From Bacteroidales bacterium (GTDB lineage Bacteria > Bacteroidota > Bacteroidia > Bacteroidales > FEN-979): a stretch of DNA of 64,000 bases. The position numbers and the translations under genes were made by a program. The stretch is taken from NCBI GenBank assembly GCA_025355465.1, contig JANXZO010000024.1, positions 1-64,000 on the forward strand, read 5' to 3'. Below the pieces are notes generated by a model, which made no database searches, was not told the origin of the DNA, and worked only from the letters and a program-made list of their open reading frames with translations. This document shows, piece after piece, positions 1 to 64,000 of this stretch. Position 1 is the stretch's first letter, and each line of letters starts with the position of its first letter.

Positions 1-129
1 AAAGTCCGGGATGAAGTTGAAGCCTGGGGGAAGTCTCGCAATGGGCTCGAAAAGAAAATCAACTGGCAGTTCACCACGGATAAAGCCCGCATCAAACTGA
101 GAAGACTTTATCCGTCATATGATAGTTGA
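1..129 (+). pseudogene. IS630-type transposase, 3' end only (cut by the window edge)
   Basis: The first 129 bases read in frame from the edge to a TGA stop, giving 42 residues. The piece contains NWQFTTDKARIKLRRLYP, which matches the usual C-terminus of IS630-family DDE transposases (a tryptophan, then FTT-D-ARIKL and a final LYP). The rest of the gene lies outside the window, so I cannot tell whether the element is intact. I could not identify a terminal inverted repeat or target duplication in the roughly 100 bases between this stop and the next gene. Confidence 0.65.
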
Positions 130-201
130 CATGACACTAGAATGTTGTCAAACATAAGAAAATTATTGGTACGCTGAATCACGCCCGGCTTCAATTCTGC
201 T

Positions 202-209
202 TACCTTTG
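202..209 (+). promoter_or_regulatory. Promoter -7 element (TACCTTTG) for the Asp-box cargo gene
   Basis: TACCTTTG matches the Bacteroidetes -7 consensus TAnnTTTG and lies 19 bases before the GTG start of the next gene, leaving a leader of about 16 bases. I see no well-spaced TTG at -33. Confidence 0.5.
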
Positions 210-228
210 CCAGTAAAATCAAATCACG

Positions 229-1788
229 GTGCAACGTTCTACCATAATCCTTTTTGCTTTTCTGTTGTCGGCAATCGTTACAATGGCGCAGTATCCCAAT
301 ATTGTTGTGGGAACCTCCAACATGCCTAACGAGCCCTCCATTTGTATCAATCCTAAAAATACCAGCCAGGTGGTAGCCGGTGCCAACAACGACACCTATT
401 ACTACTCTTCCGATGGCGGATTCACCTGGAGCGAAGGAACACTCAACTCCTCCTACGGCGTTTGGGGCGATCCTGTTATTGTTACCGATACAGCAGGGAG
501 TTTCTATTTCCTGCATCTTTCGCTGGTATCATGGGCACAATGGCTCGACCGGATCGTCTGCCAGAAATCGGTAAATGGAGGCCAGACGTGGGACAACGGA
601 TCCTACATGGGCCTTAACGGCACAAAGCAGCAAGACAAGGAATGGGCTGTTGTGGACCGCAGCAACAACAATATTTATTGTACATGGACACAGTTCGATA
701 GTTATGGAAGTTCATTGCCCTCCGACAGTTCAATAATTCTTTTCAGCAAATCGCAGGATGCCGGTGTCTCCTGGAGTCCGCCGGCCAGGATCAATATTAA
801 AGCCGGCGATTGCATGGATATGGATAACACGGTGGAAGGGGCTGTGCCCGCTGTGGGACCGGCCGGTGAAATTTACACTTCATGGGCAGGGCCATTAGGG
901 CTGGTTTTTACCAAATCAACGGATGGAGGTGTGACCTGGCCCGACAGCAATGTTGTTATTTGCGATATCCCGGGAGGATGGGATTTTGCAATTCCGGGGA
1001 TATACCGGGCCAATGGTATGCCGGTTACTGCGTGCGACCTGAGCAATGGTCCATACCGTGGCACCATATACATAAACTGGTCGGATCAGCGGAACGGGTT
1101 GGAAGATACCGATATCTGGCTTGTGAAATCAACGGATGGAGGAAAAAGCTGGTCTGCCCCGAAACGTGTTAATGATGACCCGCCGGGTAAGCAGCAGTTT
1201 TTTACCTGGATGACGATTGATCAGGTAACAGGGTTTATATATACCGTTTTTTACGACCGGAGAGGTCAGGCCGGGGTGCTTACAGACGTATTTATGGCAG
1301 TTTCACGTGATGGCGGCGCAACGTTTGATAATTTCAAAGTGAGTGAATCACCCTTTAATCCGGATCCTGGTATTTTCTTTGGCGACTATACCAACGTGTC
1401 TGCCCATAATAACATTGTAAGGCCAATCTGGACCCGGCTGAACAATGGCGCACTGAGTGTTGTCACAGCCATTGTGGACAGTTTATATGTTGGGATCGCG
1501 CCTGAGAAAATCAGTCCTGTGCCGTTTTCTCTGGATCAGAATTATCCAAACCCAGCCAGTGATTACACATATTTTTCCTTTAAAATTCATCAACCTGCTC
1601 AGGTATCGCTTCGGATTTTCGATTATTCTGGGAAAGAAGTTGCTTGTTTGCTGAACAATGAACCAATGGAAAAAGGTAAATATATTGAGCGATTCGACAC
1701 CAGGAGCAAGGGGCTGGCTCCGGGTTTTTACTATTTTTCTCTGGTTACTTCAGAGCAGTCTGTGATAAGAAAAATGATCGTTGAGTAA
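229..1788 (+). CDS. Secreted Asp-box (sialidase-like) repeat protein with T9SS type A sorting domain
   Basis: This 519-residue protein is predicted to be exported and then passed through the outer membrane by the type IX system. A signal peptide covers about residues 1-21 (LLSAIVTMAQ). At least six Asp-box/BNR motifs follow (SSDGGFTW, SVNGGQTW, SQDAGVSW, STDGGVTW, STDGGKSW, SRDGGATF), which indicates a six-bladed beta-propeller of the sialidase/neuraminidase fold. Substrate cannot be assigned because Asp boxes also occur in non-enzymatic propellers. The last roughly 85 residues begin QNYPNPASDYTYFSF and end IRKMIVE, a standard type A CTD. The start is GTG at 229, because the next in-frame Met would remove the signal peptide. 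It is the only gene between the transposase tail and the efflux locus. Confidence 0.85.
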   Translation: MQRSTIILFAFLLSAIVTMAQYPNIVVGTSNMPNEPSICINPKNTSQVVAGANNDTYYYSSDGGFTWSEGTLNSSYGVWGDPVIVTDTAGSFYFLHLSLVSWAQWLDRIVCQKSVNGGQTWDNGSYMGLNGTKQQDKEWAVVDRSNNNIYCTWTQFDSYGSSLPSDSSIILFSKSQDAGVSWSPPARINIKAGDCMDMDNTVEGAVPAVGPAGEIYTSWAGPLGLVFTKSTDGGVTWPDSNVVICDIPGGWDFAIPGIYRANGMPVTACDLSNGPYRGTIYINWSDQRNGLEDTDIWLVKSTDGGKSWSAPKRVNDDPPGKQQFFTWMTIDQVTGFIYTVFYDRRGQAGVLTDVFMAVSRDGGATFDNFKVSESPFNPDPGIFFGDYTNVSAHNNIVRPIWTRLNNGALSVVTAIVDSLYVGIAPEKISPVPFSLDQNYPNPASDYTYFSFKIHQPAQVSLRIFDYSGKEVACLLNNEPMEKGKYIERFDTRSKGLAPGFYYFSLVTSEQSVIRKMIVE

Positions 1789-1818
1789 CTACTGCCGAAA
1801 GAAACTTTTTAACCTTGT

Positions 1819-1851
1819 TTTGTTTCTTGTCAATAAAAATTTCTACCTTTG
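1819..1851 (+). promoter_or_regulatory. Promoter TTTG-N21-TACCTTTG for tetR-tolC
   Basis: TTTG at 1819-1822 and TACCTTTG at 1844-1851 match the Bacteroidetes -33/-7 consensus with acceptable spacing. Initiation near 1855 would give a leader of about 45 bases before the ATG at 1901. Confidence 0.6.
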
Positions 1852-1900
1852 CTGTTTCTCGCAGGCGGACAACCATTATCAATTGTGTTAACTCAATCTC

Positions 1901-2530
1901 ATGGACAAATCGTTAGTTGATATACTTGAGCGGGTCAGAGAGCTCTTTTTCAAATATGGTGTTCGCAGTGTTTCTATCGAAGATATCTGTCGTGACCTGG
2001 GATTTTCCAAGAAGAAACTTTATCAGCACGTTGCCAGTAAGAACGAACTGGTTACAAAGTTGCTTGAGCTTGAACGTCAGAATTTTGAGATCATCTTTGA
2101 TCGTAACAATTTCGACGGCATCAATGCCATTGATATTCTGCTCACGGTGAGCCGGGAGATCGGAGAGCGGTTTTGGGACATCAGCCCCTCAATGACGTTC
2201 GACCTGAAAAAGTATTATCCCGATGTTTACCACAAGCACATCGAGGAGCGAATAGAGTTTATCTCCCAGAAGATTCAGATCAACATACAAAAAGGGATCA
2301 GTCAGGGTATGTACAGGGATGACCTCAGTATCGAACTGGTTGCCCGCCTGTACATCCGACGGTTGATTGACCTGCATAATCCGGAGTTCTTTCCGGCTGA
2401 AAAATTCTCATTCCTTACCTTGTTCGACACCATGTTTGATAATTTTATAAGGGGGATCTCCAATGAAAAGGGGATTGCTCATTATGAAAAGCAAATGTGT
2501 AACGTGAACTTTAAAAAATTCAGTAAATGA
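1901..2530 (+). CDS. TetR/AcrR-family regulator, tolC-linked copy
   Basis: This 209-residue protein has a TetR-type helix-turn-helix at about residues 10-50 (YGVRSVSIEDICRDLGFSKK, then LYQHVASKNELV). A variable ligand-binding domain follows and cannot be typed from sequence. Its stop overlaps the ATG of the following tolC-like gene (ATGA at 2527-2530), so the two are translationally coupled. A paralog (8593-9216) sits at the other end of the efflux locus and aligns from the first residues, including the shared pattern YGxxSVxxxD and SKKxLYxH. The likely role is autoregulated control of the efflux pump. Whether it responds to drugs, fatty acids or something else is not visible. Confidence 0.85.
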   Translation: MDKSLVDILERVRELFFKYGVRSVSIEDICRDLGFSKKKLYQHVASKNELVTKLLELERQNFEIIFDRNNFDGINAIDILLTVSREIGERFWDISPSMTFDLKKYYPDVYHKHIEERIEFISQKIQINIQKGISQGMYRDDLSIELVARLYIRRLIDLHNPEFFPAEKFSFLTLFDTMFDNFIRGISNEKGIAHYEKQMCNVNFKKFSK

Positions 2531-3897
2531 AGACCTCCTATTTATACTGCCTGCTTCTCCTGTTGCCTTTTTTCCTTTTCTGCCAACCTGGCAACGTTGC
2601 GGGTCAGTCTGACCAGAAAATACCTGCAAAAGCTGCATTTACCCTTCAGCAGGCCCAGGATTTTGCGTACGAAAACAATTATGACCTGAAAAATTCGGCC
2701 TATGATGTGCAGATTGCCAAAAAGATGGTGAAGCAGAACACCTCGATCGGATTACCCCAGATCAATGCAGGAATTGACTACAATGACTTTCTTTCGCTTC
2801 CGACATCGCTTATTCCGGGTGAAATTATCGGCAAACCCGGTACTGAATTCCCGGTTCAATTCGGGTCAAAATACAATGTTACCGGTAAGGCTACGCTTAC
2901 CCAGCTTGTTTACAGTGGTCAGTACCTGGTTGGGTTGCAAACAGCCAAAGCCTTCCTGGAAACTGCAAAGCAGAAGAATGTGAAGGATAAGGTTGATGTA
3001 CGCGATCAGGTTGCGGAGAACTATTATGGCGTGCTCATCCTTGAAGAAAATGCCAAAATTCTGGATACCACCTACAGCGTGATGAGCAAAATGGTGGAGG
3101 AGGCCCGCATCGCCTTTGAACAAGGTATGCTTGAAGATATTGACGTGGATCAACTTGAACTTAACAAGTCAAACCTGGAAGCCAGTCTTACCAACACCAG
3201 GAGTCAGCTTAATATTGCGTACAATTTTCTCAAGTTCATCATCGGACTCAAGGAGGAACAGCAACTGGAACTCGTCGACAACCTTCCATTTTTCCTTTCG
3301 CAGGTTGACCAGCAAGCCCTGATTAACCAGGCTTTCGATTACCAGTACAACATCGACTACCGGTTATTGCAAAAGCAGGAGTACCTGGTAAAGATGCAGT
3401 ACAAACTGTCGAAGACCGCGTATCAACCGACGTTATCCGGGTTCCTCAGCATGTCGGCCAACGCCCAGCGTCAGTCGTGGAATTTCTTCAAAGCTTACGA
3501 GCCCTGGTATAAAACCTCCAACTGGGGACTTTCCTTGCAGATCCCGATCTGGAGCAGCGGTAACCGTAAGTTTGCGGTTGATCAGGCCTACCTGAATGTC
3601 GAAAAGATGAAGGTCAACGATGAGAAAATGAAGGTTGCGCTAACCCTCCAGGTTGAGACAGCAAAGAAGGATTTCAATAACAGTTACCTGATCTATCAGA
3701 ATCTGAAGAAAGGATTTGAAACTTCCCTGAAGATCTATTCTAAAACCATGGAGAAATACAAGCAGGGCATTTCCACAAGCACCGACCTTAACCAGCGCTA
3801 CAACCAGTTTCTTGCGTCAAATCGCGATTACCTGATCTCCATGAATGAGTTGCTGAAAACCAAACTCAGGCTCACCAAACTACTCGAAAAATATTGA
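2527..3897 (+). CDS. TolC-family outer-membrane efflux protein
   Basis: This 456-residue outer-membrane factor provides the exit duct for an RND or similar tripartite pump. It has a signal peptide (residues 1-27, hydrophobic LLLLLPFFLF ending near VAGQ). Two OEP repeats of about 200 residues follow, rich in heptad-like helical segments, for example around 150-230 and 370-450. The start overlaps the tetR stop by four bases. The partner RND and adaptor genes lie immediately downstream on the opposite strand, so duct and pump are transcribed convergently from separate promoters. The length matches normal TolC proteins. Family assignment is firm; substrate is unknown. Confidence 0.88.
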   Translation: MKTSYLYCLLLLLPFFLFCQPGNVAGQSDQKIPAKAAFTLQQAQDFAYENNYDLKNSAYDVQIAKKMVKQNTSIGLPQINAGIDYNDFLSLPTSLIPGEIIGKPGTEFPVQFGSKYNVTGKATLTQLVYSGQYLVGLQTAKAFLETAKQKNVKDKVDVRDQVAENYYGVLILEENAKILDTTYSVMSKMVEEARIAFEQGMLEDIDVDQLELNKSNLEASLTNTRSQLNIAYNFLKFIIGLKEEQQLELVDNLPFFLSQVDQQALINQAFDYQYNIDYRLLQKQEYLVKMQYKLSKTAYQPTLSGFLSMSANAQRQSWNFFKAYEPWYKTSNWGLSLQIPIWSSGNRKFAVDQAYLNVEKMKVNDEKMKVALTLQVETAKKDFNNSYLIYQNLKKGFETSLKIYSKTMEKYKQGISTSTDLNQRYNQFLASNRDYLISMNELLKTKLRLTKLLEKY

Positions 3898-3930
3898 TCA
3901 GTCCGTTCTGATTAATAAAAGCGCTCAATC

Positions 3931-6900
3931 TCAGCTTTGGTTCCTTTGCAATCTCTTTGCATTGCGCAATGATCTCCGCCTTCTGATGCGGGTGATCATC
4001 TGATGATCGATCAGGATCATGGCAGGAACGAATACCAGTGTGAGGAAAGTCGCAAAACTTAGGCCGAAGATAATGGTCCATGAGAGAGGGCCCCAGAAGG
4101 CAACATTGTCGCCCCCGAAATAGAGGTGTGGATTCAGCTCGGTGAAGAGGGTGATAAAGTTGATATTCATGCCTACCGCCAGCGGAACCAGCCCGAGCAT
4201 GGTGGCAGTGGCGGTTAAAACCACCGGCGTGATCCTGGTTTTGCCAGCCTGGATAATGGCCTCTTTGGTTTTCATGCCCCTTAACTTGAGTTCATCACCA
4301 AATTCCACAATCAGGATTCCGTTTCTCACCACAATTCCGCCCAGGGCAACCACTCCGAGGCCTGTCATAATTACGGAAATGGTCATTCCAAAGGCTACGA
4401 TGCCCAGTAAAACTCCGATCACACTGAATATTACCTCACTAAGAATGATAAAAGATTTACTCAGCGAACCGAACTGGGTGATGAGGATAAAGAAAATCAT
4501 ACCGATGGCAATCATCATGGCTTTGATAAGGAAGGCCATGGTTTCAGCCTGATCTTCCTTCTCGCCGGTCAGGTTGATCTCGATGCCTTTTGGGGTGCTG
4601 AATCCGGATAACGACTGGTTAATGGCAGCCACAACTTCATTGGCTGTAAACCCCGACAATACTTCGGAAGAGACGGTTATCACCCGTTTCAGGTTTTTAC
4701 GTTTTATACCCCCGTAAGTGTCGCGGTAATCAATGGTAGCTACCGAAGAGATGGGGATCTGACGAAGCTGACCACTGTTCATGTCGCGGTAGGTAACCTT
4801 TGCATTGATGATCTTGTTGATGCTTTTTCGTTCGCTTTCCGAATAGCGTAATTGAATTGGGTATTCGTCTTCCTCTTCTTTGTATTTGGAGACCTCTTTC
4901 CCGAAAATGGCTGTCCTCAGCTCGAGTCCGATCTGACCGAGACTAAGACCTTCACGGTTGGCCCTGACCCTGTCGATGTGGATGATAATCTCCGGCTTGT
5001 TTTTTTCAAAGTCGGATTTAAGTTTCTCAATTCCGGGAATTCGCAAAGAGTCAAGATAGTTAATAAATCCTACCGAGGTCCCGATCAGGTCTTCCATATT
5101 CTCGCCGGTAATCTCAATATTGATCGGTTTACCGGTTGGCGGCCCCATTTTATTCTTCTCCACACTGATGGTCGCACCGGGAATGCCTTTCAGGTTGTTC
5201 CTGATCTTGTCCATTAGATCCTGCGTTGACACCCCGTTCCGGTACCTGCTTTCAACGAAATTGATGGTCACTTTTCCCTTGTTTGAAGCAATCGTCCTGT
5301 CGAACATGCCATCGCCCGCATTGAACCCTACGTTCGAAATAATCGACTCAACAATGGGGTTGTCTTTTCCGAGCACTGCGGCAACCCGTTTCTCGACCTT
5401 CCGGGTTACGGAATCAGTCACCAATTGGTCAGTGCCTTCGGGCATCTTAATGAACACAAGAACGTTTGCCGGATTGTTATTGGGGAAAAAGAGCACTTTA
5501 GGTTTTGCCACACCGGTAATGAAGATGGTAAAGAAAAACAACGCAATAACTCCAACGAGCAAATACCAGGGGTTTCGTCCGTTCAGGGCAAACCGCAGTG
5601 TCCTTTCATAGAGGCTGATCATGGTGGGCCACAATTTGTTTTGAAAACTGATGATGGCCTGTTTCAGTACAAATTGGTATAACAGGTACAATACCAGGGC
5701 AAGAACCATGACGTTGCCGAATGCAAATGCGCCTCCGGTATAAAAAATTATCCCAACCAACAACATGAGTGCGCTGACAATGGCAAGACGCTTCCGGTCA
5801 GGCTTGTGTTCGGTGGTGTCGTATTCATGCTTCATGAAGCTCACAGCGAAAACAGGATTGATGATATAAGCAACAAATAGGGATGCGAATAGCGTGAGGA
5901 TCAGGGTCACCGGCATGTAGTGCATGAATTTTCCAACAACGCCGGGCCAGAAGGCAAGCGGGAAAAAGGGTGCCAGCGTAGTAAGGGTTCCGGAAAGAAT
6001 GGGAAGGAACACCTCTCCCGCGGCGTTTTTCGCCGCCTTCACAATATCGGGTTGCGTCCGGTGCATACGGTGGGTGTTCTCAATAACCACAATGGCATCA
6101 TCAACAATGATCCCGAGGGCAAAGATGAAGCCGAACATCACGATCATATTCATGGTAAACCCGAGATTTGGCATGATCAGGTAAGCCACAAACATTGACA
6201 ACGGCACCGACAAAGCAACGAAGAAGGCATTGTTGATACCCATAAAGAACATCAGAACAATGGTAACCAGAAGAAACCCGATAATTATGGTATTGTTTAG
6301 CTCCTCGAGTGTGCTGCGGGTAAATTTCGACTGATCACCGGTGAGTGTTACCATCAGGTCAGGAGGGAAGACATTGCGTTTTAACCCGTCCATTATCTGT
6401 TTAATATTGTCGGAAGCATTGATCAGGTTTTCCCCGCTTTTCTTGATCACGTTCAGGGTTATCACATTTTTACCGTTCAGACGTGCAAAACTCTCCTGAT
6501 CTTTGTAAGAATCCTTTACATCGGCAATATCTTTGATATAAACCATGGCCCCGCTGGCTGATTTAAGCAGGATAGTTTTGATCTGTTCCGGCGATTTGAA
6601 CTGACCGGCAAGGCGAATGGTGTATTTGGTTCCGAAGGAGCTGATGGTACCGGCGGATATCGTTACATTTTCGGCAGCAACCGCATTTTCTATATCCCGG
6701 AAGGATACACTGGCCGCCTGCATTTTATACATATCTACGTCAATCTTTATTTCGCGTTCAAGGGCTCCGACAATATCAACCCGTGTAATCTCCTTTAATC
6801 CTTCAATCTTGTCCTGCGCATCCTCTGCATATTTTTTCAGCCGCGGCAGATCATAGTCTCCGGCAAGGTTGATATTCATGATGGGCACCTCGGAAATATC

Positions 6901-7326
6901 AAATTCTTTAATGTCGGGATCTTTTGGCAGGTTATTCGGCAGGTTGGTCTTTGCCTTGTCCACGGCATCACGGACGCGCTGTTTCGCTTCAGAAACCTGG
7001 ATTCCGGGCTTGAATTCAACAACGATGGTTGAGAAATCCTGAACGGAGTTGCTGGTGATTTTTTTTACATCTGCCAGTGATTTGCATTGCTTTTCAATAG
7101 GCCGGGTCACCAGATTCTCCATGTCCTCCGGCGAAGTGCCTGGATAAACCGTGTTGATGAGGATGGTGGGAATTACAATTTCAGGGAACTGTTCTTTCGG
7201 GATGCTCATATAGGAGAGCACACCCATGGCCGTAATGATCACAGTAAGGACATAGATACTGACCTTATTGTCGATGGCCCAGCTGGTGGCAAAAAATTCC
7301 TTGAGCTTATATTCTTTCTTTTTCAT
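3931..7326 (-). CDS. RND-family efflux permease (AcrB/HAE-like)
   Basis: This 1131-residue inner-membrane pump is proton-driven and works with the adaptor encoded just upstream. Visible hallmarks are TM1 at about residues 22-41, the porter domain, and the TM4 aspartate pair in GIIVDDAIVVIEN (D409-D410). A duplicated second half ends with TM8-12 and a basic tail. It is about 80 residues longer than AcrB. The extra length lies between the two halves, where residues 513-531 and 535-554 form two additional hydrophobic segments before TM7. The start is 15 bases downstream of the adaptor gene on the same strand. It converges on the tolC-like gene with 33 bases between them. Confidence 0.92.
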   Translation of the reverse strand: MKKKEYKLKEFFATSWAIDNKVSIYVLTVIITAMGVLSYMSIPKEQFPEIVIPTILINTVYPGTSPEDMENLVTRPIEKQCKSLADVKKITSNSVQDFSTIVVEFKPGIQVSEAKQRVRDAVDKAKTNLPNNLPKDPDIKEFDISEVPIMNINLAGDYDLPRLKKYAEDAQDKIEGLKEITRVDIVGALEREIKIDVDMYKMQAASVSFRDIENAVAAENVTISAGTISSFGTKYTIRLAGQFKSPEQIKTILLKSASGAMVYIKDIADVKDSYKDQESFARLNGKNVITLNVIKKSGENLINASDNIKQIMDGLKRNVFPPDLMVTLTGDQSKFTRSTLEELNNTIIIGFLLVTIVLMFFMGINNAFFVALSVPLSMFVAYLIMPNLGFTMNMIVMFGFIFALGIIVDDAIVVIENTHRMHRTQPDIVKAAKNAAGEVFLPILSGTLTTLAPFFPLAFWPGVVGKFMHYMPVTLILTLFASLFVAYIINPVFAVSFMKHEYDTTEHKPDRKRLAIVSALMLLVGIIFYTGGAFAFGNVMVLALVLYLLYQFVLKQAIISFQNKLWPTMISLYERTLRFALNGRNPWYLLVGVIALFFFTIFITGVAKPKVLFFPNNNPANVLVFIKMPEGTDQLVTDSVTRKVEKRVAAVLGKDNPIVESIISNVGFNAGDGMFDRTIASNKGKVTINFVESRYRNGVSTQDLMDKIRNNLKGIPGATISVEKNKMGPPTGKPINIEITGENMEDLIGTSVGFINYLDSLRIPGIEKLKSDFEKNKPEIIIHIDRVRANREGLSLGQIGLELRTAIFGKEVSKYKEEEDEYPIQLRYSESERKSINKIINAKVTYRDMNSGQLRQIPISSVATIDYRDTYGGIKRKNLKRVITVSSEVLSGFTANEVVAAINQSLSGFSTPKGIEINLTGEKEDQAETMAFLIKAMMIAIGMIFFILITQFGSLSKSFIILSEVIFSVIGVLLGIVAFGMTISVIMTGLGVVALGGIVVRNGILIVEFGDELKLRGMKTKEAIIQAGKTRITPVVLTATATMLGLVPLAVGMNINFITLFTELNPHLYFGGDNVAFWGPLSWTIIFGLSFATFLTLVFVPAMILIDHQMITRIRRRRSLRNAKRLQRNQS

Positions 7327-7341
7327 GCGTTCGTGTGGTAA

Positions 7342-8460
7342 TTAAAAGTTGATGAGCTGGCCATCGTAAAGGTCTTTGTATCCGGCAGTAATAATTCTGT
7401 CACCTTCATTCAGACCGGAGACGATCTCCGTGAGACCGTTGAAACTGTTCAGCGTCACAATGGCACGTTTGCGGGCCATTTTCTTTCCATTTTCTTCCGA
7501 TCCCACAAATACATATTGCCCTTCATCCGGCGAATTCTGAATATACCCCTGGGGAATGGCAATGGCAGCCGGATTGCTGTAATCCTTGATTCTGAGAACG
7601 GCAATCATGTTGGCGCGATAGGTAATGCCGTTGTTGGGCAGGGCCACTTCAACGAGAAAAGTACGGTTGGTGGGGTTGATGTATTTACTGGAGAAGGTTA
7701 CCTGCTGTTCAATTTCAACATTCAGGTCTGGCAGGAAAACCTTAACGGCATCACCGGTTTTAACCTTCGACGAATAGGACTCACCTACATCGGCAAGGGC
7801 TTTTGCTCTTGAAAAATTGACAATCCGAAAACATGGGGTGGGGGAAGCTGAGGAGGCCATTTGCCCGACCTTGATGGGAATATCTTCCACATTTCCATCG
7901 ATGGGAGAGGTGATTACCGACATCTTGATCTGGTCCTGCAACGTGTTGATGCCGTTCTGAACCGATTCCATGTCATTCTTGGCTTTCAGGTATTGTACTT
8001 CCGATCCGATCTTCTGATCCCAAAGCGCTTTCTGACGGTTAAAGATGTCTGTTGCAAACGCCAGCTTATTCTGAAGATCCACCAGCTGCTGTTTCAGAAC
8101 CTCCGCATCAAGTTCGGCAAGAACCTGTCCTTTGGTAACAAAATCGCCTTCATGTACCGGAATTTTGGTCACAACGCCTCCCTGGTTTCTTGGGCTTACG
8201 CCGATGTTCTCATTGCCGTCTATACGCCCCTGCACCTCAATAAAATGTTCAAATGGTTTTTTGAGAAGGGCCTCGGTAGTTACATTAACCGCCACGAGGG
8301 TCCCAGCCGGATTTACCTCTTTTTCGAGTTTCATTATCTCTTCGGTAATTTTTTCGTGCTCCTTCCGGAGCTGCTCCAGCCTGGTTTTTTTATCTGCCTC
8401 TTTACTTCCGCATGCCAGGAGAAAAAAGATCATTCCGGTGATCAACAAAATCTTTTTCAT
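7342..8460 (-). CDS. RND efflux periplasmic adaptor (membrane fusion) lipoprotein
   Basis: This 372-residue adaptor links the RND pump to an outer-membrane duct. It starts with a lipoprotein signal (MKKILLITG, then FFLLAC, Cys17), so it should be anchored to a membrane by lipid. A short coiled segment follows (about 25-50), then the lipoyl half-motif (GDFVTKGQVLAELDAEVLKQ), an alpha-hairpin (about 125-185) and beta-barrel/proximal domains. It is the first gene of a two-gene operon with the RND permease. The TetR gene at 8593 is divergent, 132 bases away. Confidence 0.9.
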   Translation of the reverse strand: MKKILLITGMIFFLLACGSKEADKKTRLEQLRKEHEKITEEIMKLEKEVNPAGTLVAVNVTTEALLKKPFEHFIEVQGRIDGNENIGVSPRNQGGVVTKIPVHEGDFVTKGQVLAELDAEVLKQQLVDLQNKLAFATDIFNRQKALWDQKIGSEVQYLKAKNDMESVQNGINTLQDQIKMSVITSPIDGNVEDIPIKVGQMASSASPTPCFRIVNFSRAKALADVGESYSSKVKTGDAVKVFLPDLNVEIEQQVTFSSKYINPTNRTFLVEVALPNNGITYRANMIAVLRIKDYSNPAAIAIPQGYIQNSPDEGQYVFVGSEENGKKMARKRAIVTLNSFNGLTEIVSGLNEGDRIITAGYKDLYDGQLINF

Positions 8461-8511
8461 GATGTAAAAAACTATATAAATACTATTTTATCGGGACTTG
8501 TTAAGATGAGG

Positions 8512-8519
8512 CAAATATA
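8512..8519 (-). promoter_or_regulatory. Promoter -7 element (TATATTTG, minus strand) for the MFP-RND operon
   Basis: On the minus strand, bases 8519 to 8512 read TATATTTG, a match to TAnnTTTG. Initiation near 8508 would give a leader of about 48 bases. It shares the 132-base intergenic region with the divergent tetR promoter. Confidence 0.45.
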
Positions 8520-8580
8520 CTCAATTTCCTCATGGAAAAAACTTTTTAAAGGAAAATAGTTTCCGTCGTATTTTTTTGAA

Positions 8581-8588
8581 TACCTTTG
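8581..8588 (+). promoter_or_regulatory. Promoter -7 element (TACCTTTG) abutting the second tetR start
   Basis: TACCTTTG ends only four bases before the ATG at 8593. Bacteroidetes transcripts usually begin a few bases after this element, so the mRNA would be leaderless or nearly so. Confidence 0.55.
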
Positions 8589-8592
8589 TAGA

Positions 8593-9216
8593 ATGGAAGC
8601 AAAGGTACTTCACATTCTTGAACAGGTCAAAAAACTTTACCAGCGTTACGGAATCAAAAGTGTAACAATGGACGATGTTGCGAGTCATCTTTGCATTTCC
8701 AAGAAGACACTTTACGAACATTTTACCGACAAGGAGGATCTTGTCAGGAAGGTGCTGCTGCTGGGGCATGAACGCCAGTGTGCATTTATGGATGACCTTG
8801 AAAGCCAGAATCTGAATGCGATCGAGGAGGTGTTTATGGTCTATAAAATGATCAACAACATGTTTCTGGAATATAACCCCTCGATGGACTATGACATTCG
8901 AAAATATTATCCTGATCTGTTTGGGAAAATAAAGGAGATACGCCGCAAACGTTTATATGAATCCGCCTATAAAAACATGAAAAAGGGGAAAAAGGAGGGG
9001 TTATACCGCAAGGATTTGAATGAAACTATCATTGCCAAACTCCATGTCTTCCGCACAGAGAGCCTTTTTGACAACGATATGTTTTCCATTGAAGACCTCA
9101 CCTCGTTTAAAATGTTCCATGAGATTTTTGTTTACCACCTACAGGGAATTCTTAGTGAAGACGGACGGAAGTTTTTCGAGTCGAAATTCGGAAAACTTAA
9201 AGCGAGCCTAGATTAG
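8593..9216 (+). CDS. TetR/AcrR-family regulator, RND-linked copy
   Basis: This 207-residue regulator has a TetR helix-turn-helix at about residues 8-46 (YGIKSVTMDDVASHLCISKK, then TLYEHFTDKEDLV). It is a paralog of the regulator at 1901 and aligns with it without gaps through the DNA-binding domain, which supports the ATG at 8593. The next Met (residue 26) would cut into the HTH. It is divergent from the MFP-RND operon, the classic position of a local repressor of an efflux pump. A -7 element ends only four bases before the ATG. Ligand is unknown. Confidence 0.87.
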   Translation: MEAKVLHILEQVKKLYQRYGIKSVTMDDVASHLCISKKTLYEHFTDKEDLVRKVLLLGHERQCAFMDDLESQNLNAIEEVFMVYKMINNMFLEYNPSMDYDIRKYYPDLFGKIKEIRRKRLYESAYKNMKKGKKEGLYRKDLNETIIAKLHVFRTESLFDNDMFSIEDLTSFKMFHEIFVYHLQGILSEDGRKFFESKFGKLKASLD

Positions 9217-9257
9217 GCCAGATTGCAGGTTTCAATCGCGATCTTCTTAACATTTTC

Positions 9258-9265
9258 TATCTTTG
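9258..9265 (+). promoter_or_regulatory. Promoter -7 element (TATCTTTG) for the first ECF sigma operon
   Basis: TATCTTTG fits TAnnTTTG and lies 56 bases before the ATG at 9322. No well-spaced TTG is visible at -33. It looks like a housekeeping promoter rather than an ECF-type one. Confidence 0.5.
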
Positions 9266-9321
9266 ACAGTGTCAGGCAACCAAAGTTGCTGATTGGTGTC
9301 TAACAATTGGTTAACATCCGG

Positions 9322-9897
9322 ATGAACGTCGACGACGCAATTATTAAGGGCTGCATGGATGGTAAGCGCGAAGCTCAAAAGCTCCTTTACCAGGCTTATG
9401 TATCTACCATGATGGTAGTATGTATGCGGTATGCCCAGCATCGCGATGAAGCGGAAGACATTTTGCAGGAGGGATTTGTCAAGGTGTTTGAAAACATTAA
9501 TTCGTTCCGGAGCGAAGGTTCATTGGAAGGCTGGATAAAGCGCATTATGATAAACCATGCGCTGAACCACTTAAAAAAAAACAGGCGAATGCCTTTTTTT
9601 GAGGACATCGATGTCATCAATGAGATGGAGATTCTGCACAATGATGAGCCGGCATCGTTTTATTCGCCAGTATCACACGAAACACTGATGGCGCTGATAC
9701 AGTCACTGCCTCAGGGCTATCGCCTCGTATTCAACATGTATGTGTTTGAAGATTATAGCCATAAAGAGATTGCCGCTGAACTGAAAATATCTGAAAATAC
9801 ATCGAAAACACAGCTGCTTAAAGCCCGGCGTATGCTCAGGAATAAGATTGAAGAATTGCAAAAAAACTTGAATAAGGAAAAGATCAATGAAAGATGA
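9322..9897 (+). CDS. ECF-type RNA polymerase sigma factor (copy 1)
   Basis: This 191-residue sigma-70-family factor has region 2 at about residues 20-88 (QHRDEAEDILQEGFVKVFEN, then LEGWIKRIMINHALNHLKK) and region 4 at about 125-182 (LPQGYRLVFNMYVFEDYSHK, then EIAAELKISENTSKTQLLKA). I chose the ATG at 9322 over an in-frame TTG five codons upstream. The following gene starts inside its last codons (9887), implying coupled translation with a membrane partner that probably controls it. A clear paralog with the same gene arrangement lies at 15130. It probably directs transcription of a small regulon, perhaps the adjacent surface proteins, but no recognition motif could be derived. Confidence 0.9.
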   Translation: MNVDDAIIKGCMDGKREAQKLLYQAYVSTMMVVCMRYAQHRDEAEDILQEGFVKVFENINSFRSEGSLEGWIKRIMINHALNHLKKNRRMPFFEDIDVINEMEILHNDEPASFYSPVSHETLMALIQSLPQGYRLVFNMYVFEDYSHKEIAAELKISENTSKTQLLKARRMLRNKIEELQKNLNKEKINER

Positions 9898-11269
9898 TTT
9901 TTTAAACAAGGCTGATGAAGGAAAAGAGATGGATGACCTGTTCAGGCAGGGGATTTCGGGGATGCGCTCCGAACCATCCGGATCTGTATGGAAAGGAATT
10001 AGCCGGAAATTGTTGTGGAGGGAATTACTAAACTTCAATTTCAGAAACCTTTCCCGTTCTCTCTTAATCGGAGGTGCCGTATTTTTGGCGGTTGTGTCGA
10101 CGGTTACCTATATGAACTTCAAACACTCGCCGGCCGGTGCGCTGAATGCGCAGAAAACCAATGTGGTGCTGGCAACAAGCCAACACAGTGAGGCTGGTTC
10201 CCTGCCTGATCCCAAAATCATGCCTGATCTGGCCGTTGAAACCAGGGCAGGGATAACGGGTGTTTCCAACCCAGAACCGGTACCCTTGAGGAATTACAAG
10301 CCCGCCAATAATCCGGCAAAAAGAGGAACCTCAAGCCAGCTTCTTGCCGAAGCGCAGGACATGACGGAAATTTCTGCGACCACCCACCCGGCTGTTGCTG
10401 GTGATGCTTCTGCAATCCGTTCAGATAATTTGTCCTCCATCTCAAAACTGAGTTCATATGATGCTCAATTATTATCAGTTAATCCATCTTTCGATACATT
10501 GATAATTTATACACCCACCGAAACTATTAAGATTAACAGGCAAACGAAGCCCGTGACCAATTTCTTCTCCGCATCGCTTGGAATCAGTCCCGAAGCAATC
10601 TACTACTCCTCCCCCGAAACCTATTCCAAAGTTAATTTCTGGGTAAATTCAGGATTCACTTGGCACCTCTCAAGATTTTCGCTGGGTACCGGCCTCGGAC
10701 TGGGTTATGTTAATGATGAAGGAAAATACAGGATCGATTACCTGAGCAACGACAGCATCGGCTATTACAATGGCGTAGTGAACTATTCCATCGACCCTGT
10801 CACCAACCAGATTGTCTTCAACACGCAGAGCTTCAAGGTAACTGACAGCATTTACCATGTGGCTGATGACCGGACAAGAAACCGGTATACATACCTGCAA
10901 ATCCCATTGCTGTTTGGATACCGGTTATTCGAATCCTCCCGTCTGAGCATTACGCTCCAGGCTGGTCCTGCAGTGTCATTCCTTGTATCCAGTAAAGAAG
11001 CTGAACCCAACATCAGTATCTCCAATGCACGGATCACACTCATCACAAACAATGCACCGGCCCGTGTTACAACTACCTGGCAGCTATGCGCGAATTTTTT
11101 GATCGAATACCGTTTAACCAAAGAGGTAAGCCTTTACTTTCAGCCGGTGTACAAATACTACCTGAAACCTTTAGCGGAAAAGGAAAATGTAACCTACGGA
11201 CAACCATGGTCCATCGGACTTGGAGTCGGTCTGCAATTCAACTTCGGACATAAAAAGAATGATCAATGA
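9887..11269 (+). CDS. Sigma-factor partner: cytoplasmic motif, one TM helix, periplasmic linker and outer-membrane beta-barrel
   Basis: This 460-residue protein has a two-membrane layout. Residues 1-57 are charged and should be cytoplasmic; they carry EPSGSVWKGI at 29-38. A single hydrophobic helix spans about 58-76. Residues 80-215 are low-complexity, rich in Ala, Pro, Ser and Thr, and fit a periplasm-spanning linker. Residues 216-460 alternate hydrophobic and polar residues (FFSASLGISPEAIYY, LGTGLGLGYV, IGLGVGLQFNF), as in PorT/OmpA-like barrels. It overlaps the ECF sigma gene by 11 bases and the next gene by four. The gene order of an anti-sigma factor and the motif shared with the partner at 15702 suggest it holds the sigma factor. 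That role is inferred. Confidence 0.7.
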   Translation: MKDDFLNKADEGKEMDDLFRQGISGMRSEPSGSVWKGISRKLLWRELLNFNFRNLSRSLLIGGAVFLAVVSTVTYMNFKHSPAGALNAQKTNVVLATSQHSEAGSLPDPKIMPDLAVETRAGITGVSNPEPVPLRNYKPANNPAKRGTSSQLLAEAQDMTEISATTHPAVAGDASAIRSDNLSSISKLSSYDAQLLSVNPSFDTLIIYTPTETIKINRQTKPVTNFFSASLGISPEAIYYSSPETYSKVNFWVNSGFTWHLSRFSLGTGLGLGYVNDEGKYRIDYLSNDSIGYYNGVVNYSIDPVTNQIVFNTQSFKVTDSIYHVADDRTRNRYTYLQIPLLFGYRLFESSRLSITLQAGPAVSFLVSSKEAEPNISISNARITLITNNAPARVTTTWQLCANFLIEYRLTKEVSLYFQPVYKYYLKPLAEKENVTYGQPWSIGLGVGLQFNFGHKKNDQ

Positions 11270-12825
11270 AGCGAATCTACTCAAAATTACTGCCCATAAT
11301 CCTGTTCGCCCTGCTGCTCTCCTCTGGCGTAACCGCTGCCTCGGTTGCAGTGAAAGCCTCAGGATTCCCTGTATATGTTTCAGGTAAAGTTACGGACGAT
11401 GCAAATGGCCAGGCAATTCAAAACCATGAGGTCTATGTTGCCGTGGAAGGTTTAGGCTATTCAAACACTGTTTTTACGAATTCGGATGGGTTTTATTTCG
11501 ATACAATTCCTGATGTCGGTTCCGGGTATATGGTTCAGGTTGGCACCCTCGATTGCGAAGAGGATCTGCATTCATCGACCTTTCAGAGTATTCAGACCCC
11601 GGTTGTGATCAACTTTAAAATATGTGTTACACCGCCACCATCTCCCTGCCATGCTCAATTTAATTACCTCCTTGACACCCTCAACCGCGAACCGAATACT
11701 TTCTGTTTTCAGGATGTTTCTACCGGCGATTACGGGATCTGGCTGTGGCATTTTGGCGACGGGGGATTCTCGACGGAGAAAAACCCTGTTCACCGGTTCC
11801 GGAAAGCTGGAACATATTCAGTATGCCTGGTTATATCAAAGGTGGAATCAGGACATGTTACTTGTTTGGACAGCATCAGCCACTCCATCACCACAGCGAC
11901 TTACCGGAATCTTGGCGGTCATCTTTTTGCCGGTAATTTTCCGATTAACAATCCTGTCTCCACAGGCGACACGGGAGTAGCATACCTTTACCGTATTGCC
12001 GGCACCAAGGCACAACTGGTCGATACAAACCAATTTACCCACCTTGGATATTATACTTTTCCACAGGTCATTGCAGGTAATTATCTGGTCAGGGCATGGC
12101 TTACACCCGGCTCGGTGCATTACCGTCAATTCTTCCCGACCTATTATGAAGATCAGATCAAATGGTTTCATGCGGGATGGATCACCATTGCAGACTCAGG
12201 GGTCTATTCAGCCCATGTTTATCTTTCCCCGACGGCAGACTCCCTGCCGGGTCTGGCTGCCGTTAAAGGATTCGTTACGCTTGATGAGTCTGACGATCCT
12301 GAATCCGGGAAGTCCGTTCCCGGGGCAACGGTAATTCTTTGCAGCACTGCCTCTGTTCCCCTGCAATATACCATGACAAACCACGATGGGAACTTTCAGT
12401 TTGCCGATATACCATACGGCAACTACCAACTCTATGTTGATTTGCCAGGTAAGTATTCCCGGTTTACGGCACTCTCTGTTTTGCCGCCTGTTGTTGTACG
12501 CGACAGCATACACCTGGAGCTCTTCAACCACAATGTAACCGCGATCCGCGAGATGGAAATGTATTCGATCTCACTCAGCAGTGCATTTCCAAACCCGGCA
12601 TCCGACGATTTGTTCCTGGTGGTGAAACAACTAACTCCCGGAATCCTGACATTCATCATTTATGATCTGGCCGGCAGGGCAGTTTCCACAACTCAACTGC
12701 CATCCGGAACCGGTCCGGAACCGGTCAATCTTTCACTGCATTCTCTGATGAGTGGCGTATATTTCCTGGTGGTTAAATCAAACAATGGATCTCAGGCCCG
12801 GATTCAAAAAATAATTAAAAATTAG
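11266..12825 (+). CDS. Secreted PKD-domain surface protein with T9SS type A sorting domain (1 PKD)
   Basis: This 519-residue protein is a probable T9SS cargo. Signal peptide is about 1-25. Residues 37-121 form a carboxypeptidase-regulatory-like beta domain (SGKVTDDANGQAIQNHEVYV). Residues 128-208 are one PKD domain (WLWHFGDGGFSTEKNPVHRF). Residues 213-320 form a domain with FFPTYYEDQIKW, also found in the next protein and in the sigma partner at 15702. Residues 333-420 are a second regulatory-like domain. Residues 436-519 are a type A CTD (SSAFPNPASDDLF to RIQKIIKN). Its ATG overlaps the stop of the sigma partner (ATGA), so it belongs to that operon. No catalytic motif is seen; an adhesive or structural role is likely. 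Confidence 0.8.
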   Translation: MKRIYSKLLPIILFALLLSSGVTAASVAVKASGFPVYVSGKVTDDANGQAIQNHEVYVAVEGLGYSNTVFTNSDGFYFDTIPDVGSGYMVQVGTLDCEEDLHSSTFQSIQTPVVINFKICVTPPPSPCHAQFNYLLDTLNREPNTFCFQDVSTGDYGIWLWHFGDGGFSTEKNPVHRFRKAGTYSVCLVISKVESGHVTCLDSISHSITTATYRNLGGHLFAGNFPINNPVSTGDTGVAYLYRIAGTKAQLVDTNQFTHLGYYTFPQVIAGNYLVRAWLTPGSVHYRQFFPTYYEDQIKWFHAGWITIADSGVYSAHVYLSPTADSLPGLAAVKGFVTLDESDDPESGKSVPGATVILCSTASVPLQYTMTNHDGNFQFADIPYGNYQLYVDLPGKYSRFTALSVLPPVVVRDSIHLELFNHNVTAIREMEMYSISLSSAFPNPASDDLFLVVKQLTPGILTFIIYDLAGRAVSTTQLPSGTGPEPVNLSLHSLMSGVYFLVVKSNNGSQARIQKIIKN

Positions 12826-12930
12826 CATTCCGGGCAACTATTTATTTTATCCCGGGTCTTATACACATACCAGATATCCTTGCCGGCCATGAGGCTGACT
12901 GGCAATACCTACTAACCTAATTTTCAGATT

Positions 12931-14976
12931 ATGAAAAAGCTCGTCTTATTAGTAAGCATACTCTTTGCGTCCGTTTCTTTCTTGACTGCGCAAACAATCA
13001 CTGTTCATGTTAGCGGATTGGTCAAGGCCCAATCAACAGGGGCCCCTCTTCCGGGTCATGAGGTAATTATCATGACAGACAGCAGTGCCGGGTTCAATTT
13101 TTACGCTACCCGCATAACCGGTCCCAATGGATTCTATGACTGTACCATAAATAATGTTCCGGCGACCCCGAATATTACCTTTATTGTTAAAACCCTTGAT
13201 TGTAACAACCAGTATGAGGTGGAGACATTCCAAAGCAACAATTCACCCGCTGTGGTTGATTTTGAAATTTGTACACAGAATAACAGCTGTGAGGCTTCAT
13301 TTGAATATTCTCATGATTCAATAAACCCACTGACGTTCCACTTTTTTAGTAACAGTGAAGTCCCGCCTGGTGATTCCATTGTAGCTTACAGCTGGAATTT
13401 CGGCGACAGTACAGCCTATGGTACCACACAGGATCCCTGGCATACCTTTGCCGCTCCTGGACAATATCATGTGTGCCTTACCATTACAACGAGTTCGGGA
13501 TGTACCAGCACGGAATGTGAGGAGGTGGAGACTGGGCAGGGCGGAGGTGGTCAGTGCCATGCCAGGTTTGAGGTGTATCACGATACCACAAACCAGCTGA
13601 AATTTCATTTTTTCAGTACCAGCGAGATCACGGCAGGTGAAACCATCACTTCCTACAGCTGGAATTTCGGTGACAGTACAGCCTATGCTACCACACAGGA
13701 TCCGTGGCATACCTATGCAGCTCCCGGAGAATATCACGTTTGTCTGACCATTACAACCAACACCGGATGTACCAGTACCGAATGTGAGGAGGTGCACGCG
13801 GGGCAGGGTGGGGGCAGTCAGTGTAATAACTGGTTCTCCTATTCCAAAAACATGCTGACTGTTAACTTTGAAGGACATACGCATAGTCTCTTTCCGACTA
13901 CCTGGCTATGGAATTTCGGGGATTCGGCCTCCGGTGTTAACAACACGTCGAACCTTCAATTCCCTCAGCATGTATATTCCACTCCGGGGATGTACCAGGT
14001 AACACTCACCACCGTCGATTCAACCGGATGTACCGATGTAAGTTCCAAGAATATTCATGTTCAGGGAACCGTTGATGTTTTCGGTACTGTGCACGCCGGC
14101 GACCATCTTGTTGATCACGGTTTTATTGAATTGATCAGGGTTGATTCAAACAATGTGCTCACAGTGGTTGATTCACAGGCATTTGGCGATTCTGTTGGAA
14201 TGTACTGGTTTGGCGGGGTACCTTCAGGTCACTATTACCTTAAGGCTGAACTGCTTCCCGCTTCGGCTTACTATGGTCAGTTTGTTCCCACCTACTACGA
14301 AGAGGCGTTAAACTGGACAAATGCAAACCTGATCACCATTGGCGACCCGGAAAACCCATATAATTTTGGTCTTCGACATGTTGAAGGTCCTTCGTCAGGA
14401 AATGGTAATATCAGCGGAACCATTACCAGTGGAGCCAAAGTAAACTCAGGCGGTTCGCCTGCAGCAGGAGTAGAGGTGCTCCTTCTCAACGGAGCCGGAG
14501 TTGCGTTGACCTATACCAAAACGGATGGCAACGGACAGTTTGTTTTCCCTGCTGTTGCGATGGGAAGTTATACCGTGTGGCCTGAAGTGGCGGGGTTGCT
14601 TACCACCCCTGCAAACATCAGCCTGAATGCAACCAACCCGTCTGCAACCCTGCCATTCAGCATGACCACTGGACAGGTTATTTATGGGATAAACAGCAAT
14701 CTTCCGGACTATTTTAACGAAGTTGGGGAGATTTTTCCCAACCCGCCGGTCGACGGAAAAGCAAACATCTCCTTTACTGTAACGCGCGATTTGAACCTCG
14801 AAATTATATTGTACAATCAGGTCGGTCAGGTGATGCGGAACAAACAAGCTTCTCTTCGCACTGGAACCAATGTGGTGAAATTCGATGTTGGTAACCTGGC
14901 AAAGGGTCCCTATTTCATGGTACTGAAATCGTCTGAAGGCGGTTCGGTCATAAGAAAACTCTCTATCATACAATAA
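12931..14976 (+). CDS. Secreted PKD-domain surface protein with T9SS type A sorting domain (3 PKD)
   Basis: This 681-residue protein is a paralog of the preceding one. Signal peptide is 1-20 (SFLTAQ). A regulatory-like N-terminal domain covers about 27-115. Three PKD units start at Cys120, Cys209 and Cys298, each with a WNFGDS motif. The first two are near-identical 89-residue copies and the third is diverged. The shared FVPTYYEEALNW domain lies at about 388-490, another regulatory-like domain at about 495-590, and a type A CTD at the end (GEIFPNPPVDGKANISF to IRKLSIIQ). It follows the previous gene by 105 bases and precedes a strong terminator, so it is probably the last gene of the first sigma operon. 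It may also have its own promoter. Confidence 0.82.
   Translation: MKKLVLLVSILFASVSFLTAQTITVHVSGLVKAQSTGAPLPGHEVIIMTDSSAGFNFYATRITGPNGFYDCTINNVPATPNITFIVKTLDCNNQYEVETFQSNNSPAVVDFEICTQNNSCEASFEYSHDSINPLTFHFFSNSEVPPGDSIVAYSWNFGDSTAYGTTQDPWHTFAAPGQYHVCLTITTSSGCTSTECEEVETGQGGGGQCHARFEVYHDTTNQLKFHFFSTSEITAGETITSYSWNFGDSTAYATTQDPWHTYAAPGEYHVCLTITTNTGCTSTECEEVHAGQGGGSQCNNWFSYSKNMLTVNFEGHTHSLFPTTWLWNFGDSASGVNNTSNLQFPQHVYSTPGMYQVTLTTVDSTGCTDVSSKNIHVQGTVDVFGTVHAGDHLVDHGFIELIRVDSNNVLTVVDSQAFGDSVGMYWFGGVPSGHYYLKAELLPASAYYGQFVPTYYEEALNWTNANLITIGDPENPYNFGLRHVEGPSSGNGNISGTITSGAKVNSGGSPAAGVEVLLLNGAGVALTYTKTDGNGQFVFPAVAMGSYTVWPEVAGLLTTPANISLNATNPSATLPFSMTTGQVIYGINSNLPDYFNEVGEIFPNPPVDGKANISFTVTRDLNLEIILYNQVGQVMRNKQASLRTGTNVVKFDVGNLAKGPYFMVLKSSEGGSVIRKLSIIQ
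13288..13821 (+). repeat. Tandem in-frame duplication, 2 x 267 bp (PKD units)
   Basis: Two consecutive 267-base units (13288-13554 and 13555-13821) each encode an 89-residue PKD module. Long stretches match at the DNA level, for example around the WNFGDSTAY and GCTSTECEEV codons. A third, diverged unit follows from 13822. The period is exact in codons, so the frame is preserved. Confidence 0.85.
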
Positions 14977-15049
14977 CTTTACTACACTCATCCTGATTAA
15001 CCCCTGTTTCAACCGATTCCGGTGGGTATAATCGCAACGAGGTACTCAG

Positions 15050-15085
15050 GCCCGGTGGAAAAAACTTTCTGCCGGGCTTTTTATT
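15050..15085 (+). terminator. Intrinsic terminator after the PKD gene pair
   Basis: GCCCGG (15050-15055) pairs with CCGGGC (15072-15077), followed by TTTTTATTT. It separates the first sigma operon from the second sigma gene at 15130. Confidence 0.7.
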
Positions 15086-15129
15086 TGCAAAAAGGTTATA
15101 CATTTATCCCTTAAAATAACCTATCCTGA

Positions 15130-15690
15130 ATGGATGATGAAAGAGATCTTGTAAAACGATGTCTCAAAAGGGAGGTCAAAGCCGAGAAGCAATTGTATGA
15201 TCTCTATGTACATAAGATGTTTGGGATTTGTTTGCGTTATTCAGGTAATGCCATGGAGGCCGAAGATCTGATGCAGGAAGGTTTCCTTCGTGTTTTTTCG
15301 CTCCTTCACACATTTCGTTTTGACGGCTCGCTCGAAGGCTGGGTGTTTCATGTCTTCATTCACAGTGCAATCAACTACACAAAGAGACACCTCAGGTTTA
15401 AAGCGGAGGTGAGACTTGAAAACTACGACCACCATGCAACCTTTCATGAGGAGTCGCTGTCTAAACTATCACATGATGAGATGTTGAAGATCATCCACGA
15501 TCTTCCACCGGGATACCGAACTGTGTTTAACTTGTACGCGATTGATGGCTATCATCATAAAGAAATCGGAAAGATGCTAGGAATTTCGGAGGAAACTTCG
15601 AAGTCTCAACTTTATATGGCGAAGCGAAGGATTCGTGAAATCCTCATCGCGCGGACCAATTTTGGCTTGCATAACATTGCAAAATCTTAA
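15130..15690 (+). CDS. ECF-type RNA polymerase sigma factor (copy 2)
   Basis: This 186-residue ECF sigma factor is a paralog of the one at 9322. Region 2 lies at about residues 20-85 (MEAEDLMQEGFLRVFSLLHT, then LEGWVFHVFIHSAINYTKRH) and region 4 at about 118-180 (LPPGYRTVFNLYAIDGYHHK, then EIGKMLGISEETSKSQLYMA). It starts 45 bases after a terminator, so it should have its own promoter, but I see no TAnnTTTG there. This is compatible with control by an ECF sigma, possibly itself or its paralog. It is followed after 11 bases by a membrane-anchored partner. Confidence 0.9.
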   Translation: MDDERDLVKRCLKREVKAEKQLYDLYVHKMFGICLRYSGNAMEAEDLMQEGFLRVFSLLHTFRFDGSLEGWVFHVFIHSAINYTKRHLRFKAEVRLENYDHHATFHEESLSKLSHDEMLKIIHDLPPGYRTVFNLYAIDGYHHKEIGKMLGISEETSKSQLYMAKRRIREILIARTNFGLHNIAKS

Positions 15691-15701
15691 TCGTAACGGC
15701 A

Positions 15702-16277
15702 ATGGAAGAGGAGGATAAGATTGAAAAAAGGTTCAGTGAAGCGTTCCGCGATTTTAAACGTGAGCCGTCCGGGCTTGTATGGGAGGGATTAAAGAGGGAA
15801 TTGCATCCTGAGTCAAAACCTCAGAATCCTTGGGACCGCCTTTGGATGTTCCCGCGACACTTTCCGGGGCGGTTTCGGCTTGGGATTGCTGCCGCAGCGG
15901 CTGTCTTCGCAATTTTTCTCGGAATCATCTATTTCGGAACAGCCAGTCATCATGTCGTTTCCGGACATGCTTACACCGGAGAGACCCGAATGTGCCGGGG
16001 AACGGCATTTTTATTTAAGGTTGACGACAAAGTGATGCCACGCGATTCAATTGTACATTACAGGTCGGCCATGGTTGATGAGAACGGGGGTTACAGGTTC
16101 CCGGGTATTGGACCCGGTGAATACCTGCTGCGTGTTTCGCCTCCTGACGGGTCGGAGATCGCATCGAAATTCCAGGCCTCATGGTACGATCAGCATGTCA
16201 GTCCCGACTCAGCACACCTCGTGATCGTTGGTCCTGAAGATGTTCAGGCGGATGTACAGATGCGCAAAAGAAATTAG
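15702..16277 (+). CDS. Sigma-factor partner: cytoplasmic motif, one TM helix and PTYYE-type sensor domain
   Basis: In this 191-residue protein, residues 1-57 are cytoplasmic and carry EPSGLVWEGL at 21-30, the same motif as the partner at 9887. A single TM helix covers about 59-79 (GIAAAAAVFAIFLGIIYFG). Residues 84-191 form a periplasmic beta domain: VVSGHAYTG at its start, GYRFPGIGPGEYLLR in the middle, then FQASWYDQHVSPDSAHLVIV. This domain aligns with residues 213-320 of the secreted PKD protein at 11266 and about 388-490 of that at 12931. Position and architecture suggest an anti-sigma-like sensor for the factor at 15130. Its stop directly abuts that of the convergent queD gene. Confidence 0.68.
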   Translation: MEEEDKIEKRFSEAFRDFKREPSGLVWEGLKRELHPESKPQNPWDRLWMFPRHFPGRFRLGIAAAAAVFAIFLGIIYFGTASHHVVSGHAYTGETRMCRGTAFLFKVDDKVMPRDSIVHYRSAMVDENGGYRFPGIGPGEYLLRVSPPDGSEIASKFQASWYDQHVSPDSAHLVIVGPEDVQADVQMRKRN

Positions 16278-16724
16278 TTAATTGTCGGCGGCAAACCACT
16301 CGGCGTAGGAGGTAGCCGTTTCACGTAAACGCAAGCTGAACAGCTTTACCTCGGGAGGCAGTAATTTTTTAATTTTCTGGGCAAAATCGATGAGCATATT
16401 TTCGCTCGTAGGCTGGTAATCAAGCGTGATGATGTTATTGAAGGGTTCTCCGTAATGCTCAAGTAAATCGGCCGGCAGGGCTGAATTCAACAATAACGCA
16501 TGGTCGAAACGATCCACGATCACCTTCTTGATGATCCGTTTCAGGTCGCCAAAATCCATAACCATACCGCATTTGGCTGATTTCAGATCGGAAATGGGTG
16601 TTCCGGTGATGGTGACTGTCAGAACATAGGAATGTCCATGAACGTTTTTGCATGGGCCATCATAGCCCAGCAGCGCATGGGCAGCTTCGAAGTGAAATTC
16701 TTTGGTGATCCGTATCGACGACAT
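16278..16724 (-). CDS. queD: 6-carboxytetrahydropterin synthase (QueD)
   Basis: This 148-residue enzyme converts dihydroneopterin triphosphate to 6-carboxytetrahydropterin, the second committed step towards preQ0/queuosine. It has zinc-ligand histidines in FHFEAAH and HGHSY, and the catalytic cysteine in the short-spaced motif CKNVHGHSY typical of QueD. A downstream glutamate lies in LRLRETATSYAEW. The ATG at 16724 is preferred over an upstream in-frame TTG. It is the last gene of a minus-strand operon behind mntP. A second, PTPS-like paralog lies at 30945. Other queuosine genes are not in the window. Confidence 0.87.
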   Translation of the reverse strand: MSSIRITKEFHFEAAHALLGYDGPCKNVHGHSYVLTVTITGTPISDLKSAKCGMVMDFGDLKRIIKKVIVDRFDHALLLNSALPADLLEHYGEPFNNIITLDYQPTSENMLIDFAQKIKKLLPPEVKLFSLRLRETATSYAEWFAADN

Positions 16725-16751
16725 AGCAGGATATAAACGCAAAATTACAAA

Positions 16752-17312
16752 TTAAATAATCGCCAGGTGTTCAAGGACAATCTTTACTCCGATCAGAATA
16801 AGTACCGCACCCCCCATTACTTCGGCCCATTTTGCCGGAAGAAACGAGGTTTTCTCACCAAGTTTGGCTCCGTTAACTGTGTTCAGAAATGTAACAACAG
16901 TGATGATAACCGCTGCCACCAGGATGTTGGTTTTGATAAATCCAAACGAAACTCCGGTGATGAAGGCATCAATGCTTGTAGCAAACGATAAACTCAGCAG
17001 CACGGATGTTTTTCGGATATCGATGACATTTTTTTTCTCTCCGGTATGAAAGGCCTGGATGATCATCTTGAGCCCGATGAAGGCAAGAATGACGAAGGCA
17101 ATCCAGTGATCGACGGGGATGATCAGGGCCTGAATACTGCTGCCGATGACCCATCCCGCCAGTGGCATGATTCCCTGAAAAAGACCGAAAAACAAGGCTG
17201 TTCTGAGAATGTCTTTCCAGGTAAGTTTTTTGCTGGTTCCGAAGCTGACCGATACAGCAAAACAATCCATTGAAAGGCCAAGCGCAATCAGAACAATTTC
17301 AAAAAAACTCAT
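16752..17312 (-). CDS. mntP: Manganese efflux pump of the MntP family
   Basis: This 186-residue membrane protein has six predicted helices in two three-helix halves. The first helix carries the conserved aspartate (LGLSMDCFAVSVSFG, D16), and the second half repeats it as SLSFATSIDAFITGVSFGF. Both are diagnostic of the MntP (DUF204) family of Mn(II) exporters. The start is the ATG at 17312; upstream in-frame codons overlap the preceding gene. It lies 10 bases after the free-methionine-sulfoxide reductase gene and 27 before queD. No yybP-type riboswitch leader is seen, as expected for an internal operon gene. Confidence 0.85.
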   Translation of the reverse strand: MSFFEIVLIALGLSMDCFAVSVSFGTSKKLTWKDILRTALFFGLFQGIMPLAGWVIGSSIQALIIPVDHWIAFVILAFIGLKMIIQAFHTGEKKNVIDIRKTSVLLSLSFATSIDAFITGVSFGFIKTNILVAAVIITVVTFLNTVNGAKLGEKTSFLPAKWAEVMGGAVLILIGVKIVLEHLAII

Positions 17313-17322
17313 GGAATGGTTG

Positions 17323-17784
17323 TTAAGCGTAGATAAGTTGAACGATCCTTTCAAGCCATGCTGAATCAGTTTCATCAAAGGTACTGAAGGATTCGCTGTC
17401 GATATCCAGCACTCCGACAATGCCGCCGGTGGTATCCTTTACTGGTACGACAATTTCGGAATTGGATCGCGAATCGCAGGCAATATGACCGGGAAAGAGA
17501 TGAACATCGGGAACGACGATGGTTTTTTGCTGATCAATTCCCGCCCAGCAAACGCCTTTGTGTTTTTCCAGAACCTGGCAGGCAAGGGGACCCTGGTACG
17601 ACCTCACAATCAGGTTGCCATCGTTCAGCAGGTAAAACCCGGTCCACATGAAGGCCGGCATTTTGTGGTGAAGCACCGCGGCAATGGTTGCCATACGTGC
17701 ATCGGGATCCTTACACTTTTTCATCAAGGCTTCCAGCTGATCAAATATCCGCTGGTAACGTCCCTCCTTTTGTACAGGATTCAT
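17323..17784 (-). CDS. Free methionine-(R)-sulfoxide reductase (GAF domain)
   Basis: This 153-residue cytoplasmic GAF-domain enzyme reduces free Met-R-sulfoxide. Three cysteines at 69, 79 and 103 (GPLACQ, KGVCW, HIACDSRSNSEIVVP) have the same 10- and 24-residue spacing as the catalytic cysteines 84, 94 and 118 of E. coli fRMsr. That makes an active enzyme likely rather than a mere sensory GAF protein. It follows tnaA by six bases and precedes mntP by 10, so it is inside an operon. Redox repair next to manganese export suggests a shared stress theme, but this is inference. Confidence 0.85.
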   Translation of the reverse strand: MNPVQKEGRYQRIFDQLEALMKKCKDPDARMATIAAVLHHKMPAFMWTGFYLLNDGNLIVRSYQGPLACQVLEKHKGVCWAGIDQQKTIVVPDVHLFPGHIACDSRSNSEIVVPVKDTTGGIVGVLDIDSESFSTFDETDSAWLERIVQLIYA

Positions 17785-17790
17785 TGAAGT

Positions 17791-19164
17791 TTAAGCTAGA
17801 TCAAGTTCGACGGTGAAATGACGCATGATGGGGGCTTCACTCACAATCCTTAAACCTCTGGTGATTTCATCGCGCCGGTCCCATATGTTTTTCAGCGCTA
17901 CCGCTACCACATCCATGTGGTTGTTGGTATATACACGCCGTGGAATGGCCAGTCGCATAAGTTCAAGCGCCGGATAACGGTTTTCCCGCGACACGGGATC
18001 CCGGTCGGCCAGCAATGCACCAATCTCCACACCCCTCACGCCTGCCTCGAGGTATAACTGAACAGCCAGGGTCTGGGCCACAAATCCTTCCTTCGGCAGG
18101 TGGGGAAAAAATCGTTTTGCATCAACGAAAACGGCATGGCCGCCAATCGGTTGTTGCACGGGGATGCCAAGGTCCATCAACTGGTGACCCAGATAGGTTA
18201 CCTGGCGGATCCTGCTATCCAGGTAGTCGAATTCAGTGCCTTCATACAATCCCCTTGCCAGGGCACTCATATCGCGGCCCGACATCCCGCCGTAGGTGAT
18301 GTATCCTTCAAACATGATATTGAAAACGCTCGCCTTTTGATGAAGGTCGTGGCTTCTCATGGCAATGAAACCACCCATATTTACAATCGCGTCTTTCTTG
18401 GCGCTCATGGTCATTGCATCAGCATAAGAAAACATCTCTCCAACAATGGCGCGGATTGTTTTGTCGGCATATCCCGCTTCCCGCTTCTTAATGAAATAGG
18501 CATTTTCTGCAAATCTCGCAGCATCGAATACCACCTGCTTGCCGAATTTGTTGGCCAGGTGGCGCACCATCCTCAGGTTCTCCATCGAAACCGGCTGTCC
18601 GCCCGAAGAATTACATGTTACCGTAACAATGATAAATTTAACACGGTCACCCTGCTCCACGAGTACCTTCTCAAGTTTTACCGGATCGATATTTCCTTTG
18701 AACGGATGGTCGAGCGTCGTGTCAAATGCCTCATCAATGGTGCAATCGACCGCGAATGCCTTGCGGAATTCGATATGCCCCTTGGTTGTATCAAAATGGG
18801 AGTTGCCAGGAATAATATCGCCCTCCCTGACAAGGACCGAAAAAAGAACATTTTCCGCAGCTCGTCCCTGATGAGTTGGCAGGAAATACTCGAAACCAAG
18901 GATGTCACTGATCGCATTCTTCATCTTGAAGTAGGAGGATGCACCCGCATAACTTTCATCGCCGGTCATCATTTCCGACCATTGCTTATCGCTCATGGCA
19001 CCGGTGCCGGAGTCGGTAAGCAGGTCGATGAAAACCTGATCACTTTTGAGCCGGAAAAGATTGTAGCTGGCTTCCTTGATCCACTGTTCCCGTTCTTCAC
19101 GGGTGCTTCTGCGGATGGTCTCAACCATCTTGATTTTGTACGATTCGGCGAAGGGTAACTCCAT
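17791..19164 (-). CDS. tnaA: Tryptophanase (PLP-dependent beta-eliminating lyase)
   Basis: This 457-residue enzyme cleaves tryptophan to indole, pyruvate and ammonia. The tryptophanase/tyrosine phenol-lyase family is clear: LTDSGTGAMSDKQWSEMMTG, PTHQGRAAEN, and the PLP lysine in SAKKDAIVNMGGF (K257). The numbering matches tyrosine phenol-lyase, whose diagnostic Arg381 is Ile381 here (RGVEIGALL). FDTTKGH also resembles tryptophanase, so I favour TnaA over TPL. It heads a four-gene minus-strand operon and is divergent from ptb. No TnaC-like leader peptide fits the short 5' region; a -7 element lies about 25 bases upstream of the ATG. Confidence 0.9.
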   Translation of the reverse strand: MELPFAESYKIKMVETIRRSTREEREQWIKEASYNLFRLKSDQVFIDLLTDSGTGAMSDKQWSEMMTGDESYAGASSYFKMKNAISDILGFEYFLPTHQGRAAENVLFSVLVREGDIIPGNSHFDTTKGHIEFRKAFAVDCTIDEAFDTTLDHPFKGNIDPVKLEKVLVEQGDRVKFIIVTVTCNSSGGQPVSMENLRMVRHLANKFGKQVVFDAARFAENAYFIKKREAGYADKTIRAIVGEMFSYADAMTMSAKKDAIVNMGGFIAMRSHDLHQKASVFNIMFEGYITYGGMSGRDMSALARGLYEGTEFDYLDSRIRQVTYLGHQLMDLGIPVQQPIGGHAVFVDAKRFFPHLPKEGFVAQTLAVQLYLEAGVRGVEIGALLADRDPVSRENRYPALELMRLAIPRRVYTNNHMDVVAVALKNIWDRRDEITRGLRIVSEAPIMRHFTVELDLA

Positions 19165-19187
19165 GATTGTTGGGTTGAAATTGTGCC

Positions 19188-19195
19188 CAAAGGTA
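19188..19195 (-). promoter_or_regulatory. Promoter -7 element (TACCTTTG, minus strand) for the tnaA operon
   Basis: The minus strand reads TACCTTTG from 19195 to 19188, 23 bases before the tnaA ATG, giving a leader of about 20 bases. That is too short for a TnaC-type attenuation leader. Confidence 0.55.
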
Positions 19196-19230
19196 TGAAA
19201 TTTTTGGAACTCATTTTTTTTCGTAACATC

Positions 19231-19261
19231 TTGTCTAATTGGTAAAATTCACGTAGGTTTG
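19231..19261 (+). promoter_or_regulatory. Promoter TTG-N20-TAGGTTTG for ptb
   Basis: TTG at 19231-19233 and TAGGTTTG at 19254-19261 match the Bacteroidetes -33/-7 pattern with 20-base spacing. The leader to the ATG at 19324 is about 58 bases. It is arranged back-to-back with the tnaA promoter. Confidence 0.65.
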
Positions 19262-19307
19262 CCCAATAATAATCCACTGTTAATTAATTATCAATATAAA
19301 ATTATTC

Positions 19308-19313
19308 AGGAGG
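19308..19313 (+). promoter_or_regulatory. Unusually strong Shine-Dalgarno (AGGAGG) before ptb
   Basis: A perfect AGGAGG lies 10 bases before the ptb ATG. Most genes in this window lack any such sequence, as is usual in Bacteroidetes, so this one stands out and supports the start at 19324. Confidence 0.6.
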
Positions 19314-19323
19314 TTCAACTACT

Positions 19324-20256
19324 ATGACTACCAAGAAAGAAGAAGCCGGAAAGACCGGTCTGACCAAGCTCTCGGATCTTTACACCTTAGCCAAAAAATC
19401 AAAGAAGAAAAAGCTGGCCGTTGCCGTTGCACATGATGAACATGTGTTGGAAGCAATTTGTGCGGTTGATAAAATGGGCCTCGTGGAAGCGATCCTGATC
19501 GGAAATGAGGCAAAAATCAAGGCTATTGCCCTGAATCTTAAGCTGGACCTCGGCAAAATGAAGATCGTAAACGAGGTGGTGGATGTGAATGCGGTGCGTA
19601 TTGCTGTCAAAATGGTAAAAGACAAGCAGGCCGATATTTTAATGAAAGGCAATGTTCCTACGGCTACATTCCTTCGTGGGGTGCTGGATAAAGAGAACGG
19701 ATTAAGGAAGGGTGATGTGCTTTCACATTTCGCCCTGTTCGAGGTCCCAACGTATCATAAACTTCTCGGACTCAGTGATGCTGCAATGATCCCTGCCCCT
19801 GATTTCAAGACCAAGGTTGCCATTATCAATAATTCTGTGGAGTTCATGAACCGCCTGGGTTATGCGAAACCCAAGGTTGCCATCCTGGCTGCAGTGGAGA
19901 TGGTAAACGAATCAATGCCTGCCACGATGGAAGCAGCTTTACTTTCCAAAATGAACCAACGCGGACAGATAAAAAATTGTATCATTGACGGCCCGCTGGC
20001 TTATGACAACGCAGTAAGCATGGAGAGTGCGAAACACAAAGGTATTGTCAGCGATGTGGCAGGTGATGCAGACCTTCTCATTGTTCCCGACATTGAAGCC
20101 GGAAATATTCTCTACAAAGCTTTTGGTTTTTCAGCCAATGCTAAGCTGGCTGCCTGTGTGCTGGGAGCTGCTGCACCCATTGTGCTTACCTCCCGCTCCG
20201 ATACAGAAGAGTCAAAGCAGGCTTCCATCGTGATGGCGGCAGCAATCAGCCAGTAA
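19324..20256 (+). CDS. ptb: Phosphate butyryltransferase (phosphotransbutyrylase)
   Basis: This 310-residue enzyme of the phosphate acetyl/butyryltransferase family swaps CoA of butyryl-CoA (or a branched or other acyl-CoA) for phosphate. Family signs are ADILMKGNVPTATFLRGVLD, VPTYHKLLGLSDAAMIPAPD, CIIDGPLAYDNAVSMESAKH and a GxADLLIVPDIEAGN-type segment near the C-terminus. The length fits Ptb rather than the longer Pta. It is followed by an amino-acid permease and buk in one apparent operon. The pathway yields ATP from acyl-CoA. It has a good promoter and a perfect Shine-Dalgarno. Confidence 0.9.
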   Translation: MTTKKEEAGKTGLTKLSDLYTLAKKSKKKKLAVAVAHDEHVLEAICAVDKMGLVEAILIGNEAKIKAIALNLKLDLGKMKIVNEVVDVNAVRIAVKMVKDKQADILMKGNVPTATFLRGVLDKENGLRKGDVLSHFALFEVPTYHKLLGLSDAAMIPAPDFKTKVAIINNSVEFMNRLGYAKPKVAILAAVEMVNESMPATMEAALLSKMNQRGQIKNCIIDGPLAYDNAVSMESAKHKGIVSDVAGDADLLIVPDIEAGNILYKAFGFSANAKLAACVLGAAAPIVLTSRSDTEESKQASIVMAAAISQ

Positions 20257-20276
20257 TCTAAACATTCATTCACTTG

Positions 20277-21809
20277 ATGTCAAGCAACCTTTTCCAGACC
20301 AAACCGCTGCAGGAACTTCTAGATGAGGCTGCAGATCCGAAGAACGGGTTTAAAAAGGCCCTCACGGGCATGAACCTGACAACCCTCGGAATCGGGGCAA
20401 TCATCGGGGCCGGTATTTTCGTACTAACGGGACAAGCGGCAGCGCAGTATGCAGGTCCTGCCATTGTGATCTCCTTCATTATTTCCGGGATCGCCTGTGC
20501 ATTTGCGGGACTTTGTTATGCGGAATTTGCTGCCATGATACCAATTTCCGGAAGCGCTTATACTTACGCCTATACCACTTTAGGCGAATTTCTTGCCTGG
20601 ATTATCGGATGGGACCTGATTCTCGAATACCTTTTTGCCGCCTCTACAGTATCGGTTGGATGGTCAGGTTATATTGTCAGCTTCCTGAAGGATTTCGGAA
20701 TCCATATTCCCGTGGAACTTACTGCTGCCACCGGAACACGGCTAATCAACATACCTGACCATGGTTGGACGCAAATTACCGGCGAGCTGCTCAGACACCT
20801 TGCAAACACCGGGATACAACCCGAAACCCTGGCTCATACCACCGCCATCGCGAACCTTCCTGCCATGTTCATTATTGCTGCAATCAGCCTCCTGCTCATC
20901 ATCGGGATCAAGGAATCGGCAGGTTTCAATAACATCATGGTAATTATTAAAGTGGGTGTGATAATTCTCTTTGTCGTCATCGGATTCTTCTTTGTAAAGG
21001 CTGCAAACTGGCATCCCTTCATTCCAAAAAATACAGGTGAGTGGGGGCACTTCGGCTGGTCCGGAATATTGCGTGCTGCCGGGGTGATATTCTTCGCCTA
21101 TATCGGATTCGATGCTGTATCAACCGCAGCCCAGGAGGCGAAAAATCCACAAAAACATATGCCCATCGGGATACTCGGTTCTCTGGGAATTTCGACTATT
21201 CTGTATATTCTTGTAGCCGTGGTGCTTACGGGAATTGTTTCCTATACCGTGTTGCTGGTTCCTGATCCCGTAGCCGTTGGTGTCAATGCAATGGGGGACA
21301 AGCTTTTCTGGCTTCGTCCGATTGTTAAGGTGGCGGCCATCGCCGGACTCAGCTCTGTTATCCTCGTGATGCTTATGGGACAACCCCGTATTTTTTATAC
21401 CATGTCAAAAGACGGATTGCTTCCTCCGGTATTTTCGAAGGTGCATCCTAAATATAAGACGCCCTACATAAGTACCATGCTTACCGGGCTTGTTGCGATT
21501 ATCCTGGCGGGTGTACTCCCGATAAGCATACTGGGAGAACTGGTCTCTATCGGTACGTTACTCGCTTTTACGATTGTCTGCATCAGCATCATCTTCCTGC
21601 GTAAATCAAAGCCGGACATTCCCCGGCCATTCCGAACTCCGTGGGTTCCGTTGATACCCTTGCTGGGGGCCGGCTTCTGCCTTTTGCAAATGTTGGCACT
21701 CCCGTGGGACACTTGGCTTCGACTTATCATCTGGATGGCCATCGGGTTTGTGATCTACTTTGCTTACGGCATACGGAAAAGTAAACTACGCAACAAAATA
21801 GCCTGCTGA
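20277..21809 (+). CDS. APC-superfamily amino-acid permease
   Basis: This 510-residue membrane protein of the amino-acid/polyamine/organocation superfamily has 12 or more predicted helices. TM1 contains the signature LGIGAIIGAGIFVLTG, and a later segment reads FFAYIGFDAVSTAAQEAKNP, both typical of the cationic-amino-acid transporter (YhdG/CAT) branch. The ATG at 20277 is used in preference to a TTG one codon upstream. It lies 20 bases after ptb and 15 before buk. An amino-acid importer within a butyrate kinase operon suggests amino-acid fermentation. Substrate cannot be read from sequence. Confidence 0.87.
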   Translation: MSSNLFQTKPLQELLDEAADPKNGFKKALTGMNLTTLGIGAIIGAGIFVLTGQAAAQYAGPAIVISFIISGIACAFAGLCYAEFAAMIPISGSAYTYAYTTLGEFLAWIIGWDLILEYLFAASTVSVGWSGYIVSFLKDFGIHIPVELTAATGTRLINIPDHGWTQITGELLRHLANTGIQPETLAHTTAIANLPAMFIIAAISLLLIIGIKESAGFNNIMVIIKVGVIILFVVIGFFFVKAANWHPFIPKNTGEWGHFGWSGILRAAGVIFFAYIGFDAVSTAAQEAKNPQKHMPIGILGSLGISTILYILVAVVLTGIVSYTVLLVPDPVAVGVNAMGDKLFWLRPIVKVAAIAGLSSVILVMLMGQPRIFYTMSKDGLLPPVFSKVHPKYKTPYISTMLTGLVAIILAGVLPISILGELVSIGTLLAFTIVCISIIFLRKSKPDIPRPFRTPWVPLIPLLGAGFCLLQMLALPWDTWLRLIIWMAIGFVIYFAYGIRKSKLRNKIAC

Positions 21810-21824
21810 TAACGCCTTAACCGC

Positions 21825-22901
21825 ATGAAAGACGTTCGTGTACTTGCGATCAATCCCGGATCCACCTCCACCAAAATTGCCGTATATCAGAATACGGAAC
21901 CGATTTTCCTTAAAAATATCAAGCATACTGCGGAAGAACTGGCACCTTTTGCCAAAATAACCGATCAGTTTCAATTCCGGAAGGATCATATTCTCCATCA
22001 GCTGAATGAGGCTGATATCCACCTCGAAAGTGTACTCGCTGTCATGGGGCGTGGTGGACTTCTCAAACCCATCCCCTCCGGGGTTTATGAAGTAAACCAG
22101 GCAATGATCCGCGACTTGCAGAACAGCCCGCTCGGAGAGCATGCAAGCAACCTTGGCGGATTGATCGCCAATGACCTTATCCGGGATCTGCCCAATGCAA
22201 GAGCGTTTATTGTTGACCCGATCGTGGTTGATGAGCTTGAAGACATCGCGCGGATTGCAGGTCATCCTTTATTCAATCGGGTTTCCATCTTCCACGCCCT
22301 GAACCAGAAGGCCGTTGCAAGGGAACATGCCAAATCCATCCACAAAAAATATGAGGACCTGAACCTGATCGTGGTTCATCTGGGGGGTGGTATAACCGTG
22401 GGGGCGCACCAGAAAGGCAGGGTGATTGATGTAAACCAGGGGTTGGACGGAGAAGGCCCCTTTACCCCGGAACGCACCGGGACTTTACCTGTGGGAGAAC
22501 TCGTACGTTTGTGCTTTAGCGGAAAATACTCCTTAAAAGAGGTTCAGAAGATGGTGAAAGGAGAGGGCGGACTTGTTGCCTACCTTGGTACCAACAATGC
22601 CGCAGAGGTAGAAAAAATGGTCATTGCGGGCGATGAAAACGCGGAGCTTATCTATCATGCCATGGCCTATCAGGTGGCCAAAACTGTGGGTGAAATGTAC
22701 ACCGTGCTTAAAGGTGAAGTTGACGGAATCCTGATAACAGGTGGCATTGCCTACGACAAAGGCTTCGTCAACTGGATACAGGAGCGGGTTTACAAACTGG
22801 CTCCGATTCACGTTTATCCGGGCGAAGATGAAATGAAAGCATTGGCCATCAATGGTTTAATGGTAATGCGAGGGGAGCTTGCCGTTAAGGATTATGTTTG
22901 A
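21825..22901 (+). CDS. buk: Butyrate kinase
   Basis: This 358-residue acetokinase-family enzyme transfers phosphate from acyl phosphate to ADP. It shows the N-terminal motif AINPGSTSTKIAVY, the segment MGRGGLLKPIPSGVYEVN, the HLGGGITVGAH phosphate-binding motif, and ILITGGIAYDKGFV near the C-terminus. The RGGLLKPI and HLGGGI variants separate butyrate (or branched-chain carboxylate) kinases from acetate kinase; an acetate kinase with HLGNGSS is at the right edge of the window. It is the last gene of ptb-permease-buk, followed by a convergent elbB 33 bases away. Confidence 0.92.
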   Translation: MKDVRVLAINPGSTSTKIAVYQNTEPIFLKNIKHTAEELAPFAKITDQFQFRKDHILHQLNEADIHLESVLAVMGRGGLLKPIPSGVYEVNQAMIRDLQNSPLGEHASNLGGLIANDLIRDLPNARAFIVDPIVVDELEDIARIAGHPLFNRVSIFHALNQKAVAREHAKSIHKKYEDLNLIVVHLGGGITVGAHQKGRVIDVNQGLDGEGPFTPERTGTLPVGELVRLCFSGKYSLKEVQKMVKGEGGLVAYLGTNNAAEVEKMVIAGDENAELIYHAMAYQVAKTVGEMYTVLKGEVDGILITGGIAYDKGFVNWIQERVYKLAPIHVYPGEDEMKALAINGLMVMRGELAVKDYV

Positions 22902-22934
22902 TGATCAGGCTTCGTTATCCGTGGCTCTAAATTA

Positions 22935-23582
22935 TCACATCACCTTCAGCATCTCCCGCACAATATTCTCGGTTCCTTCCTGGATCTGTACAAGGTTGGC
23001 CTCAAGCATGTAGCACGGGGTGGTGAAAAGCTTCCTTACCGGGTCGACCACAACTTCACCGTGGGTAGTTGCGGTGTACTTATTTCCTGTCATTTCTATA
23101 AATGCCTGTGATGCCGGATCCTGACCTGTTGTGAGGTTGGTTCCGTGAAACAGCCTGGCCAGAATGACCGGTGCAATGCACATGGCACCAATGGGTTTGC
23201 CGGCTTCAAACATCGACTTTACTGCCATTTCCACGTCGGGGTTGATGCTGCTCGCGTTGCCTTCGTAAGCCCAGGAACAGAGGTTTTTTGCCGCGCCAAA
23301 TCCACCGGGAAAAATGAGCGCATCGAATTCATGGCTTTTGAAATCTTTTAGGGGGATGATATTACCTCTTGCGATCCGGGCCGACTCCACGAGAACATTC
23401 CTTGTTTCATCAGTAGGCACACCGGTGAAATGGTTAAGTACATGATACTGGTTTATGTCGGGAGCAAAGCATTGAAAAGAAGCATTGAGCTTTTCAATCG
23501 CCAGCAGGGTTAGTACCGCTTCCTGAATTTCGGCACCGTCATAAACGCCGCAACCTGCAAGAATTACCGCAAATTTTTTCAT
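22935..23582 (-). CDS. elbB: ElbB-type DJ-1/PfpI-superfamily protein (glyoxalase III-like)
   Basis: This 215-residue class I glutamine-amidotransferase-like protein has an N-terminus FAVILAGCGVYDGAEIQEAV, typical of ElbB/ES1 proteins. The nucleophile-elbow cysteine is in AMCIAPVILARL, and a conserved segment reads FPGGFGAAKNLCSW. E. coli ElbB has weak glyoxalase activity; the physiological role of the family is not settled. The ATG at 23582 is chosen over an upstream in-frame TTG. It stands alone between the convergent buk gene and the divergent sugar operon. Confidence 0.85.
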   Translation of the reverse strand: MKKFAVILAGCGVYDGAEIQEAVLTLLAIEKLNASFQCFAPDINQYHVLNHFTGVPTDETRNVLVESARIARGNIIPLKDFKSHEFDALIFPGGFGAAKNLCSWAYEGNASSINPDVEMAVKSMFEAGKPIGAMCIAPVILARLFHGTNLTTGQDPASQAFIEMTGNKYTATTHGEVVVDPVRKLFTTPCYMLEANLVQIQEGTENIVREMLKVM

Positions 23583-23636
23583 AATCGATGGGTTCAATAT
23601 TATTTAATTTCAGGGAATGACTTTATAAAATTAGCG

Positions 23637-23644
23637 TAAATTTG
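23637..23644 (+). promoter_or_regulatory. Promoter -7 element (TAAATTTG) for the nucleotide-sugar operon
   Basis: TAAATTTG matches TAnnTTTG and lies 39 bases before the aminotransferase ATG. No clear -33 TTG is present. Confidence 0.45.
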
Positions 23645-23683
23645 CACCGCTTTGAAAAACCACGAAAAAAACTATAATTACTG

Positions 23684-24814
23684 ATGAAGAAAATCCAGAT
23701 GGTCGACTTACGCAGTCAGTACCTCAACATTAAAACCGAAATTGACAAAGGCATTCAGGATGTGATTGATGCATGTGCCTTCATTAACGGCCCCGCGGTA
23801 AGAAATTTCCAGGAATACCTTGAAAAATATCTTGGCGTAAAACATGTAATCCCCTGTGCAAATGGAACCGATGCGCTTCAGGTCGCGATGATGGCTTACA
23901 ATTTTCAACCGGGCGACGAGGTTATTACCACATCTTTTACTTTCATTGCCACTGCTGAGGTGATCGCTTTGTTGAAACTTACTCCGGTGCTTGTGGATGT
24001 TGATCCGGATACATTTAACATTGACCCCAAAGCTATTGAACGGGCCATTACTCCACGAACACGGGCCATCGTACCGGTTCATTTATTCGGACAAACTGCG
24101 CCAATGGAGGAGGTCATGGAGATAGCCGGAAAACATAACCTTGTGGTGATCGAAGACAACTGTCAGGCCATTGGTTCCGATTATATTTTCAGCGATGGTA
24201 CAAGAAAAAAGGCGGGTACCATCGGTCATATCGGCTGCACTTCGTTTTTTCCGTCCAAGAACCTCGGATGTTATGGCGATGGTGGCGCTATTTTTACCAA
24301 CGACGACGAACTGGCAAAACAGATGCGAGTTGTCGTTAACCACGGTATGACAGTGCGCTATTATCACGATTATATCGGTGTAAACTCCCGCCTCGACAGC
24401 ATCCAGGCAGCAATATTAAAAGTTAAACTTGCCCGGCTCGACGAATATGCTGCTAAGAGAAGGGCCGCAGCCGATTTCTACGATAAGGCATTTGCCGGAA
24501 ATCCGAAACTCACGACACCGACAAGGTATGCCAAATCCACCCATGTCTTTCACCAGTACACACTGGTTACAAAAAATGTTGATCGCAAAGGGCTAATTGA
24601 ATTTCTGACATCAAAAGAGATCCCGGCAATGATCTACTACCCGGTACCCATGCATTTGCAAAAGGCATATTTAGATCCTCGCTATAAACCGGGTGATTTC
24701 CCGGTAACAGAACACCTTTGCGAAACGGTTTTTTCTCTTCCGATGCATACTGAGCTTGATAACGAACAATTGACTCACATTACCCAAAGCGTGCTCGAAT
24801 TCGTAAACGCCTGA
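23684..24814 (+). CDS. DegT/DnrJ-family sugar aminotransferase (WbpE/WlbC/PorR-like)
   Basis: This 376-residue PLP enzyme most likely aminates UDP-2-acetamido-2-deoxy-3-oxo-glucuronate at C3. It contains GTDAL (61-65), the aspartate in VVIEDNCQAIGS (D158), and the PLP lysine in SFFPSKNLGCYGDGGA (K192). The SKNLG form is common in the WbpE/WlbC branch. The next two genes encode a matching hexapeptide acetyltransferase and a Gfo/Idh dehydrogenase, which together define the UDP-2,3-diacetamido-2,3-dideoxy-uronate route. In Porphyromonas gingivalis the equivalent enzyme is PorR. Other DegT substrates are possible, but the neighbours argue against them. Confidence 0.85.
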   Translation: MKKIQMVDLRSQYLNIKTEIDKGIQDVIDACAFINGPAVRNFQEYLEKYLGVKHVIPCANGTDALQVAMMAYNFQPGDEVITTSFTFIATAEVIALLKLTPVLVDVDPDTFNIDPKAIERAITPRTRAIVPVHLFGQTAPMEEVMEIAGKHNLVVIEDNCQAIGSDYIFSDGTRKKAGTIGHIGCTSFFPSKNLGCYGDGGAIFTNDDELAKQMRVVVNHGMTVRYYHDYIGVNSRLDSIQAAILKVKLARLDEYAAKRRAAADFYDKAFAGNPKLTTPTRYAKSTHVFHQYTLVTKNVDRKGLIEFLTSKEIPAMIYYPVPMHLQKAYLDPRYKPGDFPVTEHLCETVFSLPMHTELDNEQLTHITQSVLEFVNA

Positions 24815-24816
24815 TT

Positions 24817-26392
<1,576 letters not shown>

Positions 26393-26467
26393 TGTATCAA
26401 AACACACGAAAAGGATTATCTTAGTATCGGTTAAAATTCGAAAACTTACTTTCCTTATTTATTACCC

Positions 26468-27487
26468 ATGAAAATACTCGTTACGGGCGGAACCGGATAT
26501 ATTGGTTCACATACTGTGGTGGAACTTCAGAACAAAGGATTTGAAGTTATTATTGTCGACAACCTGTCTAACTCTTCGATCGAAGTGCTGGATAGTATTG
26601 CGAAGATCTCAGGACGGAAACCCTTATTTGAGAAATTTGATCTGACAGATGCAGTGCGGACCTCTGAATTTTTCAGGCTTCACAATGATATCGGGGCCAT
26701 CATCCACTTTGCTGCATTCAAGGCGGTAGGGGAGTCGGTCGAATTTCCGCTGATGTACTATCGCAATAACCTCACCTCCCTGATCAATATTCTTCAGGGG
26801 ATGATCGATAACGGAATCGGTAACATCGTATTTTCTTCATCATGTACCGTTTACGGACAGCCGGAGGTACTTCCCGCAAGCGAAAATTCGCCCATTCTTA
26901 AAGCTGAATCTCCCTACGGAAATACCAAACAGATTTGCGAGGAGATCATTAACGATACCTGTGTAAATGCCAGCATACGGTCAATCCTGCTGCGCTATTT
27001 CAATCCGATCGGTGCACATGATTCCGGCCTGATCGGAGAACTTCCCACCGGAATACCCGGGAACCTGGTCCCTTATCTCACCCAGACCGCCATCGGAAAA
27101 CGTGATTTTCTCAGGGTTTGGGGTAATGATTATGTGACGCCCGACGGTACCGCCATCCGTGATTATATCCATGTAGTAGATCTGGCAAAGGCGCATGTTA
27201 TCGCCGTAGAACGGATGGTAAATCGTGCCGGAAAGAAGAAAGTAGAGGTTTTCAACCTTGGCACCGGAAATGGATTCTCTGTACTGGAAGTAATTCAGTC
27301 CTTCGAGCGGTCCACCGGGGTAAAACTGAACTATAAAATCATGGAGCGGCGAGCAGGTGATATCGTGAAAGTATGGGCAGATACTACCTGGGCAAACCAG
27401 GAACTGGGATGGAAAGCTGAAAAAACACTGGATGAAATGACACGCTCCGCCTGGATGTGGGAATTGGCACTGGCGCAAAAGAAATAA
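26468..27487 (+). CDS. galE: UDP-glucose 4-epimerase
   Basis: This 339-residue short-chain dehydrogenase-fold enzyme interconverts UDP-glucose and UDP-galactose (possibly also the N-acetyl forms). It carries the NAD-binding motif VTGGTGYIGSHTVVEL (GxxGxxG at 7-13), FAAFKAVGES, the catalytic S-Y-K set (SSSCTVYG, then Y150xxxK154 in SPYGNTKQ), and IRDYIHVVDLAKAH. Length fits GalE well. It follows the diacetamido-sugar genes after 75 bases and precedes rfbB by 17, so it may be part of a general surface-sugar block. Confidence 0.9.
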   Translation: MKILVTGGTGYIGSHTVVELQNKGFEVIIVDNLSNSSIEVLDSIAKISGRKPLFEKFDLTDAVRTSEFFRLHNDIGAIIHFAAFKAVGESVEFPLMYYRNNLTSLINILQGMIDNGIGNIVFSSSCTVYGQPEVLPASENSPILKAESPYGNTKQICEEIINDTCVNASIRSILLRYFNPIGAHDSGLIGELPTGIPGNLVPYLTQTAIGKRDFLRVWGNDYVTPDGTAIRDYIHVVDLAKAHVIAVERMVNRAGKKKVEVFNLGTGNGFSVLEVIQSFERSTGVKLNYKIMERRAGDIVKVWADTTWANQELGWKAEKTLDEMTRSAWMWELALAQKK

Positions 27488-27504
27488 TCAATTTGAAAAC
27501 AACC

Positions 27505-28554
27505 ATGAAAACTATTTTGATCACAGGAGGTGCGGGTTTTATCGGTTCCCATGTCGTTCGGAGGTTTGTAAACAAATATCCCGACTGCAAAATTGTAAAC
27601 CTGGATAAACTCACCTATGCCGGGAACCTGAACAACCTCAGGGATATTGAAAAGAAACCCAACTATGAGTTTGTTCGCGCCGATATTGTAGACGGTGCCC
27701 TGATGAAGGAGTTGTTCGTGAAATATAAATTCGACAGTGTAATTCACCTTGCCGCTGAATCTCATGTAGACCGCTCCATCAGCAATCCGATGGAATTTAT
27801 CAATACCAACATTCTCGGTACGGTGAACCTGCTGAATGCGGCACGGTTAACGTGGGAAAACATGGCTGACAAGAGGTTTTACCACATCTCGACCGATGAA
27901 GTTTACGGTTCTCTTGGCGAAACCGGATATTTTTACGAGGATACAGCCTATGACCCACGGAGCCCCTATTCTGCCTCCAAAGCCAGTTCCGACCACCTCG
28001 TCAGGGCGTATTTTCATACCTATAAATTACCGGTTGTCATATCAAACTGTTCCAACAATTACGGATCATTTCAGTTTCCTGAAAAACTGATCCCGTTGTC
28101 GATTCATAATATTAAGAATAACAAACCGATACCCATTTACGGAAAAGGTGAGAATATCCGCGACTGGCTGTTTGTGGAGGACCATGCATCGGCCATCGAC
28201 CTGATCTATCATACGGCAAAAACAGGCGAAACCTACAATATCGGCGGGCATAATGAATGGACAAACATCAGTCTTATCTACCTTCTGTGCGAAATTATGG
28301 ATCGTAAACTTCATCGCCATGCCGGAGAATCGGCAAGCCTGATCACTTTTGTAAAAGACCGCGCCGGACATGATCTGCGTTACGCGATCGATTCAACGAA
28401 AATTCAGCGGGAACTTGGCTGGAGACCTTCACTGCAGTTCGGCGAAGGATTGGAAAAAACAGTCGACTGGTACCTTGCCAATGAAGCATGGATGAACGAT
28501 GTAACTTCCGGCGACTATCAGAAATACTACGACAAACAATATGTGAAACGGTAA
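27505..28554 (+). CDS. rfbB: dTDP-glucose 4,6-dehydratase
   Basis: This 349-residue enzyme makes dTDP-4-keto-6-deoxyglucose, the precursor of rhamnose and other deoxysugars. Features are the Rossmann motif GGAGFIGSH (8-16), HLAAESHVDRSI, the TDEVYGSLG segment with the catalytic Asp-Glu pair (131-132), and Y155xxxK159 in SPYSASKASSDHL. The ATG at 27505 was chosen because it places the nucleotide-binding motif at the N-terminus; longer reading would overlap galE. RfbA, RfbC and RfbD are not adjacent, which is unusual because they normally cluster. Confidence 0.9.
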   Translation: MKTILITGGAGFIGSHVVRRFVNKYPDCKIVNLDKLTYAGNLNNLRDIEKKPNYEFVRADIVDGALMKELFVKYKFDSVIHLAAESHVDRSISNPMEFINTNILGTVNLLNAARLTWENMADKRFYHISTDEVYGSLGETGYFYEDTAYDPRSPYSASKASSDHLVRAYFHTYKLPVVISNCSNNYGSFQFPEKLIPLSIHNIKNNKPIPIYGKGENIRDWLFVEDHASAIDLIYHTAKTGETYNIGGHNEWTNISLIYLLCEIMDRKLHRHAGESASLITFVKDRAGHDLRYAIDSTKIQRELGWRPSLQFGEGLEKTVDWYLANEAWMNDVTSGDYQKYYDKQYVKR

Positions 28555-28561
28555 ATGATTG

Positions 28562-28577
28562 CAGCAGTTCACTGCTG
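28562..28577. terminator. Short hairpin between convergent rfbB and fabD (possible terminator)
   Basis: CAGCAG (28562-28567) and CTGCTG (28572-28577) can pair across a TTCA loop in the 35-base gap between the two convergent genes. There is no T-run on either side, so terminator function is doubtful. Confidence 0.25.
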
Positions 28578-28589
28578 ATCACCCGGTCA

Positions 28590-29465
28590 TCAGGCTCCTG
28601 AAACTGTTACCTCTTTCCCAATCTTCGAGATCAGCCCTTGCAGTACATTGCCAGGTCCAACTTCTATAAAATTATCAGCGCCGTCGGCAATCATGTGCTG
28701 AACAATCTGGGTCCATAATACCGGTGCTGTTAGCTGGGCTATAAGATTCACCTTAATTTGCGCAGGATCAACAACCTTTTGTGCAGTCGCGTTCTGGTAT
28801 ACGGCGCATATCGGTGTGCTGAAATGCGTTGCATTGATGGCATCGGCCAGTTCCGCACGGGCAGGTTCCATCAAGGGAGAATGGAAAGCACCACCAACCT
28901 TCAGCGGCAACGCCCGCCGGGCTCCGGCAGCTTTTAAACGCTCGCAGGCTACTTCGATACCTTTCAGACTTCCTGATATGACAAGCTGTCCGGGGCTGTT
29001 ATAATTTGCCGGAACAACCACCTCCTCGATGGACGCGCATATCTCTTCCACTTTTGTGTCGTCAAGGCCGAGAATAGCTGCCATTGTTGAAGGTTCTGTT
29101 TCACAGGCTTTCTGCATGGCACGGGCACGGGCCGATACAAGCCTGAGTCCGTCTTCAAATGAAAGAGTTTTATTGGCCACGAGTGCAGAAAATTCGCCCA
29201 ATGAATGACCGGCAACCATGTCGGGTTTGAACCCGTCACCAAGTGTTGCTGCCAGAATAACAGAATGCAGAAAAATGGCCGGCTGGGTCACATTTGTTTG
29301 TCTCAGGTCTTCATCCGTGCCCGCAAACATCAGATCGGTGATGCGGAATCCCAGAATCTCATTTGCTTTTTCAAACATGTCACGGGCAAGAGCAGAGTGG
29401 TCAAACAGATCTTTTCCCATACCAACAAACTGGGCACCCTGGCCCGGAAAAACATATGCTTTCAT
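28590..29465 (-). CDS. fabD: Malonyl-CoA:ACP acyltransferase
   Basis: This 291-residue enzyme loads malonyl groups onto acyl carrier protein for fatty-acid synthesis. It begins with AYVFPGQGAQFVGMG, has the nucleophile serine in GHSLGEFSALV (S88) and the catalytic histidine in GGAFHSPLM. The C-terminus has NFIEVGPGNVLQGLISKI. All are textbook FabD positions and the length is normal. It is the last gene of the long minus-strand block, 64 bases after the Bax1-I gene, and converges on rfbB. No other fab gene is nearby. Confidence 0.93.
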   Translation of the reverse strand: MKAYVFPGQGAQFVGMGKDLFDHSALARDMFEKANEILGFRITDLMFAGTDEDLRQTNVTQPAIFLHSVILAATLGDGFKPDMVAGHSLGEFSALVANKTLSFEDGLRLVSARARAMQKACETEPSTMAAILGLDDTKVEEICASIEEVVVPANYNSPGQLVISGSLKGIEVACERLKAAGARRALPLKVGGAFHSPLMEPARAELADAINATHFSTPICAVYQNATAQKVVDPAQIKVNLIAQLTAPVLWTQIVQHMIADGADNFIEVGPGNVLQGLISKIGKEVTVSGA

Positions 29466-29529
29466 AGAAAAAGATTAGATGGTAAAATTGTAAAATCGCA
29501 AAATATTCGCTGCCTTGCTGTTTTGCTGT

Positions 29530-30267
29530 CTATTTCCGGTCACCTAAAAACCTTAAAAGGAACAGGAACAGGTTGATAAAATCAAGATAAAGCGTCAGTG
29601 CTCCGAGGATGCTTAGCTTTCTGGCATTGTCGCTGCCATATTCACCTGCTCCGGCCCCGATTCTCTTCAGACGCTGAACATCATAGGCGGTCAGACCTGT
29701 GAAAACCAGCACTCCGATAACACTGATGATGTAGTCCATCATCGGACTCTTCAGAAAAAAATTAACCAGCATGGCAATCATGATTCCGATCAGTCCCATC
29801 ATCATGATGGATCCGAACCGGGTAAGATCTGTCTTGGTGGTGTATCCCATAAAGGCCATAATCCCGAACATTCCTGCGGCGATGGCAAATGTTTTATATA
29901 CCGATGCGGCTGTATAGATCAGGAGGATAAAGCTGAGACTCATCCCCATAAGGACTGAGAAGGTCATAAAAAGAAGTGTCAAAACGGCAGGCGATAGCCG
30001 TTGGAATCCGAATGACATGAGCAAGACAAATCCGATCGGTGCAAAAGTCACAATCCATCCAAGTCCTGTCATCCCCCCGGTTTCAACATTTATAAGGCTC
30101 CGTATCAGTGATTCATTACCAGCAAACATGAACGCCGTGATGGCAGTGATTACCATGGCAAGGCTCATCCAACCGAATACCTGTGTCATGAATGATTTCG
30201 CCACGGTAACATCCTGTGTTCCCTGCTGTGCCGAGAAAAAGCCGTTGTTATTCGTCTGTTCAAACAT
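29530..30267 (-). CDS. Bax inhibitor-1/YccA-family membrane protein
   Basis: This 245-residue protein has seven predicted helices and belongs to the BI-1/YccA family. Signs are VFGWMSLAMVITAITAFM near the N-terminus and GLTAYDVQRLKRIG plus LYLDFINLFLFLLRFLG at the C-terminus. Members are pH-sensitive calcium-leak channels or, in E. coli YccA, an FtsH modulator; the role here cannot be set. It has a GGAG sequence a few bases before its ATG. It lies 44 bases after folE on the same strand. Confidence 0.88.
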   Translation of the reverse strand: MFEQTNNNGFFSAQQGTQDVTVAKSFMTQVFGWMSLAMVITAITAFMFAGNESLIRSLINVETGGMTGLGWIVTFAPIGFVLLMSFGFQRLSPAVLTLLFMTFSVLMGMSLSFILLIYTAASVYKTFAIAAGMFGIMAFMGYTTKTDLTRFGSIMMMGLIGIMIAMLVNFFLKSPMMDYIISVIGVLVFTGLTAYDVQRLKRIGAGAGEYGSDNARKLSILGALTLYLDFINLFLFLLRFLGDRK

Positions 30268-30311
30268 CTTAAATTCTCCTATTGTTAATGGTTAAAAATA
30301 ATCACTAAATT

Positions 30312-30926
30312 TCAATGCAGCCGGGTACTGATCAGATGTAAAAACTCAGCTCTTGTTTTGTCACGCTCAAAGGCACCCACAAAATCGGATGTCGTAGTGA
30401 CAGAGTTTTGTTTCTGAACACCCCGCATGGACATACACAAATGTTGTGCCTCGATGACGACTGCCACGCCGAGCGGTTTTAAGGTGTCATTGATGGCATC
30501 CTTAATCTGCATTGTCAGTCGCTCCTGCACCTGGAGCCTGCGAGCATAGACGTCGACGATCCTGGCAATCTTACTCAAACCGGTGATGTATTTGTCGGGA
30601 ATGTAAGCTACATGAGCTTTTCCGATAAAAGGAACCATGTGATGTTCGCACAGAGAATAAATCTCGATGTCTTTTACAATGACCATCTCACGGTAATCCT
30701 CGCGAAATTTTGCAGAACTCAGAATCTCCTTAGGATCCATGGAATAACCCTGGGTCAGGAATTGAATTGCTTTAGCTACACGTAGTGGGGTTTTTTCAAG
30801 TCCTTCGCGGTCGGGGTTTTCACCGATCAATCCCAGAATTGCCTTGTAATGAAAAGCAAGTTGTTCTGTGGTTTTTGCATCAAATTCTTCGACTTTTTCG
30901 TAGTTCAATTTCTTTTTTACAGCCAT
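30312..30926 (-). CDS. folE: GTP cyclohydrolase I
   Basis: This 204-residue enzyme makes dihydroneopterin triphosphate from GTP, the common precursor of folate, queuosine and biopterin-type cofactors. It has the zinc-binding [18 protein letters not shown] segment, VQERLTMQI, and the third zinc cysteine in [11 protein letters not shown]. Length matches the type IA enzyme. It follows a PTPS-like gene by 18 bases, which suggests that its product is channelled to tetrahydropterin synthesis rather than only to folate. Confidence 0.94.
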
Positions 30927-30944
30927 GACGGCGAAATTTAGGTA

Positions 30945-31358
30945 TCAATTTCCGAAATATTCAATGATGTTATTCTCAGATTGTTCCAGGCGTACACAAT
31001 GAAGGGTGCCGCCGAGGTTTTTGATTTCAAATTCAAGTTCATTCCAGATACCAATGGCAACATTTTCACTGGTAGGAACCTTCCCTTGCAGGAAATCAAC
31101 TTCCAGATTCAGATTCCGGTGATCGACCTTCTTCAGGATTTTATCATCGATCAACTGACTTACATGTCGCAGGTGGATGATGAGTCCCGTGTTGGGATCA
31201 ACCTCTCCTTTTACTGTGATAAAGAGGGTGTAGTTGTGACCATGCCAATTTGGATTGGAGCATTTTCCATAGATCCTGAAGTTCTCCTCATCGCTGTTTT
31301 CAGGCATGAAAAGCCGGTGTGCGGCACTGAAACGTTCCCTTCGGATAATATAAACCAT
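30945..31358 (-). CDS. 6-pyruvoyl-tetrahydropterin synthase-like enzyme (PTPS/QueD family)
   Basis: This 137-residue member of the PTPS/QueD family has zinc histidines in FSAAH and WHGHNY. Its catalytic cysteine lies in YGKCSNPNWHGHNY, the longer-spaced arrangement of eukaryotic PTPS (GKCNNPNGHGHNY) rather than the short QueD form seen at 16278. The C-terminal half also resembles PTPS (PTSENVAIGIWNEL, then SENNIIEYFG). With folE directly downstream, a role in tetrahydrobiopterin-like cofactor synthesis is plausible; QueD activity remains possible. The ATG at 31358 is preferred over a TTG two codons upstream. Confidence 0.82.
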   Translation of the reverse strand: MVYIIRRERFSAAHRLFMPENSDEENFRIYGKCSNPNWHGHNYTLFITVKGEVDPNTGLIIHLRHVSQLIDDKILKKVDHRNLNLEVDFLQGKVPTSENVAIGIWNELEFEIKNLGGTLHCVRLEQSENNIIEYFGN

Positions 31359-31375
31359 AACCAATAATTGCAGGT

Positions 31376-31383
31376 CAAAGGTA
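31376..31383 (-). promoter_or_regulatory. Promoter -7 element (TACCTTTG, minus strand) for the PTPS-folE pair
   Basis: The minus strand reads TACCTTTG from 31383 to 31376, in the gap after the 4-TM protein gene and 17 bases before the PTPS-like ATG. This gives a very short leader and suggests that PTPS-folE can be transcribed apart from the porW block. Confidence 0.5.
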
Positions 31384-31387
31384 CAAA

Positions 31388-31780
31388 TTATTTTCCTCCT
31401 GCTTTTCCCTGGCTGCCGATCAGGGTTATTACCTCAAAAATCGTATAGCATAGGTAAAGGATAAAGAAAGCGATCATAAATGGAACTGCATCCCCGCGAT
31501 GGGTGAAGACATAACCGATGATCACGAGGGCATAAAGAAGCAACTTGCCTGCCGTAATTAACATGTAAGCGTTCACATAACGGATAAAACGCTCATTTGT
31601 TGACTTCAGCTGCAGATAATAGGATATCAGCGTTACGGCAGTAAAGAAGCAAAACAGAAAAGGCAGTACCGGCGTAAGCATGGCTTTCCCCATCACCAGG
31701 TATAAAATAATGGCGATTGCTCCCAGAATGGCGGAGAATACGAGCAGACGCTGCAGGAACGACACGTACAATGATTTCAT
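31388..31780 (-). CDS. Conserved 4-TM membrane protein of unknown function (AtpI-like position)
   Basis: This 130-residue protein has four hydrophobic helices (about 10-28, 36-56, 68-92 and 97-120) and short charged ends. I do not recognise a defined domain. It directly follows an AtpZ/AtpI gene, with two bases between the stop and the next start. In other Bacteroidetes a protein of this size and topology commonly sits between AtpZ and atpB, so it may assist assembly of the F1Fo ATP synthase membrane sector. Here no atp gene follows. Confidence 0.6.
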   Translation of the reverse strand: MKSLYVSFLQRLLVFSAILGAIAIILYLVMGKAMLTPVLPFLFCFFTAVTLISYYLQLKSTNERFIRYVNAYMLITAGKLLLYALVIIGYVFTHRGDAVPFMIAFFILYLCYTIFEVITLIGSQGKAGGK

Positions 31781-31781
31781 G

Positions 31782-31994
31782 TTACTCTTTTTTAAGCAGG
31801 TCGCGGGTTGTGAAATAAATAGACAGAATTACTGCCAGTACGGAAAATATTACGGTTAATACTGGCTTCGTATTGAGCCATCCATCCATTTTATAACCTG
31901 CGAAAACCCCGGTAAGAATAATGGCCAGCATCTGGAATGCCATACCCGAGTACCTGGCATAATTGTTCAGGTTTTTACCCGGGTCAGAGGGCAT
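31782..31994 (-). CDS. AtpZ/AtpI-family small membrane protein
   Basis: This 70-residue protein has two helices (YSGMAFQMLAIILTGVFAGY and a second near 45-65) and the GYKMDGWL loop typical of AtpZ/AtpI proteins, which help Mg/Ca transport or c-ring assembly in F1Fo ATP synthase. I chose the ATG at 31994, which overlaps the end of the bactofilin gene by 11 bases; a longer reading would run far into that gene. The usual downstream atpB-E-F-H-A-G-D genes are missing. Confidence 0.78.
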   Translation of the reverse strand: MPSDPGKNLNNYARYSGMAFQMLAIILTGVFAGYKMDGWLNTKPVLTVIFSVLAVILSIYFTTRDLLKKE

Positions 31995-32373
31995 GGGTTG
32001 CAGTGGGAATTTGCACCTCTTTCCCGCCTTGCTCCATCTTGCAGGTACCGGAGAACTTTGCACCCGGCTCAATGGCCAGTTTGCCAGTGGTAATTTCCCC
32101 GCTGAAATAGGCGGTCTCTTTGAGCGTAAGTAATTCGGCCACCCTGACGTTGGCCTTCACCTCACCGGAAAAATCGGCATTCTGGCAATTGATCTCACCA
32201 TCAATCTTTCCGGTGGAGCCTACAACCACTTTTCCTTTGCACTGGATATTTCCCGTGAGGGTCCCGTCGATACGAAAATCTCCGTTAACCTGTATTTCAC
32301 CCTTTACAACAGTCCCTGCTCCAAGGATGTTGATGATGGGCATTTCAGGCTCTCTGTTTTTTGCCATGAACAT
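31984..32373 (-). CDS. Bactofilin (polymer-forming cytoskeletal protein)
   Basis: This 129-residue protein has a core (about 18-110) of short beta repeats rich in Gly and Val (GTVVKGEIQVNGDFRIDGTL, KIDGEINCQNADFSGEVKAN), the right-handed beta-helix of bactofilins, with short unstructured tails. Bactofilins form membrane-associated filaments that position envelope machinery. The ATG at 32373 directly follows the upstream stop (TAG at 32374-32376); a second Met two codons later is also possible. It sits between the PorW/SprE-like gene and AtpZ. Confidence 0.87.
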   Translation of the reverse strand: MFMAKNREPEMPIINILGAGTVVKGEIQVNGDFRIDGTLTGNIQCKGKVVVGSTGKIDGEINCQNADFSGEVKANVRVAELLTLKETAYFSGEITTGKLAIEPGAKFSGTCKMEQGGKEVQIPTATHAL

Positions 32374-35049
32374 CTATTTAATAGCCGGATAATTTTTTTC
32401 GAAAAAACGAAGGTACTGAGAAATATCCTTATTTCTGTATAGTACCGGATAATTTTCAACAGAGATTACAAAATCGTAATAATTACCGGTGTTCTCCAGC
32501 TTCGTGTAAATGTATTTGCTGTCGCGGATATTGTAGATGAAATTCATGGCTTTTTCGGCACTTTCAAAATTGTTCACTGTTACCATTTGACGGGTGTTAT
32601 CGAACAACAGACTGTTGACCTGCAGATTTTCGAGATCGTGATATTTCATGTTGAAGTCTGAGATTTTCACCTTGAGCGCATCAACATCCACCAGGTCGCC
32701 GTTAACGATTAGGACGTAAAAATGAACCGCGTTCGGATCATATTTATAAAGTCGCTGGCTGTTGTCAATAATTGTGGTTGAATCAGTGGCGATGGGCCGA
32801 CCACTTGAATTTTGCTGAGTTCCCAGATAGGTGAGTACATTTTCAGCCATCCTCCTTACCTCACTTTTTGGATAATCCTTCATCACCTTGTACATCGCAA
32901 CAACCATAGAATCAACTACCTCAATTTTTCCAAGGGCAAGGGCCCGGAGGTAGTCGAACTTGGGCATTAAAGCGGTATCAGCCCGGAAACTGGCCCGGGC
33001 CTGGTCGGCATTGTTGATGACCATGTAATATTGCTGATTTCCGAAGGCCTTGAAAGTAGCCTCATAAAGCGTCTGTACCTCCGATTTCTTGGAAATGATC
33101 TCCTTGTAGTAATTTGGATTGACCAGCAATTTGGCATAATCGGATTCTGCAAATCCCGTCAGGATCAAATTTTTATAACTATCACTCTTGGGTTGGTTCT
33201 CCAGGTATTTGTAGAGCTGGCAGAGCTTATAATAGGTTTGAACATTGTACTTGCAGCCCGGAAATCGCTGAAGGAGGGTTTCAAAAGATTCGATGGACTT
33301 CCCGTAGTCATTCAACCCGTCAACATAAATAAAACCTGCCTGATAGTATGCCTGGATTATCTTCTCGTTGGAGGCAGCAATCTGCTCCTTTGTAAACGGT
33401 ATATCCTGCAGGTAGTAGTTTCGGTCTTTGGGATTGCTAGATTTGGCGATCGCCTTCCTGCCATCTTTCGTAGTGGTTGAATCGGCAGGAGCAACAAGGA
33501 TGGAGTCGAGGGGAGCCTCCCCTGAAAAGGAAACGATGGCCTTATCATTCAGACACCAGGTATCTTCAAACTTTCTCCGCCCCCATTTACGTACGAAGTT
33601 GGAGTAACCATTCGAAAGTGTAGTGGGATTGTAGAAATACCATCGCCCCTCTTTTGACCCGCCTTGCTGATCACCAGGTCGCGACTGCCCGAAGAGATTG
33701 AGATTGTCCTTTTTCTCCTGCTCCTCCATCTTTTTTTTCAACTCTTCTGCGAGCAGCTTGGCAATGATCATGTCGATAACTTTCAAGCGCTGAGCCTCAG
33801 GCATCGCCGCCAGGTTTTGCAGACTATCCTGCTTGCTGATGACCTGCAGATTGGTGACCAGGTCGGTGAGTGTGTTGGTCTTCTTCTGGATCTCCTTGTA
33901 CCCCGGATAATCTTTCGGCAGAAATTGCATTGTGCTGTCGTAGTAAGACTGGGCCTGCGTATAATTTTTCTTATCAAAATAGATATCTGCCAGTTCAAGC
34001 GAGGAAATGGCTTTCTGATAGGCATTGGTTTTGCTGGTGCTGACTGACTTCTGAAAAAAACCTACTGCGGAAACCGTGTCAGCATCTCTGAGAGATATCT
34101 GGGCAAGGGCATAATAGACCTGGTCGAGGTAATCTTTGTTTTTTTCATCCTTCAGCATTTTGGTTAGCTTCTTGACGATGAATTCACGGTTTCCCGTTTT
34201 GGTATTGTAGCATTGAGCCATGTTAATCTTTGCATTGAATTCCATGTCGTAGGAACTGGCTTTTTTAATCACAATGGCATATAAGGATGATGCTTCCTCA
34301 AAATTTCCGTCTTTCTGATAAATCTGGGCGAGGATAAACTTGCAACGGGTTTTCATTTCCCGGCTTGGACTCAACTCAAGCGCCCTGGCTATATAAGGGA
34401 TCGCCCCATCGTAGTTTTTCTGGAGGATATAAAATTGGGCATAGGCCAGGTTCAGATCGGTTTCATATTTGTCGGGCGCCTCTCCCTTCTTGATCTTGCT
34501 TCCAAGCATGTCGAGCATCGGTTCAGCCCGGTTGAAATCACCAAGCTGAGTATTACTCTGGGCAAGCCAGAGCATGGCTTCATACTTAATGTCGTTGTCG
34601 TTGTAGGTCTTAATAACAAACTCAAAAGTCCTGCGCGCCATTGGGTAATCCTGCTTGTAGAAATAGCTTTTGCCAATCAGCATATAGGAGTCATCTATCC
34701 ATTTAACACGCTCCTTCCGGTTAAAAACCATCGAATGTTTCTGAATGGCTTTGGATGCTTTTTTGATGGAGATGTCGGCAAACTGGGAAAGCTTACCGGC
34801 TGCTGCCCTGTCACCATAGTTGTAAATTGGCAAAACAAGAGAATAGTTGTCCTTCAGTGAACCTTTATACTCTTTTATTCCCTGTCGAAGCCCGTCCATT
34901 CCGTTCCAGTAAACATTAAAGTGGGAGGTCAGGTTGTGGTAAGCCCGTCGGGTGAAGGTATTTTTTTTGGTGGAACAGGAACTTAGCAGGGTAGCGCCCA
35001 GCAATAGCATTAACAGTGCGGCGAGGGTATATTTCCTGGTCGTTATCAA
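32374..35049 (-). CDS. PorW/SprE-like TPR lipoprotein (T9SS accessory component)
   Basis: This 891-residue lipoprotein has a signal peptide ending LLSSC (Cys about 25). The following STKKNTFTRRAYHNLTSHFN and VYWNGMDGLRQGI segment resembles PorW/SprE, needed for T9SS function and gliding. Residues about 110-420 are TPR-like repeats. A charged K/E-rich stretch lies near 440-460, a second TPR region near 600-780, and a C-terminal region with YVLIVNGDLVDVDALK. The start is TTG at 35049, because the first ATG (35010) would leave no basic N-region in the signal. It heads the minus-strand block that continues with bactofilin and AtpZ. Confidence 0.8.
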   Translation of the reverse strand: MITTRKYTLAALLMLLLGATLLSSCSTKKNTFTRRAYHNLTSHFNVYWNGMDGLRQGIKEYKGSLKDNYSLVLPIYNYGDRAAAGKLSQFADISIKKASKAIQKHSMVFNRKERVKWIDDSYMLIGKSYFYKQDYPMARRTFEFVIKTYNDNDIKYEAMLWLAQSNTQLGDFNRAEPMLDMLGSKIKKGEAPDKYETDLNLAYAQFYILQKNYDGAIPYIARALELSPSREMKTRCKFILAQIYQKDGNFEEASSLYAIVIKKASSYDMEFNAKINMAQCYNTKTGNREFIVKKLTKMLKDEKNKDYLDQVYYALAQISLRDADTVSAVGFFQKSVSTSKTNAYQKAISSLELADIYFDKKNYTQAQSYYDSTMQFLPKDYPGYKEIQKKTNTLTDLVTNLQVISKQDSLQNLAAMPEAQRLKVIDMIIAKLLAEELKKKMEEQEKKDNLNLFGQSRPGDQQGGSKEGRWYFYNPTTLSNGYSNFVRKWGRRKFEDTWCLNDKAIVSFSGEAPLDSILVAPADSTTTKDGRKAIAKSSNPKDRNYYLQDIPFTKEQIAASNEKIIQAYYQAGFIYVDGLNDYGKSIESFETLLQRFPGCKYNVQTYYKLCQLYKYLENQPKSDSYKNLILTGFAESDYAKLLVNPNYYKEIISKKSEVQTLYEATFKAFGNQQYYMVINNADQARASFRADTALMPKFDYLRALALGKIEVVDSMVVAMYKVMKDYPKSEVRRMAENVLTYLGTQQNSSGRPIATDSTTIIDNSQRLYKYDPNAVHFYVLIVNGDLVDVDALKVKISDFNMKYHDLENLQVNSLLFDNTRQMVTVNNFESAEKAMNFIYNIRDSKYIYTKLENTGNYYDFVISVENYPVLYRNKDISQYLRFFEKNYPAIK

Positions 35050-35088
35050 ACTTGCAAATTCTTTAAAACAGTATTAACTCAGATTTTA

Positions 35089-35096
35089 CAAAATTA
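35089..35096 (-). promoter_or_regulatory. Promoter -7 element (TAATTTTG, minus strand) for the porW/sprE-like operon
   Basis: The minus strand reads TAATTTTG from 35096 to 35089, 39 bases before the TTG start at 35049. It lies in the divergent gap shared with the M23 peptidase gene. Confidence 0.45.
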
Positions 35097-35193
35097 TTTT
35101 AAATTTTTGAATTAGAACGCGGAAAGGCCGAAGATTTGCGGGTTGACATAATTTTCCGATATTTGCAGCGTTTTCAGAACCAGTGTGAAAGTG

Positions 35194-36084
35194 ATGGCCC
35201 AGGCGAAAAAAGAACGAAAAAGGAACAGATGGACCGACCGGCTGCGAACCAAATACCGGCTTGTCTTCATGACCGACGACACCCTGGAGGAAAGATTAAC
35301 ATTCCGACTCTCACGCCTTAATGTTTTCATTGCACTCGGTACGCTGACCATCGTGCTTATTTTCCTCACCTCCTTCCTTATTGCATTTACTCCGCTCAGG
35401 GAGTATATTCCGGGCTATACCAACGTGGGATTGCAAAAAAAGCTCTATAAACTTCAGATGAAGACAGATTCCATTGAACGTGATCTGAAGAACAAGGACA
35501 GGTTCTTACTCAATATGCGTGACATTATTAACGGGAAAGATCTCGCAGAGGACAAGCAGTTACCAAGGGATACGACCAAGCGCTACGGGGATATCAAAAT
35601 TACCCGCTCCATGGAGGATTCAATCCTGCGCGCCGAGGTTGACAATCAGGCAAAATACAGTCTTTACAAGGTGGAAAATATAGAGTCGGCTAACAAACGG
35701 AAATCTTCTATTGGCGGAGCCCTTTTTTTTTCTCCATTGAAAGGTGTCATTACCAATGATTTCAATAATGCGACAAGGCACTATGGGGTGGATATTGTTG
35801 CCGGACGAAACGAAACCATCAAGGCAGTTCTTGACGGGACCGTCATTTTCAGCAACTGGACCCTCGAAACCGGCTATGTGATCGCGATTCAGCACCCGCA
35901 AAATATTGTATCGATCTATAAGCACAATTCTGCTTTACTGAAAAAAGTCGGCGAATCTGTCAGGGCTGGTGATCCGATCGCGATCATTGGCGAAACCGGG
36001 GAATTAAGTACCGGTCCTCATCTTCATTTCGAACTGTGGAACGAAGGCAATCCCGTTAACCCCAAGGATTACATCACCTTTTAA
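35194..36084 (+). CDS. Membrane-anchored M23 (LytM-type) peptidase
   Basis: This 296-residue protein probably cleaves or remodels peptidoglycan in the periplasm. A basic cytoplasmic start (KKERKRNRW) is followed by one TM helix at about residues 47-70 and a coiled-coil-prone region (80-170). The M23 domain carries both zinc motifs: HYGVDIV (HxxxD) and HLHFELW. It is therefore likely to be active rather than a degenerate LytM factor. The ATG at 35194 is chosen over a GTG three codons upstream. It is divergent from the PorW/SprE-like gene and 15 bases before dxr. Confidence 0.87.
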   Translation: MAQAKKERKRNRWTDRLRTKYRLVFMTDDTLEERLTFRLSRLNVFIALGTLTIVLIFLTSFLIAFTPLREYIPGYTNVGLQKKLYKLQMKTDSIERDLKNKDRFLLNMRDIINGKDLAEDKQLPRDTTKRYGDIKITRSMEDSILRAEVDNQAKYSLYKVENIESANKRKSSIGGALFFSPLKGVITNDFNNATRHYGVDIVAGRNETIKAVLDGTVIFSNWTLETGYVIAIQHPQNIVSIYKHNSALLKKVGESVRAGDPIAIIGETGELSTGPHLHFELWNEGNPVNPKDYITF

Positions 36085-36099
36085 CCAGTTGACCACCCT

Positions 36100-37278
36100 T
36101 TGAAGAAAAGAATAGCGATATTAGGATCCACCGGAAGTATTGGGATACAAGCCCTTGACATTGTGCGTAACCATCCGGAAATGTTCGAAGTGGAGGTCCT
36201 TACCGCCCAGAACAATTTTGAATTGCTGATCACGCAGGCCATTGAATTTCACCCAAATGCTGTAGTTATCGGTAATAAAGAGTGGTATACAAGCGTAGCC
36301 AACGCACTCCAGCTATATCCGGTGAAAGTGTATGCCGGGGAAAATGCACTGGCCCAGGTGGTTGAAATGGAAACCATAGACCTGGTATTGAGCGCCCTTG
36401 TGGGTTATGCCGGACTCAAACCTACACTCAGCGCCATCATGGCAGGCAAGCAGATTGCCCTGGCCAACAAGGAATCCCTGGTTGTTGCCGGCGACCTGGT
36501 GATGGAAGCAGCCTTTCAAAATCGTGTATTGGTTCTACCGGTCGATTCAGAACATTCGGCGATATTTCAATGCTTAGCCGGGGAGGTGCCGGGTTCGGTT
36601 GAGAAGATTTTCCTGACTGCGTCAGGCGGACCTTTTCGCGGCAAAACCAGGGACGACCTTGCCGGGGTTAGCAAGGAGGCTGCTTTAAAACATCCCAACT
36701 GGAAAATGGGAAACAAAGTTACCATCGATTCAGCCACCATGATGAATAAAGGGTTGGAGGTAATTGAGGCCCGATGGCTTTTTGGACTGAACCCGCGGCA
36801 GATTGATGTCATAATCCATCCGCAATCGATCATCCATTCGATCGTACAGTTTGTTGATGGGTCGATGAAAGCACAGATGGGATTGCCTGACATGCGGTTA
36901 CCGATTTTATATGCCATGGGTTTTCCGGGAAGGGTTGCTTCGCAGCTTCCGCGCTTCAGTTTTACAGATTACCCGCAGCTCTCATTTGAACAGCCAGACA
37001 ACAAGGTTTTCCGGAATCTAAGGTTGGCTTACGATGCGCTCGAAAAAGGAGGAAATATGGCCTGCATACTCAATGCAGCCAACGAGGCTGCCGTTTGTGC
37101 CTTCCTTAGCGACAGGGTGGGATTTCTTGCCATGCCGGAAGTCATTGAACACTGTATGGAAACCATTCATTTTATTGAAAAACCAACGTATGAGGATTAT
37201 TTGCAAACACACCTTGAGTCCCTTGCAAAAGCCGAAGAATTTATTGATAGGATTAATAATCGAAACGCTCTGAAATAA
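36100..37278 (+). CDS. dxr: 1-deoxy-D-xylulose 5-phosphate reductoisomerase
   Basis: This 392-residue NADPH-dependent enzyme catalyses the committed step of the MEP isoprenoid pathway. It begins with KRIAILGSTGSIGIQALDIV, then shows ALANKESLVVAGDLV and the metal/substrate segment PVDSEHSAIFQCL. Further hallmarks are TASGGPFRG, HPNWKMGNKVTIDSATMMNK and GLEVIEARWLF. The start must be TTG at 36100: the Rossmann motif begins within five codons and no ATG fits. It is followed nine bases later by rseP, a common pairing. Confidence 0.94.
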   Translation: MKKRIAILGSTGSIGIQALDIVRNHPEMFEVEVLTAQNNFELLITQAIEFHPNAVVIGNKEWYTSVANALQLYPVKVYAGENALAQVVEMETIDLVLSALVGYAGLKPTLSAIMAGKQIALANKESLVVAGDLVMEAAFQNRVLVLPVDSEHSAIFQCLAGEVPGSVEKIFLTASGGPFRGKTRDDLAGVSKEAALKHPNWKMGNKVTIDSATMMNKGLEVIEARWLFGLNPRQIDVIIHPQSIIHSIVQFVDGSMKAQMGLPDMRLPILYAMGFPGRVASQLPRFSFTDYPQLSFEQPDNKVFRNLRLAYDALEKGGNMACILNAANEAAVCAFLSDRVGFLAMPEVIEHCMETIHFIEKPTYEDYLQTHLESLAKAEEFIDRINNRNALK

Positions 37279-37287
37279 AAACAGCCA

Positions 37288-38607
37288 ATGGAAATTGTAA
37301 TTAAAGTAATCCAGTTATTGCTCAGTCTATCCATACTCGTAATTTTTCACGAATTCGGACATTATCTTGCTGCCCGAATTTTTAAAACCCGGGTGGAAAA
37401 GTTTTATCTTTTTTTCGACCCTTGGTTCTCCTTGTTCAAATTTAAAAAGGGCGAGACGGAATACGGAGTTGGCTGGGTTCCATTGGGCGGGTATGTGAAA
37501 ATTTCAGGAATGATTGATGAGTCGATGGACCGTGAACAGATGAAACTGCCTCCTCAATCCTGGGAATTTCGTTCGAAACCCGCATGGCAGCGTCTGATCA
37601 TTATGCTTGGCGGTGTTACGGTGAACGTCCTTCTGGCCATCGCAATTTACATCACCATGCTCTCCCTCTGGGGTGAGCAGTATTTGCCAACATCAGCCGT
37701 AAAATATGGGATCAGCGTAGATTCTCTGGGTTATCAGATGGGACTTCGCAGTGGAGACCGTATTCTTTCTGTTGACAATAAGCAAGTTGAAGATTTCGCC
37801 GCGATTCCTAAAACCATTATTCTTGAAGAGGCTAAAACCGTACAGGTTGAACGGCAGGGTGAGAAAATCGATGTCGTGATTCCTCATGGATTTATCAGTA
37901 AGCTGATCAAACAGAAGACGGCGGATTTTATGGCCGTCAGGTTTCCCTTTGAAGTCGGAAAATTTGCTGCCGGATCAGCAGCGCAGGCTGCAGGAATGCA
38001 GCTGGGTGACAGGATCATCGGAATAAATGATACGGTACTGCCTTACTACGATGAGTTCAGGGCAACGATACCGCACTATAAAAATAAAACGGTCAACGTG
38101 CTCGTTCTGCGCGGGAAAGACACGCTTCGATTGCCAGTCAGTGTTCCTCAGGCCGGTTATATCGGTGTCTATTCGAAAGGCCCTGCCAATTATTTTGCTT
38201 TCAAGGAAAAGAGCTATAATATCGTAACTGCAATTCCGGCAGGATTTGTGAAGGCATTCGATGGTGCCGGCAATTATATCAAATCTATCAGGCTCCTCTT
38301 CTCTCAGGAAAAAGCCTACGAATCGGTCGGAGGGTTTATCACCATCGGCAGCATTTTTCCTTCAACCTGGGATTGGCAGGCTTTCTGGTCGCTGACTGCG
38401 TTCCTCTCCATCATGCTGGCAATTTTGAATGTACTTCCCATACCGGCACTCGATGGCGGACATGTGATGTTCCTCTTTTATGAAATCATTTTCCGGCGTA
38501 AACCCAGCGATAAATTCATGGAATATGCCCAGGTAGCCGGGATGGTTTTATTGTTTGGTCTGCTGATATTTGCCAATGGACAGGATATTCTGAAATTGTT
38601 TAAATAG
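37288..38607 (+). CDS. rseP: RseP-type site-2 (M50) intramembrane metalloprotease
   Basis: This 439-residue inner-membrane protease has the zinc motif FHEFGH in TM1 (H21ExxH25) and a second ligand region near the C-terminus (IPALDGGHVMFLFYE). One or two PDZ-like domains lie between (about 140-200 and 215-290, GSAAQAAGMQLGDRIIGIND). It cleaves single-pass membrane substrates such as anti-sigma factors. This is notable because the window encodes two ECF sigma/membrane-partner pairs, but a functional link is only inference. It follows dxr by nine bases. Confidence 0.92.
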   Translation: MEIVIKVIQLLLSLSILVIFHEFGHYLAARIFKTRVEKFYLFFDPWFSLFKFKKGETEYGVGWVPLGGYVKISGMIDESMDREQMKLPPQSWEFRSKPAWQRLIIMLGGVTVNVLLAIAIYITMLSLWGEQYLPTSAVKYGISVDSLGYQMGLRSGDRILSVDNKQVEDFAAIPKTIILEEAKTVQVERQGEKIDVVIPHGFISKLIKQKTADFMAVRFPFEVGKFAAGSAAQAAGMQLGDRIIGINDTVLPYYDEFRATIPHYKNKTVNVLVLRGKDTLRLPVSVPQAGYIGVYSKGPANYFAFKEKSYNIVTAIPAGFVKAFDGAGNYIKSIRLLFSQEKAYESVGGFITIGSIFPSTWDWQAFWSLTAFLSIMLAILNVLPIPALDGGHVMFLFYEIIFRRKPSDKFMEYAQVAGMVLLFGLLIFANGQDILKLFK

Positions 38608-38638
38608 CGAAATAGCGAAATTGTCGGGAATTCGATGG

Positions 38639-39535
38639 TTAGTCAGTCACTTTTTCCTTCAGTGATTTAAAACCCTCTCCGAGAATTTCCGTGGCATCTG
38701 TTACTGTCAGAAATGCTTTTGGATCGATTTCGTGGATATATTCCTCAAGAATAGCAAGTTCACGGCGGCTAACAACAGTAAAGATGATCCTGCGTTCGGC
38801 CATGTTGTACATTCCTTTGCCATCAATATAGGTTCCGCCCCGGTCGAGATTGTTGAGAATTTTCTCGCGGATCTCCGCATGTTTGTCGGAAATTATGAAA
38901 AGGCTTTTATCGTAACTGACTCCCTCGAGTACGATATCGATCACCTTTCCGGTGATGAATATCACGATCCATGAGTAAAGGGGAATCTTCCAGTCCCGGA
39001 ATACCAGTAAGCCGACAAGCACAATAACTGAGTCGACATAGATCATCAGCATCCCGAGCGGCAGCTTCGTGTATTTGGCAATGATCATGGCAACGATATC
39101 GCTGCCGCCGGAAGTTGCCTTCGATCTGAAAATAAGCCCGAGTCCAAGTCCGGCCAGCACTCCGCCAAAAATTGAAGAGAGCAATGCATCCCCCGTAACC
39201 AGGGGCTGAAATCCCCAGAAATAGGTGAGTGTATCAGTAAATATTGCAGTCAGCGAAAATCCCAGTACAGTTTTAAATCCGAACCTAGGACCGAGAAATT
39301 TTATCCCTATGATGGTTAACGGAATATCAAAACAGAGCGCAATGAGACCTACCGGCGTATTGAACAGGTAGTGCATTACGATGGAAATTCCATACACTCC
39401 ACCGGGTACAAATTTGTATGGAGTGATGAAAAGCACAAAACTTGTTGCCAGTATAAAGGAACCTGCAATGATGAAACTGTAGGATAAAAACCACTTTCTG
39501 GTGAAAGGTTTTTCCTTGATCATAAAGAATGCCAT
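38639..39535 (-). CDS. YitT-family membrane protein with DUF2179 domain
   Basis: This 298-residue protein has five or six N-terminal helices (about 15-205; for example FILATSFVLFITPYKFVPGG and GGSDIVAMIIAKYTK) and a soluble C-terminal DUF2179 domain (about 215-298; YNMAERRIIFTVVSRREL). YitT proteins are widespread and of unsettled function. The ATG at 39535 is chosen because a good -7 element lies at 39571-39578, downstream of the alternative GTG at 39592. It stands alone between rseP (convergent) and porP (divergent). Confidence 0.88.
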   Translation of the reverse strand: MAFFMIKEKPFTRKWFLSYSFIIAGSFILATSFVLFITPYKFVPGGVYGISIVMHYLFNTPVGLIALCFDIPLTIIGIKFLGPRFGFKTVLGFSLTAIFTDTLTYFWGFQPLVTGDALLSSIFGGVLAGLGLGLIFRSKATSGGSDIVAMIIAKYTKLPLGMLMIYVDSVIVLVGLLVFRDWKIPLYSWIVIFITGKVIDIVLEGVSYDKSLFIISDKHAEIREKILNNLDRGGTYIDGKGMYNMAERRIIFTVVSRRELAILEEYIHEIDPKAFLTVTDATEILGEGFKSLKEKVTD

Positions 39536-39570
39536 GGGATTATTTTTTAATAACCGGTCGAATGAATCTG

Positions 39571-39578
39571 CAAAGATA
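39571..39578 (-). promoter_or_regulatory. Promoter -7 element (TATCTTTG, minus strand) for the YitT gene
   Basis: The minus strand reads TATCTTTG from 39578 to 39571, 36 bases before the ATG at 39535. It rules against the longer GTG-start reading. The rest of the 281-base gap to porP holds no recognisable feature. Confidence 0.5.
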
Positions 39579-39816
39579 TTTCTTTGCAACACAATGCATG
39601 CGTCTAAACTTTCGTTAATTGGTGAAACATTTTTTCAGGGATGGTGTATAAATAAAAATTAGCCCTGGTTCCTGGCTGGTAACGAGCTTTGAATGAGTTT
39701 AAATAGCGCCCTGATTCGTGATCGTAAGTAAAAAAAATGTACTTTTACCCATGGTTTTCTGATGGCAGAAACTATTTTTTATACAGCTCATAATTAATTA
39801 TTTATATTTTTATAAG

Positions 39817-40755
39817 ATGAGGTTTCGTTTACACCTGCTATTCTGTTTTTTCTTTGTCAGCGGGGTGATGAATGCACAGACGAAATATTTGTACACCCAT
39901 TACATGTTCACCAATATGGCTATAAATCCTGCCTATGCAGGCAGCAGCGGGGGCATTTGTGCTACCGGTCTCGTAAGGTCGCAATGGATGGGGTTTAAAG
40001 ATGCGGAAGACAATAAGATTGCTCCGCAGACCTTTTTGCTTACCGTGGATGCACCGATAAAGGTGTTGCACGGAGCTGTTGGTGGTTCAGTGATGCAGGA
40101 CAAATATGGATTTTTTAAGAATATCGGGGTTAAAGTCGGGTATGCATACAGGACCGATATGGGCGCAGGAACATTTTCAGCCGGGTTGAATGTCGGATTT
40201 CAGAATGCCAGCTATGATTTTTCAAAATTTATTCCGGGAGAAGAGGGAGACCCCCTGATCGGTCAGTCCTCGGGAAAGACCAGCGACATGATCATAGATT
40301 GTGATGCCGGGCTTTTTTATCAGGTTCCCGATAAGTACTATGTGGGTCTATCAGCCAATAATCTGCTTCAGATGAAAGGCAAGAAGGTCTATTACCAAAC
40401 CCGGCGGACCTATTATTTAACCGGTGGATACCAATGGGTGATCCCGGGCAGTCCGCTGTTTGAAATTGACCCTACTGCACTTATTATGTACGATGGTGCA
40501 ACTTTTCAGTTTAATGCAAGCGCCCTCGTGGTTTACAATAAAAAATTCTACGGAGGTCTCGGTTACCGGCTTCAGGATGCAATTTCTGTGCTTGTTGGTG
40601 TCAATATCAAGAGTCTTCGGATCGGGGTCTCCTACGATATCGGCACCTCTGCCCTTAAGTATAACAATGGGGGGTTAGAAGTTATGGTGAGTTATTGCTT
40701 CAAAATTGAAACCGATAAATTCAGGAAAAGTTACAGGAATACGCGTTTCTTGTAA
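39817..40755 (+). CDS. porP: PorP/SprF-family outer-membrane protein
   Basis: This 312-residue beta-barrel protein of the type IX secretion/gliding system has a signal peptide at 1-20 (GVMNAQ) and then the family signature YTHYMFTNMAINPAYAGSSG. Alternating-strand sequence continues to a C-terminal GLEVMVSYCFKI. PorP/SprF proteins pair with surface adhesins and help their export or anchoring. It lies just upstream of gldK in the same direction, separated by 102 bases that contain a promoter for gldKLMN, so it may be transcribed separately. Confidence 0.9.
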   Translation: MRFRLHLLFCFFFVSGVMNAQTKYLYTHYMFTNMAINPAYAGSSGGICATGLVRSQWMGFKDAEDNKIAPQTFLLTVDAPIKVLHGAVGGSVMQDKYGFFKNIGVKVGYAYRTDMGAGTFSAGLNVGFQNASYDFSKFIPGEEGDPLIGQSSGKTSDMIIDCDAGLFYQVPDKYYVGLSANNLLQMKGKKVYYQTRRTYYLTGGYQWVIPGSPLFEIDPTALIMYDGATFQFNASALVVYNKKFYGGLGYRLQDAISVLVGVNIKSLRIGVSYDIGTSALKYNNGGLEVMVSYCFKIETDKFRKSYRNTRFL

Positions 40756-40767
40756 AATAAAAATGTG

Positions 40768-40775
40768 TATTTTTG
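40768..40775 (+). promoter_or_regulatory. Promoter -7 element (TATTTTTG) for gldKLMN
   Basis: TATTTTTG matches TAnnTTTG just after the porP stop and 82 bases before the gldK ATG. A TTTC 18 bases upstream could serve as a weak -33 element. Confidence 0.5.
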
Positions 40776-40857
40776 CCGTTTTGAACTTAAAAAAACAGAT
40801 TAAAAATAATAAACATCAATAGGTAGCGTTATTTTTCATCAACTAATCGGCCAAAAA

Positions 40858-42225
40858 ATGAAAAAACTGCTCATTTATTCCGCCTTGCTGGTCTTCCTGG
40901 GAAGTTGCGGTAACTCAGGAAGTGGTGAGCTTACGGGTGTCAAAAACCGAAAGCGATACTACTCTCCAGATCCGTTTGGCATGGTTTACGTTCCTATGGG
41001 GGCATACACGATGGGGGTGAGCGATGAAGATGTGCCTTACGCTCAACTGAATAACCCTAAAACGGTTACGGTAGGAGCCTTTTACATGGATCAGACCGAG
41101 ATCACAAACAATGAATATCGCCAATTTGTCTATTGGGTGCGCGACTCGATCGCACGGCGCATACTTGGTGAATTAAAACCCGAACTGTATTTTATTTCAG
41201 AGAACAAAAAGACAGGAGAAACCTTTGATCCTCCCTTTCTCAATTGGGAAACCAAGATTGAATGGAGTTCTGAGCAGCAGGATATGAGAGATGCATTGGC
41301 ACAAATGTATCTTCCTGAAAATGAACGTTATTTCAGAAGAAAAGAGGTAGATACACGAAAACTCTATTTTGAATACTATTTTGTAGACCTGAAAGCAGCC
41401 GCACGTAAGGACTACACCGGTCAGGCTGACGTAAAAGACGCCGGGCTGGCCAATCGTCCGCAGGGGTTGAAAGATCGTTCAGTCTATGTCCGCAAGGAGG
41501 TTATCAATGTTTATCCCGATACCCTCTGCTGGATCCACGATTATACTTACTCCTTCAATGATCCAAGTACTGAAAAATATTTTTGGCACCCCGCCTATGA
41601 CAATTATCCGGTAGTTGGCGTAAACTGGAAACAAGCCAATGCATTCTGCATCTGGCGTACCCAGTTCAAAAATAGTTTCCTTTATGGTAAAAAGGGTGAA
41701 TCCAACATCAGCGATTTCCGTCTGCCTACGGAGGCCGAATGGGAATGGGCAGCACGGGGCGGCTACGATGGAAACCCCTATCCCTGGGGAGGTCCTTATA
41801 CCCGTAACGACAAAGGATGTTTCCTGGCAAACTTCAAGCCCATGCGTGGCGACTATATCGATGACGGAGGAGCTACAACTGTGATTGTGGCCCATTATCC
41901 TGCCAACGATTATGGCTTGTACGACATGGCCGGTAATGTTGCCGAATGGACAAGTTCTGCCTTTCACCCCTCCTCTTACAATTTCTCCTGGGACCTGAAT
42001 CCGGATTATAAGTACAACGCCAAGGATTCAGATCCTCCTGCCTTAAAACGCAAGGTTACCCGCGGTGGTTCATGGAAGGATGTAGCTTATTTTCTGCGCG
42101 TTTCAACAAGGTCATACGAATATCAGGATACGGCCAAATGTTACGTGGGGTTCCGTTGTGTGCAGACCTATCTCGGACGTCAGCGTGACGATAATCCTGC
42201 GCGCGCATCGCATGTTTACAATTGA
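40858..42225 (+). CDS. gldK: GldK/PorK outer-membrane-associated T9SS lipoprotein
   Basis: This 455-residue lipoprotein has a signal ending FLGSC (Cys17). The fold is that of formylglycine-generating/sulfatase-modifying enzymes: GMVYVPMGAYTMG, FYMDQTEITNNEYRQF, FRLPTEAEWEWAARGG, DMAGNVAEW and a final GFRCV. In GldK/PorK this fold is structural: it forms, with GldN, the periplasmic ring of T9SS. It is first of gldK-gldL-gldM-gldN, the conserved T9SS core order. Unlike GldJ, a relative with the same fold, it is followed directly by gldL, which decides the name. Confidence 0.93.
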   Translation: MKKLLIYSALLVFLGSCGNSGSGELTGVKNRKRYYSPDPFGMVYVPMGAYTMGVSDEDVPYAQLNNPKTVTVGAFYMDQTEITNNEYRQFVYWVRDSIARRILGELKPELYFISENKKTGETFDPPFLNWETKIEWSSEQQDMRDALAQMYLPENERYFRRKEVDTRKLYFEYYFVDLKAAARKDYTGQADVKDAGLANRPQGLKDRSVYVRKEVINVYPDTLCWIHDYTYSFNDPSTEKYFWHPAYDNYPVVGVNWKQANAFCIWRTQFKNSFLYGKKGESNISDFRLPTEAEWEWAARGGYDGNPYPWGGPYTRNDKGCFLANFKPMRGDYIDDGGATTVIVAHYPANDYGLYDMAGNVAEWTSSAFHPSSYNFSWDLNPDYKYNAKDSDPPALKRKVTRGGSWKDVAYFLRVSTRSYEYQDTAKCYVGFRCVQTYLGRQRDDNPARASHVYN

Positions 42226-42276
42226 TAATCTTTCGTCAACTCAGATACCAGTCAACCATTCTAATCAACAAACATC

Positions 42277-43311
42277 ATGGCTTTACTCGATTTCGTTAAG
42301 ACAAAAAATTACAAGAACTTCATGGCCAAACTTTATGGCTGGGGTGCTGCAGTCGTAATTATCGGTGCGTTATTTAAAATAAACCATTATACCGGTGCCG
42401 ATATCATGCTGATCATCGGATTGGGAACCGAATCCCTTATTTTCTTCTTTTCCGCCTTTGAACCGCCACATGTTGAGCCCGACTGGAGTCTTGTCTATCC
42501 GCAGCTTGCCGGAATCTACCATGACGACGAAATAGATGGCTCCAAAGCTTTTACTACCAAGGATACTGTAACCCAGGAGCTTGATAAGATGCTCGAAAAG
42601 GCAAAAATCGGCCCCGAATTGATCGAAAGCCTGAGTGCCGGTTTACGCAGTCTTAGCGACACAACCTCAAAACTATCGAATGTAGCCGATGCCTCCCTGG
42701 CCAACGATAAGTATGTAAGTTCGCTGAAAAGTGCGACCGAATCAGCCACTGTGTTAAACGATTCCTACCGGAAAACAGCACGTACATTAGATCAGAGTAT
42801 CAGCGCTTCAGAAGAACAGCTGACACATATCCAGGCAACGGCGAAAAGCGCAGCTAATCTTTCAAACATGTTCACCGAGGTTTCAGCCTCCCTGAAGGAA
42901 GATGTTGATGCGAATAAGGCCTTCTCCTCCAGCATTGCAAATGCCGCGGCATCTGCTAACAAGTTCATTGAAAAGTATAGTGAATCTGCCGATCTCCTTA
43001 CAAAAACAGCAGAAACACTGGCCGCATCCAACACAGGTGGTGTTCAGTTCAACAAAGAGATGCAGCGCATTTCCAACAATCTCTCCGCGCTTAATGCACT
43101 GTATGAATTGCATCTGCAGGGCTCGAATGAGCAAATGGAAGCGACCAATAAATTCAACTCCGTTCTCGGAAAATTTACATCTGACCTGAATGAATCAATG
43201 GCCAACACAGCCAAGTTCAAAGATGAGATGGACAATATCACCAAAAACATTGCTGCCCTCAACAAGGTTTACGGAAACATGCTCTCTGCCATGAGTATCG
43301 GCAATAAATAG
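42277..43311 (+). CDS. gldL: GldL/PorL inner-membrane T9SS motor protein
   Basis: This 344-residue protein has two N-terminal helices (about 21-35 and 41-61) and a long cytoplasmic region dominated by coiled-coil and Ser/Ala-rich helices. It forms with GldM the proton-driven motor of the type IX system. The second helix carries a buried glutamate (GLGTESLIFFF, E52), in the place of the functionally important glutamate of Flavobacterium GldL. The lysine at the end of the first helix (K34) may also correspond to a key residue. It lies 51 bases after gldK and 56 before gldM. Confidence 0.92.
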   Translation: MALLDFVKTKNYKNFMAKLYGWGAAVVIIGALFKINHYTGADIMLIIGLGTESLIFFFSAFEPPHVEPDWSLVYPQLAGIYHDDEIDGSKAFTTKDTVTQELDKMLEKAKIGPELIESLSAGLRSLSDTTSKLSNVADASLANDKYVSSLKSATESATVLNDSYRKTARTLDQSISASEEQLTHIQATAKSAANLSNMFTEVSASLKEDVDANKAFSSSIANAAASANKFIEKYSESADLLTKTAETLAASNTGGVQFNKEMQRISNNLSALNALYELHLQGSNEQMEATNKFNSVLGKFTSDLNESMANTAKFKDEMDNITKNIAALNKVYGNMLSAMSIGNK

Positions 43312-43367
43312 TGGGCATGAGCAATAAACAAAATCCGTATTATTCACTTGTAAAAACAAAAAACTAG

Positions 43368-44969
43368 ATGGCTGGATATAAGGAGACCCCGAGGCAGAAA
43401 ATGATAGGTATGATGTACCTGGTCCTTACTGCACTGCTCGCGCTGAACGTCTCGAAACAAATCCTTGATGCATTTGTGGTGGTGAACGAAAGTATGGAGG
43501 TTACCAATGAGAACTTCTCAAAGAAGCTTGATAACACGTATTCCAAGTTCAAAATTCAGTACCAGTTAAATCCGAATAAAGTTGGGCCTTACTGGGAAAA
43601 GGCTCAAAAGGCGCATCAACTTTCACAAACCCTGGAAAATTATATAGACAGCATGAAATATGTTGTCATCATGACGACCGACAAATTGCCTTCGATCGCT
43701 GATGCAAAGAAACTTGAACTTCGCAATGCCAAAAGAAAGGACAATTATGATGCCCCTACAAGGTTATTTATTGGTAGTTCACCCGATGGATCCGCAGGAC
43801 AGGCAAAGGTTCTAAAGGACAGAATTGAGTCTTATAAAAAACAGATGTTAGACCTTGTTGATCCCAAGTACAGGTCAACTATTAAAATCGGGCTCAACAC
43901 AGATGGACCATTTTATGATGCCGATGGTAAAAAGCAGAACTGGGAGATACATAATTTTTATCGCACCATCCTGGCGGCGACTGTTACGATCCTCAACAAG
44001 ATCAAGGCGGAGGTGTACAATGCTGAATTTGATGTTGTAAATAACCTTTACAGTGCAATTGATGCCACCAACTTTAAATTCGACAAGATTGCTGCCAAGG
44101 TTATCGCGAAAAGCAATTACGTCTTTCTGGGAGAAGAGTATCAGGCTGAAATTATTGTTGCTGCTTACGATACAAAGCAGGTCCCTGATGTTCGGTACGT
44201 AATGGGTTCCGATAGTCTTTCCCCCGCAAATTTCAAGAATGCCACCCCGATAGCAGGTGCCGACGGTATTGTGACATTGAAACTTTCAGGTACCGGAGAA
44301 GGATTAAAGAAATATGCCGGGATGATCAAGGTTGTGAGTCCGCTTGGAGATACCATGACTTTTCATTTCAAGAGTGAATTCATTGTTGCTAAACCGGCCC
44401 TGACCATATCACCCACCAAAATGAATGTTTTCTATGTTGGTGTCGATAATCCAATTTCAATATCCGTACCCGGCGGGCCTGAGCGCATTATGCCATCGGT
44501 CTCCGTAGGCCGCATCCGGCTTGAAGGAAAAGACTGGATTGTATCTGACCTTCCTAAAAACACAAAGGAAGCCATTGTTACGGTCAATGCTGTGTTTTCG
44601 GGTAAAACCAAAAATATGGGAGCTTATACCTTCCGCCTGAAACGTGTGCCGGATCCCATTGCAAAAATTGGCGGGAAGAACGAAGGGTATATTTCGAAAA
44701 GCCTTTTGCTTGCCAGCCCCTACCTTGTTCCCGAAATGCCCGTGGGATTTGACTTTGACCTGAAGTACACGGTTATCTCCTTCACCTTTGTTACGGAATC
44801 ATCGGGAGATATTTTTGAAACAAAGGTTCAGGGTAACCGGTTAACTTCCGACATTGTAAAGATGATTACCAATGCAAAGAAAAACAAGCGTATCTGGTTT
44901 GAGGACATCTCAGTGAGGGGTCCTGACGGAGATCGTAATGTCGCTTCTGTCAACTTGAAAGTTAATTAA
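43368..44969 (+). CDS. gldM: GldM/PorM T9SS motor and periplasmic shaft protein
   Basis: This 533-residue protein has a single N-terminal TM helix (about 13-33; MIGMMYLVLTALLALNV) and a large periplasmic region of helical and Ig-like domains that spans towards the GldKN ring. The opening AGYKETPRQKMIGMMYLVLT is the family signature, and Arg9 matches the arginine of Flavobacterium GldM that interacts with GldL. The length is normal. It is coupled in order with gldL and gldN. Confidence 0.94.
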   Translation: MAGYKETPRQKMIGMMYLVLTALLALNVSKQILDAFVVVNESMEVTNENFSKKLDNTYSKFKIQYQLNPNKVGPYWEKAQKAHQLSQTLENYIDSMKYVVIMTTDKLPSIADAKKLELRNAKRKDNYDAPTRLFIGSSPDGSAGQAKVLKDRIESYKKQMLDLVDPKYRSTIKIGLNTDGPFYDADGKKQNWEIHNFYRTILAATVTILNKIKAEVYNAEFDVVNNLYSAIDATNFKFDKIAAKVIAKSNYVFLGEEYQAEIIVAAYDTKQVPDVRYVMGSDSLSPANFKNATPIAGADGIVTLKLSGTGEGLKKYAGMIKVVSPLGDTMTFHFKSEFIVAKPALTISPTKMNVFYVGVDNPISISVPGGPERIMPSVSVGRIRLEGKDWIVSDLPKNTKEAIVTVNAVFSGKTKNMGAYTFRLKRVPDPIAKIGGKNEGYISKSLLLASPYLVPEMPVGFDFDLKYTVISFTFVTESSGDIFETKVQGNRLTSDIVKMITNAKKNKRIWFEDISVRGPDGDRNVASVNLKVN

Positions 44970-44980
44970 CCCTATTCAGC

Positions 44981-44986
44981 AGGAGG
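44981..44986 (+). promoter_or_regulatory. Strong Shine-Dalgarno (AGGAGG) before gldN
   Basis: AGGAGG lies four bases before the gldN ATG. Along with the one before ptb it is one of the few perfect Shine-Dalgarno sequences in the window; the spacing is shorter than optimal. Confidence 0.45.
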
Positions 44987-44990
44987 TTAT

Positions 44991-45845
44991 ATGAAAAAAG
45001 CACTGTTCTTGGTTTTGTTTACCGTCTTCATGGTGGGTTTTGACCTGTCATCCCATGCTCAGGTCCTTGAAGGTCCGCCCAGGGATGGTGTTTATGACAA
45101 GACAGCCATTCAACAGGTTCAACCAATCGCTTATCCTTATCTCCGGGAAGCCGACATCATCTGGACCCGCCGGATCTGGAGGCTCGTCGACCTGAGGGAG
45201 AAAATGAACCAACCGTTCTATTTTCCAGAGCGGCCACAAAACGGATGGCGCAGTTTCGTAACCATCCTGATGGATGGACTGAAAGAGGGTACGATTACTG
45301 CTTACTCCTCACTTTCCGACCAATTTCTCGTGCCCATTACCTATAAGGAGCTGATGGATCAGTTGGAAAGTCCGCAAAAAGTCACCTTGAAGCGCCCCGA
45401 CAATCCTGATATTGAATTTGATACCATTATAAAGAAATCTTTTGACCCGGCTGATGTAAAGAAAATCAGGCTGAAGGAGGACTGGTATTTTGATCGTCAG
45501 CGCTCGGTAATGGAGGTTCGTATTCTGGGCATCTGCCCTGTAATGGACGACCTGGATGAAAAAGGTGAGTACCGTGGTCCGAAACCCTTATTTTGGGTCT
45601 ATTTCCCGGAATGCCGCAACCTCTTTTCCAAGAATGAGATGTTTAACCTGCAGAATGGTGCGGCCGGACGTCTGACTTACGATGATGTGTTCATGAAACG
45701 AATCTTCGCAAGTTATGTTTATAAGGAGGAGAATGTATACGACCGCACAATCGGTGACTATGCTACGAATGTTGATGCCCTTCTGGAGGCAGAAAAGGCT
45801 AAAAACAGGCTTTTTGAGTTCGAATCGACTTTATGGGAATATTAA
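44991..45845 (+). CDS. gldN: GldN/PorN periplasmic T9SS ring protein
   Basis: This 284-residue periplasmic protein has a signal peptide at 1-24 (LSSHAQ). The segments AYPYLREADIIWTRRIWRLV and DLREKMNQPFYFP are the GldN/PorN signature, and WVYFPECRNLFSKNEMFN follows near the middle. It pairs with GldK/PorK to form the ring under the outer membrane. It is last of gldKLMN and is followed by a very strong terminator. A perfect AGGAGG precedes the start. Confidence 0.93.
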   Translation: MKKALFLVLFTVFMVGFDLSSHAQVLEGPPRDGVYDKTAIQQVQPIAYPYLREADIIWTRRIWRLVDLREKMNQPFYFPERPQNGWRSFVTILMDGLKEGTITAYSSLSDQFLVPITYKELMDQLESPQKVTLKRPDNPDIEFDTIIKKSFDPADVKKIRLKEDWYFDRQRSVMEVRILGICPVMDDLDEKGEYRGPKPLFWVYFPECRNLFSKNEMFNLQNGAAGRLTYDDVFMKRIFASYVYKEENVYDRTIGDYATNVDALLEAEKAKNRLFEFESTLWEY

Positions 45846-45881
45846 CCCAACCGATCCAGATCCCAACATATTATTTTGAAG

Positions 45882-45914
45882 AAAGACTCTCCCCGGTGGA
45901 GAGTCTTTTTTTAT
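45882..45914 (+). terminator. Intrinsic terminator after gldKLMN
   Basis: AAAGACTCTCC (45882-45892) pairs perfectly over 11 bases with GGAGAGTCTTT (45898-45908) across a 5-base loop, followed by further T residues. It separates the T9SS operon from recG. Confidence 0.85.
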
Positions 45915-45952
45915 CTTTAGACTTAGTTTTATATTAAACCTTCATCCCAAAG

Positions 45953-48058
45953 GTGGATCATTCATTTCTCAGCACCCCCATTGAATTCCTGAAAGGAGTT
46001 GGCCCTGCGCGGGCCGAGTTGCTTAAAAAGGAGCTGAACATCTGCACCTTCGGTGAGCTGCTGACCCTTTTCCCTTTTCGTTATATCGACCGGAGCAAGT
46101 TTTACCTGATCTCCGGGATCCGTGATGATTCCACTTTCATCCAGTTCAAAGCCAGGTTGATCAGGATCCAGACCATCGGTATGGGACGCGGTCAGCGCAT
46201 CATCGCGACGGTGCGCGACGAAAGCGGAGAGATTGACCTGGTGTGGTTCCAGGGACTGAAATGGGTGGGAGAAATGCTCACCCCGCAGCAGGAATATGTT
46301 ATTTTTGGTAAACCTGCCATGTTCAATGGAAAGTTGAATATCCCGCATCCTGAACTTGAGATCCCTTCAAATCATCCCCTTTCGCTCAATGAAACCCTGC
46401 GGCCTATTTATAACTCCACGGAAAAACTGAAATCAAAAGGCCTGGATTACAAAGGAATTGGTAAACTGATCAAAACCCTGCTCCTTCATGAAAAATTCAG
46501 GGTGCCGGAAAACCTTACTCCCGCCATTCTCGATGGACTGAGGTTACTCGACCGGCAGGAGGCATTCCTTAACATCCATTATCCTCAAACACCGGAACTG
46601 CTACAAAAGGCCCAATCAAGACTTAAGTTTGAGGAGCTCTTTTTTATTCAGCTCAGACTTATGAAACAGCGGTATGGGCGGATGGAAAAACATTCGGGAC
46701 ATCGCTTTTCAAAGGTAGGAGAGTACCTGAACCGTTTTTATCATGAGCACCTTACGTTTGAACTTACCAACGCACAGAAACGGGTAATACGGGAGATCCG
46801 CGCTGATCTCGGTTCAGGAAACCAGATGAACCGTTTGCTGCAGGGAGATGTAGGAAGCGGTAAAACACTGGTTGCACTGATGACCATGTTGATAGCCCTC
46901 GACAACGGTTTTCAATCATGCATCATGGCACCTACCGAGATTCTGGCAAATCAGCATTTCAATACACTTTCGTTATTGCTGAGGAGACTTGAGGTAAAGG
47001 TTGGATTGCTTACTGGTTCCACAAAGAAGGCACAGCGAAAGGAGATGCAGGATATGCTTCTGGCCGGGGAGCTTCATATTTTGATCGGTACCCACGCCCT
47101 TATCGAAGATAATGTTCAGTTCAGGAACCTTGGCCTGGTGGTGATTGATGAACAACACCGGTTCGGGGTGGCTCAGCGGGCAGCACTCTGGGAGAAAAAC
47201 CAGGTTACCCCGCATATCCTGGTTATGACTGCGACGCCTATCCCGCGAACACTTGCCATGACACTTTATGGCGACCTCGATACTTCGGTTATCGACGAAC
47301 TTCCGCCTGGAAGAAAAGCCATTATTACCAAGCATGTTTTTGAACCGGAACGAAAAAAGGTGTACGATTTTATCCGCCAGAAGATCCGTGAAGGGTCACA
47401 GGTATATATCGTCTATCCATTAATCCAGGAGTCGGAAACCCTGGATCTGAAAAACCTTATCGATGGATTCCAATCTGTCGTGCAGGAATTCCCGCCACCA
47501 GAATATTCTGTAAGCATGGTTCACGGGAAGATGAGACAGGTTGAAAAGGATGCTGAGATGCAGCGCTTTTTAAATCGTGAGACCCAGATAATGGTTGCTA
47601 CCACAGTGATAGAAGTTGGCGTGGATGTACCCAATGCCGCTGTGATGGTGATTGAAAATGCCGAACGGTTCGGCCTGTCACAGCTCCATCAGTTGCGCGG
47701 CCGGGTCGGCCGGGGAAGGGACCAGTCGTATTGTATCCTGTTGAGCAAATATGAACTCTCTGCCGAGGCGAAAAAGCGGCTTTCAACCATGGTCCATACC
47801 ACAGACGGGTTCGTAATTGCAGAGACCGACCTGCAACTTCGTGGTCCAGGCGATTTGCAGGGTACTCAGCAGAGCGGAATTCTGGACCTGCGGATTGCTG
47901 ATATTGTTAAGGATGAAAAGATTCTTAAATACGCCCGGAATCTGGCTGCCGATATCATTAAGGATGACCCGGGGCTGGTTAAACCTAAAAATGACATTCT
48001 GGCACGTCATCTGCAGAACATCGACAGACACCAGCAAAATTGGGGTCTCATCTCCTGA
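45953..48058 (+). CDS. recG: ATP-dependent DNA helicase RecG
   Basis: This 701-residue helicase reverses stalled replication forks and processes branched DNA. It has an N-terminal wedge/OB domain (about 60-150) and Walker A in LLQGDVGSGKTLVALMTM. A DEQH box follows (VVIDEQHRFGVAQR), then MTATPIPRTLAMTLYGDLD. The helicase C domain contains VGVDVPNAAVMVIENAERFG and the RecG signature LHQLRGRVGRG. The start is GTG at 45953; no ATG gives a complete N-terminus. It begins just after the gldN terminator and precedes pheT. Confidence 0.95.
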   Translation: MDHSFLSTPIEFLKGVGPARAELLKKELNICTFGELLTLFPFRYIDRSKFYLISGIRDDSTFIQFKARLIRIQTIGMGRGQRIIATVRDESGEIDLVWFQGLKWVGEMLTPQQEYVIFGKPAMFNGKLNIPHPELEIPSNHPLSLNETLRPIYNSTEKLKSKGLDYKGIGKLIKTLLLHEKFRVPENLTPAILDGLRLLDRQEAFLNIHYPQTPELLQKAQSRLKFEELFFIQLRLMKQRYGRMEKHSGHRFSKVGEYLNRFYHEHLTFELTNAQKRVIREIRADLGSGNQMNRLLQGDVGSGKTLVALMTMLIALDNGFQSCIMAPTEILANQHFNTLSLLLRRLEVKVGLLTGSTKKAQRKEMQDMLLAGELHILIGTHALIEDNVQFRNLGLVVIDEQHRFGVAQRAALWEKNQVTPHILVMTATPIPRTLAMTLYGDLDTSVIDELPPGRKAIITKHVFEPERKKVYDFIRQKIREGSQVYIVYPLIQESETLDLKNLIDGFQSVVQEFPPPEYSVSMVHGKMRQVEKDAEMQRFLNRETQIMVATTVIEVGVDVPNAAVMVIENAERFGLSQLHQLRGRVGRGRDQSYCILLSKYELSAEAKKRLSTMVHTTDGFVIAETDLQLRGPGDLQGTQQSGILDLRIADIVKDEKILKYARNLAADIIKDDPGLVKPKNDILARHLQNIDRHQQNWGLIS

Positions 48059-48077
48059 CCGTCTTGAATATTATTAT

Positions 48078-48085
48078 TACTTTTG
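48078..48085 (+). promoter_or_regulatory. Promoter -7 element (TACTTTTG) for pheT
   Basis: TACTTTTG fits TAnnTTTG in the 49-base gap after recG and lies 22 bases before the pheT ATG, giving a leader of about 19 bases. Confidence 0.5.
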
Positions 48086-48107
48086 TCCCCCTAAATAAGT
48101 CTGACAG

Positions 48108-50603
48108 ATGAAGATCTCCTATAACTGGTTGAAACAGTACTTAGATCTCGGATTGGCACCTGACAAGGTGGCGGAACTCCTGACTGGATGTGGTCTGGAA
48201 GTTGAGAGCATAGCGGCCTACGAATCCATTAAAGGTGGATTAAAAGGCGTGGTGATCGCGGAGGTGATCACCTGTGGGAAACACCCAAATTCAGATCATC
48301 TGAGTGTTACAACGGTAAATACCGGCACTGGAGAACCCCTGCATGTTGTATGTGGTGCGGCGAATGTAGCCGCAGGACAGAAAGTGGCGCTGGCAACCAT
48401 GGGCACAACACTCTATTTCGGAGAAAAGGAGATAGTACTTCAGAAAACAAAGATCCGTGGCGAGGTTTCAGAAGGGATGATCTGTGCAGAAGATGAGCTC
48501 GGGCTGGGAACTTCACATGACGGTATCCTGGTATTACCCCCGGATGCGGTTATTGGTACTGCTGCCAGCGATTATTTTAAAGTAGAGGAAGATACCGTGT
48601 TCACCATCGGACTCACCCCGAACCGTGCTGACGCTGCCTCACATGTTGGTGTGTCACGCGACCTGGTAGCGGTGATCAACAATTTTGGAGGTACCGGTAT
48701 CGCGCCGGGACAACGCCGGAAACTTACATTACCCGATCTCGCCACATTTTCTGTAGATAACAATAAACTGCCGATAGCCGTTGTTATTGAGGATCCGGAT
48801 GCATGCCCCAGGTACAGCGGAATAACCATCTCCGGAATTAAGGTAGAAGCATCCCCCGAATGGCTTAAAAACAGATTATCTGCAATCGGACTGCGCCCGA
48901 TAAACAACATCGTCGACATCACCAATTTCGTTCTGATGGAATTGGGGCAACCGCTTCATGCATTTGATGCGGATAAGGTGACCGGCAATAAAATATTGGT
49001 TAAAAAGTACCCGGGTGGCACGAAATTCATCACACTTGATGAGGTGGAACGCGAACTTGATTCCAGCGACCTGATGATCAGCAATTCGAATGAACCCATG
49101 TGCCTCGGTGGTGTGTTCGGTGGGGCAAAATCCGGGGTAACCAGTCAAACCTCCAGAATTTTTCTGGAAAGTGCGTGGTTCGATCCCCGGCACATCAGGA
49201 AATCATCGCGGCGACACGGACTCCAAACCGATGCTTCATTCCGGTTTGAACGCGGAGCAGATCCGGAAATCACCATATTCGCTCTCAAACGGGCGGCTAT
49301 GCTGATCAGGCAGATTGCCGGAGGGGAGATCTCCTCCGGGATTATTGATGAGTTCCCTAAACCATTTTCTCGCCGTACCATCGATCTGACGTACAAAAAT
49401 ATTGACCGGCTCATCGGTAAGGCTATTGACCATGAGGTCGTTAAAAATATCCTTTCGGATCTCGGATTTGAAATATTACCGGAGGGTGACAGCAGATCGC
49501 GCATGACAGATCCGGGAGCAGGATTCACCGTTGTTGTTCCGGGGTATAAAGTAGATGTGTTCCGGGAAGCCGATTTAATTGAGGAGATACTGCGTATTTA
49601 CGGCTATAACAATATTGAGATCGGGCAGGAGGTCAGATCTTCCTTATCCTACACTGCATGGCCGGATACAGGAAAATTACAAAACGTTGTCTCCGATTTT
49701 CTTTCCTCAAACGGATTTCATGAGATCATGAACAATTCACTAACCCGTGCAGCCTATTATGAAGGGTTAGCTGATTTGCCATTGGATCGTTTGGTGAAGA
49801 TCCTCAACCCGATCAGCCGCGATCTGGATGTAATGAGACAATCGTTGCTGCACGGTGCGCTGGAAACCATTGTTTACAATCATAACCGAAAACATACCGA
49901 TCTTAAATTATTCGAATTCGGAACGGTATATTCATTAAGCAGTTCGGCAGATAATAGGGAACCGGTTACCGGATATCATGAAGAAAGACATTTGTCGATA
50001 ATATTGACAGGTCGCCATGAATTTGAAAACTGGGATGTAAAAACCAAAGATGTTAGTTTTTACGAACTCAAAGGATATGTTGAAGGTGTTCTGACCAGGC
50101 TGGGTGTTGCCAAAATGGCGGAAAGCCCGCTCACTAATGGTCTTTTTAGTGAAGGGCTCAGTTACACTGTAAACGGGATCGATGTCATCACAATGGGGTT
50201 ACTTGCAAAAAGTTTGCAAAAACAATTTGATATACGCGGAGCCGTTTATTATGCCGAAATCAACTGGTCGGCGCTTGTTTCCCGGATTCCTTCAAAGGCG
50301 GCGCAGTATATGGAGCTTCCGCGGTTTCCCGAAGTCAGGCGCGATTTGGCACTGTTGATGAACAAGGAGATAACATTCAGAAATATCGAAGAGGTTGCTT
50401 TTCAAACCGAGCGAAAATTGTTAAAAAAGGTTGGCTTGTTCGATGTTTATGAGGGGGATAAGATTGGCACGGATAAAAAATCCTATGCTGTTAGTTTCAT
50501 TCTTCAGGATGAAAACAAGACATTGACAGACAAGGATATTGAAAAGGTGATGGAACGCCTTGTCCGGGCCTTTACTGAAAAGCTGAATGCACAAGTCAGA
50601 TAA
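48108..50603 (+). CDS. pheT: Phenylalanyl-tRNA synthetase beta subunit
   Basis: This 831-residue large subunit of the alpha2-beta2 enzyme starts with [15 protein letters not shown] tRNA-binding EMAP-like domain covers about 40-150 ([32 protein letters not shown]). The B3/B4 editing region includes [17 protein letters not shown] and [19 protein letters not shown], followed by B5, the catalytic-like core and a C-terminal ferredoxin-fold anticodon-binding domain ([12 protein letters not shown]). The alpha subunit gene (pheS) is not adjacent, which is normal in many Bacteroidetes. The next gene starts 16 bases later. Confidence 0.95.
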
Positions 50604-50619
50604 TTTAAGAAATCAATCG

Positions 50620-51849
50620 ATGGATCTGCTGTCAATTAAACAACGATTTGGTATTATCGGAAACTCCATACTCCTGGATCGGGCAATCGATATTGCCCGG
50701 CAGGTGGCTGCTACCGATATTACTGTTTTGATCACCGGAGAAAGCGGCACAGGAAAGGAGTTTTTCCCCAAGATCATTCACCAGCTCAGTCCGCGCAAGC
50801 ACGGACCCTATATTGCAGTGAACTGCGGAGCCATTCCTGAGGGTACGATTGACTCGGAATTATTCGGCCATGAGAAAGGCTCCTTTACCGGTGCCCACGA
50901 AGCCCGCAAGGGATATTTTGAGGTTGTTGATGGCGGGACCATCTTTTTGGATGAGATCGCGGAATTGCCGCTTGGAACTCAGGTCAGGCTGCTGCGTGTT
51001 CTGGAATCGGGCGAGTTTATCCGCGTTGGTTCCTCCAAGGTGCTGAAAACCAATGTTCGTGTTGTAGCAGCCACCAACGTGATCATACCGGATGCGATTG
51101 CCAATGGAAAATTCCGCCAGGACCTCTATTACCGGTTGAGCACGGTTCCAGTTTTCATGCCGGCACTGCGCGAACGAAAAGAGGATATCTATCTTCTCTT
51201 TCGCAAATTTGCCTCCGATGCTGCAGAAAAATACAGGATGCCTTCCATTCAGCTTGATGAAGAGGCCCAGCGGATTCTAATCAATTACCGGTGGCCCGGC
51301 AATATCAGGCAGTTAAAAAATCTTACCGAGCAGATCTCAATTATTGAAAAAAGCCGGACTATCAATGCGGAAACATTGCTCAAATACCTTCCCCAGGGAC
51401 AAATCAACGAGTTGCCGGTTTTATATAAAGGGGAAGATTCTGCAAAATTCAATGAGCGGGATCTCCTTTATAAGGTGCTCTTCGATATGAAGAAGGACAT
51501 GAATGATCTGAAACAGCTTGTAATGAATCTGATGCAGAATGAACATGATCTCAGTGATAATCTTGGTGAAAGTAACCATCTGATCAAACGGTTATATCGC
51601 GATTTTGAGGAGATCAAGGATCCTTCTGCACCGATCATCGTTCAGCCACAGGATAAAGGTTTCCATGTGAGTGAACCCATTCAGGAGCCTGAGGAGGTTG
51701 AAGAGTCACTCTCTCTTGAAAAGAAGGAGATCGATTTCATCCGGCGTGCGTTGACCAAACATGACGGGAAACGCAAAGATGCTGCTAAAGAACTTGGAAT
51801 TTCCGAAAGGACCTTATACCGGAAGATCAAAGAATACGATATCGCATGA
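50620..51849 (+). CDS. Sigma-54-interacting transcriptional regulator (AAA+ domain, no receiver)
   Basis: This 409-residue protein opens directly with the AAA+ domain. Walker A is GESGTGKE (40-47), the sigma-54 loop is GSFTGA (87-92, where the consensus is GAFTGA), and Walker B is GTIFLDE (106-112). Arginine-finger region and WPGNIRQL follow. A linker with a coiled segment (about 290-345) leads to a Fis-type HTH at the C-terminus ([20 protein letters not shown]). No receiver or GAF domain is present. The ATG at 50620 fits the domain start; another Met 11 codons upstream overlaps pheT. No rpoN is in the window. Confidence 0.88.
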
Positions 51850-51857
51850 TTAATCTG

Positions 51858-51865
51858 TACCTTTG
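51858..51865 (+). promoter_or_regulatory. Promoter -7 element (TACCTTTG) for lptE
   Basis: TACCTTTG lies nine bases after the regulator stop and 46 before the ATG at 51912. It falls inside a longer in-frame reading of lptE, which argues for the shorter start. Confidence 0.5.
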
Positions 51866-51911
51866 TGTTGCTCAATTTTTCGACTTGATACTTAACATTC
51901 AACGGTATCCC

Positions 51912-52427
51912 ATGACGATCCCTAAGAGGACCACCTGTTTGATGCTCCTGGCGCTGTCGGTTTCTGTGAGCAGCTGTCGCATGAGTTACTCCTTTACCGG
52001 TGCGTCCATTTCACCCAACGTAAGAACCGTTACCATTCCCAATATGCCCAACAATGCGCCGTTGGTGGTCCCGACACTATCACGCACGCTTACCGAGGAT
52101 TTGCGGGATTATTTTACGTCGCAAACCAGCCTGATGCTTGTCGACAGAAATGGCGACCTTAACGTGGCCTCTACGATTACAGGTTATATTGTGCAACCTG
52201 TTGCAATCCAGGGAAATGAAACTGCCGCAATGAACAGGCTAACCATTACCGTAATGGTAAAGTTCACAAACAAGACGGATGAAAAGCAGAAATGGGAGCA
52301 AAGTTTCTCCCGTTACCTTGATTATTCCAGCAACCTGCAGTTATCCACCGTACAGGATGGGTTGATCAAAGGTATTGCCGATCAATTGGTGCAGGATATC
52401 TTCAACAAGGCTGTAGTTAACTGGTAG
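51912..52427 (+). CDS. lptE: LptE-family LPS-assembly lipoprotein
   Basis: This 171-residue lipoprotein has a signal ending SVSSC (Cys about 22). The following YSFTGASISPNVRTVTIPNM and TLTEDLRDYFTSQTSLMLVD match the Bacteroidetes LptE family, the partner that plugs the LptD barrel during LPS transport to the surface. The ATG at 51912 is preferred because it gives a proper lipoprotein signal and leaves the upstream -7 element outside the gene. It is followed by a TPR protein and secG, a frequent order in the phylum. Confidence 0.82.
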   Translation: MTIPKRTTCLMLLALSVSVSSCRMSYSFTGASISPNVRTVTIPNMPNNAPLVVPTLSRTLTEDLRDYFTSQTSLMLVDRNGDLNVASTITGYIVQPVAIQGNETAAMNRLTITVMVKFTNKTDEKQKWEQSFSRYLDYSSNLQLSTVQDGLIKGIADQLVQDIFNKAVVNW

Positions 52428-52451
52428 TGACAAGGAAAATCAAATTCAGGT

Positions 52452-53339
52452 ATGAATCGCCAGCAATTTTCCGAGTTTATAGAAAACCCTGCCAGTACCA
52501 ATGCCGGGACCATGAAAATGCTGGAGGATATTGTGAAGCGATATCCTTACTGTCAGACCGGACAGATCTTATACACCTACAATCTTTTTAAAGAGGAGCA
52601 GCTTCAATACCATGCCCAGTTAAAAAAGGCGGCTGCCTATGCCGGTGACCGGCGAAAGCTAAAGGAACTTCTTGATTCCGTGAAGGCCATCGCTGTTCCC
52701 CCTGCCGCCGATTCCAACGCTTCCGGCAACATGGAATCACCTGCCGAACCGGTACATGTCGTAACAACCCCCGACCAGGCCATACTACAGGCTGTTCCTG
52801 ACGACTCAGGGGCCGTTACTGCAGAAGAACTTGATTCGTTGCCTGTGTTGGGGCCAGGCATATCGTTGCCAGGTCATGAGATTACGATAAAATCAGCAGC
52901 CCGGTTGAATGAGCCCGGAGTTCCTTCTGAACGGTTATCCCGTGAAGACCTTCTGGCTGTTGTTCGTAAGAGATTGGCCGAAATCAACGCCGAAAAAGCT
53001 GCGGCGACGTTACCTGTTACTTTGATGGTAGACGGAATAACTGTTTCGCCGCAACAGCAACCCGCCATCCTGCAGCCTTTGTCAAAAGAGGCGATTATAG
53101 AGAAGTTTATCCTCGAGGAGCCGAAAATTACAAGGACTAAATCCTCCTTTTTCAGCCCTGCCGACACGTCAATGCGGAGTAACCTGGATGAAGAGGAGAT
53201 TGTAAGCGAAACCCTGGCGCTATTGTATGCCAAACAAGGCAATGTCCAGAAGGCCATTCACATTTATGAGAAATTATCTTTGCTTAATCAAGAAAAAAGT
53301 CGTTACTTTGCGGCCCAAATTCAGCAGCTTCGAAATTGA
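52452..53339 (+). CDS. Conserved protein of unknown function with C-terminal TPR-like repeat
   Basis: In this 295-residue protein I recognise no named domain in the N-terminal part (about 1-75; NRQQFSEFIENPASTNAGTM, then MLEDIVKRYPYCQTGQI). The middle (about 80-220) is low-complexity and rich in Pro, Ala, Val and Ser. The last 50 residues form a TPR-like pair of helices (ETLALLYAKQGNVQKAIHIY). No signal peptide or TM helix is seen, so it is cytoplasmic. It lies between lptE and secG, which suggests a link to envelope assembly, but nothing in its sequence shows what it does. Confidence 0.7.
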   Translation: MNRQQFSEFIENPASTNAGTMKMLEDIVKRYPYCQTGQILYTYNLFKEEQLQYHAQLKKAAAYAGDRRKLKELLDSVKAIAVPPAADSNASGNMESPAEPVHVVTTPDQAILQAVPDDSGAVTAEELDSLPVLGPGISLPGHEITIKSAARLNEPGVPSERLSREDLLAVVRKRLAEINAEKAAATLPVTLMVDGITVSPQQQPAILQPLSKEAIIEKFILEEPKITRTKSSFFSPADTSMRSNLDEEEIVSETLALLYAKQGNVQKAIHIYEKLSLLNQEKSRYFAAQIQQLRN

Positions 53340-53403
53340 TGGGCCAATGGATTGATGGGCTGGGAAATAATCCATAAAATCGTAACGTGTAAATAGTTTT
53401 AAA

Positions 53404-53739
53404 ATGGGACTTTATATTCTGATTTCTGTTCTTATCCTGATTACCTGTGTATTGATGGTGTTGGTTGTTCTTGTTCAGAACTCCAAGGGAGGAGGGCTTG
53501 CATCCAATTTTGCCTCTTCCAACCAGTTCATGGGCGTTCGTAAAACAGCTGACTTCCTTGAGAAAACAACCTGGACCCTTGCCATTGCCATGCTTGTTCT
53601 CAGCCTTTTTTCAATCTTCGTAATTCCTTCCTCTTCCGGAAAAGCAAGCACACAACAGAGTGAAATTCAGAAGCAGATCGATGAGTCGAAAACCACCCCC
53701 ATAAAAGATTTTCAGGCTCCTCCGACGCAAAAGAAATAG
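53404..53739 (+). CDS. secG: Preprotein translocase subunit SecG
   Basis: This 111-residue inner-membrane protein has two helices (about 3-22 and 53-72) and a conserved loop between them containing QNSKGGGLASNF, the SecG signature. It stabilises the SecYEG channel, used here also for export of T9SS cargo to the periplasm. A short charged C-terminal tail is ordinary for Bacteroidetes. A strong terminator follows before groES. Confidence 0.92.
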   Translation: MGLYILISVLILITCVLMVLVVLVQNSKGGGLASNFASSNQFMGVRKTADFLEKTTWTLAIAMLVLSLFSIFVIPSSSGKASTQQSEIQKQIDESKTTPIKDFQAPPTQKK

Positions 53740-53788
53740 TGTTTACGCGGTAGCCACCCGGCAAAAGCCAAAATATAAAATTATCAGG

Positions 53789-53822
53789 TGTCAGATTGTC
53801 AGAACAATCTGACATTTTTTTT
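53789..53822 (+). terminator. Intrinsic terminator after secG
   Basis: TGTCAGATTGT (53789-53799) pairs perfectly over 11 bases with ACAATCTGACA (53804-53814) across a CAGA loop, followed by eight T residues. Confidence 0.88.
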
Positions 53823-53951
53823 AATCGGGGGCCATTCACTGAAAAAATGTCCAATGCAAAAGGCTGACGATGCTTTGGCACGAAATATGACAATGTATGG
53901 TAACCTAATTAAAGGTGAAAATCCTAATGTTTAACTTTAAAATATAAAGAA

Positions 53952-55924
<1,973 letters not shown>

Positions 55925-55941
55925 TAGTTGATAGTTCTGTT

Positions 55942-55983
55942 AAAAAGGAGGGGCAGCAAATCATGCTGTCCCTCCTTTTTTGT
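55942..55983 (+). terminator. Intrinsic terminator after groESL
   Basis: AAAAAGGAGGGGCAGCA (55942-55958) pairs with TGCTGTCCCTCCTTTTT (55964-55980) with a single G-U wobble and a 5-base loop, ending in T residues. The next promoter starts within a few bases. Confidence 0.9.
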
Positions 55984-55985
55984 TA

Positions 55986-55993
55986 TATCTTTG
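55986..55993 (+). promoter_or_regulatory. Promoter -7 element (TATCTTTG) after the groESL terminator
   Basis: TATCTTTG lies 28 bases before the ATG at 56022 and directly follows the terminator. Its position excludes a longer TTG-start reading of the downstream gene. Confidence 0.5.
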
Positions 55994-56021
55994 TTGTATT
56001 GTCAGGTCAATACGGATTACT

Positions 56022-56561
56022 ATGAAAACGAAAATATTGCTTTTGTGTCTGTTGTTGGGACTGGTCAAACTTACCTCCGGCCAATCGTCCGGCTTGCCAC
56101 TGGATCCCGACACGAAGAAGATCATGTATCGCGCAGTTGTTGATGAACCGGGGACTCCAAACTACTTATATGATAAATCGATAACCTGGTTCAGCTATTA
56201 TTATCCAAACCCGCAGTCGGTATATACAGTTCAAGATAAGCTAAACGGTAAGGTGGAAGGAGTTGCCCGCATGAAAGTCTACAACAAGGACGAAAAGGGC
56301 GGTTTCAACATGGAGGCAGCTATGCTGCAGTATCTTTTGAAGATTGAATTCAAGGAGAATAAGTACCGCCTTACACTTACCGATTTCAGGATGAAGAGCG
56401 CCTCGGGTACCGGTGTCGAGAAATGGCTTAATAAAAATGATCCGGCCTATAATCCAAACTGGGATTCATACATCTATCAGATAGATACCACGATGCAACG
56501 GCTTATTGCCACGCTTAATGAAAAGATGAAACCTACTGTTATTAAAAAGGATGAGTGGTGA
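56022..56561 (+). CDS. Secreted protein of unknown function, DUF4468-like
   Basis: This 179-residue protein has a signal peptide (about 1-22, LVKLTSGQ). The rest looks like a single alpha/beta domain: YDKSITWFSYYYPNPQSVYT, then a central DKLNGKVEGVARMKV strand pair and KNKYRLTLTDFRMKS-type strands. It resembles the DUF4468 family of periplasmic proteins with a TBP-like fold, but I hold that assignment loosely. Its end overlaps the rlmN start by 11 bases, so the two are co-translated. No enzymatic motif is seen. Confidence 0.7.
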   Translation: MKTKILLLCLLLGLVKLTSGQSSGLPLDPDTKKIMYRAVVDEPGTPNYLYDKSITWFSYYYPNPQSVYTVQDKLNGKVEGVARMKVYNKDEKGGFNMEAAMLQYLLKIEFKENKYRLTLTDFRMKSASGTGVEKWLNKNDPAYNPNWDSYIYQIDTTMQRLIATLNEKMKPTVIKKDEW

Positions 56562-57627
56562 TAAGAAAGCCGATATCCGCGAACTGACCCGGGAGGAAAT
56601 TGGTCGTTTTTTAACCGGGCATAACGAAAAAATTTTCAGGGCCGGTCAGGTTTATGAATGGCTTTGGAATAAGGGCTGCCAGTCATTCGAGGAAATGACC
56701 TCCCTGCCTAAATCGTTGCGTGTTTTACTTTCCGGGAATTTTTCCTTTCACGTTGCAAAACCTGATATTGAGCAGCAAAGCACGGATGGTACGATAAAAA
56801 CTGCTTTCCGGTTACACGATGGCTTATTTGTGGAGGGTGTCATGATCCCATCCGATGACCGGAACACAGCCTGTATTTCATCACAGGTGGGATGTGCTCT
56901 CGGTTGTACTTTCTGTGCAACAGGTGCCTTGGGTTTTACGCGCAACCTGACATGTGGAGAGATCTATGACCAGGTTGTTTACATTGGCCATCTTGCCGCA
57001 GGAAAGCAGTCGGCAGTCAGTGGCGGATTGCCATCCAGGGCACTCTCGAATATCGTGTTTATGGGGATGGGGGAACCTTTTCTGAACTATGAAAATGTGA
57101 ACAGTGCCATTGAAAAAATAACCTCCGTGGAGGGATTGGGTATGTCGCCCCAGCGAATTACTGTTTCAAGTGTCGGGATTCCAAGAATGATACGCAAAAT
57201 GGCAGAAGATAACCCTAAATGGCATTTTGCATTATCCTTACACGCAAGTACCGATGAAAAACGTAACCTGCTGGTACCTTTCAACGAGAAGCATCCGCTG
57301 AAGGAGATCGTTGATGCATTAAAATTTTACGTAAAACAGACCGGGAAGCGTTTTACCATCGAGTATATCTTGTTCAAGGATGTTAATGATAACCTGGCTG
57401 ATGCCCGGGATTTGGCAGTTTTTTGCAAAAATTTCCCGGTGAAGATCAACCTCATTGAATACAATGCTGTAAAGAGCACTGCATATCATAAGCCAGTGGC
57501 TGCAAAAGTGAAGGATTTTATTCAATTCCTCGAAAGCAGAAACATCATTGTCAACCTTCGTAAAAGCAGGGGCATGGACATTGATGCCGCTTGCGGGCAG
57601 CTGGCAGGCAGAAAAATTGCGAAATAG
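56551..57627 (+). CDS. rlmN: 23S rRNA (adenine2503-C2)-methyltransferase RlmN
   Basis: This 358-residue radical-SAM enzyme methylates A2503 of 23S rRNA and A37 of certain tRNAs. It has an N-terminal helical domain (FRAGQVYEWLWNKGCQSFEE), the radical-SAM cluster motif CALGCTFCATG (CxxxCxxC), and MGMGEPFLNYENV. The C-terminal cysteine region DIDAACGQLA holds one of the two catalytic cysteines. The ATG at 56551 overlaps the previous gene's end. Length is normal. Confidence 0.95.
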   Translation: MSGDKKADIRELTREEIGRFLTGHNEKIFRAGQVYEWLWNKGCQSFEEMTSLPKSLRVLLSGNFSFHVAKPDIEQQSTDGTIKTAFRLHDGLFVEGVMIPSDDRNTACISSQVGCALGCTFCATGALGFTRNLTCGEIYDQVVYIGHLAAGKQSAVSGGLPSRALSNIVFMGMGEPFLNYENVNSAIEKITSVEGLGMSPQRITVSSVGIPRMIRKMAEDNPKWHFALSLHASTDEKRNLLVPFNEKHPLKEIVDALKFYVKQTGKRFTIEYILFKDVNDNLADARDLAVFCKNFPVKINLIEYNAVKSTAYHKPVAAKVKDFIQFLESRNIIVNLRKSRGMDIDAACGQLAGRKIAK

Positions 57628-57660
57628 CGCGATAGATAAGTCGCGAAAAAACTTTAAGAT

Positions 57661-59298
57661 ATGGAGAACACGAGTTTTGAGATTTCCGGGAATATTGTTG
57701 ATGTTGTCGGGAAGAGAGTATTTAGGGGCATTGTTCAGGTTGGGAACGGAAAAATTACCGGAATCAGAGAGGCCTATACGGAAAACGAAGAATACATCCT
57801 GCCCGGGTTGGTTGATGCCCATATTCATATTGAAAGTTCGATGTTGATCCCATCGGAGTTTGCAAAACTTGCAGTCGTGCATGGAACCGTAGGGACGGTT
57901 TCCGATCCACATGAAATTGCCAATGTGTTGGGTGTTCCCGGGGTGAAATTTATGGTTGAGAATGGTAAAAGGGTTCCTTTCAAGTTCAATTTTGGAGCCC
58001 CATCCTGTGTGCCGGCAACTCCTTTTGAAACGGCTGGCGCTTCTCTTGGCGTAAAAGAGATAGATGAGCTTTTACAGATGCCGGAGATCAGGTATCTCTC
58101 AGAAATGATGAATTTCCCCGGAGTTCTCTTTGATGACGCCGGGGTTTTGGAAAAATTGGCTTTGGCGAAAAAAGCCGGAAAGCCTGTCGATGGTCATGCT
58201 CCCGGGGTTCATGGAGAGGATGCCATGAAATATATTGCCGCCGGAATTTCAACAGATCACGAATGTTTTACCCTGGAGGAGGCGATTGAAAAAATCCGGT
58301 ACGGAATGAAGGTGCTCATCAGGGAGGGAAGCGCCGCCAGGAACTTTGAAACCCTCAGTAGCCTGATCGATGATTACCCGGATATGGTTATGCTCTGTTC
58401 TGACGACAAGCATCCAAATGATCTTGCTGCCGGTCATATAAACCTGGAGGTGAAGCGTGCGTTGGCAAAAGGCTATGACATGATGAATGTATTACGATGC
58501 TGCACGTTTAACCCCGTTAAGCATTATGGGCTTGAAATAGGGTTACTTCAAAAAGGTGATGCCGCCGACTTTATCGTAGTTGACAACCTGTCTGAATTCA
58601 ATGTCCTGAAAACGTTCATCAATGGGGTCCTGGTTGCTGAAGGTGGTAAAAGCATGATCCATACGGTGAGCGAAACACCCTTCAACAACTTCCATGTTCG
58701 GCCTATCCTGCAATCTGCAATTAAGCTTGTACCGGCGGGGGAGCAGATCAGGATTCAGAAAGCACTGGAGGGTCAGTTGATCACAGATGTGATGATGGAA
58801 AAACCACTTGTTGTTGAAAACAACACTGTCAGCGACCCGCGCAGAGACATTCTTAAAATCGTTGTTAAGAACCGGTATCATGAGGCGCCACCGGCCGTTG
58901 GATTTATTGCTGGCTTCGGCTTAAAACGTGGGGCACTTGCCTCTTGTGTTGCTCATGACAGCCATAATATTGTTGCTGTTGGCGCCGATGATGCCTCAAT
59001 TACCGAGGCCATCAACCTGGTTATTGCTTCCACCGGGGGGATTTCGGTGGTTGACGGACCGGAAAAGATCGTTTTGCCACTGCCTTTTGCCGGTATCATG
59101 TCGGGAGATGATGGCTACAAAGTTGCCCAGGCCTATGATTCGATGGATAAAAAGGCGAAGGATATGGGGAGCACACTTACAGCTCCCTACATGACACTCT
59201 CTTTTATGGCGTTGCTTGTAATTCCGGCGCTTAAACTAAGCGATAAAGGGTTGTTTGACGGATCCCGGTTTGCTTTCACCGAGGTATTTGAAGGTTAA
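57661..59298 (+). CDS. ade: Adenine deaminase
   Basis: This 545-residue amidohydrolase converts adenine to hypoxanthine and ammonia. It has the metal-binding start PGLVDAHIHIESSMLIPSEF, then GTVGTVSDPHEIANVLG, GHAPGVHGEDAMKYIAAGIS and SDDKHPNDLAAGHINLEVKR. The C-terminal domain contains VAHDSHNIVAVGADDASI. These are specific to the bacterial Ade family, separate from eukaryotic-type adenosine deaminase. It follows rlmN by 33 bases and is followed by an ArsR regulator after an AT-rich gap with a dyad. Confidence 0.94.
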   Translation: MENTSFEISGNIVDVVGKRVFRGIVQVGNGKITGIREAYTENEEYILPGLVDAHIHIESSMLIPSEFAKLAVVHGTVGTVSDPHEIANVLGVPGVKFMVENGKRVPFKFNFGAPSCVPATPFETAGASLGVKEIDELLQMPEIRYLSEMMNFPGVLFDDAGVLEKLALAKKAGKPVDGHAPGVHGEDAMKYIAAGISTDHECFTLEEAIEKIRYGMKVLIREGSAARNFETLSSLIDDYPDMVMLCSDDKHPNDLAAGHINLEVKRALAKGYDMMNVLRCCTFNPVKHYGLEIGLLQKGDAADFIVVDNLSEFNVLKTFINGVLVAEGGKSMIHTVSETPFNNFHVRPILQSAIKLVPAGEQIRIQKALEGQLITDVMMEKPLVVENNTVSDPRRDILKIVVKNRYHEAPPAVGFIAGFGLKRGALASCVAHDSHNIVAVGADDASITEAINLVIASTGGISVVDGPEKIVLPLPFAGIMSGDDGYKVAQAYDSMDKKAKDMGSTLTAPYMTLSFMALLVIPALKLSDKGLFDGSRFAFTEVFEG

Positions 59299-59309
59299 AT
59301 ATATCTATT

Positions 59310-59334
59310 TATATACATACCCAAAATGCATATA
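59310..59334. promoter_or_regulatory. Imperfect dyad, likely ArsR operator
   Basis: TATATACAT (59310-59318) and ATGCATATA (59326-59334) form a 9-base inverted repeat with one mismatch and a 7-base spacer. AAATATAT (59297-59304) and ATATATTT (59330-59337) extend the symmetry. It overlaps the region just upstream of the ArsR -7 element, where a repressor would block transcription. Confidence 0.5.
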
Positions 59335-59341
59335 TTTTAAC

Positions 59342-59349
59342 TATATTTG
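59342..59349 (+). promoter_or_regulatory. Promoter -7 element (TATATTTG) for the ArsR gene
   Basis: TATATTTG matches TAnnTTTG, 26 bases before the ATG at 59375. The upstream dyad at 59310-59334 lies where the -33 region would be. Confidence 0.5.
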
Positions 59350-59374
59350 TCCTCAAACTTAATGGACTAACAAG

Positions 59375-59677
59375 ATGAACAAAAAAGCAACTCTCGACAT
59401 TCAGAAACTCGAACTCGCTGCCAGTAAACTGCGTGCAATGGCACATCCCATGCGTATCGCGATCATTGAACTTTTAACTGACAATCAACATCTCACAGTA
59501 ACAGAGATTTATGAACGGTTGGGAATTGAGCAGGCTTCTGCCTCCCATCACCTTAATATTCTTAAAAATAAAGGGTTGCTGGCGTCAAAACGGGATGGGA
59601 AAATGATCCATTATTCCTTAAAGATGAATGTACTCGCCAATGTTGTGGCGTGTATTAATCAATGCGTTCAGCATTAA
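59375..59677 (+). CDS. ArsR/SmtB-family regulator lacking the alpha-3 metal site
   Basis: This 100-residue winged-helix protein has the helix-turn-helix LTVTEIYERLGIEQASASHH and the wing KNKGLLASKRDGKMIHYSLK. The ELCVC motif of arsenic/cadmium sensors in the recognition helix is absent (ERLGIEQAS in its place). Two cysteines (C93 and C97) and a final histidine sit at the C-terminus, as CINQCVQH, where alpha-5 metal or thiol sites occur in some relatives. It may therefore sense a metal, a redox signal or nothing of the kind. It is probably autoregulated through the upstream dyad. Confidence 0.85.
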   Translation: MNKKATLDIQKLELAASKLRAMAHPMRIAIIELLTDNQHLTVTEIYERLGIEQASASHHLNILKNKGLLASKRDGKMIHYSLKMNVLANVVACINQCVQH

Positions 59678-59690
59678 CCGGCAGACTTCC

Positions 59691-61487
59691 TTAAAAATCC
59701 CAGGTTTCCTCGATGTCCCAGTTTGCGCGGATTTCAATTATCTTAGGGAGGTAAAAAACCTCCTCGGGTTGCAGGTTTTTCTTGTAGTTGCCAGTATCCC
59801 AGCGCTTGTTGCGGTTCTTGTCGAGGATGGCTTTGATCTTGAATTTTCCTGTGGTCATGTTGTTAAATTTCAGTTTGCCCGGGGTGGTGGCAATCTGTTC
59901 TTCCACCACTACTGATTCCTTATCATTTAGGACCTGAATGATATATTGACCGGGCCGGGTAGGGTTGAAGGTGAGTACCAGGTTCCCGAAATCTTTTTGG
60001 GCACGGCTTTTAAATTCATATTTGAGAGAATCGGTAGTCAGGCCATTGATGCCATAAAAAACAGAGTCGGGGATCAGGAGTTTGTAAGGCTTATCCTCTT
60101 TCCATTTATGGATGATCCCCACGCGGCGCCGGATGCTGTCGGCGAACAAACATCGTGGTTTCAGGGTGTCTTTCCCATCGATCATCTGGAGCCGTGAAAA
60201 ATCCCAGCGTCTGAGCGGGTAGGAGAAAGTTAACGTGAACTGGCTGCGGTATTGGTTGAAACCACCACCTCCACCATTGGTTGTAAAGGTGAGCCGTTCG
60301 GGCGGAGCGTCTTTTTCCTCCTTTTTCTTTTTAACCTCCTTTTTCCGAACATCAAGGCGAACAGTGTCAATTATTTTACCGTTATCGGCCACCTTAATGA
60401 TGATTGTATCGGGATGCGGCCCAGTTAACCATAGAATAACCGAATCGCGGTTGGGTGTGTTTTCGCGTATGCACCAGGAGGTATCGTGGCCGAGATTGAG
60501 CGGAGAAAACGTTGCATCCCTGAACGGGTATTTGAAAATAAAAACAATCATCCCCTCGCGTGGAACGTTGCTTTTCGAAATTCTTTGCGTTGAGTCAATC
60601 TCCTCAAACATCGAAAGCACATAGGATGGGTATTTGGCATTCAGGGCTTTCACGGAATCTGCTTCGCGAACTGAATCAGCCTTTCTGATCTGCTCAGGGG
60701 TGAGTATTGGTTTTTTTACCGGTTTTGCCGGAACGCTGTCTTTTTTTAAAGTGTCGGGGGCAACAGGCTTAGGTATCTCAATATAATAGGGCTTAACCAA
60801 ACTGTCGAGGAAAGCAATTTTTTCCGATGGCTGATTAAATATCAGGTCACCGTTTTGATCAGCCAGGGCCATCATTTTAAAATCTGCCTGCTGCAGGTTA
60901 GTCAGGGTAAACTCTCCCTGATCACCGGTCTTGGTCAGATAATAGGGAGGAAGCTTCAGTGGCAGAGAATCGAGTGGTAACGTATCGTTGTTATTGATAT
61001 ACAGGGTCACAAAAACATTTTTCTGGGGCTGGTGGTCGGCGGCACTGATCACCTTTCCCTTAATCGAAAGAGAGTCTACGTAAGGTCCCGTAGAAAAGAC
61101 ATAAGTAAACCCTTTGAGCAGATTGTTTTCCGTGATATCTGCAATGGCCTGTCCAAAGCTGATGGAATAAGTTGTGTTGGGCCGAAGGGTGTCCTGCAGC
61201 TTTATGAGGATGTCCTTGCCACGAATTCTGGTGTCGGGGGCTTTGGGTAAGGGCGGAGAGATAAATATCTCAGAGGCGGGGTTTTTAAGACCCACAAATT
61301 CACTGAAGCTGATGCGGATCGAGGTAGCTTTAAAATTCGTCGACAGGTTTGGAGGGGTGCAGCTGATAACCTTCGGAGGGGTAACATCTTTGGGTCCGCC
61401 TGTGGGGGTAACAGGGTTGGCACAACCATAAAAAAGCATCATGATTGAGAGCAGAGAAAGCAATGGCAGGAGTGGTTTCTGAATCAC
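59691..61487 (-). CDS. Ig-like domain (Big_5-type) lipoprotein
   Basis: This 598-residue lipoprotein has a signal ending LFYGC (Cys about 22), then NPVTPTGGPKDVTPPKVISC, the start of an Ig-like (Big_5) domain (about 35-130: FSEFVGLKNPASEIF, PNTTYSISFGQAIAD). A carboxypeptidase-regulatory-like or prealbumin-like segment follows (about 140-230), then a Lys/Glu-rich linker near 390-400 and further beta domains to the end (NRNKRWDTGNYKKNLQPEEV). This architecture is common in Bacteroidetes and uncharacterised. The start is GTG at 61487, since the first ATGs fall inside the signal helix. It converges on the ArsR gene. Confidence 0.83.
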   Translation of the reverse strand: MIQKPLLPLLSLLSIMMLFYGCANPVTPTGGPKDVTPPKVISCTPPNLSTNFKATSIRISFSEFVGLKNPASEIFISPPLPKAPDTRIRGKDILIKLQDTLRPNTTYSISFGQAIADITENNLLKGFTYVFSTGPYVDSLSIKGKVISAADHQPQKNVFVTLYINNNDTLPLDSLPLKLPPYYLTKTGDQGEFTLTNLQQADFKMMALADQNGDLIFNQPSEKIAFLDSLVKPYYIEIPKPVAPDTLKKDSVPAKPVKKPILTPEQIRKADSVREADSVKALNAKYPSYVLSMFEEIDSTQRISKSNVPREGMIVFIFKYPFRDATFSPLNLGHDTSWCIRENTPNRDSVILWLTGPHPDTIIIKVADNGKIIDTVRLDVRKKEVKKKKEEKDAPPERLTFTTNGGGGGFNQYRSQFTLTFSYPLRRWDFSRLQMIDGKDTLKPRCLFADSIRRRVGIIHKWKEDKPYKLLIPDSVFYGINGLTTDSLKYEFKSRAQKDFGNLVLTFNPTRPGQYIIQVLNDKESVVVEEQIATTPGKLKFNNMTTGKFKIKAILDKNRNKRWDTGNYKKNLQPEEVFYLPKIIEIRANWDIEETWDF

Positions 61488-61595
61488 GAATTAGGCTTTT
61501 ATTCGGGCGTTTGTAGCGCCAAATTTACCAATCGTTTTTGATAGTGTAACCTTTTTTTTATTAATTTTACGCTGTTAATCAATAAACAGAACGCT

Positions 61596-62336
61596 ATGTC
61601 AGGTCACAATAAATGGTCTACCATTAAACGAAAGAAGGGAGCTCTCGATGCTAAACGTTCGAAGATCTTCTCAAAGATCATCAAAGATATCACCATTGCA
61701 GTGAAGGAAAGCGGCCCTGACCCGGATGGCAATCCCAGGCTGAGATTGGCAATTTCCAATGCCAAGGGGGCCTCCATGCCAAAAGATACCATTCAGCGTG
61801 CAATAAGCAAGGGGGCTGACAAGGATGCTGCTGCGCTGTTGGAGACAACATACGAAGGCAAGGGACCTCATGGAGTAGCTATTTTTGTTGAATGCACCAC
61901 GGACAATATTCAACGTACTGTTGCCAATGTAAGGGCACATTTCAATAAACACGGAGGAGAGCTCGGTCAGAACGGAATGCTTAATTACCTCTTCGACCGG
62001 AAGGGGATCTTTACCGTACCTGAAGGAAGCCTGAACCGGGATGAGTTTGAGATGGAGGTTATCGATGCCGGCGCCGAAGATATCAGTCTGGAAGATGGTA
62101 TTTTTGCCATCACGACTGCCATGGAAGATTTCGGCAGTATGATGAAAAAACTGGAAGTTTTGAATGTAGAGCCGGAGAGTGCTTCCCTGCAAAGGATGCC
62201 AAAAACCCTGGTCACCCTCGACGAAGATGCGACCCGCAAAGTTCTAAAGCTTATCGATATTATTGAGGATGATGATGATGTGCAGAATGTTTTTCATAAC
62301 CTCAACATCACTGATGAAATGGCAGAGATGCTGTAA
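61596..62336 (+). CDS. yebC: YebC/PmpR-family protein
   Basis: This 246-residue cytoplasmic protein begins with SGHNKWSTIKRKKGALDAKR, the invariant YebC start, and shows NPRLRLAISNAKGASMPKDT, AIFVECTTDNIQRTVANVRA and LGQNGMLNYLF. Family members were long listed as transcriptional regulators; recent work points to relief of ribosome stalling at proline-rich sequences. It stands alone between the divergent Ig-like lipoprotein gene and the convergent response regulator. It is followed by a symmetrical terminator. Confidence 0.94.
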   Translation: MSGHNKWSTIKRKKGALDAKRSKIFSKIIKDITIAVKESGPDPDGNPRLRLAISNAKGASMPKDTIQRAISKGADKDAAALLETTYEGKGPHGVAIFVECTTDNIQRTVANVRAHFNKHGGELGQNGMLNYLFDRKGIFTVPEGSLNRDEFEMEVIDAGAEDISLEDGIFAITTAMEDFGSMMKKLEVLNVEPESASLQRMPKTLVTLDEDATRKVLKLIDIIEDDDDVQNVFHNLNITDEMAEML

Positions 62337-62369
62337 TAAAAAAGGCGGCCAGGGCCGCCTTTTTTATTA
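62334..62369. terminator. Bidirectional intrinsic terminator between yebC and the response regulator
   Basis: A perfect 16-base inverted repeat (62334-62349 with 62354-62369) encloses a CAGG loop. The stem is GGCGGC/GCCGCC at the tip, flanked by six A on one side and six T on the other, so it works as a terminator in both directions for the two convergent genes. Confidence 0.92.
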
Positions 62370-62373
62370 GGGG

Positions 62374-63345
62374 TTATACCTCACAGATATATTGAGTAAG
62401 GTTGATTCCTTTCGGTAATTCGAGTTTTTTGCGCAGCCGGATCCTGGAAATTTCAGTACTGGGAGCCGTGATCTTCAGGATATGTGAAATCTCCTTGGTG
62501 TTGAGATTCATTCTCAGTAGCGCCGAGAGTTTGTGGTCATTGGGGGTGAGCTGCGGGAATTTTTTTCGCAAACGGTCAAAAAATCCGGGGTGTATTTTCT
62601 CAAAATGGGCTTTGATCCGGTACCAATCGTTGTCGAACTTGATGTTTTCGTCAATGGTCTTCAGAACTTTGGCTATTTCTGTTTTGTTGACTGATTTCTC
62701 GGTTTTGAGTAACCGGTTGATATCTTTTTTTATCAGGCCGATGATCTTATTTTTCTGGGAAATGAAGATGGAGGAGGTGGCCAGTTCGCGGTTGATCAGG
62801 TCAATTTCCATCTGATGTTTCTGTTTCATCAGCTGATTTACTTTTTGTTCTGCCCGGATGCGTTCCTGCAGACGCTGATTGCGTTCTTTTTCAGCTTTTT
62901 TTCGTTGTTCGATCTCGGTTTTCAGCTCTGAGATAATTCGTTCATTGGTAATTTCAAGGTTACGCTGGTAGTTGGCAACTTCGATGGCGGCCCTGATCTG
63001 GTCGATATCAACCGGCTTAAAGAGGTAGGCATAGGGTTTGAGAGAGAACGATTTTGCAAAGACCTCGTTTTTATTCATTGAGGTGAGGAAGATGATCCCG
63101 CAATTATAATTTTCAGTAAGAATCCGGGCGGCTTCAATCCCATCCATTTTTCCTGCAAGCTTCACATCCATGATAACGATGTCGGGCTCTTTGTTAGCCT
63201 CCTGGAGATTTGCAATATTCTCGATTGCATTTTCTGCCTTCGTGTCGATTCCCAGAACTTCATATCCAAGTTCAATAAGTTTGGCTTTCAGGTCGTGGGC
63301 GATGATGAGTTCATCTTCAACAATATACAAACTAATGGGTGCCAT
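62374..63345 (-). CDS. Response regulator: receiver, coiled coil and LuxR-like HTH
   Basis: In this 323-residue protein the receiver domain is at about 4-120, with the acidic pair E10-D11, phospho-acceptor D60 in IVIMDVKLAGKMDG, the threonine/serine in FLTSMNKNE and the lysine in YLFKPVD. A long coiled coil rich in Lys, Glu and Arg spans about 130-200. The C-terminal region (about 255-323) contains FPQLTPNDHKLSALLRMNLN and TKEISHILKITAPSTEISR, the HTH found in triple-tyrosine/LuxR-type regulators of Bacteroidetes. No histidine kinase is in the window. The ATG at 63345 lies 10 bases after the ackA stop, so both genes form an operon. Confidence 0.87.
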   Translation of the reverse strand: MAPISLYIVEDELIIAHDLKAKLIELGYEVLGIDTKAENAIENIANLQEANKEPDIVIMDVKLAGKMDGIEAARILTENYNCGIIFLTSMNKNEVFAKSFSLKPYAYLFKPVDIDQIRAAIEVANYQRNLEITNERIISELKTEIEQRKKAEKERNQRLQERIRAEQKVNQLMKQKHQMEIDLINRELATSSIFISQKNKIIGLIKKDINRLLKTEKSVNKTEIAKVLKTIDENIKFDNDWYRIKAHFEKIHPGFFDRLRKKFPQLTPNDHKLSALLRMNLNTKEISHILKITAPSTEISRIRLRKKLELPKGINLTQYICEV

Positions 63346-63355
63346 AGGGTATGTT

Positions 63356-64000
63356 TTAGAATTTGAAATTCGAATTATTGACAATGTTGTAGGTATCGAC
63401 GGCAATAACCAGTTCCTCGTTGGTTGGCATCACCATGGCGACTATTTTTGATCCGGGTCTTGTAAGGATGACCTCCCTGCCACGCATATTCATATTGCGT
63501 TCGGCATCGAATTCAACACCCAGGAATTCAAATCCTTCAAGGATTTTTTTACGGGTGAGCCAGTCGTTCTCACCGATTCCTCCTGTAAGTACGATTAAAT
63601 CAACGCCACACATGGCGGCAGCATAGGCACCGATATATTTTCTTACCCTGTAGGCATACATGTCGAGGGCCAGATTTGCCCGGTTGCTTCCATTTTCAGC
63701 TGCCTGTTCAACGTCGCGCATATCAAAGGAGATGCCGGATATCCCGCAAACGCCACTTTTCTTATTGAACATATTGTTCGTATCCTTGATGCTGAGGTTC
63801 TCCTTTTCTGCGATGTAGAGCAATACCCCAAGGTCAACATCTCCGCTTCGGGTACCCATCATGAGTCCTTCAAGCGGTGTAAATCCCATGGAAGTGTCAA
63901 TCGACATACCTTTCATTATCGCAGCCACCGAACTGCCATTTCCAAGGTGGCAGGTGATGATGTTGATATTGTTAAAGTCTTTTCCCAGGTATCTGCAGGC
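63356..64000 (-). CDS. ackA: Acetate kinase, C-terminal part (5' end beyond the window)
   Basis: The visible 214 residues are the C-terminal half of acetate kinase, which makes ATP and acetate from acetyl phosphate. The motif HLGNGSSVAAI at the edge, then IDTSMGFTPLEGLMMGTRSG and LTGGIGENDW, and NEELVIAVDTYNI near the end are diagnostic. HLGNGSS separates it from the butyrate kinase (HLGGGI) at 21825. The gene continues past base 64000. A response regulator gene follows 10 bases downstream on the same strand. Confidence 0.93.
   Translation of the reverse strand, partial: ACRYLGKDFNNINIITCHLGNGSSVAAIMKGMSIDTSMGFTPLEGLMMGTRSGDVDLGVLLYIAEKENLSIKDTNNMFNKKSGVCGISGISFDMRDVEQAAENGSNRANLALDMYAYRVRKYIGAYAAAMCGVDLIVLTGGIGENDWLTRKKILEGFEFLGVEFDAERNMNMRGREVILTRPGSKIVAMVMPTNEELVIAVDTYNIVNNSNFKF

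Follow-up and report, generated by a model that had tools for sequence, protein, structure and literature searches.

In the FecA-FecR-FecI system, a surface event passes through an outer membrane barrel to an inner membrane anti-sigma factor and from there to an ECF sigma factor, a relay comparable to the one considered here for Dma. The barrel of FecA-FecR-FecI is a separate TonB-dependent transporter, whereas in Dma the barrel and the anti-sigma form one chain. Dma2 of Bacteroides thetaiotaomicron is built of an anti-sigma segment, a transmembrane (TM) helix, a disordered tether, and a barrel; it controls its own operon, which is also the operon raised most when the anti-sigma is lost (PMC13088901). 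In Porphyromonas gingivalis, the T9SS CTD protein PorA has been proposed to pass a signal from the surface on to PorXY-SigP (PMC7712824). Here we describe a locus of a lake-dwelling Bacteroidales bacterium, found in the window, by which we mean the whole stretch of 64,000 nucleotides analyzed. Taken as a whole, the evidence inclines us, with some reserve, to see in this locus a pair of related modules, each a sigma factor with its anti-sigma and both of Dma descent, for which the exported cargo would serve as a sensory or feedback partner. Module A consists of sigma1, Dma, and cargo 1, and module B consists of sigma2 and partner 2. All features given below lie on the forward strand.

Layout of the locus and its Dma-type anti-sigma factor

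An earlier note on this DNA had described two paralogous ECF sigma factor genes, each followed by a gene for a single-pass membrane protein, with two paralogous PKD proteins bearing T9SS sorting domains between them. The sigma factors, sigma1 (positions 9322 to 9897) and sigma2 (15130 to 15690), are indeed paralogues, at 40% identity and with matches to Pfam Sigma70_r2 and Sigma70_r4_2 in both (E values of 1e-12 to 1e-16). Sigma1 is of the Das type, cognate to Dma, and in a sigma factor tree it clusters with those encoded ahead of a Dma. The sigma factors that go with the Dma family are assigned to ECF21; for sigma1 the top NCBIfam model is TIGR02985, at a score below the cutoff. The adjacency of the membrane partners also stands: partner 1 (9887 to 11269) has its start codon 11 bp inside the end of the sigma1 gene, and partner 2 (15702 to 16277) follows sigma2 after a gap of 11 bp. 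Partner 1 is not single pass, since it carries a C-terminal outer membrane barrel, a feature that rules out a reading of both partners as ordinary single-pass anti-sigma factors. On the flank, an RND pump, a membrane fusion protein, and a TetR regulator (3931 to 9216) keep their position in most relatives.

Partner 1 is a Dma-type anti-sigma, which by prediction crosses both membranes, with a layout like that of Dma2. In an AF2 model built on an alignment of 43 relatives, residues 1 to 56 are predicted to be cytoplasmic and contain predicted helices at residues 14 to 24 and 32 to 49, with a conserved motif, ahead of the TM helix. By profile scores, the subtype of this N terminus follows the subtype of the sigma factor; the segment is a putative sigma-binding site. 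The single predicted inner membrane helix spans residues 57 to 79 (10055 to 10123), where the AF2 helix coincides with a hydropathy peak at residue 58. It is followed by a disordered tether (residues 84 to 201, pLDDT below 50), which at ~118 residues could, if extended, cross the periplasm. The C-terminal barrel, at about residues 222 to 455 (10550 to 11251), is modeled with pLDDT mostly above 85, matches PF13568 (OMP_b-brl_2) above the cutoff (E value of 1e-8), and has a fold that matches OmpA, OmpW, and NspA at Z of about 17 to 18 (about 17.9 against OmpA/OmpW, with an rmsd of 3.0 over 172). An ECF sigma gene lies upstream in 83 of 86 close Dma loci.

As the earlier note had it, the two proteins between the sigma genes are paralogues that combine PKD domains with a T9SS sorting domain, which is of type A; both also have a carboxypeptidase-regulatory-like domain. 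Cargo 1 (11266 to 12825) has a signal peptide followed by prealbumin-like, PKD, PTYY, CarboxypepD_reg, and T9SS type A CTD regions, while cargo 2 (12931 to 14976) has three PKD domains, a PTYY domain, and a T9SS CTD. Their sorting domains score 37.6 and 36.6 bits, respectively, against Pfam Por_Secre_tail (cutoff of 27) and 47.9 and 30.5 against TIGR04183 (cutoff of 23). The T9SS translocon gene of the host is complete (SprA/Sov, 2,627 bits against a cutoff of 200), and the source genome holds 122 matches to the T9SS CTD. Elsewhere in the window, positions 229 to 1788 encode another T9SS CTD protein, with BNR/sialidase-type repeats by eye, which is unrelated to the circuit. The overlap of cargo 1 with the Dma gene that the earlier note had reported amounts to 4 bp, ATGA (11266 against 11269); the exact 4-bp overlap recurs in 27 of 78 trios, mostly of type A.

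The sigma-Dma-cargo operon and the PTYY domain

What is conserved is an operon of three genes, for a sigma factor, Dma, and a T9SS PKD cargo. The source genome has two such operons, as a second Dma (contig C8) also lies between an ECF sigma gene and a T9SS PKD cargo gene. The earlier note had made its proposal depend on conservation of the neighborhood, and this was found: the order of the locus recurs in about 15 to 17 genomes of the family, and a T9SS CTD gene directly follows Dma in 77 of 78 close Bacteroidales Dma loci, all 77 with PTYY. This count takes each close Dma gene once and requires that the gene after it be complete; in the lone exception a called open reading frame on the opposite strand intervenes, with the cargo beyond it. 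Four distant Dma-like genes of the order have no such cargo directly after them. The order of the three genes is kept in relatives of the same family and the same order and in 53 loci of the GTDB collection, all from uncultured Bacteroidota, mostly labeled Bacteroidales and many from lakes by their record titles. A possible outlying trio, in a genome outside the order, comprises a sigma factor, a Dma-like protein of 614 amino acids, and a CTD/PTYY cargo (L273:2290-5557).

PTYY is a name coined here from a conserved motif. The domain has no Pfam family and gave just weak matches to SdrD_B and CarboxypepD_reg; neither the Dma nor the PTYY profile found convincing sequence relatives in the PDB. 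It was delimited with alignment A6 and matches within the source genome in cargo 1 (11893 to 12249) and cargo 2 (14059 to 14397). Homology to this cargo domain places a third copy in partner 2 (15945 to 16274), where the AF2 model has a transthyretin/CnaB-like fold (Z of 8.8, at modest confidence). The claim that one partner carries the extracytoplasmic domain of the cargo is thus upheld, with partner 2 matching the domain of both cargos at an hhalign probability of 99.1 (E value of 2e-18). PTYY in the source genome is found in cargo 1, cargo 2, the cargo of the C8 trio, partner 2, and, as a weak match, an 804-amino-acid protein without a CTD; among the 122 CTD matches, the three CTD-bearing carriers of PTYY all sit in sigma-Dma loci. 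Across 119 Bacteroidales genomes, PTYY lies downstream of 36 of 38 strong Dma genes, and a Dma lies upstream of 42 of the 50 best PTYY places, a figure biased by the query, since A6 was built from trio cargos and favors the PTYY-Dma association. Other Bacteroidales have divergent PTYY domains at places with no Dma nearby, which means that signaling is not the sole setting of the domain. A strictly signaling-specific PTYY, which holds in the source genome except for the weak match, accordingly fails across the order for the divergent copies.

These divergent copies bear on the main rival to our reading, a less likely one in our judgment, by which the cargo is output only. Dma and sigma1 would then sense the general state of the outer membrane and switch on cargos 1 and 2 as surface products, a parallel being the effect of B. 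thetaiotaomicron Dma1 and Dma2 on vesiculation, and partner 2 would have acquired its domain independently, as a binding domain common in the periplasm. Besides the PTYY-like domains away from Dma genes, this account can draw on the domain tree, which singles out no donor cargo for partner 2 (groupings of partner 2 with first-tandem-trio, type A, and type B domains are all allowed). Furthermore, Dma genes outside Bacteroidales mostly do without an adjoining T9SS cargo, which follows in 1 of 17 genes from other orders. The third gene of the B. thetaiotaomicron operon is likewise without effect on vesiculation (PMC13088901). However, nearly all PTYY domains of the source genome sit in sigma-linked proteins, and the cargo type tracks Dma in nearly every Bacteroidales locus, a tighter link than output requires.

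Promoter motifs and the sigma2 module

A promoter-like motif, GGCAAC-N17-GTCT, lies upstream of the sigma1 operon (9275 to 9301), and a second copy, an exact pattern match, lies upstream of cargo 2 (12833 to 12859); they end 21 bp and 72 bp from the respective genes. Upstream of sigma1-type genes, 36 of 41 regions have the GGCAAC core, against 0.4 expected from shuffled sequence; for the other Dma types the figures are 17 of 21 and 0.3. Among relatives, the core also stands before cargo 2, in 4 of 9 by the strict pattern. Sigma2-type upstream regions have the core in 1 of 29 and a housekeeping-like TAnnTT box in 13 of 29. Since the motif stands before sigma1 and cargo 2 and not before sigma2, sigma1 probably regulates its own operon and drives cargo 2, while sigma2 probably has an ordinary promoter. 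Autoregulation would predict that loss of Dma raises its own operon, in agreement with B. thetaiotaomicron Dma2 (PMC13088901). A large sigma1 regulon was rejected: the strict motif occurs at 7 places genome-wide against 10 in the control, and at this near-chance frequency only the copies at sigma1 and cargo 2 are credible. Three further exact copies (G000:C1:125939, C44:36265, and C49:7050; L288, L289, and L290) lie within 130 bp upstream of genes for large exported or outer membrane-like proteins and may be due to chance; two of these proteins have repeats and closely resemble each other. In the tandem loci L185 and L186, the first sigma factor is preceded by GGTTGCC, which reads as the sigma1 core motif in reverse complement.

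Module B is itself related to the Dma trio. Several other Bacteroidales MAGs have two full trios arranged in tandem (L184 to L187, L189, and L192; in L195 the second trio is cut by the contig end), and 22 sigma2-type factors form the sister group to the sigma factors of the first tandem trios, with support of 99/96. The N terminus of partner 2 matches that of Dma at an hhalign probability of 98.3 (E value of 2e-14), and its profile scores a median of 32.4 bits against the Dma N termini of first tandem trios, compared with 13.2 and 4.5 bits against other Dma groups. Partner 2 has 191 amino acids and one TM helix, which in the AF2 model runs straight into the periplasmic, transthyretin-like domain; its sequence and model show neither tether nor barrel, and no signal peptide or CTD. 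Based on the tree position of sigma2 and the similarity of the partner 2 N terminus, the reading that fits module B best is that of a shortened, derived trio that would have kept the anti-sigma N terminus and replaced tether and barrel with a cargo-type domain. Profile scores suggest that the PTYY domain of partner 2 may derive from the trio's own cargo. In one genome (G034, L103:2236-2763), sigma2 is present without any partner 2 gene, apparently as an orphaned ECF sigma factor.

Another reading is a single integrated circuit of two sigma factors, in which both membrane partners jointly read the amount or export state of the cargo; we hold this to be improbable. The modules are adjacent and in the same orientation in 15 genomes including the source, with two more on broken contigs, and one partner does carry the cargo domain. 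However, either module can be present here by itself: between TetR and QueD, module B is alone in 7 genomes, and module A lacks a complete adjoining module B in 9. Module B also persists in G033 and G021, in which a type-A Dma was not found, and sigma2 is without the motif seen at sigma1 and cargo 2. The independent occurrence of the modules and the difference in their promoters weaken the case for a single joint circuit. Of the circuit put forward in the earlier note, what survives as the best reading is that the membrane partners are anti-sigma factors working with exported cargo; the union of both pairs in one circuit is at best partly supported. Relatives have gained and lost modules A and B between TetR and QueD (16278), and module A lies elsewhere in the genome in other genera (L118 to L124); that this is just a conserved insertion site which gathers unrelated signaling genes, with their common features due to chance or hitchhiking, is scarcely credible, given that sigma, Dma, and cargo stay together at several unrelated genomic sites and that sigma2 and partner 2 share ancestry with the Dma trio.

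Proposed mechanism and relation to known systems

We propose that module A, together with cargo 2 on its own copy of the promoter, works as an autoregulated trans-envelope switch. The architecture, its conservation, the promoter motif, and the kinship of module B come directly from the computations; what is known of the family adds that the Dma N terminus would hold sigma1 at the inner membrane, with sigma1, once free, acting on its own operon. The tether and barrel would anchor Dma in the outer membrane. Free sigma1 would lead to synthesis of cargos 1 and 2 and their export by the T9SS to the surface, where the PTYY/PKD region of the cargo would most likely work with the Dma barrel and so decide on release of sigma1. 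In module B, a PTYY domain in place of the tether and barrel may sense directly in the periplasm. We infer these actions of the cargo and of PTYY from the natural fusion of an anti-sigma with a cargo domain, which argues that the two cooperate in the trios and makes the exported cargo a plausible sensor, ligand, or feedback arm of Dma. The fuller reading that includes module B, in which the sensor domain of an exported product was fused onto the anti-sigma and the barrel discarded, is a possibility that we advance tentatively. Together, the trio and the fusion name a concrete candidate sensor for Dma anti-sigma factors and make the question directly testable.

The earlier note knew of no described system with this composition. 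For sigma1 and partner 1 this no longer applies, as their architecture is that of the published Dma (PMC13088901). The coupling of Dma to T9SS cargo and a barrel-less anti-sigma with a cargo domain were both not found in the literature searched, and the term T9SS has 0 occurrences in the Dma2 paper (PMC13088901). As in B. thetaiotaomicron Dma2, the sigma gene adjoins that of a four-part anti-sigma, the operon includes a third gene, and control of the own operon is predicted here. Unlike in B. thetaiotaomicron, the third gene encodes a T9SS-exported PKD/PTYY protein, and a barrel-less derivative with the cargo domain adjoins. The proposed feeding of an ECF sigma pathway by a surface T9SS CTD protein resembles PorA-PorXY-SigP of P. 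gingivalis; however, in that pathway the signal passes through a two-component system, there is no anti-sigma barrel, and the targets are T9SS component genes. By this analogy, PorA is best taken as a precedent for the direction of signaling and not for its parts, and our reading, if true, would tie T9SS secretion to ECF signaling by a route unlike PorXY-SigP. The locus is a Dma-type system, real, conserved, and more specific than the earlier note could tell.
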